Shown here: positions 1 to 64,000 of the stretch, piece by piece
Position numbering within the stretch: the stretch's first letter is position 1
How the letters are laid out: each line of letters starts with the position of its first letter
Source of the DNA: Siphonodentalium dalli
Taxonomy: Eukaryota; Mollusca; Scaphopoda; Gadilida; Siphonodentaliidae
NCBI GenBank assembly: GCA_032622095.1
Contig: CP136067.1
Location: 90,572,707-90,636,706 of the forward strand
Direction of reading: 5' to 3'
Length of the DNA stretch: 64,000 nucleotides
Translations under genes and position numbers: made by a program
The notes under the pieces: model-generated
Told to the model about the DNA's origin: nothing
Databases searched by the model: none
Seen by the model: only the letters and a program-made list of their open reading frames with translations

Positions 1-2941
1 TATTTTAACCCTTTCAATACCGAATGGATGCGCCCATTCAGTTATATGAAAGCATGCATTGTGATAGTCTATTCCGCATTCAGGGGCCGGTGTTCTGAAA
101 ATATAACAACCATGCCGTGTCCATGCGAGTACGTATGCAAATATTAGGCAAATATATAATGCGCTTTAGTTCTGTGCGATTCACAGTACAGTTGTGCTTG
201 ACATATAAGCCCATGCACACGGCTCAGCCATTTTACAATTCCGGCGGCGGAGATTTTTTAAATGTGGTTGGCGTTAGAGATAATATGGCTGGCGGCGACT
301 TGTGGCCAATATGGCTGGCGGCGGCGTGCGATGGCGGCTTCGGGCTCTACCTGACAATATGGAGTCGATACTATGAAATTAGGAAACTGACTTTTGATGT
401 AACGGTTACAGTGCACCAAATAATCAAAATAAATCATTCCTGAACCATCACACAACCGACAATAGGATGACTTCCGATGTAACAGTTCCTACGCAGTGAT
501 TTTCAAGATAATTTCAAGTTCACGTGTGGTAACTTTATGGCATGCTACTAATACCGGTAGTTGGGAGAGAAAATAGGAAAACATTAACGAAAATAATTAT
601 GATTTACGAAACTGATTCGCTGATTTCAAATGAGAAACCAGGATCAATCGCTTTCCCGGATCGGCGCAGAATCCTCTCATTTTGAGTTTACGCGATACAA
701 TGTGGGAGGGTTGGTTAATTTGTGTACCTAATGTTAAATATTTTGTGAATTTAATATAGTCATGGATTATCTCACAACTATTACAATTAATATTATAGGA
801 ATTTCAACGGCTATGTTCACATCCAATTATTAAAACATGTTAAACGAAGTTTTTCTTTGTTGATTATATAGAAGGCAATAAAACAGGTCATGTTCAGCAT
901 CATCATTCATATTACCACGTGTGCTAAACACTCATAACTGCACAAACAATTATATTATTCTTTGTAACGATATAAATGCCCCATATAGCAGAAATGAAAG
1001 TCACCGTCATAAACTCTTATCTTAAAATGTCTAAAGTAATCATACCCGATACAACGCCCTGAGGTCACAGTAACTGGTATTGTACAGAAATATAAAACCA
1101 TAAAGTGTTTAATTGTATTTGCGTGTAGATATAACGATAAATGTCAAAACACATAAAATATACCACTTAACTCGGGTCGGGAAATTCACCAGAGACATCG
1201 TCACAACTCGATCAATTCACCAACGACATCGTCAACGGGGTTTCATCTGATGCATATTTTACTCGATCTCACATTTTGAGCAAAATAAGGGTGGAGTTAT
1301 ATTGGATTCCAGATTCATGGTCCGATTAGATTCATTAAACTACATTTGGTATGTGTTCTATACCATAATATATCCAGAGCTGGGTAATCTTATTGCATAC
1401 TACCTAGGATGGGCATATCGTAAGTAGAAGTGACAGGACCGTGATCATCTTCGATCACATTAACGGATCTTTTTTATACGCCTTCAGCCCTTCTGAAAAA
1501 AAAGGTCGTATTATGTAATAAGTCTGTCCGTCCGCCTTTCGAGCCCTCTTTACGAATGGTACATATGTCGTGGGACTGTTCTCTGACTCTTTTGAAATTC
1601 TCACAATTTTAATGTATATTGTCTCATTATTAAGTATCACAAACATGTTAAAATTGGATTCAGACAAAAGTCAAAGAACCCCACTGATATATTTCCATAT
1701 GGACAGTTTTGGGCTCTTCTGGACAGATATCATATTTGTGTGAGCCTCCATGCTTGATCAATTTCAAATTTCCCCTAAGTTATCAGTAGTTATGGCCCCT
1801 TTTTGTGCCATTGTCTTTGGGGTATTTGTTTTCGACCTGATAACATTAGTTTTGGATCTTCAGCGGCATTGAAACTTATTATATTGGGGTTTAGTGCAAG
1901 ACTAGGCAGTTTATAAGAACACAATATGAAAGTCCCATAACTTTTGTTGAATGTCCCACCAACTGGAAGTCCCACAACTACCATTTCGTCGATTGAACCG
2001 TCCGTTGACATTTTTGGTGTATTTCACAGCTAAAAATTCTGACCAAGTTCGAATATGGGTTCCGTCCAATTAGTTTTACGTGAGTTACGGCCATTTCACG
2101 ACTTAGAATTTTACCGTCCGTTTCCTTTTTGGTTTCCGACCAATAACTCCAGTTTGGATTATTTGATCTGAATTAAAGTTGGTATGAGTAGTTCCCAGCT
2201 AAAGTTACAGGCGATGAGTAATACGTTAATCACATAATCAGTGGTTACGGTAAAACAAATATCCCATTTTCAGTCCAACCATTACACAAAAATGGCATTC
2301 AGGTGGAAAACTGCGGACTGTATGGGATGTCTGACCAAGCGAGGTGTATGTCTGCACGAGATGTGAATTTGGAACTATCATTTTGGAAAGTTTGAGTTAA
2401 CAGTTTGTGGAAAAGTCCGACTCTTTTGAGCGGAAATGAACAGCACCTTAGGCTGGAATTAAGTTTGGTCTTCAATGGAGACGGTGTTCACGCTGTCGGT
2501 GGCAATATCGACCATGCAATGGCCATATTTTGTTTTTAAATGGCAAACAAATTATACCCCTTCAGGGGCAGACGCACGTTTTGGGTGCATACATCAAGGC
2601 AAAATTACACCAGATGTTCAACAAAAAATTGCATTGGATCTATCTAATGGAAAATCTTAAATTTCAAATATTTCATCATCTTTATTGTACAACAATCAGT
2701 ATTACAAAGAAGACAAAAACAATGGATTTTATTACATTTGAGGGGTTGAAACTAATATTTACTTATTTGTCTCTTCGGGTATAAAGATTAGGAAATAATT
2801 TCAAACAACAAATAACTCGCCAAATAGTTTCTTGTCCTTGCTCTATGAGAGGAGGCATAATTTGTGTCGTAATCTTGAGTTGATTTTTTTTAATTGCATG
2901 ATATAACATCATACCCACCATGAAGAATAAAACCGCCACAC
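1..2941. other. No gene seen; dispersed repeat text
   Basis: No coding region or splice-bounded exon can be supported. TTAACCCTTTCA at 5-16 resembles one end of the piggyBac-like family found elsewhere in the window, but no partner end is visible. Around 283-345 the words GGCTGGCGGC repeat. From about 1440 to 2480 the text ('GACCAAGTTCGAATATGGG', 'AACTCCAGTTTGGATTATTT', 'GGACGGACAGAC' on the minus strand) resembles the long, low-conservation dispersed repeats common in mollusc genomes. I cannot set its ends. Confidence 0.4.
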
Positions 2942-3408
2942 ATATGTGACCCGCCATATCAAATCCAGTCGGAAGTCGGGATTTGTTTTACCCTGTGCCA
3001 ATGCATTCTCTTATACATGCGAGTCGACCATAGGTCGCCTCGCATATATAAGAGAATGCATTGGCCTAACAATATTTTACAATTTTAATAATTTGTTCTT
3101 GTATTCTTTAACAATTTTATAATTTCACCCATACAGAGCCCCAGACAAACATGAGCAGACGACACTCTTCTATATGCTTCTATATATGTGTGGGGCTCCC
3201 TGCAGGGTAATGGGTGTTTTTTATTTTATGTCCTAAAAATTGTAAGAAACATTTATTTAAAAAACATGATAAAAAATTGTTAGGCCAATGCATTCTCTTA
3301 TATATGCGAGGCGACCTATGGTCGACTCGCATATATAAGAGAATGCATTGGCACAGGGTAAAAAAATCCCGACTTCCGACTGGATTTGATATGGCGGGTC
3401 ACGTATGG
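2942..3408. mobile_element. Hairpin-ended MITE, copy 1 (variant ends)
   Basis: Arms 2942-3072 and 3278-3408 are inverted copies (GTGACCCGCC...ACCCTGTGCC outside). Inside each arm is a second, smaller palindrome built on ATTCTCTTATATATGCG (about 2997-3065 and 3287-3353), so each end can fold on its own. The middle is AT-rich with repeats of 'TTCTTTAACAATTTTA'. It is the same family as the TTAA-flanked copies but has different outermost sequence and no TTAA duplication that I can see. Confidence 0.7.
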
Positions 3409-4213
3409 CAGCCCAATTAAAACAAATGCTGATATTCAGGTTAGGCCACTCAATCAAGGAGCAATCGACTGGAAATACGTTACAATGTTGGAGATACCTG
3501 TTCAGTTGGGGACATGGCAAATGGACCTATGACATGAAACTCATATTAGTCTAATGTATTGATCAGCAGGCATGGCATGCAATTCTTAAACATAGAACAT
3601 TATCTACATCAACTGATATGTCTAACGTGTGTCATAACGCATGCCTATATGTTAGTACAATATTATGTATTTAAAGTTGTTTTAATTATGTTTTATTCCG
3701 AGTAACAATACAGTTTAAAACAAATGTTTAGTCATCAATTTTGAACCTCCCAGATAATTAGTATTTAATTTGACCAATAAAATTTTCATTTGGCCAAACT
3801 CGATCCAGTGCGAACACTGGTGAAATCTTAATGGATTGCAGTTGGAAATGCTCACGTCCTAGTCGCTTTTATCGGCTCATTCGAGCACCCCAAACATTTT
3901 TTTTCTACGTAATTGAAACGACCTATAAGATAGTTTGACAAATCAGCCTGTTCTCCCGAAAATCAGCATGTTGTGGGCTTATACTAGGATTTATATTAGG
4001 TGCATAATCGGCGTAGAATCGTCTCATTTTGAATCCATAACGAACTTACAATGAGAGTGTGTTAGTGTCATTATTATACAACTAAAACGATGAGAAGGAT
4101 TTTAAGCCTATTTTCGGATGGGTAATAGTCAGATAATAAGTTCGCGGTAGTTTGCTGAATTTATTATCTGAACATTTTCTAATAAAATTACTCTTCAATG
4201 AGAATATAAAGGG
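3409..4213. other. No gene seen
   Basis: AT-rich spacer between two MITE copies. No exon, repeat array or long inverted repeat recognised. Confidence 0.5.
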
Positions 4214-4661
4214 TTAACCCTTTACCCAACAGAACGGCCCTGTGCCAATGTATTCTCTTATATATGCGAGTCGACCATAGGTGGCCTCGCATATATAAGA
4301 GAATGCATTGGCTTAACACATATTAAAAATGATAAAATTGTCAAAGAATGTAGAAAAATATTATAAAAATTGTTAAAAAATATAAGAAAAAATTATAAAA
4401 TTGTTAAAGAATGTAAGAAAAAATGGTAAAAAGTGTTAGGCCAATGCATTCTCTTATATATGCGAGGCGACCTATGGTCGACTCGCATATATAAGAGAAT
4501 GCATTGGCACAGGGCATAACTGTAACCATCGCAATGTGGTCAATGAACCGGTTCCAATGATATCAATATTTGTATGGTGTTATTGAGACAGACCGAAGAT
4601 ATTTTAGGCTGTTGAAGCTTTATTTGGGCGTTTTTGGCCGTTTTGTTGGGTAAAGGGTTAA
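4214..4661. mobile_element. piggyBac-like MITE, copy 2, TTAA target duplication
   Basis: Starts and ends at TTAA (4214-4217, 4658-4661). Terminal inverted repeats are TTAACCCTTTACCCAACA plus six or seven further matching bases with one mismatch. TTAA targets and CCCTTT ends are diagnostic of the piggyBac superfamily. Within it, two inverted 75-bp modules (about 4238-4314 and 4437-4515), each a palindrome of ATTCTCTTATATATGCG, bracket an AT-rich core. There is no room for a transposase, so the element is non-autonomous. Confidence 0.85.
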
Positions 4662-4732
4662 GTGATGCAGGTCGATAACCAGGATTCGCGCTGCTGCTTG
4701 GAAAGTTAGTTTTTAACTATGGATTGTGAAGT

Positions 4733-6455
4733 CACCCCTGGCCAAGTGGTCCTGCTAATATGCTATGATGCTGGTGGTCGTGCTGAATTGATATGATGCG
4801 GGTAGGACAAACTCATGTCGTTACGAAAAAGTACCGTTATGTTTTCTAAAGTTGTCATTTTCGCGGTGTTTGGCTAATCCGAGCGATTTGAGAAAAAACC
4901 GGTGTGTGTATGAAACATTCAAGAACATATATAGCAGGGTTGGGGCGATTATATACCAATGTAATCCATTACGATTACAATTACTTTTGATTTACATGAT
5001 TACGATTACTATTACTGATTACATATTTTCCAATGTAATCGATTACGATTACAATTACTTTAGTAAATGTAATCGATTACTTTTTGAATACATCTGATTA
5101 CAATTGTTGGTTTCCAACCATTTTGATCGCATAGGAATAAATAATGAAATAATTCAAATTAACATGTCTAATATGATTGAATAAAGACATCAATGCATAA
5201 CATGGAAACAAGAAACGACTGAAACAATAGAAAGATGCAAGCAAAAAACATAAAAACTTTTTTTACATTTACATGTATTGGAAAGGTTTCATCATGAAGT
5301 TATGCACCAACTTATTGGGAATACATTATGTTTTATTTGTATTTATTTATGTAAATAATTTTTAATATATTTTTAATTTTCTTACATGCATTCAAACGAA
5401 CGCATAATATTTATGAAAATATCACCAGAAACAATTATAAAATATTTGCATGTTCTGTTAGATTCAATACCCAACACAATGAAGATAACATTAAGATTTA
5501 TTTGATGACCATCCGTTGTTAATCCTGATGAGGATTAAATTAGACTTAACTCCATGGGTGCAGTAAATGACAAACCAGCTAATTTGGTGTACCGATGTAC
5601 TTCACACCGTCTTTGTTCAGTTAATTAGCCCTATTGTACCAGTGTGACTTTACAGCCATTGTCTGCAGCAATCCCAATTCAATTTAATCTTAATTGAAGT
5701 TGGCTACCCTATTTATTCATATTAGGACATTTCATTTGTCTGTATCACAAGTTTATTGCTATCCATGCTGTATTCAACAATTGTGTGTTGTTATCTGTGT
5801 CCACTGCCAGAATGTACATACACACTGTACCACTAACATAAGACATGACAAAATTGTATTAACTTTCTAATATGTTGTATGTATCTTTGCACACTCCATA
5901 GTACCACAGTATGAGACTATGAGTATCGAATAGCCATCCATATGGATATTTTAGTAAAAGTAATCAAAAAGTAATCAAAATGTTATCATGATTACAGGTA
6001 CATTTGAAAGTAATCGATTACGATTACTTGTAATCAAGAAATGTCATGATCACTGATTACAGATGATTACTCCAAATTTTGTAATCGATTACTTTGATTA
6101 CAATTACTGATTACGATTACCCCAACACTGATATATAGTTTTGAAAACTATAATAATGGCTGTGCTGGTGTTTCTGAAACGACGTGAACAACCATCTTGA
6201 TTATAGTCGATTTCCAACAACTAATACAACCAGTATTAAAATGTTTCGCAATAAATATGTTATTGCATGTTTCATACGCATAATGGCTTTTTCTGGATAT
6301 GTTCAGATTATCGGAACACCGAGAAAAAGACAAATTAAAAAAATGTAACGGTACTTTTTGTTAACAGCATCAGTTTGCCACAACATCATCATAGCAATTC
6401 AGCAGGACCCAACCGCATCATATAGTCGATTAGCAGGACCCCTTGACCAGGTGTG
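4733..6455. mobile_element. Foldback element with CACCCCTGG ends
   Basis: Inverted ends: left CACCCCTGGCCAAGTGGTCC, right (reverse complement) CACACCTGGTCAAGGGGTCC, both followed by CTGCTAAT. Arms of roughly 200 bp can be followed inward on both sides (TGAAACATTCAAG against CATGTTTCATACG, GTACCGTTA against TAACGGTAC). Its centre is interrupted by a hAT element. The same end reappears at 56.5 kb, where its subterminal repeat has expanded. No target duplication is clear. Confidence 0.7.
4935..6130. mobile_element. Non-autonomous hAT element, 8-bp TSD ATATATAG
   Basis: 1,196 bp with termini CAGGGTTGGGG and, reverse complemented, CAGTGTTGGGG. It is flanked on both sides by the identical 8-mer ATATATAG (4927-4934 and 6131-6138), the target duplication size of hAT transposons. 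Subterminal regions carry many GTAATC/GATTAC and GTAATCGATTAC words, likely transposase binding sites. The 0.8-kb middle has no recognisable transposase frame. It sits inside the 4733-6455 foldback element and is therefore younger than it. Confidence 0.9.
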
Positions 6456-6558
6456 GAACTATCTAGTCATAAAAAATCATCGAACGTGTGTTATTCGTTA
6501 CGCGTGCAAAACTTGCATGTAGCGCAATTAGTAGTGTTATGTCGACAGTTATATGTAA

Positions 6559-6772
6559 CTAGCAGGTGACCCGACTTCGTCCGGGCTTTGACCTTGAATT
6601 GACAATTTTGAAGGTCAAGGTCAGGTCGGAGTCACTATTTGACCCGCCCAAAACACTCCCTGGGCACTCGTAGGTATCAAATTTCGTCGAAATCCGTCCA
6701 GCAGTTTTCCCGGCCATAGCTAACAGACATACAAACAGACATAAGTCCAAATATATATATTAGATAATTTGT
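6559..6772 (+). mobile_element. SINE/RTE-like retroelement copy
   Basis: Opens with CTAGCAGGTGACCCG and the following GCTTCGTCCGGGC-like text, and closes with CGGCCATAGCTAACAGACAT and a short AT tail (ATATATATATTAGATA). This layout, 'AAATCCGTC.AGC.GTTTTCC' then ACAGAC repeats then ATATAT, is that of RTE-type LINE 3' ends and the SINEs that share them. No coding sequence is present. Confidence 0.55.
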
Positions 6773-7172
6773 GGGTACCCGTTTCAAGGTGAAGGTCACA
6801 TCGGGCGGAAAAACTGACCCGATGAAAATCTCCCCCATTCACAGGAACCCCTAAGTACGAACACAGACAACACGCTCGTGTCTGTACACAGACACAACAC
6901 GCCCATGTCTGGACACATACACGCTCTTTATCAACGACACTGTGGATACGAACGCTCTTTAACTATCACGCGATTAACCCATGAATTGCCATTGCGGTGG
7001 CGGGGGATTGGAGAATGAGTGCTCTGATGTTCTCAGAAGCGTGTGATGACACTCCATCTGGTATTTTACCCTTAGATAGGAAATGTGGGCTAAATCCGCC
7101 CGGCAGTTTCCCCGGCCATAGCTAACAAACAAACAACAAACAAACAGACAGAAGTTCCAAAATATATATTAG
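6773..7172 (+). mobile_element. Second SINE/RTE-like copy, diverged
   Basis: The 3' part (7095-7172) repeats the tail of the neighbouring copy: CGGCCATAGCTAACAAACA, CAGACAGAAGT, ATATATATTAGAT. The 5' part from about 6785 (AAGGTGAAGGTCACATCGGG) seems to be its body. A short stretch at 6870-6960 holds imperfect repeats of GACACAACACGC and ACGCTCTTTA. Confidence 0.45.
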
Positions 7173-7479
7173 ATCTTCTTTAGTTTTCACAAAACGGCAA
7201 TCCCATATTTTTGTCATAATCAAACTGCCATCAAACAGCTAATCGACCGTGGTTAAAATGTGAGTCGGAAGAAAACGATGTTCTGTAAATTTTTCATTGC
7301 AGCCGTTGTGTAACATGATCTCAATGTAGATACCGCAATAGGTAATTATTAATTTATTTTGACAGCTAATCCCCCCTTTGTCAGTTTGGATTATGGACGC
7401 ATGTAGTCATTGTAACAACGCATATTAATGGCGACATTATATAGCACATATTTATGATGTCAGCGTTATATTACCAGCG

Positions 7480-8000
7480 ATTCTAAGGCACTTATATATA
7501 CCCCCGGAAACACCACATATTTGCGGGGGGTTATTCATTCAATAACCTGTCGCAATGTATAGTCCGGTTCACCGCTTCAATGTTAGATATTCCTACGCGC
7601 CAATATTGCCGTTAGCTGAATTCCTAATCTCGGACATGCATGTCCAATCCAGCACCGCTCACTGTTCCGTTTCACTCCATGGCGTCACCCTTACGCAATA
7701 CACGCCGGCGACGTTGCGGAGTAGATTATAGAGTTGGTGCCCTTGCTACTGACTTCCGTTACTAGCTCGTTGCTATATAAACAAACCAGCGATGTCTCTT
7801 TTGTCGAAAATTGACAGTCAGTACATTCGCCCTGTATACATGTACTTTCAGAAAATACAAAACACCACACCGTTATATTCCACCAATGTCAGTGTCTCGA
7901 TATCATTTTGACCAAATTTCTTGACATGAAACCGCGAGACACGGCGTGAAATACAACGCATTGAGTAAACAATTTCCCATTGTTTCAATTCAACTTCAAG
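7480..8000. repeat. Dispersed repeat family R1, copy 1
   Basis: Matches 15157-16010 over its whole length (with a gap for an insertion there): 'CACATATTTGCGGG', 'TAGTCCGGTTC', 'GACTTCCGTTACTAGCTCG', 'CATTCGCCCTGTATACATG', then ACACCACACCGTTAT. The last word links it to the 8303-8470 palindrome and to 19267-19287. No coding potential is shared between the copies. Confidence 0.7.
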
Positions 8001-8302
8001 TTCGCGGTAAAATCAAAACTTCAATTTGAAAGTGGTAAACATCTGAAAAAGACATCAGGTACATGCAGAAACTAATTGTTGTGCATATTTATTTCTATTT
8101 GAAGTGGCAATTTTTCATATTTAGCAGCATTTTTAACGATAAGAGCGATGGTAATTGAGGGACTATATTTTATCTAGCGAATTAAATTTAAAATAAAAAG
8201 TCGTGAATTGGCTGAATGTTTTCTATGGCCGCACATTTCGTTGATAATTACGAGGCATTTGTTTGTCTAAATAACGTTTTAAAGTTCGAAGAGCATTAGA
8301 AT

Positions 8303-8470
8303 GGGGATAACAGTGTGGTGTTTTGTGATTTCGGAAAGGTACATGGCGAATATACTGTGGCAAATACCCGTTAATGGGCTCCGGCTCCGCCGTCGCCCAT
8401 TAACTAAATTTGCCACAGTATATTCGCCATGTACCTTTCCGAAATCACAAAACACCACACTGTTATCCCC
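8303..8470. repeat. 168-bp near-perfect palindrome
   Basis: Left arm begins GGGGATAACAGTGTGGTG, and the right arm ends with its reverse complement. The arms are about 75 bp and nearly identical, and the loop is a short GC-rich CTCCGGCTCCGCC. The end word CCACAC.GTTATCCCC is shared with family R1 copies. It looks like a small foldback MITE or a head-to-head junction of two R1 ends. Confidence 0.8.
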
Positions 8471-10844
8471 TAAGTATAAGACAATTGGTTAATCAGACGA
8501 ATGTGAATGACGACGGATTAATTTATGGCTCGTTTATTTCGGCAGTAATGTAAGGCGAAATAATATGTATGCTTGATGACTGTGCAGCATCATTATAAAC
8601 GTAGTTTTGAGGCAGATTTCGCTTAGATATTTATTGCTACTTTGATACTTATTAATAATACTAATTTGCTTTTCTAGTAGCCCATTTTACCTGTGTCTGA
8701 GGTTAGTTTTTACAGTATATAACAAAGATAAAAACACGATAATTTCCCAAATTATACATGCAATTAATTTGGCAAATATATTTTTAATTTGGCAAAAAAT
8801 AATTAAATTTGGCAAAAAAATTGGCAAGAGAAAATTTTCGTCCAGCGTCAACCCTGTCGATAATATATTACACATATCGCAACATACACGATAATTCTCT
8901 TTATTATTTATTTGTTTTTATCATGGAAGGATTTTATAAGGGGCGCTCATTGGAAATGGTACTATGTTGGTTCACATTCAAGCTGTGATCGCATTACTCT
9001 TTTTAAAGCCACATGGCGGTCCAATATACACATAATAATATTCGCTTTTGATATTTTGCAGGTATCGGAATAGGTCGGTAATACTTCAACTGACTTTTTT
9101 ACTTGCATTATTAGTCTCAGAACGAAGCATTGAAGTCATACAAAATACAACTTTAGTTGGGTCCCAAATAAAAACACGGCATGGAACAGAAACGAGCATT
9201 CGTTGTTAGTCTATTCCTGATACAGTAGAAACTAGAATGCACTCACTGGAGCTGCCTATACTTGCGCCCATCACACATTTGGCATGTTGTGTGGTGTCTT
9301 GCCAACAACAGATTGAACCACGGGTGCTGGCCCCTCGTTTGAGAGATTTATTACAAAAATCTAGATATCAAATCTCTGTTCATCCATCGCTGAAATAGTT
9401 GTGTGTACGGACATAATATCTCTGTTATCTCAATTTGATCTACACTAGTTACACTAATGATAGTCTTAGTAATACGTACGAGTTGTTTGACATATTAATA
9501 TAACAATATAGACATCGTTCATATGAAGGGTGTGAAGACGATTGGTTGCCGACGATGCTATATTATATGCCAATTGGGTTAACTTACTAGTTTGACTAGA
9601 ATGATATCAAGTGTGTATGCCAGTGGCAAAAACCATCAAAATAAATTACAAAATACCGACACAATTAAATAAAGGAAACGGGATCATTGGTTAGTCTTTG
9701 ATTAACAATGTGTCAATGTGAACATGTCCTTAGCGACTGATCTACAGACTTCGGGAACATATCAAAATGTCTATTGCGTTTGAGAATGAGAAAGCTTGTT
9801 TTCCCAGTTAATTAATAAGGCATTTTAATAATCCATGTTTCCACATTCAAATTTTCAGTGCAATTGTTTTTCAATTGAACCACGCGCCCGACTGTTTGAC
9901 CGGACATGATTTATATGCACCAGGATCTTTCGAAAATGTTTTGAACTTTCCAGAAATATGTTCGCACCTCACAGTCACTGCGAAAAAAAAAACGATTCCG
10001 CACGCATCTTTTAGACTGATCTCAACTCATTTCCTCGAGTTTCAAGATATATAAAATAGGCTTCTAATGGGCATCTACTGTTGCCGACGTTTGTTTTACA
10101 TGTATAGTATATATATTTATAATAATCAAACACGAAGTTGTTGGCAGATGGAATGGTTTAGCCTGTCCGTGTAATACGAGTCTCAGCTGTCTGGACATCG
10201 ACGCAATCATGTCTGGTGTTTTGCGCGCCCATGTAGCTTGTGACGTCCTGATGTACGTCGTGACGTCATGGCGTCTTGATCGGTTTCCAGAAAGAAATAA
10301 TTCAATATTGTTCATTTATGAACGATTTATTACAAAAATAAGACCATATAACAATGCAAATTAAGTATATATGTGGATTTAAATTACAATTGATGCAACC
10401 ATTTCATATTAGCGCGTGTTCATTTTTTACAATATGTACTTCCGGTATGACGTAACATATTCACGGAAGGACAGACATCCGAGCCGAAAACATTACTTGC
10501 GTCCAGCATGGACTGGCGCAAGTAATACAGAACGTTTATGTAACTAATGGTTGTGACCACTGGAAGTATTCTTCAGAGCATATGAAGTGGCTATGCAATA
10601 ATTGTATCAATATTTCGTGTATTTATCAACCTATCTTATACACATGATTCCAAATTACGTAGACAATATTTGGAAGCTTGATTGTCCGTTTGAGTGCATA
10701 TCTGGCTATCAATTAATCATATTAAAGATGATCTGTCCTATTTGATATCACCCAAGAACCACCTATCCGTTTCCTACACCATACAAGCGGAGATATCAAC
10801 TTTCAAAAGAGGAAATTTTAACATGTTTTGGATTTTCGTCAACC
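8471..10844. other. No gene seen
   Basis: AT-rich spacer. One small hairpin at about 10492-10527 (ATTACTTGCG with CGCAAGTAAT) and short runs of AATTTGGCAAA at 8760-8830. No exon supported. Confidence 0.45.
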
Positions 10845-11570
10845 GGTCCAATGTCTGCGGACACACGTATTACAGTAGCGATGGCATAGTATGTGTGACA
10901 ATTATATATGGTGGAGTTTGGTGACAATTGGTTGTTATAATTATATGCCATTGCTAGCCATGTCGCCCGCTGCCTATTCGCAAAATGAGTCCTCCAAAGT
11001 TCGTTATAATCATCATTGTTCTTGTTGTTGGTCCTTGTATACATGTAGTTCGCTTTGTTTATTCCAGATACTTTGTCGCAGCTGCATTTCCTACAATGGT
11101 TCCGACATAGCTTCATTGGCCCACATGATAATATTAGCGGAATTATGAGGAGAGCTAAACGTCGCAAAATAAAAACTGCAATTGGGGAACTGTCTTAATA
11201 CGCCTGAAATTAATATAAGTGGATAAACATGAATTGAGATCATATCAACAAAACATACTGCATGCATGATATGTGAGTGAATGAGGGAATTCCACGGTCA
11301 AACACAATTCTGGACGACGATCGTGCAATTATATATATCGTAGAGAATACAATGTAGCAAAACGTAACGAGTAGAGATCAACCTGTCATGGTGAAACGCA
11401 ATGGGTTAATTGGTCGAGTCGACTCATTGTACGGAAATTCAGCACGCAACATGGCAAGCTATGACACATAAATATGACGACCAATTGTCACCAAACTGCA
11501 CCATAATACATTGTTACACATACAATGCTATCGCTACTGTGGTACGTGTGTCCGCAGCCAATATGTATAA
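10845..11570. repeat. Inverted repeat pair with ~430-bp spacer
   Basis: About 145 bp at 10845-10990 (CTGCGGACACACGTA, TTTGGTGACAATTGG) recurs inverted at 11425-11570 (CCAATTGTCACCAAA, GTACGTGTGTCCGCAG) with roughly 80% identity. Probably an old foldback element. Short frames open on both strands through the arms match each other only because of the inversion. Confidence 0.65.
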
Positions 11571-13205
11571 AGATCGCCCTTTCACCCGTAGCTCAAAAGC
11601 GGTAGATGAGAAAGAGAGTCCTCACTTTGTACCATTTTGTTTGTTTGTTTTCTACGTAATATTTATTAATGATTTTGCAGACTTTCGCGCTTCGTGTGTG
11701 ATACGAATTAAAGTGTGGACACATATTTTTTACTTTTCTTTTGTCTGGTAAATTTAAGTGGATATTCGGTGAAGGAAATTATGAACTGTTTTGTGTCTAT
11801 TCGGAAAGTTCACCCGTAATGTTTCATATACCCATTTGGTGATGTTTCTATAATTAAAACGCACACACGGTGACTGTACCGTGACAGCTCTGACCGGGAT
11901 TATGTAAGGGATATATGTCGATAATATATATACTGCACCGACGGCTATGTTTATAACACAAAGGATATGTTAAAGAGCGTTATCGCACTCAGTTAAGCAC
12001 GCTGAATATGTAATATACGCTGAATCAATGTCAATATATATATATGTATAACTTAATATAAATTTAATAGGCTGGATATTCTGAGATAAGCAAAACTGTT
12101 TCAAATGTACAGGTCCCTAATCCAAATTAAGCGTGGAAGTGCTACATGTAGCCATAATTGACAAAGAACAAGCTATTATATAACACTTCAATTTGATGCT
12201 GTCTGAATGCAGAATATTGTAACACTTACGACTTTAGAATGATTGCTGTTATGAACTCGGTAAGTATATAATTATATCCAATCCCAGGTGAAGATTTAAT
12301 CCACGAAATGAGACAAATGTTTGATGACTACATCGAGTTAGAATTTATAGGGAAAACAATGCCCAACTGATATACGGTGATATCTTTCTGGGTGCCATTA
12401 ATTCCAGTAGCTTACTTATAAATTATTTTATTTGAAAATAATTCAAATTGCGCCAGTTCTAGATCTGACGAGATCACTTGGTATACAGAAGTGAGTGTGC
12501 GAACAATTTATCCACCCAGTTCTGCCCTTTCCCTTCTGGTAATGGTAGTTAAACAAATACCGTGACGCAATAAAAAAACAAAAATGATCATAAAACCGTT
12601 TGTTCATTTAAGGCGTGAACACGTTCTCAGTCATAAAGTTGCCGATGCAGACACAGACAAGGTATGCTCACATTTTACACGTTATTTCATATTATCAGAT
12701 AACAACACGATGAAATAATCGTGTAATTAGAGTACGCATTAAAGTGTTTTATGCATATCTGATGGGCGGAATAACTAGTTCAGGTGATACCAATAGAACC
12801 TGCTGATTTATTTCAATGTTCATTTGGCTTCAATGTTTTATGGCTAGAGGGTATCCATTGGGAAGGGCGTCGAAAATTTTTGATTCTGAAAAATGCTAAA
12901 TCCTAACATCTAGTGGTCTAACTCCAGGCAAATTCACACCCAATTTGTTTTTCTTGTCGCAGTTAGTCGGCGTAAACATACTCTTGAATGGACAGCAGGT
13001 AGAATATATACGAAATAATAAACTTTACTATTGACGAGTTGTAACTTTACGTATAACTACGCACGTTATATGTCCAAGTACATTATCACGATTTCCATTG
13101 AAATTAGGGAATAAATAAGAATTAGAAACGGCATGACACACTCGTCATTACTTCAAATCAATTGAGAAATTGTCGATAAATCGGTTTATAACTGCGGCTG
13201 CGTCA
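11571..13205. other. No gene seen
   Basis: No exon or clear repeat recognised. Several scattered ATATATAT runs near 12010-12060. Confidence 0.45.
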
Positions 13206-13770
13206 CCATAATGAAAGCAGCCGAGTTTGGTGGGTTATCTGCCGAGTATGGTGGGCTATCAGCCGAGTGTGGTGCGTTATCAGCCGAATTTGGTGCGTTA
13301 TCAACCGAGATTGGTGCGTTTTCAGCCGAGTGTTGTACGTTATCAGCCGAGTTTAGTGGGTTATCAGCCGAGTTTGGTGGGTTATCAGCCGAGTGTGGTG
13401 CGTTATCAGCCGAGTTTTGTGCGTTATCAGTCGAATGTGTTATGTATAAGCCAAGTTTGGTGGGTTATCAGCCGAGTTCGATGGATTATCAGCCGAGTTT
13501 GGTGGGTTATTAGCCGAGTTTGGTGGGTTATCAGCCGAGTTAAGTGGGTTATCAGCCGAATTTGGAGCGTTTTCATCCGAGCTTGGTGTGTTATCAGCGA
13601 GTTTGGTGGGTTATCAGTCGAGTTAAGTGGGTTATCAGCGAGATTGGAGGGTGATCAGCCGAGTTTGGTGGGTTATCAGCGGAGTTTGCTGGGTTATCAG
13701 CCGTGTTGGGAGGGTTATCAGCCGAGTGTGGTGGGATAGCAGCCGAGTTTGAAGTTAGATCAGCTGAGAT
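13206..13770. repeat. 21-bp minisatellite (GCCGAGTTTGGTGGGTTATCA)-like
   Basis: About 26 imperfect copies of a 21-bp unit with core CCGAGTTTGGTGGGTTATC. Because 21 is a multiple of 3, frames remain open as heptapeptide repeats (AEFGGLS in one frame, YQPSLVG in another). Two overlapping frames being open equally well argues for a periodicity artefact, not a gene. Some units are shortened by 1 bp toward the right end. Confidence 0.85.
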
Positions 13771-13814
13771 CGATAATAGGTCGCCAAACGCAAACATGCG
13801 ACATATAATTAATA

Positions 13815-14002
13815 ACATGTAATATCACTGCGCGTACGCAGACATGTTGCGACATCACGTAATATCAATACGCGCACGCAGACTTGTCGATAAATCACGT
13901 AATATCACTACTGCGCGCACGTATGCATGTCGAGACATCACACAAATAAATGCCACTGCGCTCACGCACAATGCCCCATGCAAAGAAACTAAAGTCGAGA
14001 CA
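13815..14002. repeat. ~50-bp repeats bridging two minisatellites
   Basis: Four diverged units containing CACGTAATATCA, then CGCGCACGCAGAC, then GTCGAGACATCA. Their CACGTAATATCACG core is the same as in the 32-bp array that follows, which suggests that array grew out of this one. Confidence 0.55.
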
Positions 14003-14915
14003 TCACGTAATATCACGTAGGTTAGACGGCGACGGCACGTAATATCACGTAGGGTGGATGGCGACGGCACGTGATATCACGTAGGTTAGATGGCGACGGC
14101 ACGTATTATCACGTAGGGTAGATGGCGACGGCACGTAATATCACATAGGATAGATGGAGACGGCACGTAATATCACGTAGGTTAGACGGCGACGGCACGT
14201 AATATCACATATGTTAGGTGGCGACGGCACGTAATATCACGTAGGTTAGATGGCGACGGCACGTAATATCACGTAGGTTAGATGGCGACGGCACGTAATA
14301 TCACGTAGGTTAGACGGCGACGGCACGTAATATCACATATGTTAGATGGCGACGGCACGTAATATCACGTAGGTTAGATGGCGACGGCACGTAATATCAC
14401 GTATGTTAGATGGCGACGGTACGTAACATCACGTAGATTAGACGGCGACGGCACGTAATATCACATTATGTTAGATGGCGACGGCACGTAATATCACGTA
14501 GGTTAGATGGCGACGGCACGTAATATCACGTAGATTAGACGGCGGTGACACGTAATATCACGTAGGTTAGATGGCGACGGCACGTAATATCGCGTAGGTT
14601 ATATGTTGACGGCACGCAACATCACGTAGATTAAACGACGACGGCACGTACTATCACGTAGGTTAGACGGCGATGACACGTAGTGTCACGTGGGTTATAT
14701 GACGACGGCACGTAATATCACGTAGGTTACATGACGACGGTACGTAATATCACGTAGGTTAGATGGCGACGGCACTTAATATCACGTAGGTTAGACGGCG
14801 ACGACACGTAATATCACGTAGGTTAGATGGCCACAGCGCGTAATACACGTAGGTTAGACGGCGGATGACACGTATTATCACGTAGACTAGATGGCGACGG
14901 CACGTATATTATTAG
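14003..14915. repeat. 32-bp minisatellite, ~28 copies
   Basis: Unit built on GGCGACGGCACGTAATATCA plus CGTAGGTTAGAT. Each unit has CACGTA and TCACGTAG, an interrupted palindrome around ATAT, so the array is rich in E-box-like CACGTG/CACGTA words. Variants are 1-4 substitutions per unit. Confidence 0.85.
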
Positions 14916-14984
14916 TTCGTGTATTTATCATCATTTTTTAAACATAGTTTATACCTCCTTCCAAATTACGTAGTCAGACATAAA

Positions 14985-15140
14985 ATTGGATGTAGGCTAT
15001 ATGGAAATACAGTATCGTATAATAACATATATTTATCTTTTGAGGTAGATTGCATGCAACTGTAATAACGCAGGAAGTGAAATATATATATCTCCCTATT
15101 TGGAAGTGGGCTTCATACAAATACAAATAATGTACATCTA
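14985..15140. repeat. ~70-bp repeat, two diverged units
   Basis: Units with 'GGATGTAGGCT', 'GTAATAACGCAGGAAGTGAAA' (abbreviated) and ATATATCTCCCTATTTGG. The same unit occurs three times at 19290-19480, in both places next to an R1-type end. Confidence 0.55.
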
Positions 15141-15156
15141 CATGTATAATGTGAAT

Positions 15157-16010
15157 TCTAACGCACTTATGCCAACTTATGCCATCACATATTTGCGGGA
15201 TGGGTGGTTAATTGTCGATAAACTGTCGCATAGTGTAGTCCGGTTCATCGCTTCAATGTTAGATAATCCTACTTGACAATATTGACGTCAGCTAAATTCA
15301 TAATCTCGTTCATGACCCACCAAGCTCCGCTCACTGTCCATTTCTCTCCATGACTTTGCCCTTACGCAGTACATATTTTAGATATACTTGTTTGTATTGA
15401 AACCAAATGCATGCATTTTACATACAATGGACTCCGAGAGGAATGACTAGAAAATAAACATTGGTATATTTTACCGAAACAAACAAAACATACTATAGAA
15501 CTTGACAAAAGTAACCAGTCACGTAGTTACCCTGGTGAGTCTAGGGTTGACAACTGTAAATATGTAACTGTTTGAAATTGAATGGTGCATGGTACTTATC
15601 AACTATATAATATATTGTAACGCTGCAGTCCGATCATTTCGTCAACAGTGCAAACAGTTGAAAGTTGACAGGTCACAACTTTTATTGCAAAATTAATAAT
15701 ATAATCATCAGGCAGGGTAACTACTTGATATTTGAATATGGATAGTATAAAAAGATACATGCCGACGACGTTACGGAGTAGATGCATATAGTTGGCGCCC
15801 AGCCTACTGACTTCCGTTACTAGCTCGTTGCTATAAACCAAACAGCGGCGTCCCTTTTGTCAAAATTTGACAGTCAGTACATTCGCCCTGTATACATGTA
15901 CTTTCATAAATCACAAAACACCAGACCGTTATATCCCATCAACATAGTTCTCTCGATATCATATGACATGAAATCGTGACAGATACGGCGTGAATACACA
16001 TTTCAATGAG
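15157..16010. repeat. Dispersed repeat family R1, copy 2, with insertion
   Basis: Homologous to 7480-8000 ('CACATATTTGCGGG', 'AGTGTAGTCCGGTTCATCG', 'GACTTCCGTTACTAGCTCG', 'CATTCGCCCTGTATACATG', ACACCAGACCGTTATATCCC). Alignment is broken at about 15372-15758 by some 385 bp that copy 1 lacks. The break is flanked by TACAT on both sides. Confidence 0.7.
15373..15758. mobile_element. ~385-bp insertion in R1 copy 2
   Basis: Absent from the paralogous copy at 7480-8000. Flanking TACAT/TACAT may be a 5-bp target duplication. Inside, CGTAGTTACCCTGGTGA and TCAGGCAGGGTAACTACTTG are inverted relatives, so it may fold back on itself. No family recognised. Confidence 0.45.
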
Positions 16011-16339
16011 TAATATATCTTTATTGTCTCCTTCTAAGGAGATATTCAATACATACACTACAATTGTATATACAGAGGACAGTATAAATAGTGGTGTGGG
16101 TTTTGAGAAAAATTACAAAAATATTGAATCTGATGGAAGCTCAGAATGCTTTGTGATTGGTATGTCGAAGTGAGTTAAAACTTAGGTAAACGTGAAATTT
16201 TGCACGTGTGAAAAAAACTTTCTAGAAATGGTAAATGGAATCTATGTTGTGAAGGTCAAGTAAGAACGATTTGAACATTTTCATTATACATGTATACAAT
16301 GTTATGCAAAAGCGAGGCATTCTGAGCTGAAAAGCTAAT

Positions 16340-16575
16340 ACAGAAACAACACAGTCATTACTATGGTGTCAGAATTTCACAAGCGTATGGTCGGAGGTGT
16401 GTTTTATAAGTCATCTCCTATCAGAATCAGATCTTCTCATCGACCTGATCATTACATAAGCATATACAAAAAACAATAGTCATTGCTATGGTGTCAGTAT
16501 CTCACAAGCGTATGTTATGGGGTGTGTTTTATAAGCCTATTAGATCCTCTCATCGATCTGGTCATTACCAGAAGG
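16340..16575. repeat. ~125-bp tandem duplication
   Basis: Two units share CATTACTATGGTGTCAG / CATTGCTATGGTGTCAG, TCACAAGCGTATG, GGTGTGTTTTATAAG and CTCATCGA.CTG.TCATTAC. Non-coding. Confidence 0.6.
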
Positions 16576-16599
16576 AATGAAGCAGATGTCTCTATTATC

Positions 16600-17137
16600 T
16601 GGTCGCGGCAGTGTTCATTTCATGTGGTGTGTGGATCATCAGAACCAAGGAGTAGGGCGTAAAAGTCACACATTGGAAGGCTGTCGAGATAAAGTGTGAC
16701 TGGACTCCATGGTGGTTGATTAATGTGTCCCATAAGTGATTTCTCAGTGCTAGAATAAACAGTGAGGTGCACGAATGTAATGCATGGTGAATTTCATTGT
16801 CATAGATAGATAGGCATTGCTGGCACACTAGGTTTTTGCAATATGTTGTTCTGTTCAGCAGAATGGCGAAGTTTTTCAGTTTTTGTTGACGCGCGTGGAT
16901 AAGACTGCAGCATCCTCCGGCCAGATAGTGGATCTTGAATTATTTTCCGAGGATCAATAAGTTGTGGTCCAAAGAAACTGAATTTCTCCACTGTTCGACG
17001 TATTTAATTTCTACAACAGTTTTAACAATAAGTTTCGAAGATTTTAGATCTAGAAAGTGTCCGTTTAGCAAGAAGTTTTCAAGATGAGACACAAGGCCAT
17101 ATTCATCAATGGAAAATCTCCGAAACAAAAACTGCAC
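16600..17137 (-). mobile_element. LINE ORF2 C-terminal remnant
   Basis: Minus-strand frames give, in order, a 'KYVEQWRNSV' segment, then KTEKLRHSAEQ, then C-x2-C (CQQC) followed after 15 residues by H-A-L-H-S-C and a further RNHLWDTLINHHG. This order resembles the tail of non-LTR retrotransposon ORF2 proteins (tryptophan-rich segment, 'LR.SAH', then a C..C...H....C knuckle and 'R...L..L'). The pieces lie in different frames, so at least two frameshifts separate them. The match is by pattern only. Confidence 0.4.
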
Positions 17138-17229
17138 TTGCTGGGCGATCGAAGAGGCTCAACAGATGTGCTTTATATACATGTATTTTGTATTGGTTGA
17201 TGGATAATAATGGAACCGTTTAGAGTGAC

Positions 17230-18060
17230 TTCCCTTATCCCAGATACATGCCAGCTGTGAAAGAACGATTGGTCTATTTTAACCTGATCGGGCTATTGCA
17301 GACCTATCGGTCTATTATAGATACATACTGGTAAGTGGTTCACCCAGACCTGTTTAAGATGTCTGATTTATAATGTTTATACGACTAAAGCCCATTAGTG
17401 CCAACACATAAAGATATATCTCCAATAAATCACAAACCTTTGTGATAAATCTCAAGCATCTTCGCGATAAATCGCAAAGTATAATCACCAAGTAGTTAAT
17501 TGAGAGTTATCATAAAGATGTTTGAGATTTATCGCAAAGTTCTTTTGTGATTAATCACAAAGGTTTACTCCCCTTATCTCACACGCATGCTGGCTCTGAA
17601 AGACCAATCGATAAATCGCAAAGTATAATCACCAAGTAGTTAATTGAGAGTTATCGCAAAGGTGTTTGTGATTTTTCGCAAAGTTCTTTTGTGATTAATC
17701 ACAAAGGTTTACTCCCCTTATCTCACACGCATGCTGGCTCTGAAAGACCATTCAGACTATTTTAGCCCGACCGTGCTATTATAGATCGATTGGTGGTTCA
17801 CACCAGACATGTTGAAGATGTCTGATTTATGTGTATACGGCTCAAGCCCATTAGTGCCAACGCATAAAAATATATCTGTAATAAATCACAAACCATTGCG
17901 ATTAATCGCAAACCTTAGTGATAAATCAAAAACCTTTGCACTAAATCGCATATATTTATCGCAAAGTAGTTTGCGATTCGTAAAGGTGTACGATTTATCG
18001 CAATGTAGTTTTTTTTATTTATAAGTCTATTTTTGATCGATTGGTGTTTCAACCAGACCT
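17230..18060. repeat. Duplicated block with GATAAATCGCAAA words
   Basis: Two ~142-bp units (about 17470-17611 and 17612-17753) repeat nearly exactly (AGTATAATCACCAAGTAGTT, CACACGCATGCTGGCTCTG). A wider ~500-bp block repeats as well (AAGCCCATTAGTGCCAAC at about 17388 and 17845). Throughout are direct and inverted versions of TGATAAATCGCAAAG/CTTTGCGATTTATC. No gene. Confidence 0.65.
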
Positions 18061-18474
18061 GTTGAAGATGTTTTTTATAATGTCTACTATAATATTATTA
18101 CACACAAATTAGGAAATTTGGCCGTTTATTTTAGACATTCTGACAAATTTTACTTCACTTGCAGGGAACAGGTCAGGGAAATCCTGAAATCGAGGTATTA
18201 AGCCTTGAATTAAGTAAAAAAAAACGATCAAGGTTCTCTACTAATAAAAGTAATATAATTCGGTTTATTTCATTTTGCACTATGCAAGGGAGTCCATGTA
18301 ACTGATAACATTATCTCGATGAACCTTGATCGGCGTTTTGTACTTAATTCGATATTTAAACGCCGTGGCATCATTTGGAATCTAAGATGCCACATTGTTA
18401 AATTTTCCGTCGGGCATTTTTCATAATTTCTAGTGCTTGGTATCTGGGCATGTTCTCCACATATTACCTATATA

Positions 18475-18910
18475 TTTGGTATTATGGAGTACCAAATATT
18501 TAGGTACTATGCAAAGAACCTAAATATTTGGTACCCAGAGTACGAAATATCTAGGTACTATGCAGATCAGTACCCAAATATTTGGTAATATATACAGAGT
18601 ACCCAAGCAGGTATTCCAGAGTACCTGTCTTGATATTTGGTACTCCAGAATACCTGGACAGGTACTCTAGAATACGTGGATATTTGGTACCTTAGAGTAC
18701 CAAATATATTTGGCTCCAGCGTACCAATCATATTTGGTACTCCAGAATACCAACAACTTGGTACTCACCACGGGACAAGTTCAATACCTACGTAGGTACT
18801 CTGGAGTACCTACGTAGGTATTGAATCATATTTGGTACTACAGAGTACCAACAATTTGGTACTCACCACGGGACAAGTTCAATACCTACGTAGGTACTCT
18901 GGAGTACCTA
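18475..18910. repeat. Array of palindromic GGTAC(T)-centred words
   Basis: Dense tandem and inverted copies of TTGGTACTCCAGAGTACCAA-like words, many as perfect palindromes (e.g. CTACGTAGGTACTCTGGAG with its reverse at about 18781-18826). Two units of about 85 bp around TACTCACCACGGGACAAG repeat at its right end. A short related piece occurs at 33795-33830. Confidence 0.7.
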
Positions 18911-19107
18911 TTGTTTTAATAGTGTAGGCAACACTGTAGTCTTCGGGAGATTACATATTGTCATTTTCGAGGATACGATGGAGGCATGAGTTGAGAAATG
19001 TGTTAACTTATTTTGAAGTAGACCGAGAGGGACACATTCCTTCTCTTCTCGTAGAACACTATCTCTATTCTTCCATTGTCGGTCAGAACGGTTGTAGTGA
19101 TATTTGC

Positions 19108-19273
19108 ATTCAGAACAGTTCCTTGTCTTGTTCCTTGACCAATGTTAAATTGTTCCGAAAGTTTTCCTTTATACAGAACAATGCTCGCAGTGTCGGTATG
19201 CATGTTTGAGAGAAGTCGCACACATTTACCCGGGAATCCAAGTTTTATAAATTTGTAAAATAGTCCCAAAACA
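19108..19273 (-). mobile_element. LINE reverse-transcriptase fragment
   Basis: Minus-strand frame reads GLFYKFIKLGFPGKCV, then LLSNMHTDTASIVLYKG, then QGTRQGTVLNA. This is the segment of a non-LTR RT that runs from 'GLL.KL..LGI.GK' to the 'G.RQG..LSP' motif. The frame continues a little way in unrelated residues. The fragment starts exactly where the R1-type end ACACACCGTTATCCCC begins, so insertion or rearrangement cut it there. The catalytic DD motif is not present. Confidence 0.75.
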
Positions 19274-19289
19274 ACACACCGTTATCCCC

Positions 19290-19485
19290 TAAATATATGT
19301 ATCTCCCTCTTCTTAGGTCGCATGCAAATGCAGTAATGTAGAAAGTGAAATATATGTATCTCCCTATTTGGATGTAGGACTTATGCAAATGTAGTAACGT
19401 AGAAGGTGAAATATATGTATATCCCGCTCTGGTGTTTAGCTACATACATGTACAAAGGTAGTAACGTAGAAAGTTTTGAACTTTG
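19290..19485. repeat. ~70-bp repeat, three units
   Basis: Units of 'GCAAATG.AGTAACGTAGAAA', 'GTGAAATATATGTATCTCCC' and TTTGGATGTAGG. Same unit as at 14985-15140. Confidence 0.6.
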
Positions 19486-19494
19486 TCCCACATA

Positions 19495-19745
19495 ATTATG
19501 AAACCAAATTAGGTTCTGATCAAAACCAAATGCCAAATACCAACGTTTTGATCAAGACCAAGACCATTTGTTTGATATATGAAACCAATTTTTGTTTTGA
19601 TAACAAATTTTTTGGTATTGATCAAAAATTTCAAAGCTAATTTTGGTTTTGATAATTTTTTTTTTTTTTTTTTCTAAAAACCAAATTGTATGAATATTTG
19701 GTTTTGAATAAAACCAACTTTGGTTTTGATCAAAAGTTAACTTTT
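19495..19745. repeat. Inverted array of AAACCAAA / TTTGGTTT
   Basis: Alternating ATCAAAACCAA and TTTGGTTTTGATCA words around a T16 run (19660-19674). Strongly self-complementary simple repeat. Confidence 0.65.
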
Positions 19746-20600
19746 GTTGTTATTGTTGCTTTTTTTGCACAATTTATTGAAAAATGTGCTATACTTAAAC
19801 TTATGCCGCCTTAAATGGCACTCTACACTAAATCTGGCCATTTATGTGACCATCTACTTTTATAATCAACATAATATATGCAACACATGGGTGAATTTGA
19901 GCTATACATTAGTGCAAAATAGACTCATTTGTTCTATGAACGATGCAAACAACATGGTAATTATAATGAAAATGAACTTATGACTCGAGCCCCATGATAT
20001 CATGTTACACAAAGGACAAATATTGGGTAACTATTCAAACTAGGAGCCCCCTTCTCTTGAGTGATGCTCTACTGATCCAGTTTATAAGCCTGAACATTTT
20101 ACATTAATTTATTTATCTTCACACATAGATTTGAATAAAACTTTAAATAATGAAATAATAAAACAGTTGCTTGTTCCACTAATATCTACCCAACCCTCAC
20201 AGGTAAATTTTGGTCCAGCGCGGACCCTGCCCTCACTGCCATTGTGTGCCTGTCCTATATACGTGCCTAATTTACGTTATGGCATAAACGTATAGAGATG
20301 CACATTAGGGCAGTGGAATGTGTTACATAAACCCCTTTGCTATTGCACGATTGAAAATATGAAGGCCGCGGTTATTTTAAAGGAATATTATTCTGAAAAA
20401 TGCTAAGTACTTTCTTTCAATATACCAACATTATATAATTAAAACGTCCAGTTTGCCAAAATAATCTTGTGTTTGGTCGCTAATTTTGTTTTTATAACGA
20501 CAACAAAAAAAAATCCGAAGAATGCCGAAGATCTTATGTTGTAGACGAAGTCACGTGATTGAAGTCACATGCTCACCGGTAAAAATATATCATATATATA
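19746..20600. other. No gene seen
   Basis: AT-rich spacer with short open frames but no splice-bounded exon or repeat structure I can name. Confidence 0.45.
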
Positions 20601-20890
20601 AGCGCTCTTTATTCGCACCAAATTCAAGAAAATGCTTAACGGGGAACGCTCTTTATTGAGTCATGGTGAAGGAACGTGGGGACACGTTTTAGAATAGTTG
20701 TCATCGTGAATATTTACTAATTACATCAATATGTAAATACACGCACACGAACTTTCGATAACATGCTTTATATACCCGTCGAAGTCATGGTAATTTCCGG
20801 TTTATTAAACGCTCTTTATTCACACCATATTAGGAATTCGCATGACAGGGATCGCTCTTTATTGATTCATGGTGATACTCACGACGCTCG
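20600..20890. repeat. Two-unit repeat with CGCTCTTTATT
   Basis: Two ~210-bp units each read CGCTCTTTATTC.CACCA.AT, then GGGA(A/T)CGCTCTTTATTGA, then TCATGGTGA. The CGCTCTTTA word also occurs at 6930-6960. Function unknown. Confidence 0.5.
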
Positions 20891-21879
20891 GCAAATTTTA
20901 TATACTTTACGGGAGTTGACGTTTTTCTCGGGATGAAATTCTCGTCGGTGGTCGGTTTGTTTAATGTGGGTATTCACGAACACCTTTTTTCGAAGTGGAC
21001 GAAATAAAATCTGGACCATTTCGTCGGCGACCAATTTAAGTTTCTGATTTTGCGCAAATGTTGTAATGTGTGGAAGTCGGCTTTTCACGCCAGTTTGCAT
21101 TCGGATACATTAGTGTATATATTTAGCTGTAATTATCTCCATACCTACGCTATGTGTAGGTTCGTGAGAAAAAAACTAATTTATTTATCTTCATTCAGTG
21201 TTCTCGATCTTGGTTTTGTTTTGGTCAGAGCACCGATCTCTATGCAAACTTGTTTTTGGTCGCATGCAATGAACCAATTGAAGCCCATGCGTTATTATTT
21301 GGCCACATGCAGAGATTGACGCTAAACTGACTTTAAAGGATTGCTATCGTGACGAATACAACAAAACATTATCGGAAAGTCACCCCTATTATGATCACAA
21401 TGATCCAAGTCCCATAACAATCGCGTAATAAATAAGCCGAGAAATAAATAAATAATACCCCCATCGGTTGTCGGCTATTTCCGTTGCAAATACTCATATG
21501 ACGTCAAATGAGTAAACTAATTCAAAACACGGAATCGGAGTTAATTGTGTTTACCTATATGACGTCATCTGAGTGGCGATGTAAAGTGCTGAATCGACAT
21601 GACGCGTGAGTGTAATGAAATTACTGCGACATGTGAACTCTGTTCGGGTGCGTTTTCATGATGTTGTTTTAATTCTCCTTATATATGCCCCGAGTGTCCG
21701 GTATATTCACAATAATTTGTCATTCATTCATTCGTGACAATGGCAAATGCAGTGTTTTCGACTGTGGCCGGTATGTATATATAGTGACACTCAATTGGGT
21801 ATGATTATACATTCATTTCCAAACGATGTTCGTTTACGTGATATTTGGCGGGATTTCTGTGAATAAGATTGACAGTTGC
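20891..21879. other. No gene seen
   Basis: Slightly more GC-balanced than its surroundings, with TGACGTCA-like words at 21495-21570 (two ATATGACGTCA matches). No exon supported. Confidence 0.4.
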
Positions 21880-23990
21880 ATATTTACATGAATGTGCAAA
21901 TTATCGTACATTTTTCTCCATGTTTAAATTTTTATTTAAACACAAACACAAGCCATATGATATTAAAGGCACAGCCCCTTTGGGTATTATAAACTATGTT
22001 GTTTAGAATAGAGAACGATTCACTTCCAATTTTATTTGAATTTATTGACAAATTTGGTCCGATTCGGGGGCGTGGGTAGGTCTCAGTGGTCGAGGGGGGG
22101 GGGGCCAACATGAAAGTCATCCGATAAATTATATCACCCCCACCTCTGCTAGCTGTCCAACTGATTGATATTTCCAATCTAACACCGCCATGGTTAAACA
22201 TCATTTCCAACTGATACCAGTTTTAAACAAAATTTGAAACTAATATATACTTTTGTACTAAAACAAAAAATTTCACACTAAATAGTGGTTAGAAAATAAA
22301 TATATATTTAAAGACATATTATGTACTTGCTCGGGTGCGTGAACCTGATAATTTAGTATTCAGGCGCTACGCCAACTGGAGGGATGCAAGTAACGTTCTA
22401 CCCACAGCGCCGAAATACGAAGCAAGTCGATCGTACTGCTCCATATATAGGAAGCATCATCTGAACAACGCTCAATTGTAAATATTTACTTCTCGATTCG
22501 GGACGCATATGTCGGCGGTAAAAACTAACGAAAACGGTTTCGCCATCGAGAGTCACAGCACTTAATTAATATATGCGAATAACGATGTGTGTTGTCAATT
22601 TGGGTATAATAATTGGAAATATAACTACTTTGAACAATTATTTTCCATTTCTATTTGATCACCCTATCGGAGTGATTCACGTCACATAAATATTATTCTT
22701 CATTTCTATTTGATCACCCGACCGGGGGTTTTCACATCACTTTAAGACTATTCTCCATTTCTCTTTGATTACCCCACCGGAGTGTTTCACATTACATTAA
22801 TACCAATTTCAACCCTTATTTTGTCTGAAATGTCAAATGAATGTTGTCTCAGGAATGACATTTCCAACTGTTGAAGATTTTAGCTAAAGGTGAGTTTGTG
22901 AGACATCCCACCGTGTCGTTGTGTGCCTGGCCAGACTGTTAAATCGTAATAACCTTGGGAGTTGTGACAATCGGGACCAGTCACCACAAAATAATATGTT
23001 AAACAGTTTCTTTGCGGGAGATCACACGCGAAAAATGACTGTGCTGGTTGCACAGTGTTTCAAAATCCACCCACAACGAGTAATACCCGAGGGCAGAATT
23101 ATCGGAGGTAGTTTCGTATTTACTCACGGTCGCGGTCTATTATTGCGCGGTGATATAATCGAAACAAATCAGATAGCAAGTAAACAAATGTGCAGGTTAT
23201 ATAAATCATACGAAGTGGTTCGAATTTACAATTATCTTCTGTGAGAACCTTTTAAAGTGATGTTAAACACTCATGTTGGGTGATTAAATATAAATGGAGA
23301 ATAATCTTGTTCAAAGTAGTAATCTAATATATTTTGACAAATATTATATCCAATTTGGCAACACACACCGTCATTCTTATATATTAATTAAATGCAGTAA
23401 CTCTCGATGGCGAAATCGTTAGTTTATCACCGATAAATGCGTCCCGAATCGAGAAGTAAATATTTACAATTGAGCGTAGTTCAGGCGATGTTTTCTATGG
23501 AGTGGTACGGTCGATTTGCTTCAGATTTTCGGCGATGCTAGTAGAATGTTTCATTCCTCCAGTTGGCATGGCGCCTTAATACTAACTTATCAGTGTCACG
23601 AACCCAAACAAGTTCATAATATGTCTTTAATCATTATCAAAGATTACTGTCTGTCTGGATATTGTATTTTAAAACTAATTGACAATGAGAGTTTATTATG
23701 TTAAATATTATGGTTGTATGTACAGGTTTAACAGCCTATGGACATGGCACGAGATGGACCAATCATAAACAACTTGCAGATAGCGTCACTCCCCTTAAAT
23801 GGTAACCGACTTCCTGGTCTTCTTGATTGTTTGGGTGCGTCATTTTCTCGGAAAATAGATGAGCTAGCCAACATGAATACAATGTTTGGAGGTGTAACAC
23901 AATAGACAAGTGAGTGTCTGACCCGATAACACGACTGTCGTAAATACCATGAGACAAAACAAAAAACTTTCATTTCTCAAAGACGGTTGT
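21880..23990. repeat. Diverged direct duplication, unit A
   Basis: Blocks of this stretch recur in the same order at 29605-33770: TTTTTATTTAAACACA.ACA, CTTCCAATTTTATTTG, AATAGTGGTTAG.AAATAAAT, then CACATTACATTAA, GAAACAAATCAGATA and GATGGACCAATCAT. Unit A carries its own inserted inverted repeat (22333-23605). No gene; a short frame shared by both copies (SFVFT.GR, GDIIETNQI) loses frame right after that. Confidence 0.65.
22333..23605. mobile_element. Element with ~330-bp inverted ends
   Basis: Left arm (22333-22680) and right arm (23270-23605) are inverted copies: GGGTGCGTGAACCTGATAA against GGGTTCGTGACACTGATAA at the tips, then TGTAAATATTTACTTCTCG (identical) inside. The arms are about 85% identical. 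Between the arms lies sequence that unit B also has, but unit B lacks both arms. A 3-unit ~48-bp repeat (TTTCTATTTGATCACCC) sits at 22645-22800. Confidence 0.65.
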
Positions 23991-24245
23991 TCTTTAATAC
24001 ATATTAATGAATATTCATACAGTTTCCAATCAATAATTTTGAAGCCAATATTTCTGCTGAATGCTATATTATTCTAAGTCCTTTTTTCTTAATTTGTTTT
24101 GAAAATCGACTTTGAAAATTTCGTATCGTTCTTTTCATATTTCTGCACACAAATGGCACTCCTTTCCTGTCTTATCTGGTTACTGGTGTTAAAAGAAACG
24201 AGTTTAGTGATGTTTGTGCCCGTAGACTGAACAAATGTTTCAATA

Positions 24246-27200
24246 GCGAGTTTGCGAATTCAAAACCGGTACGGGTACGGGTACGCGTACGAGTAGTTAC
24301 CCGTACCGGTACACGTTTTGTAATCAGAAACTGTTTTACGGGTAGAATTCATCACATCGACTGGTGATGTATGGTGAGCCAACTGCAACAAAACAGATAT
24401 AGTCGCATTCGCTTTATTGGCAGATGTAAAACTTACCGTTATGGATTGTTGGAAATTTTTATTTAGATTAGATGGACCTCGGGATAATCAGTTGCTTTCT
24501 TCAAGGATGAGGCGGCAGTTTGAATGGGTTGGTGCTTTTCTTTCACCCATCTGGTAACAATTTCATAGACCGATCGAGTGTTGACTATAAATCGGTTGGA
24601 GTTTCAGACTTAGAAAATAGATTATGATAGCTCAAATATACAATTACGTCATAGTTAAATTTTCCAACCAATATTCAGTGTAAATTGGAGTGTTTTTAGA
24701 CCCAGGGTCTAATAATGGCCCACATGTAATTTCAGTCAGATATAAGACCGAATTTGTCCCTTATTTTAGTTGGGGAATATTCAGTCATATTAACTAATTA
24801 AGCATTGGTTTGGAATCTTTCAACAAATTGGGAATTTTGCCGGGATCTAAAGCCGGAGGTATGTTGAAACTTGAAATGTTAAACTTGGTGTTTAAATGTT
24901 TATTATACGGATTGAATAAAGAGCGTTTACTACACTTATGTGCGAAACACAGAAAACGGCTGAAACTCGCTCTGATTATGCTTAGATTTTGTAGAGTATG
25001 TATAGGTATTTCGTGTCTTTAGCGACCTATATTATCCCCACAATAATATACACTAGTATTGTGGTTCAAATGCGCCATGTCCCTTCAGATGGTAAATATA
25101 TATTAAAATTAGAAATCAGTCCCCCACCTACATATGATAAAATAACTAAAAAGTTGTATTAAAATCTGAAATACATGGATAAATCCAATTGATGCCCGTG
25201 TACAAAGGGTTGAGACTGGGACGTGGACGATAGGGGTGTCTCACCCCGAACTTTGATCAAATGTTCAACAGTTGGAAATTATGATATACATGACACAACA
25301 TTTGTTGGAAATTTCACACCAACAATATGTTGAAATTGTTCTCGTAGTTTGATTTTCCAACAATTAATTAGTGGAGAATTTGTAGTTTTGAGACCAACAT
25401 ATTTTCCTATTATTAGTTAAACAAAATTGGACTGAAATGGCTATCATAAACTGTTGCAAATTTTCTAACCTTTGGTGGGGTGTCAGGTCTCAAAATTTCC
25501 AACAATTGGAAAGCTTGATGCCTGTCTGGATGCTAGGATTAGCAAATTGCATGTTCAGATTTAACAAATTTCTCACACCGGGCCGAACCATGGTCGATCC
25601 GATGTGTCCCGGTCTACCAGTGGCCAGTCAGAAACTGATAATTAATTTAAGTAAAAACAAATCGGTGTGAATTTGCATGGCGTTAGACCACTAGATGTTA
25701 GGATATTAGGATTGTTCAGGCTCAGGATCAGGATCTACACATTTTCTTGTACTGCATGGTCGACCAGTGGATTGTGCCCACCCGCGACTAGTGAAAAAAA
25801 GAGAACATGCATCCACCCAGGCGGTTATGAGGGACCAGTTGGAAAAATCAAAGCCCAAAGTGAAAATGGAATTACACGCAAACTTGTGAATTTTATATGG
25901 TTCAAGGGGTGTAGTTAGAAATTCGAAGGTGAACACCCCTCCGAATGCGGAGACCATCTATACCCACGGCCCTGCAATGGGTCGAGACTGCTTCTGTAGC
26001 ACTATCTACTCACTCAATTAACCACAACCTGTCATCAATGCAGTGAACAAAGTTGTTAGTGAAAAGATCGGCCTTCTGTATTTATCTAAGCGCTAGAAGC
26101 CGCCTCGAGAATTTGAACATAAAACCTGGCTTAAAATGACAACTTTATCAATGATATTTGCCCATGCAATCTTGCAATAAATAAGTTAACGCATAGCTGA
26201 CTGGAATTTCATGGAATTCATGAACCTTTGAGTGAGAAAATCACAGTGAAAGGTTACCGGTCAATGGACACATCGTATACCCCTTCCAAATGGCTATCGC
26301 TTTATGTGCTGCATTGAAAGTACCCAAGTGACCATGACGATGTTCACCGATGTACCCGTACCCGTTCCCATCGGACGGGTATCGCAAACTCGCTATCCCG
26401 TACCCGTTCCCGTCGGACGGGTATCGCAAACTCGCTATTAGCGAGTTTGCGATACCCGTCCGACGGGAACGGGTACGGGTAAATCTGTGAACATCGTCAC
26501 GGTCACTAGGGTACTTTCAATGCAGCACATAAAGCGATAGCGAATTGAAACGGGTAGATTTGTCCCATTTACTGGTAACCTTTCAATACGAGTTTCTCAC
26601 TCAAAGGTTCATGAATTCCATGAAATTCCAGTCAGCTATATATGCGTTAACCCATTTATTGAAAGATTTCATGGGCAAATATTATTGATAAAGTTGTCAT
26701 TTTAACCAAGGATTTGTGTTCTCGAGGCGGCTTCCAGCACTTAGATAAATACGGAAGGCCGATTTTTTTTTCACTAACAATATTGTTCACTGCATTAATG
26801 ACAGGTTGTGATTAATAGAGTGAGTGGATGGTGCTATAGACGCGGTCTCGGCCCATTGCAGGGACATGGCTATAGATGGTCTGCGCGTTAGGAAGGGTGT
26901 CCACCTTCGAATTTCTAACTACACATCTCGAACCATATCAAGTTCACAAGTGTGCGCGTAATTCCATTTTCACCCCTTCCCTTTGGCTGGCATCAAGCTT
27001 TCCAATTGTTGGACATTTTGAGACCTGACACCCCCCCCCCAATCTTGAACAATTTCCAACTGTTTCTGACGGCATTTCAGTCCAAATTGTGTTACCAAAA
27101 ATAGGGAAAATGCAAATGTTGGTCTAAAAACTACAAATTATCCACTAATAAATTGTTCGAAAATCAAACTATGATAACAATTTCAACCTATTGTTTGTGT

Positions 27201-28703
27201 GAAATTTCCAACAAATGTTGTGTCAGGTATATCAAATTTCCAAATGTTGAACATTTGACCAAAGTTGAGGGGGGAGGGTGTCGTCACGTTCCTGTCTCAT
27301 ATAAAGATATCGTGGATTTATCTATGCATTGCACATTTGAATACAATTACCGTTTAGTTACCTTATTGTATGTAGGTGGGGACTGATTTCTCATTTTAAT
27401 ATATATTTACTATCTGAACGGACATGGCGCATTTGAACCACAATACCGGTATATACTGTAGTGGGGATAATATAAGTCGTCAAAGACACGAAATACCTAT
27501 ACATACTCTACAAAATCTAAGCATAAGCAGAGCGAGGTTCAGCTGTTTTCTGTATTTCGCACAGAAAAATAAACAGACTACATTTTGACACCTTTTTTGT
27601 TACTAAGTTAAACATTTCAACCAACCTCCGGGTTTAGATGTCGACAACAATCCCAATTCTTGGGATAAATATTCCCTTGCCCCGACGGGCCGACCATTCG
27701 ATTTGTTGAAAGATTCCAAAAAAAGGTTTACTTAAAGCTACTCAAACCGATCAGACGGTCCCCATATCATAAAGTTACAAGAACATTTCTTCAAAATACG
27801 CTTTTGTTATCAGAATCGATTAATTACAACAAAATAATGCTAACTGCATGCTGTCAACTATAGTATAACATTTTGGCCGCATTACCACTTGATTTTAGAG
27901 TTAAGCCCTTCAACCGCAATTTTGTCCGAGACCGTCGGTTTTATGACTCTTTTCTGGGCCACAAATAATTACACAATTCAAGAAATAACAAACTTCAAAA
28001 ATCGATATCTGATCACTCTGCGCTTTGATGGTGGGTTCCTCGATTCGAATAAAATATTTTGTTTGACCCCCGAAGCCAAAACAAATAGTAACTTGGGAGC
28101 ATTAATTCGGAATATGCATCTTTAATATGACTAAATATTCCCCAACTAAAATAAGGGACAAATGCGGTATTATATCGAACTGAAAGTACATGTAGGACAA
28201 TATTAGACCCTTGGTCTAAAACAATACATTTTACACCGAATATTGGTTGGACATTTTAACTATTTATAACGTATTTGTATATTTGAGCTATCATAATTTA
28301 TTTTCTAACTTAAAAATTCCAACCGATTTATTGTCAACACTCGATCGGTCTCTATATGACTTGTAGACTCCAATTGTTGGAATTTTTGAGTGAAAGAAAA
28401 GCAACACCCTCTTCCAGCTGGCACCTAGCACGTCCTTGATGAAATCAACTGATTATCCTGGGGCTCATCTAATCTAAATAAAAATTTCCAACAACCCATA
28501 ACGCTAAGTATAACATCGGCCAATAACGCGAATAACAATCTATATCATAATATCTTTTTTGTTGCAGTTGGCTCACCATACATTACCAGTCGATGTGATG
28601 AATTATACCGGTAAAACAGTTTGCGATTTCAAAACGTGTACCGGTACAGGTAGCTACCCGTACGCGTACCCGTACCCGTACCGGTTTGAAATCGCAAACT
28701 CGC
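24246..28703. mobile_element. 4.46-kb palindrome of two mirrored units, TA-flanked
   Basis: Outer tips GCGAGTTTGCGA (24246) and TCGCAAACTCGC (ending 28703) are each flanked by TA. The same tips meet tail to tail at the centre (...AACTCGC TATTA GCGAGTTTG..., 26429-26449). Thus unit 1 (24246-26435) and unit 2 (26441-28703) are mirror images, about 88% identical where I compared them, with GC-rich CCCGTACCCGTTCCCGTCGG runs just inside the ends. Each arm has its own private insertions (about 330 bp near 25525-25855; about 370 bp near 27735-28105). No transposase frame is visible. Confidence 0.8.
27735..28125. repeat. Inserted dispersed repeat R2, copy 1
   Basis: Present in the right arm of the 4.46-kb palindrome but not in the left, so inserted after the palindrome formed. 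Its right half (GGGTTCCTCGATTCGAATAA, CCCCGAAGCCAAAACAAATA) matches 52200-52310 (GTGTTCCTCGACTTAATTCA, CCCGAAGCCGAATAAATAG). Confidence 0.5.
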
Positions 28704-29604
28704 TATTATCAACAAAAGTGCGATTGGAGATAGAACATTTTCATCACAGAAGTACAATTTTTCGCCAGTGCTAAAATGGCATGGATATGTCGCTCTCCAT
28801 TCGCTAACACGTCCGTCACGCGGTGATTTGGAGGGACGTCATTGGACCAGGCCACATCACATTATAGCACTGACAGACTTTGGGTGCGACCTTTTCTCGG
28901 AAAATAGAGGCGCCAACATGAATACAATGACAACATAGGGTGTGTATAACTATGATTTATTTAAATCAGCGATACAAACGCAGTTAGCTCCAATTCACGT
29001 TCTTAACACATGCCATAGTGGCGAATGGATTAAACGGCTACAATTCGTAGTGAAACAATAAGCTATTATCCGTTCTATATTTGTTTGTAGTATTTGATTC
29101 GCTTTAATCTTTTGTAAGCATACAAACCCAATAAAGTATATAATTTAAAAAAATAATGTCCCCTTCCTCAGAATCCCACAATTTAGAGAGTCCATTGCAT
29201 TTTATATAGAACAAACTCAGTATGTTCTTTGATGGCAACACTATAACTGTCAACAAACTGTACAAACTTATATTTGAAGTAAAATATGTTCAAGTGCATA
29301 CACACTTGGCGACCATCAAATGCCTATTTTCTATGTTTTTCATACCCCCAATAAACCATTCGAAACCGTTTACTGCTACCTATCGGTGGTCGCGCCTTGA
29401 AAGGGTGCTAAATGTTTTGCTTCACGTTAGGTTGATGTATACTGTATAGACGGGATGGTTTGGCGCCATACAAGCATGTGGCTTATCCATCGAAGTTCAT
29501 CTCAATAGCTCTACCAGAGTAACAGACGTTACAATTTATACTTACATGTGGCTTAACTACGGTCTTAACATACTGACTTTACCATAACAAAGGGTATCTG
29601 TATT
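28704..29604. other. No gene seen
   Basis: Contains one block (about 28880-28925, GGTGCGACCTTTTCTCGG, CCAACATGAATACAATG) that also occurs at 23826-23885 in unit A. Otherwise nothing recognised. Confidence 0.45.
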
Positions 29605-30004
29605 AACTAAGATTGGCAGTTACATGCATGTGCACATTATCAGACTCTTTTTTTTATCAATGCTTAAATTTTTATTTAAACACAGACACAAGTCAGATGA
29701 GTTTAAATGTATAGCCCGATGGGGTATTATAACTTATGTTGTTTAGACTAGAGAAAGATTAAATTCCAATTTTATTTGCGTTTACTGACAATTTGGTCCC
29801 ACTCGGGGATTGGGTAGGTTCCATTTGCCCCCAACCGGCACTGAAAGCTGTCCAAATATTTGATATTTCCAATCTGACACCCCTATGGTTAGACATATGT
29901 TTTCTAACTTATACCAGTTTTACCGAAGAAACTAATAGACTTTTGTTCTAAAACAAAAAAATTCACAGTATATAGTGGTTAGCAAATAAATATATCTATA
30001 TCTA

Positions 30005-31850
30005 TATTTGCGAATGTCTGTCTGTCTGTCTGTCTGTCAGTCTGTGTTCTATATAAATTCACAGGGGACCATCTAGATGATACCAAAGGGGTCTACTAGG
30101 CGTGACTTTATACGAGAAAGATAATGGTCGGGATTAGAATTTTCTAAAGTGACGCAGTTGTTGTCAGGGGCAGAATTTTTTTTGTCGCCGATTGCCACGA
30201 AACTTACATATAATCATCCCCATGATATTAAACATCTAATGATGTGGTTTAAATATGTCAAAAGTGGCGTCGTTCGAGTCAGGGATGCACGGAAGGGGAG
30301 AGGGGCACCAAAATTGATAAAACTAATTTTAGCGCCGATTTCCACCAAATTGATATATATTCTTCTTCATGATACAAGGAATCTAATTGTGCGATTTAAC
30401 AACGCCAAATTATTGTCGTTTGGATGAGAGATTGGGGGTGGTGGGCACTAATTTGATAATAATTGGTTTAGTCGCCGATTGCCACCACACTTATACGAAA
30501 CGAAATCATCCCCATGGTATGAGGAGTCTAATGGTGTGTCTTAAATCAGTCAAATGTGGCCTCATTCGAGTCAGGGGTGCATTGAAAGAGAGAGGAGCAC
30601 CAAAATTGATACACATTTGTTTTAGCGCCAATTTCCACCAAATTGATACACGTTCTTATCCATGATACGTGGAATGATTCCACTGGAATCTAATCGTGTG
30701 ATTTAAAGACGCCATATTGGTGCTGGGTGAGAGATGGGGAGGGGAGGGTGGGCACCAAATTTGATAAAAAAAATGGTTTAGTCGCCGATTATCACCAAAC
30801 TGATAAGTAATCATCTCCATGATATCCGGAGTGTAATTGTGTGATTTAAGTAGGGCCATTCGAGTTAGTTGTGTATAGAGATGAGAGGGACACAAAAATG
30901 ATAACAATATGTTTAACGCCGATTTCCACCAGATTGATACATATTCTTCTCCGTGATACGATGAATCTTATCGTGTGGTTTAGATACACCAAATTGGTGC
31001 CCTATGGGTGAGAGACATGGGGACCTTAAATTTGATACGAATTTGTATACTCGCCAATTTTTACCAATTTCATATATATACATCTCTAGTCTCGAATGAG
31101 TCTTAGTGCGTGCAGCTTGAGTCCGAAATAGGGACGGAAGGGTCACCAAAACTGATTCAAAATATTTTTAGTACCAATTACCATCAAATTCAGACACGTT
31201 CTTCTCAAATGATACGAGAAATCAAATCGTGCTGTCTGTCTTTCTGTCTGTCTATGCGTTCCATATATAACCTCACGCGGTACAATCGAGATGGCACCAA
31301 GGCGTTCTAAGAGGGGTAACTTTTTACTAGGAAGATAATGGTGCGGGTTAAAATTTCTAAAGTGACGCTGTTGGTGTCAGGGGAAGAAAAGGGGGAGGTC
31401 GGCAAAATTTAAAAAATATGGTGAATTAGTTTTGTCACCGATTTCCACCAAACGCATACATAATCACCTCAGATTTCCACCAAATTGATATATTATTCTT
31501 CTCTATGATACGAGGAATATAATCGTGTGATTTAAAGACGCCAAATTGCTGTCGTTTGGGTGAGAGATGTGGGGTCATAACCATTTTCAGAATTTGTTTA
31601 GTTGCTGATTACCACCAAACCTATATATATTCATCTCCAGTATATCATGCATCCATGAGTCTAATGGGCACGGTTTAAATATGTCAAAAGTGGCAAAAGC
31701 TGATGCAAATATATTTAGCACTAATTTCCACCAAATTCATACACGTCACGGATGGCGAGAGGATATGCACTATCATTGATAATATTGCTATTCGCCGATA
31801 TCCACCTATGTAAGTTTATATATAGTCACCCATGCCATATCCATACCATT
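30005..31850. repeat. Dimeric ~140-bp tandem repeat with ~1.2-kb superunit
   Basis: Monomers of 130-155 bp alternate between two forms: CGCCGATTGCCACCAAAC...TCATCCCCATGATA and GCGCCGATTTCCACCAAATTG...TTCTTCTCCATGATAC. Monomer starts are near 30189, 30337, 30474, 30629, 30785, 30917, 31051 and 31180. A (CTGT)n run followed by GTTC.ATATATAA occurs at 30013 and again at 31232, which suggests a superunit of about 1.2 kb. Open frames here follow the repeat and are not genes. Confidence 0.7.
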
Positions 31851-32296
31851 TTAAGGAGTTTTGGGCGTTCACATTACACAATCTCGACAAATTGGTGACC
31901 CAATTAAGTCACTTGACCACTTATATCTTCTCAACTGTCATATTTATATGGGGATGGCAATCAGGGCATTCACATAATGAGCTAGCAAAAAGACATACAT
32001 AAAACGTTAACCATTAAACGTTTATTTATCATTATATTCAGAGATACATATATTCTTGCAAACTGAGAGACATCGAACCGTCAGAGGATTGCATATATAT
32101 TATAACACAATTGAGTCTGTTCCATTCAATACAGTTTCCACAAAAAAAGTTACAATTTGTCAAGAGATATGGAAATGTGTCGAAGGCCTGTTCAAAAAAA
32201 GTGGTCACAGTGTGCAGTCAAATATATTTTCTTCTGATATCAAAGAAAACGCAGTCAGTAGCACATGACTTTTCAGGATCCTCCAATACTTACATA

Positions 32297-32632
32297 TGAC
32301 AAGGGTATATCTGCCCGATATAGCGGAATTATTATAACAGACTCATCGACTGACATAAACAACTCAAAATCTCGCTCTGTGTCTGGCACATGTAGCTGAT
32401 ATACTTGCGCAGCAACATTTCTTTTAAACTGAGAATAGTTAGCCATTATATAGCACCACGAACAGAGGAGCACCTGGAAATTTCTTTTAAACATCTGTAT
32501 CTTCATGGAGATATGATAGCCAGGTGTCCTCAAGATCTTAGTCCAAGCCACTAGATTGATTGATACATCTCTATATGTAAAACCCAATTGTCGTCTATTA
32601 TTTTTGCGAACTAATGTGTTTATGCTGTTCAT
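32297..32632 (-). CDS. Possible orphan exon, unknown product
   Basis: A minus-strand frame of 112 codons runs from ATG (32632) to a strong splice-donor match TCATAT/GTAAGTATT at 32297. If unspliced it would end seven codons later at 32273. The residues (e.g. QVYQLHVPDTERDFELF, SVDESVIIIPLYRAD) are acidic and polar and look more protein-like than neighbouring frames, but I recognise no family. No convincing upstream acceptor or downstream exon was found. It lies in the insertion specific to unit B, so it could equally be a mobile-element remnant. Confidence 0.22.
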
Positions 32633-33770
32633 GTATCATATTATAACGTCTGAAGTGTACGCATTTGGAAATAAATAAATACTTCATTATTGGTGGAACG
32701 GATTAATCGCGATAAACAAAATGACGATTGACAAGGTGAGCTACTACTTATATTCCATGACTGTAAGAATCATGTTTTGTGATGCTATTTGAATATACAA
32801 TTTATGAGAATACGTGTAACACTTTGAGCAAGAGTATTCTCTATTCCCAACCAATATCCACAGCACGCAGAGGGTTTCACATCACATTAACCTGGGCAAC
32901 GCCGGGTAACCCTGTTAGTATATATATAAAAACAATTTCACCCCCATATATTTTGTCTAAAATTTCAAACTAATGTTGTCTGATGTATGGAATTTTCAAA
33001 TGTTGCACATTTTAGCTAAAATTGAGTTCGTGAGAGACCCACCCCTATTGAAATGCATATTGTTGTATGTTAATTTTCCTTGTACATTTAACAATGGCTG
33101 GAATAAACAATCAGTCAAGCAAACAAATGTGTACCTGGTCAGACTTTAAATGATAATGACATTGGGAGTAACTGTTGCTATAGTCGGGACCAGAAGGTCA
33201 CTATGAAATAGTATGTTAAACAGTTTCTATGCTGAAGATCACACGCGAAAAATAACTGCGGTAATCACATGAGTGTTTCAAAAACCCACCAGAATGAGTA
33301 AACCCGAGGGCAGAATTATCACACGGTGACAATCGAGATTTCATGATAAATAAATTTAGTTGTTAATGTGGATCAATTACCTCCATTGCCTGTTTTTTGG
33401 TTGATATTCTATAAAAGGATACCGATAAGCGTACATTTATGTTTTTATACCGGATGCAGTTTCGTATTCACTAATGGTCGCCACTGGCACGGTCTATTAT
33501 TGAGCGGTGACATAATCGAAACAAATCAGATAACAATAAAAATATGTGCAGGTTATAGAACTCACATGAAGCGGTTCGAATTTACTATTAACTTTTTTAA
33601 ATTATAGACCATTATCAATGCATAATGTCTGGATATTGTATTTGAATACTAATTGAAATTGCCAGTGTATTTTTTCAACATGCCGGTTGTCTGTACAATG
33701 GACATTGCATGATATGGACCAATCATTAGCAACATGCATAATTATAGAGTCACGCCCCGGTCTGCTTGAT

Positions 33771-34700
33771 ACACTCTTAGATATAACAACTAGTTTTGGT
33801 ACTTCAGGGTACCAATATATTTATCAATACCAAAATGTTAGGTATTAGCCATCATTAGATATTATGCATGATCTCAATAACAACAATGTTTTAAACTATC
33901 GCAGAACCAAATGGGTGACCCAAGCTGATTGGATGTGGATATCGCGTGATGCACGATACATTTCCACAATGATCGGGGAAAATCGCGGCGTCCGATTCAG
34001 ACGATTGTGTTTTTTTAAATGTACAACAACGAGAAAATACAACATAATATCCGGCTTATACATTTTATGGTTGATCCGGGCTCGGCATCGGCTAAGTGTT
34101 TCCCTAATTAGGTATGTTATCTGGGTACAATATATATTTAAGAATACTGAAATGTTAAAATTGTTCAACATATTTTGGTGTGACATTGGACCTAATTTGC
34201 TTCCTATAAATCTGGAATATTGTTAGCACTGTCTGGATTATGTTTGTACGCGAACGGGACAAGATGTTATAATCTCCGAAAAATCGGCGATGGCTAATCA
34301 TTGATAAATTTACCAACTGCAAGTTGCAACAGGATACACTTGACACGACAGTGTTGTGAATTTAAGAACACATGTCTATACTTAAAAGTTCCACACAATT
34401 AGAAACTACCAGAATAATTCACAAGAGTCAACTTCGAGACCAATACAACAGTGTAGAAAAAGTAGAAATTAATTAACTGACGCCACATATTAGTCATGAC
34501 TCATGATGAGTCAGTTACAAGTTAGTTGACAACAACCTACAAGTACATGTATAAAAATGATCACATGTCCAAGTTACATGCAACTCGGTAATTATTTTTT
34601 ATAAAATTGCGACACTCATTGCTTTGTGTGGAGCAGTCATTTTATTTACATGTACCTGTACAACTTTAGCTAAAATCAAACATATATAAGTACACTGAAG
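33771..34700. other. No gene seen; 3' flank of ZP gene
   Basis: Short GGTAC palindromes at 33795-33830 and a TGACTCATGATGAGTCA palindrome at 34497-34514 (AP-1-like word twice). Nothing else recognised. Confidence 0.45.
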
Positions 34701-34730
34701 CAAAGTCTACATGTAGTAGTTTCCCACTTT

Positions 34731-34737
34731 TTTTATT
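34731..34737 (-). terminator. Polyadenylation signal of the ZP gene
   Basis: On the minus strand this reads AATAAAA, about 75 bp after the stop codon, giving a very short 3' UTR. A second AATAAA-like word lies between it and the stop (near 34752). The cleavage site is probably near 34700-34715. Confidence 0.6.
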
Positions 34738-34812
34738 CTTAAAAGGGTGAAAATAAAACTGACTGCGCCTGTCATCGGTGTCACACGACAATGCCTCCTT
34801 CGGGAGAACTGT

Positions 34813-35000
34813 TCACTCGCTCAGTAGGATAACTCGTTTGTCGCGTTTCCTCCTCACCATGAATACCAATGCTATTATCATGGCGAGTATAAACACGAAG
34901 CCCACAATCACTATGACAGCGATTAGCTGAGTTTGCGTCATCGGCCATCCACCCTCGTGCCATGTCTCTATCGCATCCGTTTTGCTTCCAATCGGTGCTA
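34813..35000 (-). CDS. ZP gene exon f: transmembrane anchor, stop
   Basis: Terminal coding exon, 188 nt, after acceptor CTCTATTTACAG. The split codon G/TA gives Val. It encodes VAPIGSKTDAIETWHEGG, then a single strongly hydrophobic segment of about 23 residues (LIAVIVIVGF to ALVFMV), a basic stop-transfer RRKRDKR and the short tail VILLSE, then TGA at 34815-34813. A second frame is also open across this exon, but only this frame gives a membrane helix and keeps phase with exon e. Topology: ectodomain outside, about 13 residues inside. A short cytosolic tail is usual for ZP proteins. Confidence 0.9.
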
Positions 35001-35002
35001 CT

Positions 35003-36208
35003 GTAAATAGAGAAATGTCCACAGTTATACATGTGCCTGTACATATTATCATTATTGTGAAATAATATGAATCACATTAAAACATGAATGCTGATGTACT
35101 TGTGTTCCACGGTTGCAAGTTTGTCCACACATTAAACGACATAACAACGTGCGTCCACACTCCATGCATAATAATATCCAGTCAACGATATTATCGTATC
35201 GAGTTGCGAATGCGTCCATACGCTATGGATGATGGGGCCAACGCGCGACGTCACATGGTGTGATTTCAACCAACCAATGTCCTGCATTCAAGTTCGACAT
35301 CGTGGATATACTGAAGAATTGGGAATATCTAATAGTTGTCGTAAAATTTTCGGACCATCCAAAAATCTGAATTAACGACTACGAGTCTGTTTATGGTATG
35401 TTGTCTGTGACTTTGTTGTATTTATTGTTATGGACTGCGGAAGGGTAGCACAGCTTGCCTTGACGAGAACGAACCAATACCTTGTCATGTGGCACGACAT
35501 AACTTGTTTTGACGTGATTGCAACAACGTTAAGGTCACATTACGAATATTATTTTTAAGGAGTCTCGGAGTCAACTGTCACATTGACGAAATGATGTATT
35601 TGTGAATGTATTTTGAAAACCAGAAACCTGAGACGACAACTGATATAAACAACACAAATAGTAGTGACGCAGTACCATATTCGAAAGTCGTATAACGCCC
35701 TATTCGTGTATACTGCCAGTGTTATTTCGCAGAACAGCCAATTTCGGGTTTCACGCGATGCGAGTTATTTTAGGAAATTGTAGTAGAACGAAGAGTAATG
35801 TCATATTCACAAAATATAACACAAAGGGATATTTTCCAAGATTAGTAATATAACCAAGACACCAGGTATCATTTGCAGAAGATGTCATTTAATTTTGTTA
35901 AATTTACAACAAACTGTTTTTGCCGCCAAATATTACGACAAATAAAAAGAACGGAACAACGGTAAACAGGCAACGGAAACAACTTCGATAAGAAAGGATT
36001 AATCAACAGTGTAGTTGTTGTACAATGTAATCATTTGAAGGATTAGTTGTTTTAACGTAATTCATGAAAACAATTATTTTATATTATAATGCATATATGC
36101 CTAACAATATGATCCTAAGGGCGTTACCATTTCTGACTATAGTTTTCTTTTCAGTAGTTGCATGTTCAGTTAGCAAAATTTGTCTACTGGCTACATTTCG
36201 TGAGACTC
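35003..36208. other. ZP gene last intron
   Basis: 1.2-kb intron between exon e and exon f. No repeat or second gene recognised. It is the only intron of the gene that looks free of mobile elements. Confidence 0.6.
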
Positions 36209-36210
36209 AC

Positions 36211-36346
36211 CTGTTGTTGTGTTTTCCGGCGCCTCTTTGACTATTACTTTGAATGATATTTGTTGTATATCTATGCTGTCTGATCGTCGCTTCCTGCCGG
36301 CTCCGTTATTCGTTATCCAGTTCTTCTCAGCGGCACATGGGTTTGT
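36211..36346 (-). CDS. ZP gene exon e: last ZP-C cysteine and furin site
   Basis: Exon of 136 nt after acceptor ATCCATGCACAG (weak pyrimidine tract) with a clear donor ACAACAG/GTGAGTC. It starts in phase 0 and ends in phase 1. It encodes TNPCAAEKNWITNNGAG and then RKRRSD, a consensus R-x-K/R-R furin cleavage site, in the place where ZP proteins are cut from their membrane anchor. After it, IQQISFKVIV is a good candidate for the external hydrophobic patch that blocks premature polymerisation in this family. NTTT just before the junction is a possible N-glycosylation site. The intron directly upstream begins with a dispersed 'GGCCGCTGGC' repeat. Confidence 0.9.
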
Positions 36347-36354
36347 CTGTGCAT

Positions 36355-36720
36355 GGATAATAAACATAGAGTGTGTAAACTGTAAAATCCAAGTTGGCCG
36401 CTGGCACCCATGGTTTTTAACATAATTCGATAAAATAGTAAGCTCCCATTTAGAGGTCACCCCCATGATCCATATGACGTTTGGTTACGATCGGATGATG
36501 GGTCTGACATGTAGTGTGTACCAACGGATTTAGTGATGCAAAGAGTAAAATACAAGATGGTTGCCAGCGGCCATTTTTTTTATATCGGCAATCGTTCCAA
36601 TTTAATAGCTCCCAGGTGATCCCAAACATGTCTGTATATTTACAAAACATTTCGCCAATAATTGTAGGCTGCATGGTGTAACGATGGATGTATTTGTGTG
36701 AATACATCATTAGTGTACAT
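36355..36720. repeat. Dispersed ~200-bp 'GGCCGCTGGC' repeat, two units
   Basis: Two diverged units: AAAATCCAAGTTGGCCGCTG and ATACAAGATGGTTGCCAGCG, each followed by TAGCTCCCA or AAGCTCCCATT, 'GGTCACCCCCATGATCCATA', TATGACGTTTGGTTACGATC. Related units are at 60500-60800. Begins within 10 bp of exon e's acceptor, so it occupies the region where the branch point should be. Confidence 0.65.
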
Positions 36721-36879
36721 ATGGTATTAGTAATTTCACGCTGAATGAACGGAAGCAGTTATGTGTAGCGTTTTCGCGTTTTCGAATAGTGACGGTAGAT
36801 CATTTAAACATACCACCCCGGATGAGTGTTTAATCGAACATACTAAGATCATAGAGAACAAAATCTGATTAATATGACT

Positions 36880-37620
36880 CACTTAGGGTTAGTCACGAGC
36901 ATTTGGGGTCACTTTGACTAACCCAAATCTTTCAGCGAGTCACTATGAATAATTATGGTGTTAGTCATAGTGACTAAGTTACACCAAGAATAACTCTTAA
37001 TTGCAACACTGCCTTGAACTATGCTTAGTATTCATTGCTAAATATTCAATTTCAATTTTGTCGCAGTTCTATTGTATCTACAATTGAACGAATGTGATGG
37101 GAGTATAAAATGGCATATATATCAGAACTTCCCTCCCACATCAAAGGCTACACTATTAGGATAAGCTGTTCTTATTAAATGATACCACAGCCATCTCGGA
37201 AACTAGTTAAGCCGACCCACCACGGACTATTGTTATACCTTCCAATATACCATAGACCAGTACTGAAATATGTGTTTTAAAGAATGGATTGAAAGTTTGT
37301 CTTGCTTTCGATTCGTTCGCTGATTCTGATTATATATCACCTGGTTCAGTATTGAAATTATTTGCCCACAATTGCCACCAAATTACATGTTCACCCTCTC
37401 AGTGACTCAGAAAAGTTAGTCATTGTGATTCAATCCTGGTCATTTTGACTAACAAACTTGTAGTCCAATGGCCTAATTAGTCGTTTTGACTAACCATTCC
37501 TTGGCCTTTATGACTAACATCACCCTAGTCAATATGACTAATGTTCTAAGTTAGTCATCCTGTGGACAAACAGTTGACTAACCTAAGTAGTTATATTGAC
37601 TAACTTATTTTCCTCACTGT
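36880..37620. mobile_element. Probable MITE with TTAGTCA/TGACTAA arrays
   Basis: Clusters of GTTAGTCA, TTTGACTAAC and GTGACTAA at both ends (36880-36985 and 37390-37615) in direct and inverted orientation. The right end, reverse complemented, reads CAGTGAGGAAAATAAGTTAG and the left end has CACTTAGGGTTAGTCA. Ends are too diverged to fix exactly. Confidence 0.45.
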
Positions 37621-38532
37621 GGAAACAATTGGCTGTCGCTTAACTAGCCATTAAGGTTCTCCTGCGAGGAACTTAATTGCCGTGACATACCTTCCAGACA
37701 GCAGCTCAACCGTGTTTGGAAAAATACCGTTTTGTTTTCAATTGTATTACGAATGACAATCACGGAAATGAAGTTTAATTGTAACTGGTAGACCAAGTCT
37801 TCTCGGTTCACTACAGCTTGGGAAATATGTTGAGTTGATGCTGTTTTTGGGCCGATTCCCGTCCAGTTACTCTTCTCTGAATTCACGTGAATCCGTGAAT
37901 GTGATTAATCATCTGACATATCCGAGATTGATCTGTCTTAAAATGATATACCATTTACCGTGATAGAGTAAGATAAAGTGATGATACGATCGTTTAATAT
38001 ATTGTTTACATGCACTTAAAGTTTTTGATAGCGTGACAAATCATAAATATCTGGAAAATAAGGCTTTGTTTCTTTGTATATCTTGTTGCTTTGACATTCA
38101 AAGAACCTCTAGTGTACGCATGTTTGATATCATCATGCTTGGGGAAGTCTGCCCTCTATTTATTTTACGCAAAGTGTCCATTTGACCTAATCGGAAGACA
38201 TACAAGCAAGAAAACTCCCGCCCACGATTCTGGGCGTAAAGTCTGTTATAGAAGAATAGCGGGATGGGACTCGGTCAAAAGCAGCATAAACCCAACCGAT
38301 ATCTCAAGCTGTCGTGGACAGAGATGACCGAAAAACTTGATCTATGTAACTGGGTGCGTAATTTTCGATTGTTTGTTACCAACATACAATTGTCGTTGCT
38401 TGTTGTATCAATTGTCTTCAAACTGTTTGCTTACAATTACATAAACTTATCAGAAACGAGAGTTATTTAGTGTCGCGAACTCACGTGACATTGGTCATCC
38501 CCCTATATCCATATACATGGGTCTTACATATA
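37621..38532. other. Intron sequence, no exon supported
   Basis: A minus-strand frame near 37691-37876 has a donor-like GGAAG/GTATGTC, but its phase does not fit the ZP gene (see rejected items). Otherwise nothing recognised. Confidence 0.5.
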
Positions 38533-41500
38533 GTTAGGGAGCCCGCATATGTTCCATTTACACTTTTGCGTACAAAAGGTTTGACCCCCTATAGTTGGTA
38601 CCAATAATGGAACATTCTGAAAAACCGATTTCTTAAGTTGCGCATTCCTGGGGTTTAGGGGCCACTGAACCCCAAAAAGTGCCAAAAATCACTTCTATTT
38701 ACACTTCCGCGTACATCGATGAATTTTGGTTTGATGATACTCCTAAATGTACTGATTAAGAAAACACAACTTAAGAAAGGGATTTTCCTGGGGTTTTCAG
38801 ATAAGAAAGGGGGTCCCATGCTGAACCCCCAAAACGTGATTTTTCACTTTTTTTTACACTTTCGCGTACATCCATAATTTTTGGTCTCAAAGTACTTTGA
38901 TATATACTAATTATAAAAACACAACTTAAGAAGCAACTTTTCCTGGGGTTTTAAGATAAGAAGGGGGTCATCGGGTCACCCCTCAAAACGTAAAAAATCA
39001 CTTTTATTTACATGATTGCATTCGTCCAACGTGTGTGTATGTGGGTACACCCCTGGAACGTTGCACTATTACATCCAATACATCCCTAAATCGATACGAT
39101 CAACTTAAGAAATATATATTCATGTCGTTTTCTGATAAGAACGAGACTTGTTACCCCCCCCCCACAACCGATCCATTTTCTAGAACTATAAGTGAGCCAG
39201 TTTTATGAAAATTATAGCGGGGAAAATCTGGTAAAATGTACACAAATGTATATATTTTCGTGAAGCTAAGACATAATGACACTTTTTTGGGCCAAAATTG
39301 AAACTCACCATCAACGATGGCCGACAAAATGACCACCAGAATTTGAAAATATGACATTTTTTCACAAATATCTTCTAGATCAATTCATGCTGTTTGGAAC
39401 TGGTTGAGTAATGCAACTTCATTTTGTGTTCTGTATATTAACTGATCATTGGAGCAATTAAATATGCAATTATTGGGGTCCCAACCCCTTCCAATCCCTT
39501 AAAAATTCGATTGTACAGAATGCGGTATAAAATTTCACAAAAAATCACAATTGGGATTCTAGTCATATTTCAACAAGAAATTAACAGAACTTTGTAATGT
39601 AAGTGAGGCATATCATTACCTATGAATATTCCAAATCACTGGAACAAATATTCTTACTTTGGCCCAAAATGGCTGCCAATATGGCCGCCAAAATATGGAA
39701 AATGGTAAATATTACACCAGCGTGTCCTGCAATCGCTTACAAGTTGTGTTGATGTATAAAATTGGCTATTCTGCATTCTATTCATTGAATACTAACATGT
39801 CTGATGCAACATGGTTAATTGTTACTATTTTCACCACTGACATCGTCAAAAATATTGGATTTTTCTCTCACAAACTTGACATAAATATTGACAAAAATTC
39901 AGTTTTCAGGTTTGGACCATTTTTTCAGGTAAAATATAACTATCTTTGGATTGAAAGGAGTTTATTGTTTTGGTCTATCTTAAATGTGTCACACTACGGT
40001 GTTTATAGACCAAATTGCTCAAGATGGCTTCCAAAATGGCAACCAAATTTGTAAAATGCTAATTTTTTATCCCGAACATTCTCTGCATTGTCCGAAAAGG
40101 TAGCAAATTGTGACTCACTTGGTTATTATACGTGTTAGTTAATTAACTGACAACTACATGTTCCATTCCCAGTTGTCCCAGTTCCGTTTGGTGCATGACA
40201 AATTCATTTTAATGTATGTAATTTTGCCGAGAACCTCTTTTGTGATTTTGGCCATATTTATTGAAAGGAAATGGGCAGAACTTTGAGACAGAACTGAGAT
40301 GGACCATAATCTTGGCTATTCTGGTCCATTATGATAAACAAATGTCAACAGGATACAGTGTGGATGCCAAGATCGTAGCCAGGGAGTTACTCTGTGATCA
40401 TATGTGAGGTGAATAGGTATACAGGGAGTTATTGTATGTCATGACTGATGTGAGTAGGTATACAAAGAGTGACTATATGGTTATGAATAGTTTGTCCATG
40501 GTAAGATGCATCTAGGTATACAGGGAGAAATCATGGTCAGATGTGAGGTGAATCGGTATGCATGGAGTGACTGTATGGTGTATGATTGTGTATATCCAGT
40601 ACGGGTGCACCACGTGTGCCTGTATGGTCATTGGTGTGGTGTATGGATATAGCTACATGGTCATCTATGTGTTGATTATGTATATATGGAGTGAATGTAA
40701 GGTCATGGGTGGGATGTACATGTGTTGTCTGTATGATCATAGATGGGGTGTGTGGATAAATAGGTAGTGATTTTATGGTTACGGGTAATGTGTGTAGGTA
40801 TACATGGAATGGCTGTACAGTCATGATTGAATATGAATACCTGGAGTAAGCTGGGTGGATATTGTCGAGCGTGTGGGTACATAGGGAGTATCCTTGTGGT
40901 AACGGGTGGGATGTATATTTATATATCTCGTGGATGTATTATCATTGGTGTGTGTATAGGGCTTAGCTGTATTATCATGGATGGCGTTTATGATTATACA
41001 GTGAATTGCTGAATTGTCATGTGAGAGGTGTATATGTAAGTATGGATTGTTTGAGTGGTCGTATGCGCGGTTTTTTGTATATTTGGAAGGGCTGAATGGC
41101 CATTAGTGAGGTTTACATGTATACCTGGAGTGAATCTATGGTCTAGGGTGGGCTGCATATGTGTATCGAGTGGTTATATGACTATGTGTGTCGAATAGGT
41201 ATACAGGTAGTGACTGTATGGTTAATGGTGATATGAGTACATGTAGGTATACAGGTAGTGACTGTATGAGCATAAATGTAATGATCATCTATACAGGGGG
41301 TGACAGGCGTATGAGTATACATGTACCTGGTGTTCATGTTTGGTGACTCGTGTCGGTATCGTCATGTGTAGGTTATACCATTATACACACGTGTTGCTTT
41401 ATTGTCATGGGCGAGGGATATGTGTATATAGCGAGTGGCTATATGGCCATGGGTGAGGTACATATGCATACATGGAGTGACTATACTGACATGGCTGGGA

Positions 41501-44500
41501 GTATTAGTATATCTTGAGTGGCTATTCGGCTATGGTGTGACAAATAGGGATCCAGGGATTGACATGGCCAATGTTGAGGTGAATATGTATACAAGGATTG
41601 ACCATGATTGTGTATGAATGTTTTGAATAGGTACACACGGGGTGACTATATGGCCATAGGTCAGGTGAAGGAGTATACCAGGTAACATGGGTGAGGGTAT
41701 GTGTATGACGCGAGTGGCTATATGGCCATTGGTGATGTGCATATGTATACCGGAGTGACTTTATGGTCATTGTTGTGGTGTTGATGTATATATTGATTGA
41801 CTATTTGACCATGCGTTTGGAGAATATGTAACAGGGGATGACCTTATGGCAAATGGTGAGATGAATGGGTATACAAGGAGTGACTATATGGTTATGGGTC
41901 ATGTTTAGGAGTATACCCGGTGTGCCTGCATTGTGACGCGTGGCTGTATGGTCATTCGTGGTCATGTGTCAGGTGTACATGTATACAGTGGGTCACTATA
42001 TGGTTATGTCTGTGGTGTTTATGTATATATGTAATGACTGTGTGATAATGGGTGGCTATCGCTTTCCACGATATGACATAACCTCTCTATTGATTAACAT
42101 ATCCTTGAGTTATTGTGGAAAGCGATAGCCACCCAAGGTACACATGTACAACCCACCCATTACCCCAATCACTCTATATGTACATAAACACCACACAAAT
42201 GACAACATAGTCACCCACTTTATACATGTACATGTACTAGTACACCTGATCATACAGCCATACTTATACAGCTTATACCACAAATGACGATACAGCCACG
42301 AGTCATCATGCATGAACACCAGGTATACACCTACACCCGACACATGACCATATAGTCACTCTATGTATACATATTCACTACATTCACGATAATACAGTCA
42401 CTCATTGTATACATATTCACCTCACCATGGACCATACAGCCACTACATGTATACCTATTCGCCATACCCATGACCATAGAGTCAAACCAGGTATACATAT
42501 GCACATCACCAATGGTGAGCCCTTCCAGATATACCAATATCCGCACATACGACCACTCATAAGTTCCATACTTGCCACACTCATACACGCCATCCATGAT
42601 AATAAATCTACTCCCCATACACCACCAATGATAACACATCCACAACATATATAAATATACGTCCCACCGTTACCAACAGGGCACTCCCTATATACCCACA
42701 CATCATTCGTGACCATACAATAACTCCCTGTATTATCTATTACCCTCATCTATGATCATAGAGTAACTCCCTGGCTGCCATATTGGCTTCCACCCTGTAT
42801 CCAGTTGATAAATTTTTATCATAATGGGCCAGAATACCCACATATCATGGTTCAGCTCAGTTCCGTCTCAAAGTTCTGCCCATTTCCTTTCAATAATATG
42901 GCCAGAATCACAAAAGAGGTTCTCCGCAAAATTCCATACTGCAACTTTAATATTAATTTGTCATGCCCCATACGGAACTGGGACAAACATAATAGAACGT
43001 AGTTGTCAGTTAATTACATTGTAACTAACACGTACAATAACCAAGTGAGTCACAATTTGCCACCTTTTTCGGATAACGCAGAGAATAATGTTCGGGATAT
43101 GTTAACTTTTAACTTTTTACAAATTTGGTTGCCATTTTGGAAGCCACCTTGAGCAATTTAGTCTACAAACACCGTAGTGTGACACATTTAAGATAGACCA
43201 AAACAATAAACACCTTACAATCCAAAGATAGTTACATTTTACTTGAACAAATGGTCGAACCCTGAAAAGTTATTTTTTGCCGATATTTATGTCAAGTTTG
43301 TGAGAGAAAATTCCAATATTTCTGGTGATGTCAGTGGTGACAATAGTAAAAATGATTCATGGTGCATCAGACATATTAGTATGCAATGTATAGAAAACAG
43401 ATTAGCCAATAATTGTGTACATCAACCACAACTTGTAAGCGGTTGCAGGACACCCTGGGGCAATATTTACCATTTTCCATATTTTGGCGGCCATTTTCGC
43501 AGCCATTTTGAGCCAAGGTAAGATTTATGGTTCCAGATATTTGGAATATTCATAGGTAATGATATGCCTCACTTACATTACAATGTTCTTTTCATTTCTT
43601 GTTGAAATATGACTAGAATCCCAATTGTGATTTTTTGTAAAATTTTGTAATGCGTTCTGTAAAATCGAATTTTTAAGGGATCGGAAGGGGTTAGGACCCC
43701 AATACTTGCATATTTAATTGCTCCAATGATCAGTTAATATACAAAAACACAATATAACGTTACATTACTCAACCAGTTCCAAACAGCATGAATTGATCTA
43801 GAAGATATTTGTGAAAAAATGTCATATTTTCAACTTCCGACGGCCATTTTGGCGGCCATCTTGGATGGTGAGTTTCAATTTTGGCCCAAAAAAGTGTCAT
43901 TATGTCTTAGCTTCACGAAAATATATACATTGGTATACATTTTACTAGATTTTCCCGCTATAATTTTCATAAAACTGACTCACTTATAGTTCTAGAAAAT
44001 GGATCGGGTTGTGGGGGGGGGGGGGGGGGGGGGGGGGTAAAGTCTCGTTCTTCAGAAAACGACATGAATATATATTTCTTAAGTTGATCGTATCGATTTA
44101 GGGATGTATTGGTTGTAATAGTGCAACGTTCCAGGGGTGTGCGCACATACACACACGTTGGACGAATGCAATCATGTAAATAAAAGTGATTTTTTACGTT
44201 TTGAGTGGTGACCCGATGACCCCCTTCTTATCTTAAAACCCCAGGAAAAGTTGCTTCTTAAGTTGTGTTTTTATAATTAGTATATATCAAAGTACTTTGA
44301 GACCAAAAATTATGGATGTACGCGAAAGTGTAAAAAAAAGTGAAAAATCACGTTTTGGGGTTCAGCATGGGACCCCCTTTCTTATCTGAAAACCCCAGGA
44401 AAATCCCTTTCTTAAGTTGTGTTTTCTTAATCAGTACACTTAGGAGTATCATCAAACCAAAATTCATCGATGTACGCGGAAGTGTAAATAGAAGTGATTT

Positions 44501-44653
44501 TTGGCACTTTTTGGGGTTCAGTGGCCCCTAAACCCCAGGAATGCGCAACTTAAGAAATCGGTTTTTCAGAATGTTCCATTATTGGTACCAACTTTAGGGG
44601 GTCAAACCTTTTGTACGCAAAAGTGTAAATGGAACATATGCGGGCTCCCTAAC
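38533..44653. mobile_element. 6.1-kb giant palindrome (foldback element), TA-flanked
   Basis: Ends GTTAGGGAGCCCGC and its reverse complement, each followed outward by TA. Left arm 38533-42069 and right arm 42115-44653 meet around a 45-bp spacer, with GGGTGGCTATCGCTTTCCAC and its exact inverse on either side. In the outer 300 bp I count about three differences between arms (about 99% identity). The outer ~1.9 kb of each arm is unique text with AAATGGC.GCCA words; the inner part is a degenerate minisatellite that is longer on the left, which explains the unequal arms. No frame resembles a transposase. A G-run (44010-44038) marks the right arm. Confidence 0.9.
40400..42750. repeat. Degenerate 40-60-bp minisatellite inside the palindrome
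   Basis: Imperfect units of the form GTATACATGGAGTGACTATA, TGGTCATGGGTGAGGTG, reading forward from 40400 to 42050 and reverse-complemented from 42120 to 42750. Unit length varies from about 41 to 60 bp. Long open frames here follow the repeat on both strands and are not genes. Confidence 0.75.
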
Positions 44654-44655
44654 TA

Positions 44656-45143
44656 ATAACTCTAATTCGCGTCTACGCGTATGCTTTATGCTGTCATCGT
44701 ACGTAAGACCGTCTACGCAGCTTAACGCAGGCAATTTACATACGTGTATAAAACGTCATCCCAACTCACCAATTAGAGCCATATAATTGGCCGAGACCCA
44801 ACACGATAGACAGAAGCTATTGGAATGTTTAGCAGGAGAATGTACGCTAATTTTATGTAAAAGACGAATTCAAATTAATTGGCGGACAGTGGATTGGGCA
44901 ACGTGTGCCGCACATCGTGTACAAACTTATATTGAATTATAATATAATATTTATTTGATACATCTGCCTGAAAACTGTACAAAATTATATCGATGACGAG
45001 CGAGCTATTGTTGCATTCCGGCTTATCTGTCATCTGTGACATTACTTCATACTCAGCAGACAATCAAAGGACATATATGGTTTCCTTATTCTACTAAGCA
45101 GAGAATATATGAACCAACAACAGTATTTGAGTACAGTACCCCT
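44656..45143. other. Intron sequence, nothing recognised
   Basis: AT-rich intron between the giant palindrome and the next MITE. No exon or repeat seen. Confidence 0.5.
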
Positions 45144-45621
45144 TTAACCATTTCATTGCGGGAGCTGCGCTGGCGCAACATTAAAGACCCTGTGCCAATG
45201 CATTCTCTTATATATGCGGGTCGACCATAGGTCTAAATATTTTTTATCAATTTGTCTTACATTTTTTAACAATATTTTTCATTTGTTATTATTTTTTCTT
45301 ACTTCTATAACAATGTTTATATTTTTTTCTTATATTCTTTGACAATTTTATCATTTAGTATAACTTTATCTTACATTCGTTACACATTTTTATAATTTTT
45401 TCTACATTCTTTAACAATTTTTATCATTTATTATCATTATTTCTTACATTCATTTTTTTCTTACATTTTTTAACAATTATAAAAAATAATATAAACTTTG
45501 TTAGGCCTATGCATTCTCTTATATATGCGAGGCGACCTATGGTAAACTCGCATATATAAGATAATGCATTGACATATTGTTTTCGCAAACATTCAGGAAG
45601 CGACAGTCATAAAAGTGTTAA
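45144..45621. mobile_element. piggyBac-like MITE, copy 3
   Basis: TTAA at both ends (45144-45147, 45618-45621). Left end TTAACCATTTCATTGCGGGA, right end (reverse complement) TTAACACTTTTATGACTGTC. The two ends match two different subfamilies seen elsewhere (copy 5 and copy 6 respectively), so it may be a hybrid. Contains hairpin modules at about 45190-45235 (shortened) and 45507-45572, with an AT-rich core of 'TTCTTACATTCTTTAACAAT' repeats. Confidence 0.8.
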
Positions 45622-45977
45622 GTAACGGAAGCTTACCGAACGAGAGGGCACTTGACACAGAACGCAGTGGCTCGTTGCTTACTCTTCCGATTCCCCGATA
45701 ACAATTCATTACTTGAACAACAATTGAGCATCGGAATATCTATATATGTTCAACTTATTGTTGATAGTCATATCGCTTTACCTTTATTTATGTATTTGTC
45801 AGTGTTGTACCATATGATATGGGAGAGGGATACCCATAAGTCAGACATCACTTGTCCTCCAATCCCATTGGCAGTGAACAAATATATGTGTAATATATTG
45901 TGTGTTATAAACAAAATTTCAAATACATTTACTCGGCAATGAGTATTTATTAGAGTTAGCCATTCCATGATAGGATC

Positions 45978-46157
45978 TTCTGAAATTTTGCGAAAACCCT
46001 ATGTCAATGCGTTCTCTTATATATGCGAGTCTGCCACAGGGAGCCTCGCACATATAAGAGATGAACTGTCCTAACAGTATTTGCCTTGACCTAGATAATG
46101 CACTGGCAAATTATCTTTAATGCACCACCAGCGCAGCTCCCGTCATTAAAGGGGTAA
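45978..46157. mobile_element. piggyBac-like MITE, copy 4, internally short
   Basis: Begins inside the end sequence (TTTTGCGAAAACCCTATGTC), has one hairpin module (45999-46062) and ends with the reverse complement of CCCTTTAATGACGGGAGCTG. The core and second hairpin are missing. Its right edge lies 65 bp from the donor of ZP exon d. Confidence 0.75.
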
Positions 46158-46221
46158 GCTTCCTATTCAGAGAAATAGCACGAGATGGAGAACAGTTGGG
46201 ACTGAATTCAGCTAAACTCAC

Positions 46222-46378
46222 AAGTGCGCAATCGGCGACATTCTGGCACAACTTGACGTCACAATTCACATTCCACACGGAGGAGTCGAAATACTGGCGG
46301 GCGACGACCGAGACTCGTGCAGTGCGCGCGTTTATCCGCTCGAGATCATTCACGATTATGGAGAACGTCACCACACAT
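46222..46378 (-). CDS. ZP gene exon d: core of ZP-C
   Basis: Exon of 157 nt. The acceptor has a strong pyrimidine tract (TTTTTCTTCTTCCAG) and the donor is CACTT/GTGAGTT. It is entered in phase 2, so GG from the previous exon plus A gives Gly and the first full codon is Cys: the classic ZP 'GC'. It encodes 52 residues, CVVTFSIIVND to NVADCAL. FDSSVWNVNCDVKLC is the ZP-C signature 'F.f....v.l.C.v.lC', followed by a further Cys (ADC). It leaves in phase 0, matching the next exon 9.9 kb away. A piggyBac-like MITE ends only 65 bp into the downstream intron. The opposite strand also stays open here, which could mislead an automated gene call. Confidence 0.92.
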
Positions 46379-46381
46379 CTG

Positions 46382-46880
46382 GAAGAAGAAAAACATAATC
46401 AGAAAAGGTAACGTCCTCAAGATCATATTTTTAGCCTTAAATATAAATTATAGTATAAAATATATTGGTTACGTGAATGCACCGCCTCAGAATGCCGTTA
46501 AAACAACTAATCCTTCAAATTATTACAAAAAACTACGGCTTATTACTGCAGGTTTCTCATTCACCACACCATAAAGCGTCTAAATGCGGATCAAAAATCG
46601 GAGGCATTGTGTTCCCGCCATAAAATCTTCAAGAGTGCATGGCCCAGCCATTGTTCATACCTAAACATCGAAAGCAATTAACGCGGTCATAATAGTTACA
46701 TACTGCAACTATAAGACATCCAGCGAATATACACCCCACGAAAACCCGAAATGTGTTGTCCTGCGAGATATCCCATCGCTATAGCTCAATTTGACACGGC
46801 CAGATTAAGCTTCCTATACAATATCCTAAAACAATAAAGCTTCTCAAATCATCGGCATAGTTAATAGAACTTTCACGAAC
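46382..46880. other. Intron sequence, nothing recognised
   Basis: Between ZP exon d and a LINE fragment. No exon or repeat seen. Confidence 0.45.
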
Positions 46881-46909
46881 TTGGACATCGACACTTTCTA
46901 ATCGCTCTA

Positions 46910-47396
46910 CATAAGCATGGGCAGACCTATCATCGAATACTGTAACTCTGCATGGAGCCCACATCACAAATATAAAAGCATTGTGTTAGAGAAATACAAA
47001 GAAAAGCAACGAAACTAGTTCGTCAAATCAAAACTCTATGCTACCGAGACCGAATGATAAGACTCAATCTGATATCTTTAACATATCGAAGATTTAGAGA
47101 AGATCTAATCGAGGTATATAAACTGTTGAATGGTCATTACAATATCAATGCCTGTGACCTATTAGAAATACATTCACCAGGAAGGACATAATACAAAGCT
47201 ACAGATGCCCATTGTTAACAAGGTCATAGGAATATATTTCTTCACGCAGAGGGTGGTAAATAGCTGGAACTCTCTGCCAGACTTCGCTGTTGAGGCTCCA
47301 ACACTCGATCAATTCAAAATATACATAGACTCATTCTTCTATTATATAAAATACGAGTTCGACGACAAGTCATATGTTCTAGTGACTCACAAGTAA
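46910..47396 (+). mobile_element. LINE 3' end (CR1/Jockey-group), antisense in ZP intron
   Basis: Plus-strand frames give RPIIEYCNSAWSPHHKYKS, then after one frameshift QRKATKLVRQIKTLCYRDR, RRFREDLIEVYKLLNGHY, and then in another frame FFTQRVVNSWNSLPD and APTLDQFKIYIDSFF. This is the well-known C-terminal end of CR1/L2/Jockey-type LINE ORF2. Two or three frameshifts and the lack of everything upstream show a dead 5'-truncated copy, the usual outcome of incomplete reverse transcription. It inserted against the direction of the ZP gene. Confidence 0.85.
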
Positions 47397-47549
47397 ATAT
47401 CGAATGACGATACATATATTTGTAAACAAACATTGCAAATAATGTTATTTGGACGAAAAGTCGCAAGACTTGTTCCGTATTATGATGATGTGATTGATAG
47501 AACAAACCACTATTATGATGAACGTGTCGTTATTTGTTTAAAATAAGTA

Positions 47550-47995
47550 TCAATTGACATATACGCACCCGTTCCCTCATTAAAATCAACATATTTCGAC
47601 CATTTGAGGGGAACTCCGCGAATTCGGGGAACTCCACAAATTGGGACCTACTGCAAATTGTCACACCGATCAGCACCAATTAACGAATCGTGACTGACTC
47701 GGTTTTATCCGACTATCCTCTTTCAATTGAGATATATGCATCCGTTCCCTGATTAAAATCAACATATTTCGACCATTTTAGGGGACCTCAGCGAATTCGG
47801 GATTTTCGCAAATTTACCTCGCAAATAGGGGACCTACTTCAAACTGTAACACAAACCAAAATCAATGACAATAAACGAAATTGAAATTCCAACTACACCT
47901 TTTACCGGACTCGGGATACAACTTTTAATGCGTCCCAAAAACCGGACTCGGGATACAACTTTTAATGTGTCCCAAAAGAACCGGAAAAAACCCAT
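47550..47995. repeat. Two tandem duplications
   Basis: About 47560-47690 and 47735-47870 repeat AAAATCAACATATTTCGACC and CGAATTCGGG. At 47905-47985, a 38-bp unit ACCGGACTCGGGATACAACT, TTTAATG.GTCCCAAAA occurs twice. Confidence 0.6.
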
Positions 47996-47999
47996 TATC

Positions 48000-48770
48000 T
48001 ATTAAAAAAAAACGCCGAGCGAACCATAGCTATCTAGAATATCTAGATTAGAATACACCGGTGGCGTAATAACCGAAAGTCGCGCACATACATTACGCTG
48101 TGTTCAGAAAACATTGGGGACATATTCCATAGTATTAAATAATTATCCACTAAAACCGGCCTCATATATTTCAGTAAGACATACGTGTATTATCGGCACG
48201 CGCAGTGACATAGGAGCTTATCGCAATGATGTCGATGTAAATGCCGGAAACTTACGATTTTGACATTCGATTTGTGTAGATCGTGATACACTCATGGGTG
48301 ATTATGTGTTGACCGTGAGATAATCATGAGTGATACAGGTGGTTGAACAAATTTGTCAACACGAAAAGACACATTTAAACTGGAAATATATTTTTTCTTC
48401 ATATTTGGTCGCGATAAGGAAATCACTTTTCCGTTTCGAGATCGATTTTTCCTTGTTAAAATGTGATTATGTACATGTGATAAAATGGATCTTACATTCG
48501 TCGCAATTATATACGAGATTTAATAACATCGTCCCACTAACGTGGAATATTATTACAAGAAATCAAAATGCATGAGACATTTTCACTTCACGTTTCACTA
48601 ATACAGTACGTAATAAGTGTACGATAAGCAAAACACTCAACACCGTGGCGAAAGTTTTTGGAGAGTGATTCGAGGTGACTCACTCAACACCAAACGTTTT
48701 AGTGGCGAGGATCAGCGTGCGCAATTATTTAAGCAACATGGTGGCGGCAATTATATCCATACCTGACTAT
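48000..48770. other. Intron sequence, nothing recognised
   Basis: No exon or repeat recognised before the 63-bp array. Confidence 0.45.
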
Positions 48771-49400
48771 GAACGACCACGAGTCACCATGGCACACAGT
48801 GGATCGCCGGTGTTCACCGCGAACCTTCTACATATACGACCACAAATTATCATGACACACGGGGGATCGCCGGTAATCACCGAGAACCTTCTACATATAC
48901 GACCACAAATCACCATGGCACACGGTGCATGGATCGCCGGTAATCACCGAGAACCTTCTACATATACGACCATAAATCATCATGGCACACGGTGGATCGC
49001 CGGTAATCACATCGAACCTTCTATATATACGACCATAAATCATCATGGCACACGGTGGATCGCCGGTAATCACCGCGAACCTTCTACATATACGACCATA
49101 AATCATCATGGCACGCGGTGGATCGCCGGTAATCACCTCGAACCTTCTATGTATACGACCGCAAATAATCATGATGGCACACGGTGGATCGCCGGTAATC
49201 ACAACGAACCTTCTACATATACGATCACAAATCACCATGGCACACAGTGAATCGCCGGCAATCACCGCGAACCTTCTATATATACGACCATAAATCACCA
49301 TGGTACATGTACACAGTGGGTCGCCGCGGTCATCACCGCGAACCTTCTATACATGTATATACGATCACAAATCACCATGGCACACGGTAATCACAGCAAA
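48771..49400. repeat. 63-bp minisatellite, ~10 units, in-frame
   Basis: Unit about 63 bp: CATGGCACACGGTGGATCGC, CGGTAATCACCGCGAACC, TTCTACATATACGACCATAA, ATCAT. As 63 is a multiple of 3, long frames stay open on both strands (191 and 136 codons), but three frames share this property and there is no flanking gene structure. Some units have small insertions (e.g. near 48920 and 49295). Confidence 0.85.
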
Positions 49401-49460
49401 CCCTTCATATTATACAACGGAAATAGCAATACATAGGTCGACATTGTCATTCAGCGGCCT

Positions 49461-50772
49461 TTAACCATTTCACGACGGGGGCTGCGCTTGCGCAACATTG
49501 AAGACCCTGTGCCAATGCATTCTCTTATATATGCGAGTCGACCGTAAGTCGCCTCGCATATATTAGAGAATGCATTAATTGGCCTAACAATTCGTTATCA
49601 TTTTTTGTCAATTTTTCTTACATTCTTGAACAATTGTTATCATTTTTTCTTACATTCTTTAAAATTTGTTATAATTTGTTATAATTTGTTCTTACATTCT
49701 ATAAATATTTTTATACCATAATTGGCTATGCTACTGTGTGTATAACACCTGTTTTGTAAATTTCATCTTTACACCCTACTGTGGGTATAACGATTCCTAC
49801 TATTGGTATAAATTTCTACTGTTGTGTAAATGTTTCAACGGCACTTTATGTGTTAAAAGTTTATACCCATAGTAGAACGACCCGCCATTTGACCTCTGGT
49901 GACCTCGCTGTCGAAATTTAGCCCAATTTTTCGTCACGCCCGCTTCGCGAAGTAAATACACAATTTTTCCGACTCAAAACACACTAAAATGCGATAAGTG
50001 GTCTAAACACAGAGATATATACTATCCAATTCCATTCACTGGGTTTACTTGTCAAAAAATGACACATTAAAGTTAGTTTAATGATGTTTTATGATAGGTG
50101 CATGCACCGACAAAGTACACGTTTTATACAGGTCGGCGATAGCTGTTGGAAATGTAAACAAACAAACGCACGTGTTCGTCTGCCTTTCCGTGTGTGAAGC
50201 GAACGACGGCTCTACATTTTGACAACAACGTATAGATTGTTAATGGTATCTGCAATGTGGGAAATCTGAATGTGTGTTCACATCAGCTGACTGATGCCCA
50301 AGAAAGTGGCGAATTACCGAATTTCCTAGAAATATGTATTACTACGCGTGACCCACATTCATGATAGCTTAACATATTTGGGTCACTCGGTGCACATACA
50401 TGTTAACAGTCACCAACATAGTAGCAATACATTTACGAAGCGACCGAAGAATAATAATTATGGTATAAACAAAATACACCCAGAGTAGCCGAGAATACAA
50501 AATTTTCACCACTCGTGGAATTGTGGTTTTAACCACTCGCCAAAGGCTCGTGGTTAAAACCACAATACCACTCGTGGTGAAAATTTGTTATTCTCGGCTA
50601 CTATGGGTGTATTCTATATTTATCATTTTTGTTTATATTCTTTAACAATTTTATAATTTTGTTATCATTCTTACTTATATATCTTAAACAATTTTTTTTT
50701 TTTATCATTTTGTCTTACATTCATTATCAATTTTTATAATTTGTTCTTACATTCGTTCAGCGGCCATTAAAA
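49461..50772. mobile_element. piggyBac-like MITE, copy 5, split by nested insertion
   Basis: Left end TTAACCATTTCACGACGGGG then GCTGCGCTTGCGCAAC and one hairpin module (49507-49585). The AT-rich core with TTCTTACATTC repeats runs to about 49710, is interrupted, and resumes at about 50620-50760. TTCAGCGGCC occurs immediately outside the left TTAA (49450-49459) and again at 50757-50766 before ATTAAA, so the right end may have been lost by recombination between these words. Confidence 0.65.
49711..50619. mobile_element. Insertion inside MITE copy 5
   Basis: Bounded at 49711 by TTATACCATAATT with an inverted AATTATGGTATAA at 50456-50470, then followed by a separate ~150-bp palindrome (about 50466-50619) with arms AGTAGCCGAGAAT and AACCACTCG around the loop CCAAAGG. 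It interrupts the core of the piggyBac-like element. Family not recognised. Confidence 0.5.
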
Positions 50773-51690
50773 TTTTGAACATGCCAAGACTAGACAATTA
50801 TCAATATTTATTTATCAATGTTATGAAATGCACGAACGTTCACCGTGTACCACGGAGGGTTCAGTGGGGTCTCCCGGTTTTGAGTACTCTGTTCGTACTA
50901 TTCTTGTGCTAAACATACACCGACGATATCTTCACATTTAGGTTGGATATGGGAATTATCTCATGCGTGATGACAAAATCAATTGAATGTCAACGAGTGG
51001 CTTTTTTGTCGTCACGAATGAGCTAATTACCTTATTCAACCAAAAAGTGTAGATGTTCTGTTTTATATGCTCCGCTCAGTTGACTCATGGCTCAACTCGA
51101 AAGAAGAGTGAAAAGTGCAAATGTGTATACCCAAGGACAGTCATGGTAATGAACTTGTTCATATAAAATAGTTTTTTCAGTCAGATTGTCTGAGAGATAA
51201 AGTGGCTAACATCATAGTATGTTTAATAGACATAACTTAATTGATCATATATTACAATTTTGTTCAACCTGAACACTCAGGGACTTTTAGTGCAGTCTTC
51301 CATCAAGACCGACTCACTTTTTTAATTTTAGCGCGTATGGATGCGAGTGAGATATTGATATCTCAATAGACGGATAACGGTTTTTAACTGATGCCAAAAT
51401 ACTACTATTCGATAGCTTAGCACATAATACAAGAAAGTGTTTACCCGCTTCAGTACTCGGCTTATGCAAGTCACCATCCAGAGTCTCGTGGGTCAACATC
51501 ACATCCATATACACATGTATACATTTATATTTGCTGCACATCACACCCATATACATAATTATGTACAATTATATTTGCGCCACTTTTGAAACTTTAGGAT
51601 AATTTATCACGTATACATATGTATTTGCCTAAACGGCACTGGTAAAACACGTCATGTGCATGTACAAATACTAACACGTATCATATTATG
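50773..51690. other. Intron sequence, nothing recognised
   Basis: No exon or repeat structure recognised apart from short CACATCACACCCATATACA duplicates near 51495-51555. Confidence 0.45.
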
Positions 51691-51697
51691 CACTTAC

Positions 51698-51770
51698 CCG
51701 TCAGTAATAATTGATAATGTCTGTCCACTGCTCTCGATCTCACAACTGGTTAGCTTTAATGCCTCATACA
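51698..51770 (-). CDS. ZP gene exon c: ZP-C 'LxSC' strand
   Basis: Short exon of 73 nt between acceptor CATTATTTCAG and donor GACGG/GTAAGTG. It starts in phase 1 and ends in phase 2. It encodes (V)YEALKLTSCEIESSGQ followed by TLSIITD(G). ZP-C domains typically have 'L.V.SC.A.....' then a short loop and 'LI.dGC'. Here ALKLTSCE gives the first ZP-C cysteine and SIITDG leads into the Cys that opens the next exon. A microsatellite (CAA)n lies about 90 bp upstream in the intron. Confidence 0.85.
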
Positions 51771-51824
51771 CTGAAATAATGGAACAATAAACGTGTATTT
51801 TTGCCGCGCCATAAGCGTTTAAAG

Positions 51825-52310
51825 ATGTATAATGCGATTCGATGGTCCCCGTATAATCCAGTTACAACAACAACAACAACAACAACAACAGCGGAATGTC
51901 ACCAAAAGCCGATGTGGTTATCTCAATTAGTTTATTGCCAATAAATACCAATAATAATACCAATCACGATATCATATTTGCCGTAAAAGTCCTACAATAA
52001 CGGGTTTTCTTGGCAGTTTGGAGTGTGATTCCTAATTCAAATTGGTATTCCCCAACTAATATTCCCACGAATGTAAACACATATTATTTCCACGTGTAAC
52101 CATCATGGTGTCATATAACATATATAACTATTTGCATGGATAAAACATGACTAGCGATTCGTTATTAAGTATAAAGCAAATATAGTTCTCTGAGATTTAA
52201 TGGGTGTGTTCCTCGACTTAATTCAAATATTTGTTACACCCGAAGCCGAATAAATAGCAATGCATGGGCGTTAAATCGGATTATGTATCTGTAATCATGT
52301 TTGTAATTAT
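51825..52310. repeat. Dispersed repeat R2, copy 2
   Basis: Related to 27735-28125 (GGTCCCC.TAT, CCTCGA.TT, CCCGAAGCC). Contains a (CAA)n microsatellite at 51866-51890. Lies 55 bp upstream of ZP exon c. Confidence 0.45.
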
Positions 52311-53095
52311 ACTTACATTACATGTTACGCATTCTATAAATATAACTTAGCCGCATATAAAGCAATATCCGTGTCATAAATAACATGTATGGCACGTTAA
52401 TCAATTTGCTTTTTTGTTTTATTATTACATCACACTTGTACTTCTTACTCTATACTCAGATCTATAGAGATGGTTTACCTCGCTTTCTTGAACTATTCGA
52501 AGGCTGTTCATATACGTGTATAGTCATAAAGTGTGTTTTAACCATTTATACACTCAATGGATTATATCGCTGTGTTATTAAAGTATTCATTATAATGGTG
52601 TATTGTTCATTTGTGGTGGGGGGGGGGGTGCAGGTAACAAAAAACAGACAATAGACAGAAACACAGATAATGCAAGAGCAGAATGATTCACAATCGGTGG
52701 GAAATTACCAGATAAAAAATATTACAAACGACATACATGTATGTTCGTTTGTTGAACTCAGTATACACGCGCTTGGTCGAAAATTGGTAATGTTGGCCTC
52801 CAAGGCGAAAAGTCGGGCAACGAAAACCGTCCGATGGTGGTATTAAAAATTGATATTTCTGGCCTCTTAGGCGAAAAAGCATCTGAACAGTTAATAAGGG
52901 ATCTACTCGTCAATGAGTATTTGGTATATAATGGGTTAAATAATGAAGAACGGTTTTATATTAAGATAACCATACAACTATTGACCTGCATGTATGCGGC
53001 TACCGATATTTGCTTACGATTACGTCTAGTGTGATAGGAATGACAATCAGTCGTCATCACTATATCACCCTAACACTTTACATGTATAGTCTATG
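52311..53095. other. Intron sequence, short simple repeats
   Basis: G-run at 52616-52627. The words GGCCTC.AGGCGAAAA occur twice near 52795 and 52861. No exon supported. Confidence 0.45.
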
Positions 53096-53282
53096 TATTG
53101 GATATATCATCTCAACGAGAGTCTTCAGAATTAAGAAGAGTGGCGTTGCATAGTCTTGGATGGAAATTATTAACTATATTCGCGAGCGCGCAGTGCGAGT
53201 GAGTAGAGCTAATTACTCAAAATCAAGACTAACGTCACACTTCTTAATTCTGAAGGCACGAGTGAGATGATCTATCCGATTT
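53096..53282. mobile_element. Small foldback MITE (~190 bp)
   Basis: Arms of about 55 bp: GATATATCATCTCAACGAGA and CTTCAGAATTAAGAAG, with GATAGATCATCTCACTCGTG and the same CTTCAGAATTAAGAAG in inverse. The loop is GC-rich (CGCGAGCGCGCAGTGCGAG). Confidence 0.7.
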
Positions 53283-54126
53283 AGACGATTCATGATTATG
53301 ATTCACGTTTATATGCAATTCATTATTCCTGACTCTCACCTTATTCGCCAAGCCATATTTCAAAAGTCTGAACATTTTAGTATTATTAAAGGAACATTGT
53401 TGGAACACCGGATTAATCTCAATTTATTGACATTTCTTGTCGAACCGTTTCGTCCGCAAGTTTCATTAGAAATAATTAGATTGTTTTTCTACCCCCCCCC
53501 CCCCACCCCCACACCTTCCCAGAAGATTGTAAATTACAACAAGTTCGTGTATTGGCTACGCCAGTAGCGCTTTCGTTGTACTATTAAGCAATCAACTGAC
53601 AATAATTCGAGCGCTTGCACAACTCGCAACTTATTGGCTGTTGTTGAATGTTCGAAGTTTGTTTCGTTGATTTCTTGGTAAGACAACACAAGCGTAGTCT
53701 CCTTGTCATTAAAAGCCACATATACATGTAGAACAAAAGCACATGGGGTATGTATCGTCTAATATATTTATATGTATTTGTACTTTTGTATTCACCGCGT
53801 GTGTATATTGTAGATATAAATTACCATACGTTTAGCTATTGGTCGTCGTAAAGTTAATGTTCGCCAAATAAATCGTTTCCGAAAATGACGACCACGAGTA
53901 GGATTATTGAACTAGACAACGCTTGGTTGATCGTGCGCAGTGATATTTTCTCTTTGCAAGATCTACTTCATATAATTGATAAGCACATCGTCCGCAATAA
54001 TAGTATAGTCGATTCGATCAATTGATGCTAGTGGTCGGCAAGTTTCATATCTGATGGATGTATACAACACACTTAGTTTCGTGGAAAATATTAGATGACA
54101 TGAATATAGCGATTGTCTCAGCTACT
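53283..54126. other. Intron sequence, nothing recognised
   Basis: C-run at 53491-53503. No exon or repeat seen. Confidence 0.45.
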
Positions 54127-54146
54127 GATATCCTGTTTGGTATTCA

Positions 54147-54212
54147 ATGTTACAGCGATAACCTCAATGTTACAGCGATAACCTCAATGTTACAGCGATA
54201 ACCTCAATGTTC
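54147..54212. repeat. 20-bp tandem repeat, three to four copies
   Basis: CTCAATGTTACAGCGATAAC repeated exactly, with partial copies at each edge. Confidence 0.8.
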
Positions 54213-54663
54213 GTCCTCTCGAGAAATCCAGTCATAATATCACCTACACACATTTATGATACAACAAACTTAGTTAGTGTATGTATGTTTAAAAGATGTT
54301 TGTGTTACAAACAGAAACAATTGAAAATCTAATCGTCATTTAGATGCATTCAGAATAACTTAACTTAGTGTCATCCCATACGCAATTGGTGCTACAAGAG
54401 AAATTACTAAGAATCTGAGCAAATGGTTAGAGGAAATAACATCAGGCCTTGCACCATACCAGCTCCATATATAAGTCAGCACTTGTAGGCACAGACTACA
54501 TACTCGTCAATAACGTCAATACAAACAGTTTACTAGTAGCCACGACATAAACACCCACCCAACACATGTTTGTATGGTGACGATCGTTGCGATGGTCCAT
54601 TCATACATATATTTCCTCTAATAAAAGAAAAACAACAGAATGATAATAATCGATCAATTTAGT

Positions 54664-54732
54664 ACACGCATTCTACAGATACCCCGTTCCAATGCGTGGA
54701 ACATTGGAACTTGGTACCTGTAGAATGAGCAT
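54664..54732. repeat. Perfect-stem hairpin
   Basis: CATTCTACAG.TACC and GTTCCAATG pair with CATTGGAAC and GGTACCTGTAGAATG around an 8-base loop. Stem of about 25 bp. Confidence 0.6.
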
Positions 54733-54917
54733 GAACAATCAGTAACCACCTAATGTTCCCCGTGGATAGGATGGAGTACAGCCAAATTATGGCTAGAATA
54801 TTGACAATATCTTTCACTGCTCATAATCGGGTACCCTCTCAGCGCACGTGTGGTGCGAAACAAACACAGTACGAGCTATATTGCTCAAGGATCACAACTT
54901 GGCGACGCATTGCCCTA

Positions 54918-55657
54918 CACTGAACATTTCGTTGACTAACATTTTACTCAACAAATACTCAACCATAGAGTAAGTACACCACAGCGCAACGTTGACTAAA
55001 GTCTTGAGTAAACTATTTCTACTCAACGAGTTGAGTAAAATGATCGTCAACACTGAAAGTGAAATCGCTCAACGACCTATTGGTTTTGGTCAAAGTTGAT
55101 TGAAAAATGTAGCTTTCTTAGTTAATAAGAAAAGGAGTTGAATAGGAATATATGCTCGACGAATAATGGAAACTGAACTGGATTATACATGTATATCCAG
55201 AATCAGAATTGGAAATATCGCGAAATTCCCGATAGTGGTACGTTGAAAGATAATAAACGTATTATAATTTGATTCATATGGTTCATATGTCTGGATTGTT
55301 TGCGGTGTCCATGAAATTCGAACCTCGGCTTCAAACGTTTTGCTCTTGAACGAGGTAATGAAATTATAACGTTTTGACATAACTATCAGCCTTCTCATCC
55401 CATCTTAATGTTGCATTTATAGATCCAAAAATAATGCTGAAACGTAGATTAAACATATGGAACTGACTACCATTATAGATACAGTGTTTTAAATTGAGTT
55501 ATTGTTCCTACAACTTGTAGTCAACGTGATGATTATATCCGAAAAAAGCATCCTGATTTGTCAGTGAGTACTCGCTACTCAACCGCTGAATACAAACCGC
55601 TCAACAAATTATCACTCAACGTGTTGAGAAGACATTGTGTCAACAATATTGTCAGTG
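54918..55657. mobile_element. MITE with CACTGA ends and GAGTTGAGT words
   Basis: Ends CACTGAACATTTCGTTGAC and, inverted, CACTGACAATATTGTTGAC. Subterminal TTTACTCAAC, ACTCAACGAGTTGAGT and CGTTGAGTGA words in both orientations. 740 bp, no coding frame. Target duplication not clear, so the superfamily is not assigned. Confidence 0.6.
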
Positions 55658-56230
55658 AAACTGTAATCGTATCTGTGAGTTTGTGTAACCTCTCTATTCT
55701 TAGTAACTGATAACGTGCCCATAAAGACGTGGGAATCCCGTGGTTTCGCGGTTGACATAAACCACGCATTCAAAGTATGCAAACGCGCAAAAACATAATA
55801 TAAGAGGAAATGGCACAAAACATAGCATGTTGACTGTTACGTGCACATGGTAGTTTATTTTTTAAAACAAGTTGACAGCTTATTTGTTCCTAAATACTCA
55901 GTAGTTTTCTATAACATTCTGACCAAAATTCCCAGTCGGAGTTTCGTGGAATAGACAGGTCGATACACCTAGGAGGACTCTTCGACTCACAATTTTGGTC
56001 ATATTGTTAGAGCAACAGCTGTGAGTTTGGACACAGATGAGGCATCAGGTTATTTGAAAAATAATATAGCATATGCTCGTAGCTGCCAAAATACTATATA
56101 AATAGATAATTTTCCTAGTTTATTACCCTTCTCCTCGATTCTGGTCTTGTTTTCGATCGCCTCGGCCATTTTGAAAACGTGGTACTCATCAACTCGAAAC
56201 CACGTGATTCCCCACCGTGCGTGTTATGAC
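55658..56230. other. Intron sequence, nothing recognised
   Basis: One 16-bp inverted pair near 55900-56000 (ACCAAAATT against AATTTTGGT). No exon besides ZP exon b to the right. Confidence 0.4.
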
Positions 56231-56234
56231 CTAC

Positions 56235-56374
56235 CTGCGTTCGTTAGCGGGAGAGCCACTGTCAGTTGAACGATATCATTTTGGTTGGCCGTATTGCCCG
56301 CCACTCCATTAGCATTAACTGCCGTTATCAGCGATGTGGAACCAGTATTCGGGACGTTGAAGTCAATCATGCTC
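56235..56374 (-). CDS. ZP gene exon b: linker and first ZP-C strands
   Basis: Internal exon of 140 nt with acceptor TATTCTTTCTCATAG and donor ACGCAG/GTAGGTC. It accepts phase 2 and leaves in phase 1, fitting its neighbours. Its 46 whole codons start SMIDFNVPNTGSTS and end DIVQLTVALPLTNA. There is no cysteine, as expected for the region before the first ZP-C cysteine. The alternating hydrophobic run IVQLTVALPL is in the place of the conserved ZP-C strand 'v.l.....L' that precedes the SC motif. GC content and use of CG-containing codons are clearly higher than in the flanking AT-rich intron, which is how the exon stands out. Confidence 0.82.
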
Positions 56375-56504
56375 CTATGAGAAAGAATATTTTACATGTG
56401 AAGCAATGAAGAAATCACGGCTCTTAGAGTACGACTATGTACTAATATAGAGGAAATACTGATATGTGGACTGAGAATGGTCAACTGGCGTGATTGCTTC
56501 TACT

Positions 56505-57010
56505 GCACCCCTGGTTAAGTGGTCCTAATAATCTTCTATGATGCAGGTAAGTCCTGCTAATCTGATATAATGCTCGTGAGTACTGCTAATCCGCTATGGT
56601 GCTGGTGATTCCTGCTGATCTACTCGGGTGCTTTGAGTCCTACTAATCTGATATGATGCTGATTTGGGTCCTACTAATCTGATATGATGCTGATTGGTCC
56701 TGCTAATCTGATATGGTGCTGGTAAGTCCTGCTAATCTTCTATGGTGATGGTGATTCCTGCTGATCTACTCTGGTGCTTTGGGTCCTACTAATCTGATAT
56801 GATGCTGATTGGTCCTGCTAATCTGATATGGTGCTGGTGAGTCCTGCTAATATTCTTTGGTGCTGGTGATTCCTGATAATATGCTATGTTGCTGACGGAT
56901 CCTGCTAATATGATATGATGCTGATTGGTGTTATGATGCCGGTAACTCATACTAATCTGAGAAGATGCTGGTGGGTTATGTTAGTCTGCTATAATGTTGG
57001 TGGGTCCTAC
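56505..57010. repeat. ~29-bp minisatellite grown from a foldback-element end
   Basis: Begins with CACCCCTGGTTAAGTGGTCC, the end of the 4733-6455 element, and continues as about 16 imperfect copies of TCCTGCTAATCTGATATG plus GTGCTGGTGAG. In the 4.7-kb element the same unit occurs only one or two times, so here the subterminal repeat has expanded. Confidence 0.75.
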
Positions 57011-57269
57011 TAATCCGAGTGTCAGTGACAGAAACCTATTACTTGAAACTGATTGGGAAACTCTTTCATCCAGGAGACATACTCAACAGATGATATAATT
57101 TTACAAGATGCATAGAGATCAGACCCCATCTTATATTTCAACCATGATCCCACCCGATTCGACATCTTCTGGATATAATCACAGGCGCGTAAGTATTCAT
57201 CCTCCAAATAGTAACAGAAATAAATATATGGATACGTTCTTAGTAACTTCTTACCGTCAGCAATACGCG

Positions 57270-57696
57270 CATGGAATAATATACCTGTCTCAATAAAAGC
57301 ATCATCAACCGTGGAAGAATTCAAGCGTCTTCTGAATGTCGGTCATACTAATTTAGCTAAGTTTTATTATCATATTCATTCTCGTAGAGGCCAAGTATAT
57401 CACACTAGAATGAGACTGGGGAGCAGCCATCTGAACAAAGATATTGTTGTAAATTACGTAAGAGATTCCCCATTTTGCTCTTGTGGATAATTTGTAGAAT
57501 CCGCGTACCATTTTCTTTTGCAATGTCCATATATAGTCAAATTAGTGCTGATATGATAGCCGGTCTGCCATTTTCGCGAGCACATGTGAACATTGATGGC
57601 CTATTATATGGGTCTAATGAGATGTTCGATGAAACAAATTCTATAATATTTGAAGCTCTACAACAGTTTATTATCCAAAGTCGACGTTTCGCGTAA
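57270..57696 (+). mobile_element. LINE ORF2 C-terminus
   Basis: Plus-strand reading gives AWNNIPVSIKASSTVEEFKR, then KFYYHIHSRRGQVYHTRMRL, then GSSHLNKD, CSCG, one stop, YHFLLQCPY, and after a frameshift LLYGSNEMFDETNSIIFEAL, QQFIIQSRRFA. C-x-C-x7-H-x3-C is the C-terminal zinc-knuckle-like module of many non-LTR ORF2 proteins, and the final 'IIFEALQQFI..S.RF' is also typical. One stop and at least one frameshift make it dead. It is a 3' fragment in the ZP intron, antisense. Confidence 0.8.
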
Positions 57697-58429
57697 TGTG
57701 TGAACTTCGTGTGGAGGGGGTCGTGTATGTGAACATGAGGTGCATAACTTGTTTGTATAAATATGTAAGTCGCGTTTCTGCACATTGTGTTCGGGCATAT
57801 CCGACTGTCTGTCCACGGAGCAACCGTGCTGACCTTGGCATATTAATGGACTTTATACTGATTGTACTTATATGTACTAATTGTATTTAGATGATTGATA
57901 TGCACTAGCATGCAGTATAACAATGATCCTAATATATACGTATCTTCATGCATCATCTCTCCTGAGTGCCGAGACGTATTTGAGGTCTAATTCCGTTTCT
58001 ATATTGGACATGATACCATGATTTAAAACCTTAATGTAAAATTTTGATTATGACTGAGGTATTGTTGTATACACCATTAATCACACTTCTTTCCAACCTA
58101 CTTCATTATCTTTCCTGCGTATTTCATTATCTTCTCCCTTCTATCACTCCTCCATCTTTCTTATCCCTGCAATCGCTTAACTAACTTCCCAACATTTATT
58201 TGAAAACACAGAACAATATTCAAATTCCCGTCCTCTTTACCCTGTAGCTGTCTGTATTAACACTCGGGGTAACATTTCTAGAGGAAAGGATTTTTATAAA
58301 AGCCGTAGGCTCATGGCTTGTTATCAATCCTCATTTGAACTATGATTTTTTCTATATGTATAATTGTCAATGCGATGTTCTGTTCTTTCGTTCAAATAAA
58401 CATTGTTTTTTACAGTATTTCTATAACAT

Positions 58430-59086
58430 CTGTTGATGTTTACAAGGCTCTAAAATCTCCGAAGGTCTCAAAATCATGTGGTCCTGATAAAATAAGTCCT
58501 AGACCACTGAAGCATTATGCATCATATTTATGTGAACCACTTGCGTCTTATTTCAAATTATTTGTTGAAAACAATCATTATCCGCACCAATGGAAGATAT
58601 CTAATGTGACCCCGATTTTGAAAGCAGGTTACCCCAGTATTATTACTAACTATCGTCCAGTCTCCCTACTTAGTTGTGTATCAAAGGTGTTTGAGAAGTG
58701 TATATATAAATATATCTGTGAATTTCTGGAAGACAATAAACTACTATCAATTTATCAATCTGGATTTGTGAAAGGTGACTCAACTGTTTTTCAACTGACA
58801 TAAATATACGACAACATATGCAGGTCCCTAGATGATGGAAAATAATTAAGATGTGTTTTCTGTGACGTTAGTAAAGCGTTCGATAAGGTATGGCACCGCG
58901 GACTACTTCACAAAACTAATGAAGATAGGAATTACAGGGGATTTACATAAACTGATTGAATCATATCTTGAATACCGACAACAGCGTGTTATTATCGATG
59001 GATCAAGTTCTCAGCTGCAGTATGTTTCTGCGGCAGTTCCTCGAGGTTATATCCTAGGTCCTTTTTTTCTTGATCTAAATAAATAA
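58430..59086 (+). mobile_element. LINE reverse-transcriptase fragment
   Basis: Residues KSPKVSKSCGPDKISPRPL, NYRPVSLLSCVSKVFEK and QSGFVKGDSTVFQLT are RT motifs 0-2a of CR1/Jockey-group LINEs. After a stop and frame change at 58800-58855 come VFCDVSKAFDKVWHRGLL, GITGDLHKLIESYLEYRQQR and VPRGYILGPFF. DVSKAFD holds the first catalytic Asp. The copy ends before the second catalytic motif ([FY]ADD), so it cannot be active. It lies downstream of the C-terminal fragment at 57270-57696 on the same strand, the wrong order for one intact element. Confidence 0.92.
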
Positions 59087-59089
59087 CAT

Positions 59090-59900
59090 AACTGAATTTA
59101 TGTTTTATACACATACATGTACTGGCTTTATCTCGATTCGTTCAGATTGGCAAAATACCGGAAAGGTTGACAACTTTAGATAAAATAACGTACTTGTTCG
59201 TAACGTCGTCAGTTTGATCTACCATCATCAGATTATTTTAGCACGGCTCACTAATAGCAATGCACTGTGTGCCTTAGTGAAATATGATAACTATATTTCG
59301 GTAATTGTCCATTGTTTGTAACTGTTATTAGTAATCGTGAGTTTGATGAACCTCTCCAGACAATTCAGCTTCTTCTGAAAATAAGCTCACATTGATCTTA
59401 TTTAAAATAAGCACATATCGGCATTTGTTTACGCTCTATATGAAACTAAACATCAACTTACCATATATACGCCTTTTGTAATGTGTTTTTACAGTGGCCA
59501 GAGCCATAAACTGGTATAAATGCACTATGGGCTTATTTCAGAATAAAATAAGTCCAATTATCCTCCAATATGAACCTACGTTGATAATATGTTGGACACT
59601 TACGCTGACGGGATCAGGTTACTACGTTTACAGATGTTCTCAGCTTTAGAGAGGGAACCAGTCTATTCTAAAATAAATATCGAGTGCACTCAAATACGAG
59701 AATCACACATAAAAACTGTGGCACTGTTCATTCACACATACTTTTTATCCAATTTGAGATGAATTATATCACTAAAATGTAACGGTATTTTTACTTCGGT
59801 GAAATAGAATCTTAGACCGTTGATGCCCAATTTCGCGTAAAAGACTGGCCATTGCCTCAATTGAACGAGCGTCGAATGTGTAGTAACCTGACACGTTTGG
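59090..59900. other. Intron sequence, nothing recognised
   Basis: AT-rich; several TATTTTAAAATAAG-like words (59400-59550). No exon or clear repeat. Confidence 0.4.
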
Positions 59901-59908
59901 ACACTCAC

Positions 59909-60057
59909 CCGGTTGTAGCGGTGGTCATAGTTATCGTCTGACTTGAGACGGTTTCCATGTTGATGTACGTACAGGATAGCACGTACTTCTCATCCGTCCA
60001 CATTAGAGCCCTGTAGTCAAACTGGAAGATGATGCTCACGGACACGACTGTCGTTTG
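59909..60057 (-). CDS. ZP gene exon a: end of ZP-N
   Basis: Internal exon of 149 nt, entered in phase 0 after acceptor TCTTTAAACAG and left in phase 2 at donor CCGG/GTGAGTG. It encodes 49 residues beginning QTTVVSVSIIFQFDY. The pattern hydrophobic strand - charged turn (WTDEK) - YVLSCTY matches the last strands of a ZP-N subdomain, where a conserved cysteine is followed one residue later by tyrosine. The Thr/Ser-rich end (TITMTTATT) would begin the linker to ZP-C and could carry O-glycans. The next exon upstream is not in the window; about 0.8 kb upstream the 70-bp satellite begins. Assignment to ZP-N rests on the CxY motif and on the unmistakable ZP-C that follows. Confidence 0.78.
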
Positions 60058-60381
60058 CTGTTTAAAGACAGAGCAGACACAGCAAATATTAAACATATCT
60101 TAGTTTGAAAAGAATTAGACTCTTCCAAAACCCTGCATGTCAATCATTGAAGGCAAGCACAGCGAGAAGCTATATGCAATTTAATAACACACACTTGGAT
60201 TAAAGGAGGGGCCGGCACTAACACAAAACTTGTTTGTGTACTTTATTTTATATGTATGTATGCATTGTTACCATGTAATTTTGTATTTAGTGTTGATTTA
60301 TTCACGAGAGGAGGTCCATCTAATTGGCTATCACTTGTCATACAATCCCGTCACCATACCATGTTTGGTAAATAAATATTG

Positions 60382-60490
60382 TTAACCCTTTCATGACTGG
60401 AGCTTCCTGAATGTTTACGAAAACCCTGCGCCAATGTATTCTCGTATATATGCGAGTCTATCGTAGGTCGTCCCGCATATATACGATCGG
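60382..60490. mobile_element. piggyBac-like MITE end, copy 6 (truncated)
   Basis: TTAACCCTTTCATGACTGGA then GCTTCCTGAATGTTTACGAA, followed by a mutated hairpin module (60431-60489). The rest of the element is missing; the text changes to the 'GGCTGCTGGCGGCC' repeat. Confidence 0.7.
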
Positions 60491-60892
60491 ATGAGGCATG
60501 TGGACTGTAGGGTGAGCCAAAGGATTCAGTCATGCAAATAGTCAAATCCGTCCACGTTTTCATAAATTTTTTTTTAAATTCGTTAGCTCCCATCTACAAG
60601 TGATCGCAATGGTGCTTACAAAATAAATAAAATGATCCGGCAATAAATACGGGCTGTGTGTGCCGATGGATTGAAATTTTCAAATCCAAGATGGCTGCTG
60701 GCGGCCATGTTTTTCATCGAAATTCTGAAAAAAATCGACAGCTCCCATCTATAGGTCACCCTGAAGCTACATATGACGTTTGGTGAAGATCGGATAAGGA
60801 AATTGTTGACGCAAGGACGACGGACGCCAACACATGGCAAAAGCTCATACCTTACGTTGCAAAGTCGAGTTAATAATACTGGACGTATATAT
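60491..60892. repeat. Dispersed ~200-bp 'GGCTGCTGGC' repeat
   Basis: Two units related to 36355-36720: TTAGCTCCCATCTACAAGTG and CAGCTCCCATCTATAGGTCA, with AAATCCAAGATGGCTGCTGG and TATGACGTTTGGTGAAGATC, GGATAAG. Text of this type is widespread in mollusc genomes. Confidence 0.55.
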
Positions 60893-63800
60893 AGATGTGA
60901 TACTGATACCACAGTTAGACCCGCCTGCGTAGGGGATGTTATGTATATAGACGTAATGCGTTAGATGTTATACTGATACCACAGTTAGACCCTCCTGTGT
61001 AGGGGATGCTATGTATATAGACGTACTGCGTTAGATGTCATACTGATACCACCGTTAGACCCTCCTGCGTAGGGGATGTTATGTATATAGACGTACTGCG
61101 TTAGATGTCATACTGATACCACAGTTAGACCCGCCTGCGTAGGGAATGTTATGTACATGTATATAGACGTACTGCGTTAGTTGTCATACTGATAACTTGT
61201 GCCCCAATCCCAATTGTACATAAACGATACAATAAAGTATGTTTAAACTAAATACTGATACCACAGTTAGACCCGCCTGTGTAGGGGATGTCATGTATAT
61301 AGACGTACTGCGTTAGATGTGATACTGATACCACAGTTAGACCCGTCTGCGTAGGGGATGCTATGTATATAGACGTACTGCGTTAGATGTCATACTGATA
61401 CCACAGTTAGACACGCCTGCATAGGGGATGTTATGTATATAGACGTACTGCGTTAGATGTCATACTGATACCACAGTTAGACCCTCCTGCGTAGGTGATG
61501 TTATGCATATAGACGTACTGCGTTAGATGTCATACTGATACCACAGTTAGACCCGCCTGCGTAGGGGATGTTATGCATATAGACGTACTGCGTTAGATGT
61601 CATACTGATACCACAGTTAGACCCGCTTGCGTAGGGGATGTTATGTATATAGACGTACTGCGTTAGATGTGATACTGATACCACAGTTAGACCCGACAGC
61701 GTAGGGGATGTTATGTATATATACGTACTGCGTTAGATGTCATACTGATACCACAGTTAGACCCGCCTGCGTAGGGGATGTTATGTATATAGACGTACTG
61801 CGTTAGATGTCATACTGATACCACAGTTAGACCCGCCTGCGTAGGGAATGTTATGTACATGTATATAGACGTACTGCGTTAGTTGTCATACTGATAACTT
61901 GTGCCCCAATCCCAATTGTACATAAACGATACAATAAAGTATGTTTAAACTAAATACTGATACCACAGTTAGACCCTCCTACGTAGGGGATGCTATGTAT
62001 ATAGACGTACTGCGTTAGATGTTATACTGATACCACAGTTAGACCCGACAGCGTAGGGGATGTTATGTATATAGACGTACTGCGTTAGATGTCATACTGA
62101 TACCACAGTTAGACCCTCCTACGTAGGGGATGTTATGTATATAGACGTACTGCGTTAGATGTCATACTGATACCACAGTTAGACCCTCCTGCGTAGGGGA
62201 TGTTATGTATATAGACGTACTGCGTTAGATGTCATACTGATACCACAGTTAGACCCGCCTGCGTAGGGGATGTTATGTATATAGACGTACTGCGTTAGAT
62301 GTCATACTGATACCACAGTTAGACCCTCCTACGTAGGGGATGTTATGTATATAGACGTACTGCGTTAGATGTCATACTGATACCACAGTTAGACCCGACA
62401 GCGTAGGGGATGTTATGTATATAGACGTACTGCGTTAGATGTCATACTGATACCACAGTTAGACCCGCCTGCGTAGGGGATGTTATGTATATAGACGTAC
62501 TGCGTTAGATGTCATACTGATACCACAGTTAGACCCGCCTGCGTAGGGGATGCTATGTATATAGACGTACTGCGTTAGATGTCATACTGATACCACAGTT
62601 AGACCCTCCTGCGTAGGGGATGTTATGTATATAGACGTACTGCGTTAGATGTGATACTGATACCACAGTTAGACCCTCCTGCGTAGGGGATGTTATGTAT
62701 ATAGACGTACTGCGTTAGATGTGATACTGATACCACAGTTAGACCCGACAGCGTAGGGGATGTTATGTATATATACGTACTGCGTTAGATGTCATACTGA
62801 TACCACAGTTAGACCCGCCTGCGTAGGGGATGCTATGTATATAGACGTACTGCGTTAGATGTCATACTGATACCACAGTTAGACCCGACAGCGTAGGGGA
62901 TGTTATGTATATAGACGTACTGCGTTAGATGTCATACTGATACCACAGTTAGACCCGACAGCGTAGGGGATGTTATGTATATAGACGTACTGCGTTAGAT
63001 GTCATACTGATACCACAGTTAGACCCGACAGCGTAGGGGATGTTATGTATATAGACGTACTGCGTTAGATGTCATACTGATACCACAGTTAGACCCGACA
63101 GCGTAGGGGATGTTATGTATATATACGTACTGCGTTAGATGTCATACTGATACCACAGTTAGACCCGCCTGCGTAGGGGATGCTATGTATATAGACGTAC
63201 TGCGTTAGATGTCATACTGATACCACAGTTAGACCCGCCTGCGTAGGGAATGTTATGTACATGTATATAGACGTACTGCGTTAGTTGTCATACTGATAAC
63301 TTGTGCCCCAATCCCAATTGTACATAAACGATACAATAAAGTATGTTTAAACTAAATACTGATACCACAGTTAGACCCGCCTGTGTAGGGGATGTCATGC
63401 ATATAGACGTACTGCGTTAGATGTGATACTGATACCACAGTTAGACCCGACAGCGTAGGGGATGTTATGTATATAGACGTACTGCGTTAGATGTCATACT
63501 GATACCACAGTTAGACACGCCTGCATAGGGGATGTTATGTATATAGACGTACTGCGTTAGATGTCATACTGATACCACAGTTAGACCCTCCTGCGTAGGT
63601 GATGTTATGCATATAGACGTACTGCGTTAGATGTCATACTGATACCACAGTTAGACCCGCTTGCGTAGGGGATGTTATGTATATAGACGTACTGCGTTAG
63701 ATGTGATACTGATACCACAGTTAGACCCGACAGCGTAGGGGATGTTATGTATATATACGTACTGCGTTAGATGTCATACTGATACCACAGTTAGACCCGC

Positions 63801-64000
63801 CTGCGTAGGGGATGTTATGTATATAGACGTACTGCGTTAGATGTCATACTGATACCACAGTTAGACCCTCCTGCGTAGGGGATGCTATGTATATAGACGT
63901 ACTGCGTTAGATGTCATACTGATACCACCGTTAGACCCTCCTGCGTAGGGGATGTTATGTATATAGACGTACTGCGTTAGATGTGATACTGATACCACAG
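60893..64000. repeat. 70-bp satellite with ~701-bp higher-order period
   Basis: About 44 units of 70 bp: ATACTGATACCACAGTTAGA, CCCGCCTGCGTAGGGGATGT, TATGTATATAGACGTACTGC, GTTAGATGTC. Units differ by a few bases and fall into discrete types (CGCCTGCG, CTCCTGCG, CGACAGCG). A 60-bp foreign spacer (TGTGCCCCAATCCCAATTGT, ACATAAACGATACAATAAAG, TATGTTTAAAC) recurs at about 61201, 61903 and 63305, i.e. spaced 702 and 1,402 bp. The array runs off the window. Confidence 0.95.

Follow-up and report, generated by a model that had tools for sequence, protein, structure and literature searches.

The question raised by this locus is what kind of object a long palindrome in the 2.2-Gb genome of Siphonodentalium dalli represents. 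The palindrome occupies positions 38531-44655 (6125 bp) of a 64,000-nucleotide window, which is the whole stretch of DNA analyzed here. The palindrome is very probably one copy of a foldback DNA transposon (TIR order), non-autonomous and mobilized in trans by a transposase making 3-bp target duplications. An initial annotation had placed the palindrome in an intron of a ZP gene. This host gene is unsupported, since PF00100 matched the genome at 23 places (E ≤ 10), none of which falls inside the window.

The inverted ends of the element are TAGTTAGGGAGCCC, and the left terminus, TAGTTAGGGAGCCCGCATATG, lies at 38531-38551 on the forward strand. The left arm (38531-40471, forward strand) is colinear with the right arm (42682-44655, reverse strand). 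Moving inward in the window copy, the 1.95-kb arms are followed by a diverged minisatellite and then by a core of 20, 45 and 20 nt. The left minisatellite (40395-42044, forward strand) has a unit of about 42 bp, with copies 61-84% like the reference copy, and the right one (42153-42740, reverse strand, limits approximate) is shorter. The core is an inverted repeat (42050-42069, forward strand, and 42115-42134, reverse strand) around a spacer at the center of symmetry (42070-42114), confirming the 45-bp separation of the arms reported earlier. The two halves of the palindrome are unequal, at 3539 and 2541 bp. Long inverted repeats make up most of the element and internal repeats are present, as in foldbacks, and the idea of an internal minisatellite in a giant foldback-like mobile element is supported.

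The palindrome had been called near-perfect over 6.1 kb, with arms about 99% identical at their outer ends. The arms are indeed inverted at this position, and their outer blocks are 96% and 99% complementary. A near-perfect match is limited to the outer 0.6 kb; identity is 90.4% (gaps counted) across the outer 1.95 kb of the window copy and about 70% in the aligned stretch of minisatellite. Three tandem modules lie in the left outer zone (38531-38970, forward strand), and the same three are found in the right outer zone (44216-44655, reverse strand). The module elements on the left are TTTACACTT, GCGTACA, CTTAAG and CCTGGGGTTT, spaced by 138-141 and 155 bp, and the zone is a likely candidate for transposase binding.

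The sequence is not confined to the window but is widespread in the genome, and the initial annotation thus survives its own refuting condition of a sequence unique to this place. The 19-nt terminus (the left terminus without its first TA) was matched against the whole genome with at most one mismatch, which gave 1153 matches (544 + 609), while the reversed control gave 0 and 0. Both ends were found in the window copy and in 19 of 20 fetched copies, at 97.5-99.5% identity; the other fetched copy, L015, has no second end inside its 10-kb stretch. The main sample of 20 consists of the best matches to the window left arm among 5633 candidates and so favors the window's subfamily. With such likeness, the compared copies are recent. 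Of 20 probes, 16 placed 1 kb inward from unpaired ends and four at the mid-point of odd-length pairs, 19 matched the family, the exception being L059. On contig 2, two ends 12.3 kb apart were considered as the borders of an autonomous copy; this was rejected, as they belong to two neighboring copies. A deletion derivative of 683 bp keeps about 600 bp from one arm and 91 bp from the other. Forms of 1948 bp and 7.0 kb contain unmatched inserts.

Each of the 20 complete copies has TA on either side, as the initial annotation had noted for the window, where it was taken for a target site. Outside the TA, an identical triplet flanks 17 of the 20 copies, compared to 46 of 380 cross-copy triplet pairs (0 of 100,000 permutations). 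Five of six further copies also have the duplication, for a total of 22/26; L011, L017, L019 and L029 are without a matching triplet. The triplet varies among copies and is ATA in the window (38528-38530 and 44656-44658). No direct repeat of 7-10 bp was found in the 20 copies at any of four offsets. Repeat-based comparison with empty sites was carried out for two copies. For L018 (TTA), the length fits, with the left side resting on 18 bases and one nearby base differing, and the empty copies are missing one TTA and both TAs. L023 (GTG) fits except for one G in a variable run of G. The inverted repeat includes the TA, and a 3-bp target duplication lies outside it; the element is accordingly bounded at 38531 and 44655 and its duplication is ATA. 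A TA next to a palindrome should not be taken to prove that TA is the target site. Inverted ends together with a target duplication are found in many copies, as in foldback elements.

These results bear on three other explanations. Misassembly of large palindromes does occur, and an error of that kind or a single inverted duplication could be imagined here. However, the 19 other complete copies have the same structure and the same left/right differences, and this independent agreement refutes such an origin, making its probability practically nil. Chance and misassembly are excluded because of these copies and the 1153 terminal matches, compared to none in the control. The window palindrome is a real transposon and not an artefact. 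A Tc1/mariner-type element with a TA target duplication would account for the TA flanking every complete copy, but it would not account for the variable triplet duplicated outside the TA in most of them or for empty copies that are missing both TAs and a TTA, and is highly improbable. It is equally hard to credit that the 20-nt core repeat is an independent small mobile element inserted at the center. The core is commoner than the window-family ends, with 5182 genome matches (2583 + 2599, at most two mismatches) vs 1153; these would correspond to about 2,600 centers if the 20-mers come in pairs, one per arm. All 12 fetched centers, though, have the same minisatellite on both sides, colinear with the window.

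The initial annotation had also proposed that the palindrome is either very young or has arms kept alike by gene conversion. Neither alternative fits in that form, and a young palindrome whose arms are continually homogenized in each copy is unlikely. The compared copies are indeed recent, and several observations fit continual conversion. The outer 0.6 kb of the arms is 94-100% alike within copies, and in older window-type copies the arms are alike out to about 900-960. Three of 40 arms contained conversion-like runs (at least three sites of the other arm's type), always within positions 449-804: 16 switched sites in a row in L025 (449-804), three in L014 (449-514), and four in L016 (631-635), which also has single ones at 449, 512 and 712. 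None of 2000 shuffles matched the observed run number or run length. The L016 sites at 631-635 are so near to one another that a single event may account for them. Five private variants, at 532, 549, 780, 972 and 1015, are common to both arms of one copy, in a comparison that drew on 108 left and 118 right singletons. Mismatch was lower within copies than between copies in 9 of 13 windows, by 0.0002-0.0028. This advantage is tiny, never exceeding 0.003 in any of the 13. Five outer markers (4, 60, 81, 176 and 224) are variable only in left arms. The inner arms group by side and not by copy: in their tree, 20 left and 20 right arms fall on opposite sides of one branch (100/100, all 200 bootstrap trees). 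This refutes continual conversion for the inner arms; diagnostic sites are too few in the outer 450 bp to distinguish. Since the split rests on one fully supported branch, the palindrome predates the sampled spread: the ancestor of the 20 copies compared already had the inverted duplication together with the differences between left and right, which each copy inherits. Arm-to-arm conversion is occasional, and selection without conversion can account for the likeness of the outer ~440 bp.

The earlier statement that no transposase lies inside agrees with our results. The longest stop-to-stop frame is 142 aa, and Pfam analysis of 4 of the 13 listed frames gave a single match, under its cut-off. 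Harbinger, CACTA, Zator-type and XPG searches found no transposase linked to the element ends, as judged on the stretch covered by 100 listed ends. For Harbinger (DDE_Tnp_4), 150 of 910 candidates were scored; none of the 20 on the covered stretch was within 10 kb of a listed end, and the element ends were not found in any of the four Harbinger loci read. CACTA gave 78 genome matches, 14 of them on the covered stretch and none within 10 kb of a listed end. The nearest match of either kind was 31 kb from a listed end. XPG_I had 7 genome matches, none on the covered stretch, and Zator-type PF07592 had none here or in the control genomes.

The 3-bp duplication differs from the TA of Tc1/mariner, the 8-10 bp of Mutator and the 7-8 bp of the P superfamily. 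PIF/Harbinger makes 3-bp duplications at a TWA target, and CACTA/EnSpm makes 3-bp duplications and has ends starting with CACT. Both share the duplication length with the element and have transposases in this genome, but none linked to these ends. Only 4 of the 22 matching copies have TTA or TAA, and the element ends begin with TAGTTAGGG, which agrees with neither the TWA target nor the CACT ends. Autonomous copies of AcademX carry a nuclease gene, and Zator has an ISAzo13-type transposase. The duplication length also fits AcademX and Zator, for which the available text gives 3-4 bp and 3 bp, respectively (PMC10045372).

Some centers that share the core bear an end, TAGTCCGGGAGC, that differs from the window copy's but is related to it. 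In two sister right arms the outer end is a different one, the match stopping at arm position 663-665, which corresponds to ~43982 in the right arm (reverse strand) and ~39195 in the left arm (forward strand). In a presumed single element, the right arm (L075) carries the sister end and the left arm (L078) is of the left type, the latter compared over only 76 bp before an unmatched insert. In another element, the sister 18-mer is 3050 bp from the core, roughly the distance expected of a left end. L077 and L079, aimed at other ends, had no match to the element. No pair with the sister end on both arms was seen among 40 scored matches of 1786 candidates. Ends sharing TAGTTAGGGAGC and then diverging gave 0 matches in one search and 1 in another, equal to the control's 1. 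We tentatively suggest, as a possibility that is still doubtful, that the palindromic interior acts as a vehicle able to exchange its ends, with at least two families that have the interior and core in common but differ in their ends, the related TAGTTAGGGAGCC and TAGTCCGGGAGC. In the interior, the left/right differences seem to predate the split of the end families. One arm would capture a new end, and conversion running inward from the tip would copy it to the other arm, passing the join at ~665 bp and reaching ~900-960 bp, where the arms of older window-type copies cease to be alike. If this is true, the palindrome could adopt a new transposase and repair its second end unaided.

For the foldback transposon itself, we propose that one transposon end and the minisatellite were duplicated inversely around the short core repeat, which would have given an element with two equivalent ends. 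A transposase made elsewhere would bind the modules repeated within the outer ~440 bp, cut at the TA-tipped inverted repeat and insert with a 3-bp stagger. Two factors may keep the ends alike: transposition requires both of them, and break repair at the ends sometimes copies one arm to the other.

Known foldbacks offer several parallels. According to the available text, Tetris of Drosophila virilis is a non-autonomous foldback with TIRs of up to 1735 bp, made of an outer domain and internal tandem repeats; it has a short relative, DAIBAM, no autonomous partner is reported there, and most foldbacks are placed in Mutator (PMC4079207). Its duplications are given as 8-9 bp in three structurally complete copies and 9-10 bp in rearranged ones (PMC4079207). 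Our element is likewise non-autonomous, with an outer domain and internal repeats in long TIRs, but it has a 3-bp duplication and many more ends and is inverted down to a 45-bp spacer. Very long TIRs are also described for Galileo, of the P superfamily (1575/1608 bp, 97.5% alike in one copy), along with repeated transposase-binding sites, an inserted sequence transferred to the other TIR, a putative P-type transposase and duplications of 7-8 bp, in contrast to 3 bp here (PMC4168063, PMC3688188). Tm1, a Mutator/Foldback family of root-knot nematodes, is described with composite foldback-like TIRs (mean 93% alike within an element), hairpin-bearing and MITE-like members, and a putative transposase in some (PMC3169594). 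It resembles our element in its TIRs and differs in its mostly 9-bp duplications, its transposase-bearing members and its low copy number. Titles and abstract openings in the open-access literature yielded no foldback with a 3-bp duplication.

As described in these sources, Tetris, Galileo and Tm1 have duplications of 7-10 bp and are placed in Mutator or P. Since the duplication here is 3 bp, the foldback structure seems to have evolved in association with a further transposase. Such a large set of long palindromes with fixed left/right markers allows the frequency of arm exchange to be measured, which is hard with single palindromes, and each copy could feed long hairpins in DNA or RNA.

The foldback element spans 6125 bp (window positions 38531-44655), and its inverted arms lie where the initial annotation had placed them. 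The outer blocks pair at 38531-38854 with 44332-44655 (96% identity) and at 38827-39135 with 44052-44360 (99%). Farther in, the main arm blocks are 89-93% alike. At the centre, a perfect 20-nt inverted pair, the core (42050-42069 and 42115-42134), encloses a spacer of 45 bp, the same separation as first reported. The halves are colinear, aligning at 90.4% over about 1.95 kb and then at about 70% across one minisatellite stretch, and the left half is 3539 bp long compared to 2541 bp for the right. Therefore, the object is a foldback structure with a steep identity gradient and not the near-perfect 6.1-kb palindrome originally described. The outer arm zone contains three tandem modules, with CTTAAG at arm positions 102, 240, and 395, counted inward from the outer end. 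This hexamer is found eight times inside the element and 11 times in 74.6 kb flanking other copies; it is absent from about 57.9 kb of the window outside the element, where about 19 are expected from base composition. The window also holds two minisatellites close to each other, with 21-bp and 32-bp units (13218-13751 and 14004-14906) and a tandem array of about 44 copies of a 70-bp unit (60892-64000), which runs to the window end.

The left arm was searched against its own genome (2.2 Gb, nine contigs), as the initial annotation had proposed, and many copies were recovered. Forty matches were scored among 5633 candidates, 38 of which start within 5 bases of the outer end. The terminal 19-mer, with up to one mismatch, had 544 and 609 genome matches, compared to 0 for a reversed control. 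Twenty of the 40 places, chosen among the best left-arm matches, were fetched. Both ends were present in 19, while L015 was without a second end within its 10-kb stretch. The window copy and these 19 complete copies are 5776-6135 bp long when measured from GTTA to TAAC and show pairwise identities of 97.5-99.5%. A less biased sample from contig 1 combined 16 exact ends that were unpaired with four end pairs of odd length, and 19 of its 20 probes matched the family interior. One contig 1 locus (L059, G000:C1:81968500-81968800) has an exact family end with another tandem repeat, AGCTGATATACGTCATCGGA-like, roughly 1 kb farther in; this may be a derivative that is truncated or short. On contig 2, an older and a younger copy (L031 and L041, G000:C2:21895381-21907708) lie about 1 kb apart.

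TA flanks both sides of all 20 complete copies and had been suggested as a possible target site. Outside the TA, an identical triplet is present on both sides in 17 of the 20 (ATA, TTA, TAT, TGG, GTG, GTA, ATG, AAT, or TTT), the exceptions being L011, L017, and L019. Triplet agreement between different copies was 46/380, 17 matching copies were reached in none of 100,000 permutations, and the next triplet outward agreed in 1 of 20 copies. Six further copies added five agreements and one mismatch (L029), for a total of 22/26. Empty sites were compared for L018 and L023, two copies inserted in a repeat that has uninterrupted relatives. The empty form for L018 is ACGTTATGA and the filled form is ACGTTA[TA..TA]TTATGA; the match covers 18 bases on the left side, and a short way to the right one base differs. 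In L023, GTG fits the empty form except for a single G within a variable run of Gs. The target duplication is therefore 3 bp, and the inverted repeat has the TA at its tip.

Gene conversion had been offered as a reason for the likeness of the arms. The arm-to-arm identity profile is much alike in every compared copy, and 97 sites separate left from right arms. When a tree was built from inner-arm sequence (about positions 600-1840), one branch (100/100) split the 20 left arms from the 20 right arms, contrary to that suggestion. Within-copy mismatch between left and right is slightly lower than between-copy mismatch in 9 of 13 windows, with a gap never above 0.003. The arms are inherited with each copy, not remade. 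Arm-to-arm exchange does occur. Sites of the other side's type make up 59 of 3862 cells, and runs of three or more are found in 3 of 40 arms: 16 consecutive sites at 449-804 in L025, three at 449-514 in L014, and four close sites at 631-635 in L016, together with singles at 449, 512, and 712. This pattern was matched by none of 2000 shuffles. Five private variants occur in the left and the right arm of a single copy (532 and 549 in L014, 780 in L025, 972 in L012, and 1015 in L020), among 108 left and 118 right singletons.

Four older copies have arms that are mostly of a single type up to position 899; at 961, two of the four are still alike, and from 981 the arms split. Over 600-900, three of these copies show 2.0-4.5% mismatch between arms and the fourth (L037/L038) shows 6.9%. 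Thus, either exchange at an earlier time or a shared origin of the ends extended farther inward. Older arms differ from the window copy by 1-5% in the outer 450 bp, by 4-7% at 450-900, and, when like arms are compared, by 3-6% at 900-1880. The likeness of the outer zone is explained equally well by selection on putative binding sites, since this zone holds the three tandem modules. Galileo has long TIRs with repeated transposase-binding sites, as described in PMC3688188, and by this analogy we infer that the modules may be transposase-binding sites.

The core 20-mer, with up to two mismatches, had 2583 and 2599 genome matches (control, 0). All 12 further centres fetched lie in the same minisatellite as in the window and are colinear with it; the spacer is 89-94 bp in 10, 53 bp in one, and 45 bp in one. 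Two were traced outward. In these, the arm is alignable with that of the window at 663-852 in one and 663-789 in the other and then gives way to a different outer piece of about 160 bp and 185 bp, respectively, with TAGTCCGGGAGCC at its end. Both are closer to the right window arm (95.2%, vs 90.5% to the left, for one and 92.1% vs 88.2% for the other), a preference that is less clear against all 20 copies (right 94.2%, left 92.4%; right 90.8%, left 88.9%). This sister end, with up to one mismatch, had 269 and 329 genome matches (control, 1 and 0). The contig 1 list holds 100 core matches; a listed window-type end lies within 4.5 kb of 27, a sister end of 14, and both of none. The other 59 have no end of either kind that close, which makes additional end types or decayed ends likely. 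No listed core is near 35 of 48 sister ends. For one sister element, the presumed left arm shares 93.2% identity with the 20 left arms vs 85.2% with the right arms, over 76 bp only. Thus, the palindromic interior, with its left/right differences, seems to predate the split of the ends.

The initial annotation saw no transposase inside the element, and this agrees with a longest stop-to-stop frame of 142 aa and a Pfam scan of 4 of the 13 element frames, in which no family exceeded its cut-off. Elsewhere in the window, a reverse-transcriptase-like fragment (58339-58800, + strand) matches PF00078 at E=2.2e-4, below the family cut-off. Genome searches gave 150 scored matches among 910 candidates for Harbinger (PF13359), 78 for CACTA (PF02992), seven for XPG_I, and none for PF07592, which gave no match in control genomes either. 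Twelve CACTA-type matches with 909-aa open frames on contigs 1-6 (e.g., C6:1785449-1786018), ten scoring the same, are probably a recent family. Of the 100 listed exact ends, 81 are from contig 1 and the other 19 fall within the first 84 Mb of contig 2. The stretch they cover holds 20 Harbinger (among the 150 scored of 910) and 14 CACTA matches, all of them more than 10 kb from any listed end, with a smallest distance of 31 kb. Harbinger targets TWA and CACTA elements have CACT ends, and the element shows neither feature.

Published descriptions show that long repetitive TIRs are common to Tetris (PMC4079207), Galileo (PMC4168063, PMC3688188), Tm1 (PMC3169594), and the element here. The same descriptions give duplications of 8-10 bp for Tetris, 7-8 bp for Galileo, and mostly 9 bp for Tm1, in contrast to 3 bp here. 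A foldback with a 3-bp duplication was not found in our literature search. According to PMC4079207, the majority of foldbacks appear to be related to Mutator. As a non-autonomous foldback transposon, the element is of an ordinary kind. It is unusual in its size, its number, its duplication length, and in having one interior common to elements with different ends.
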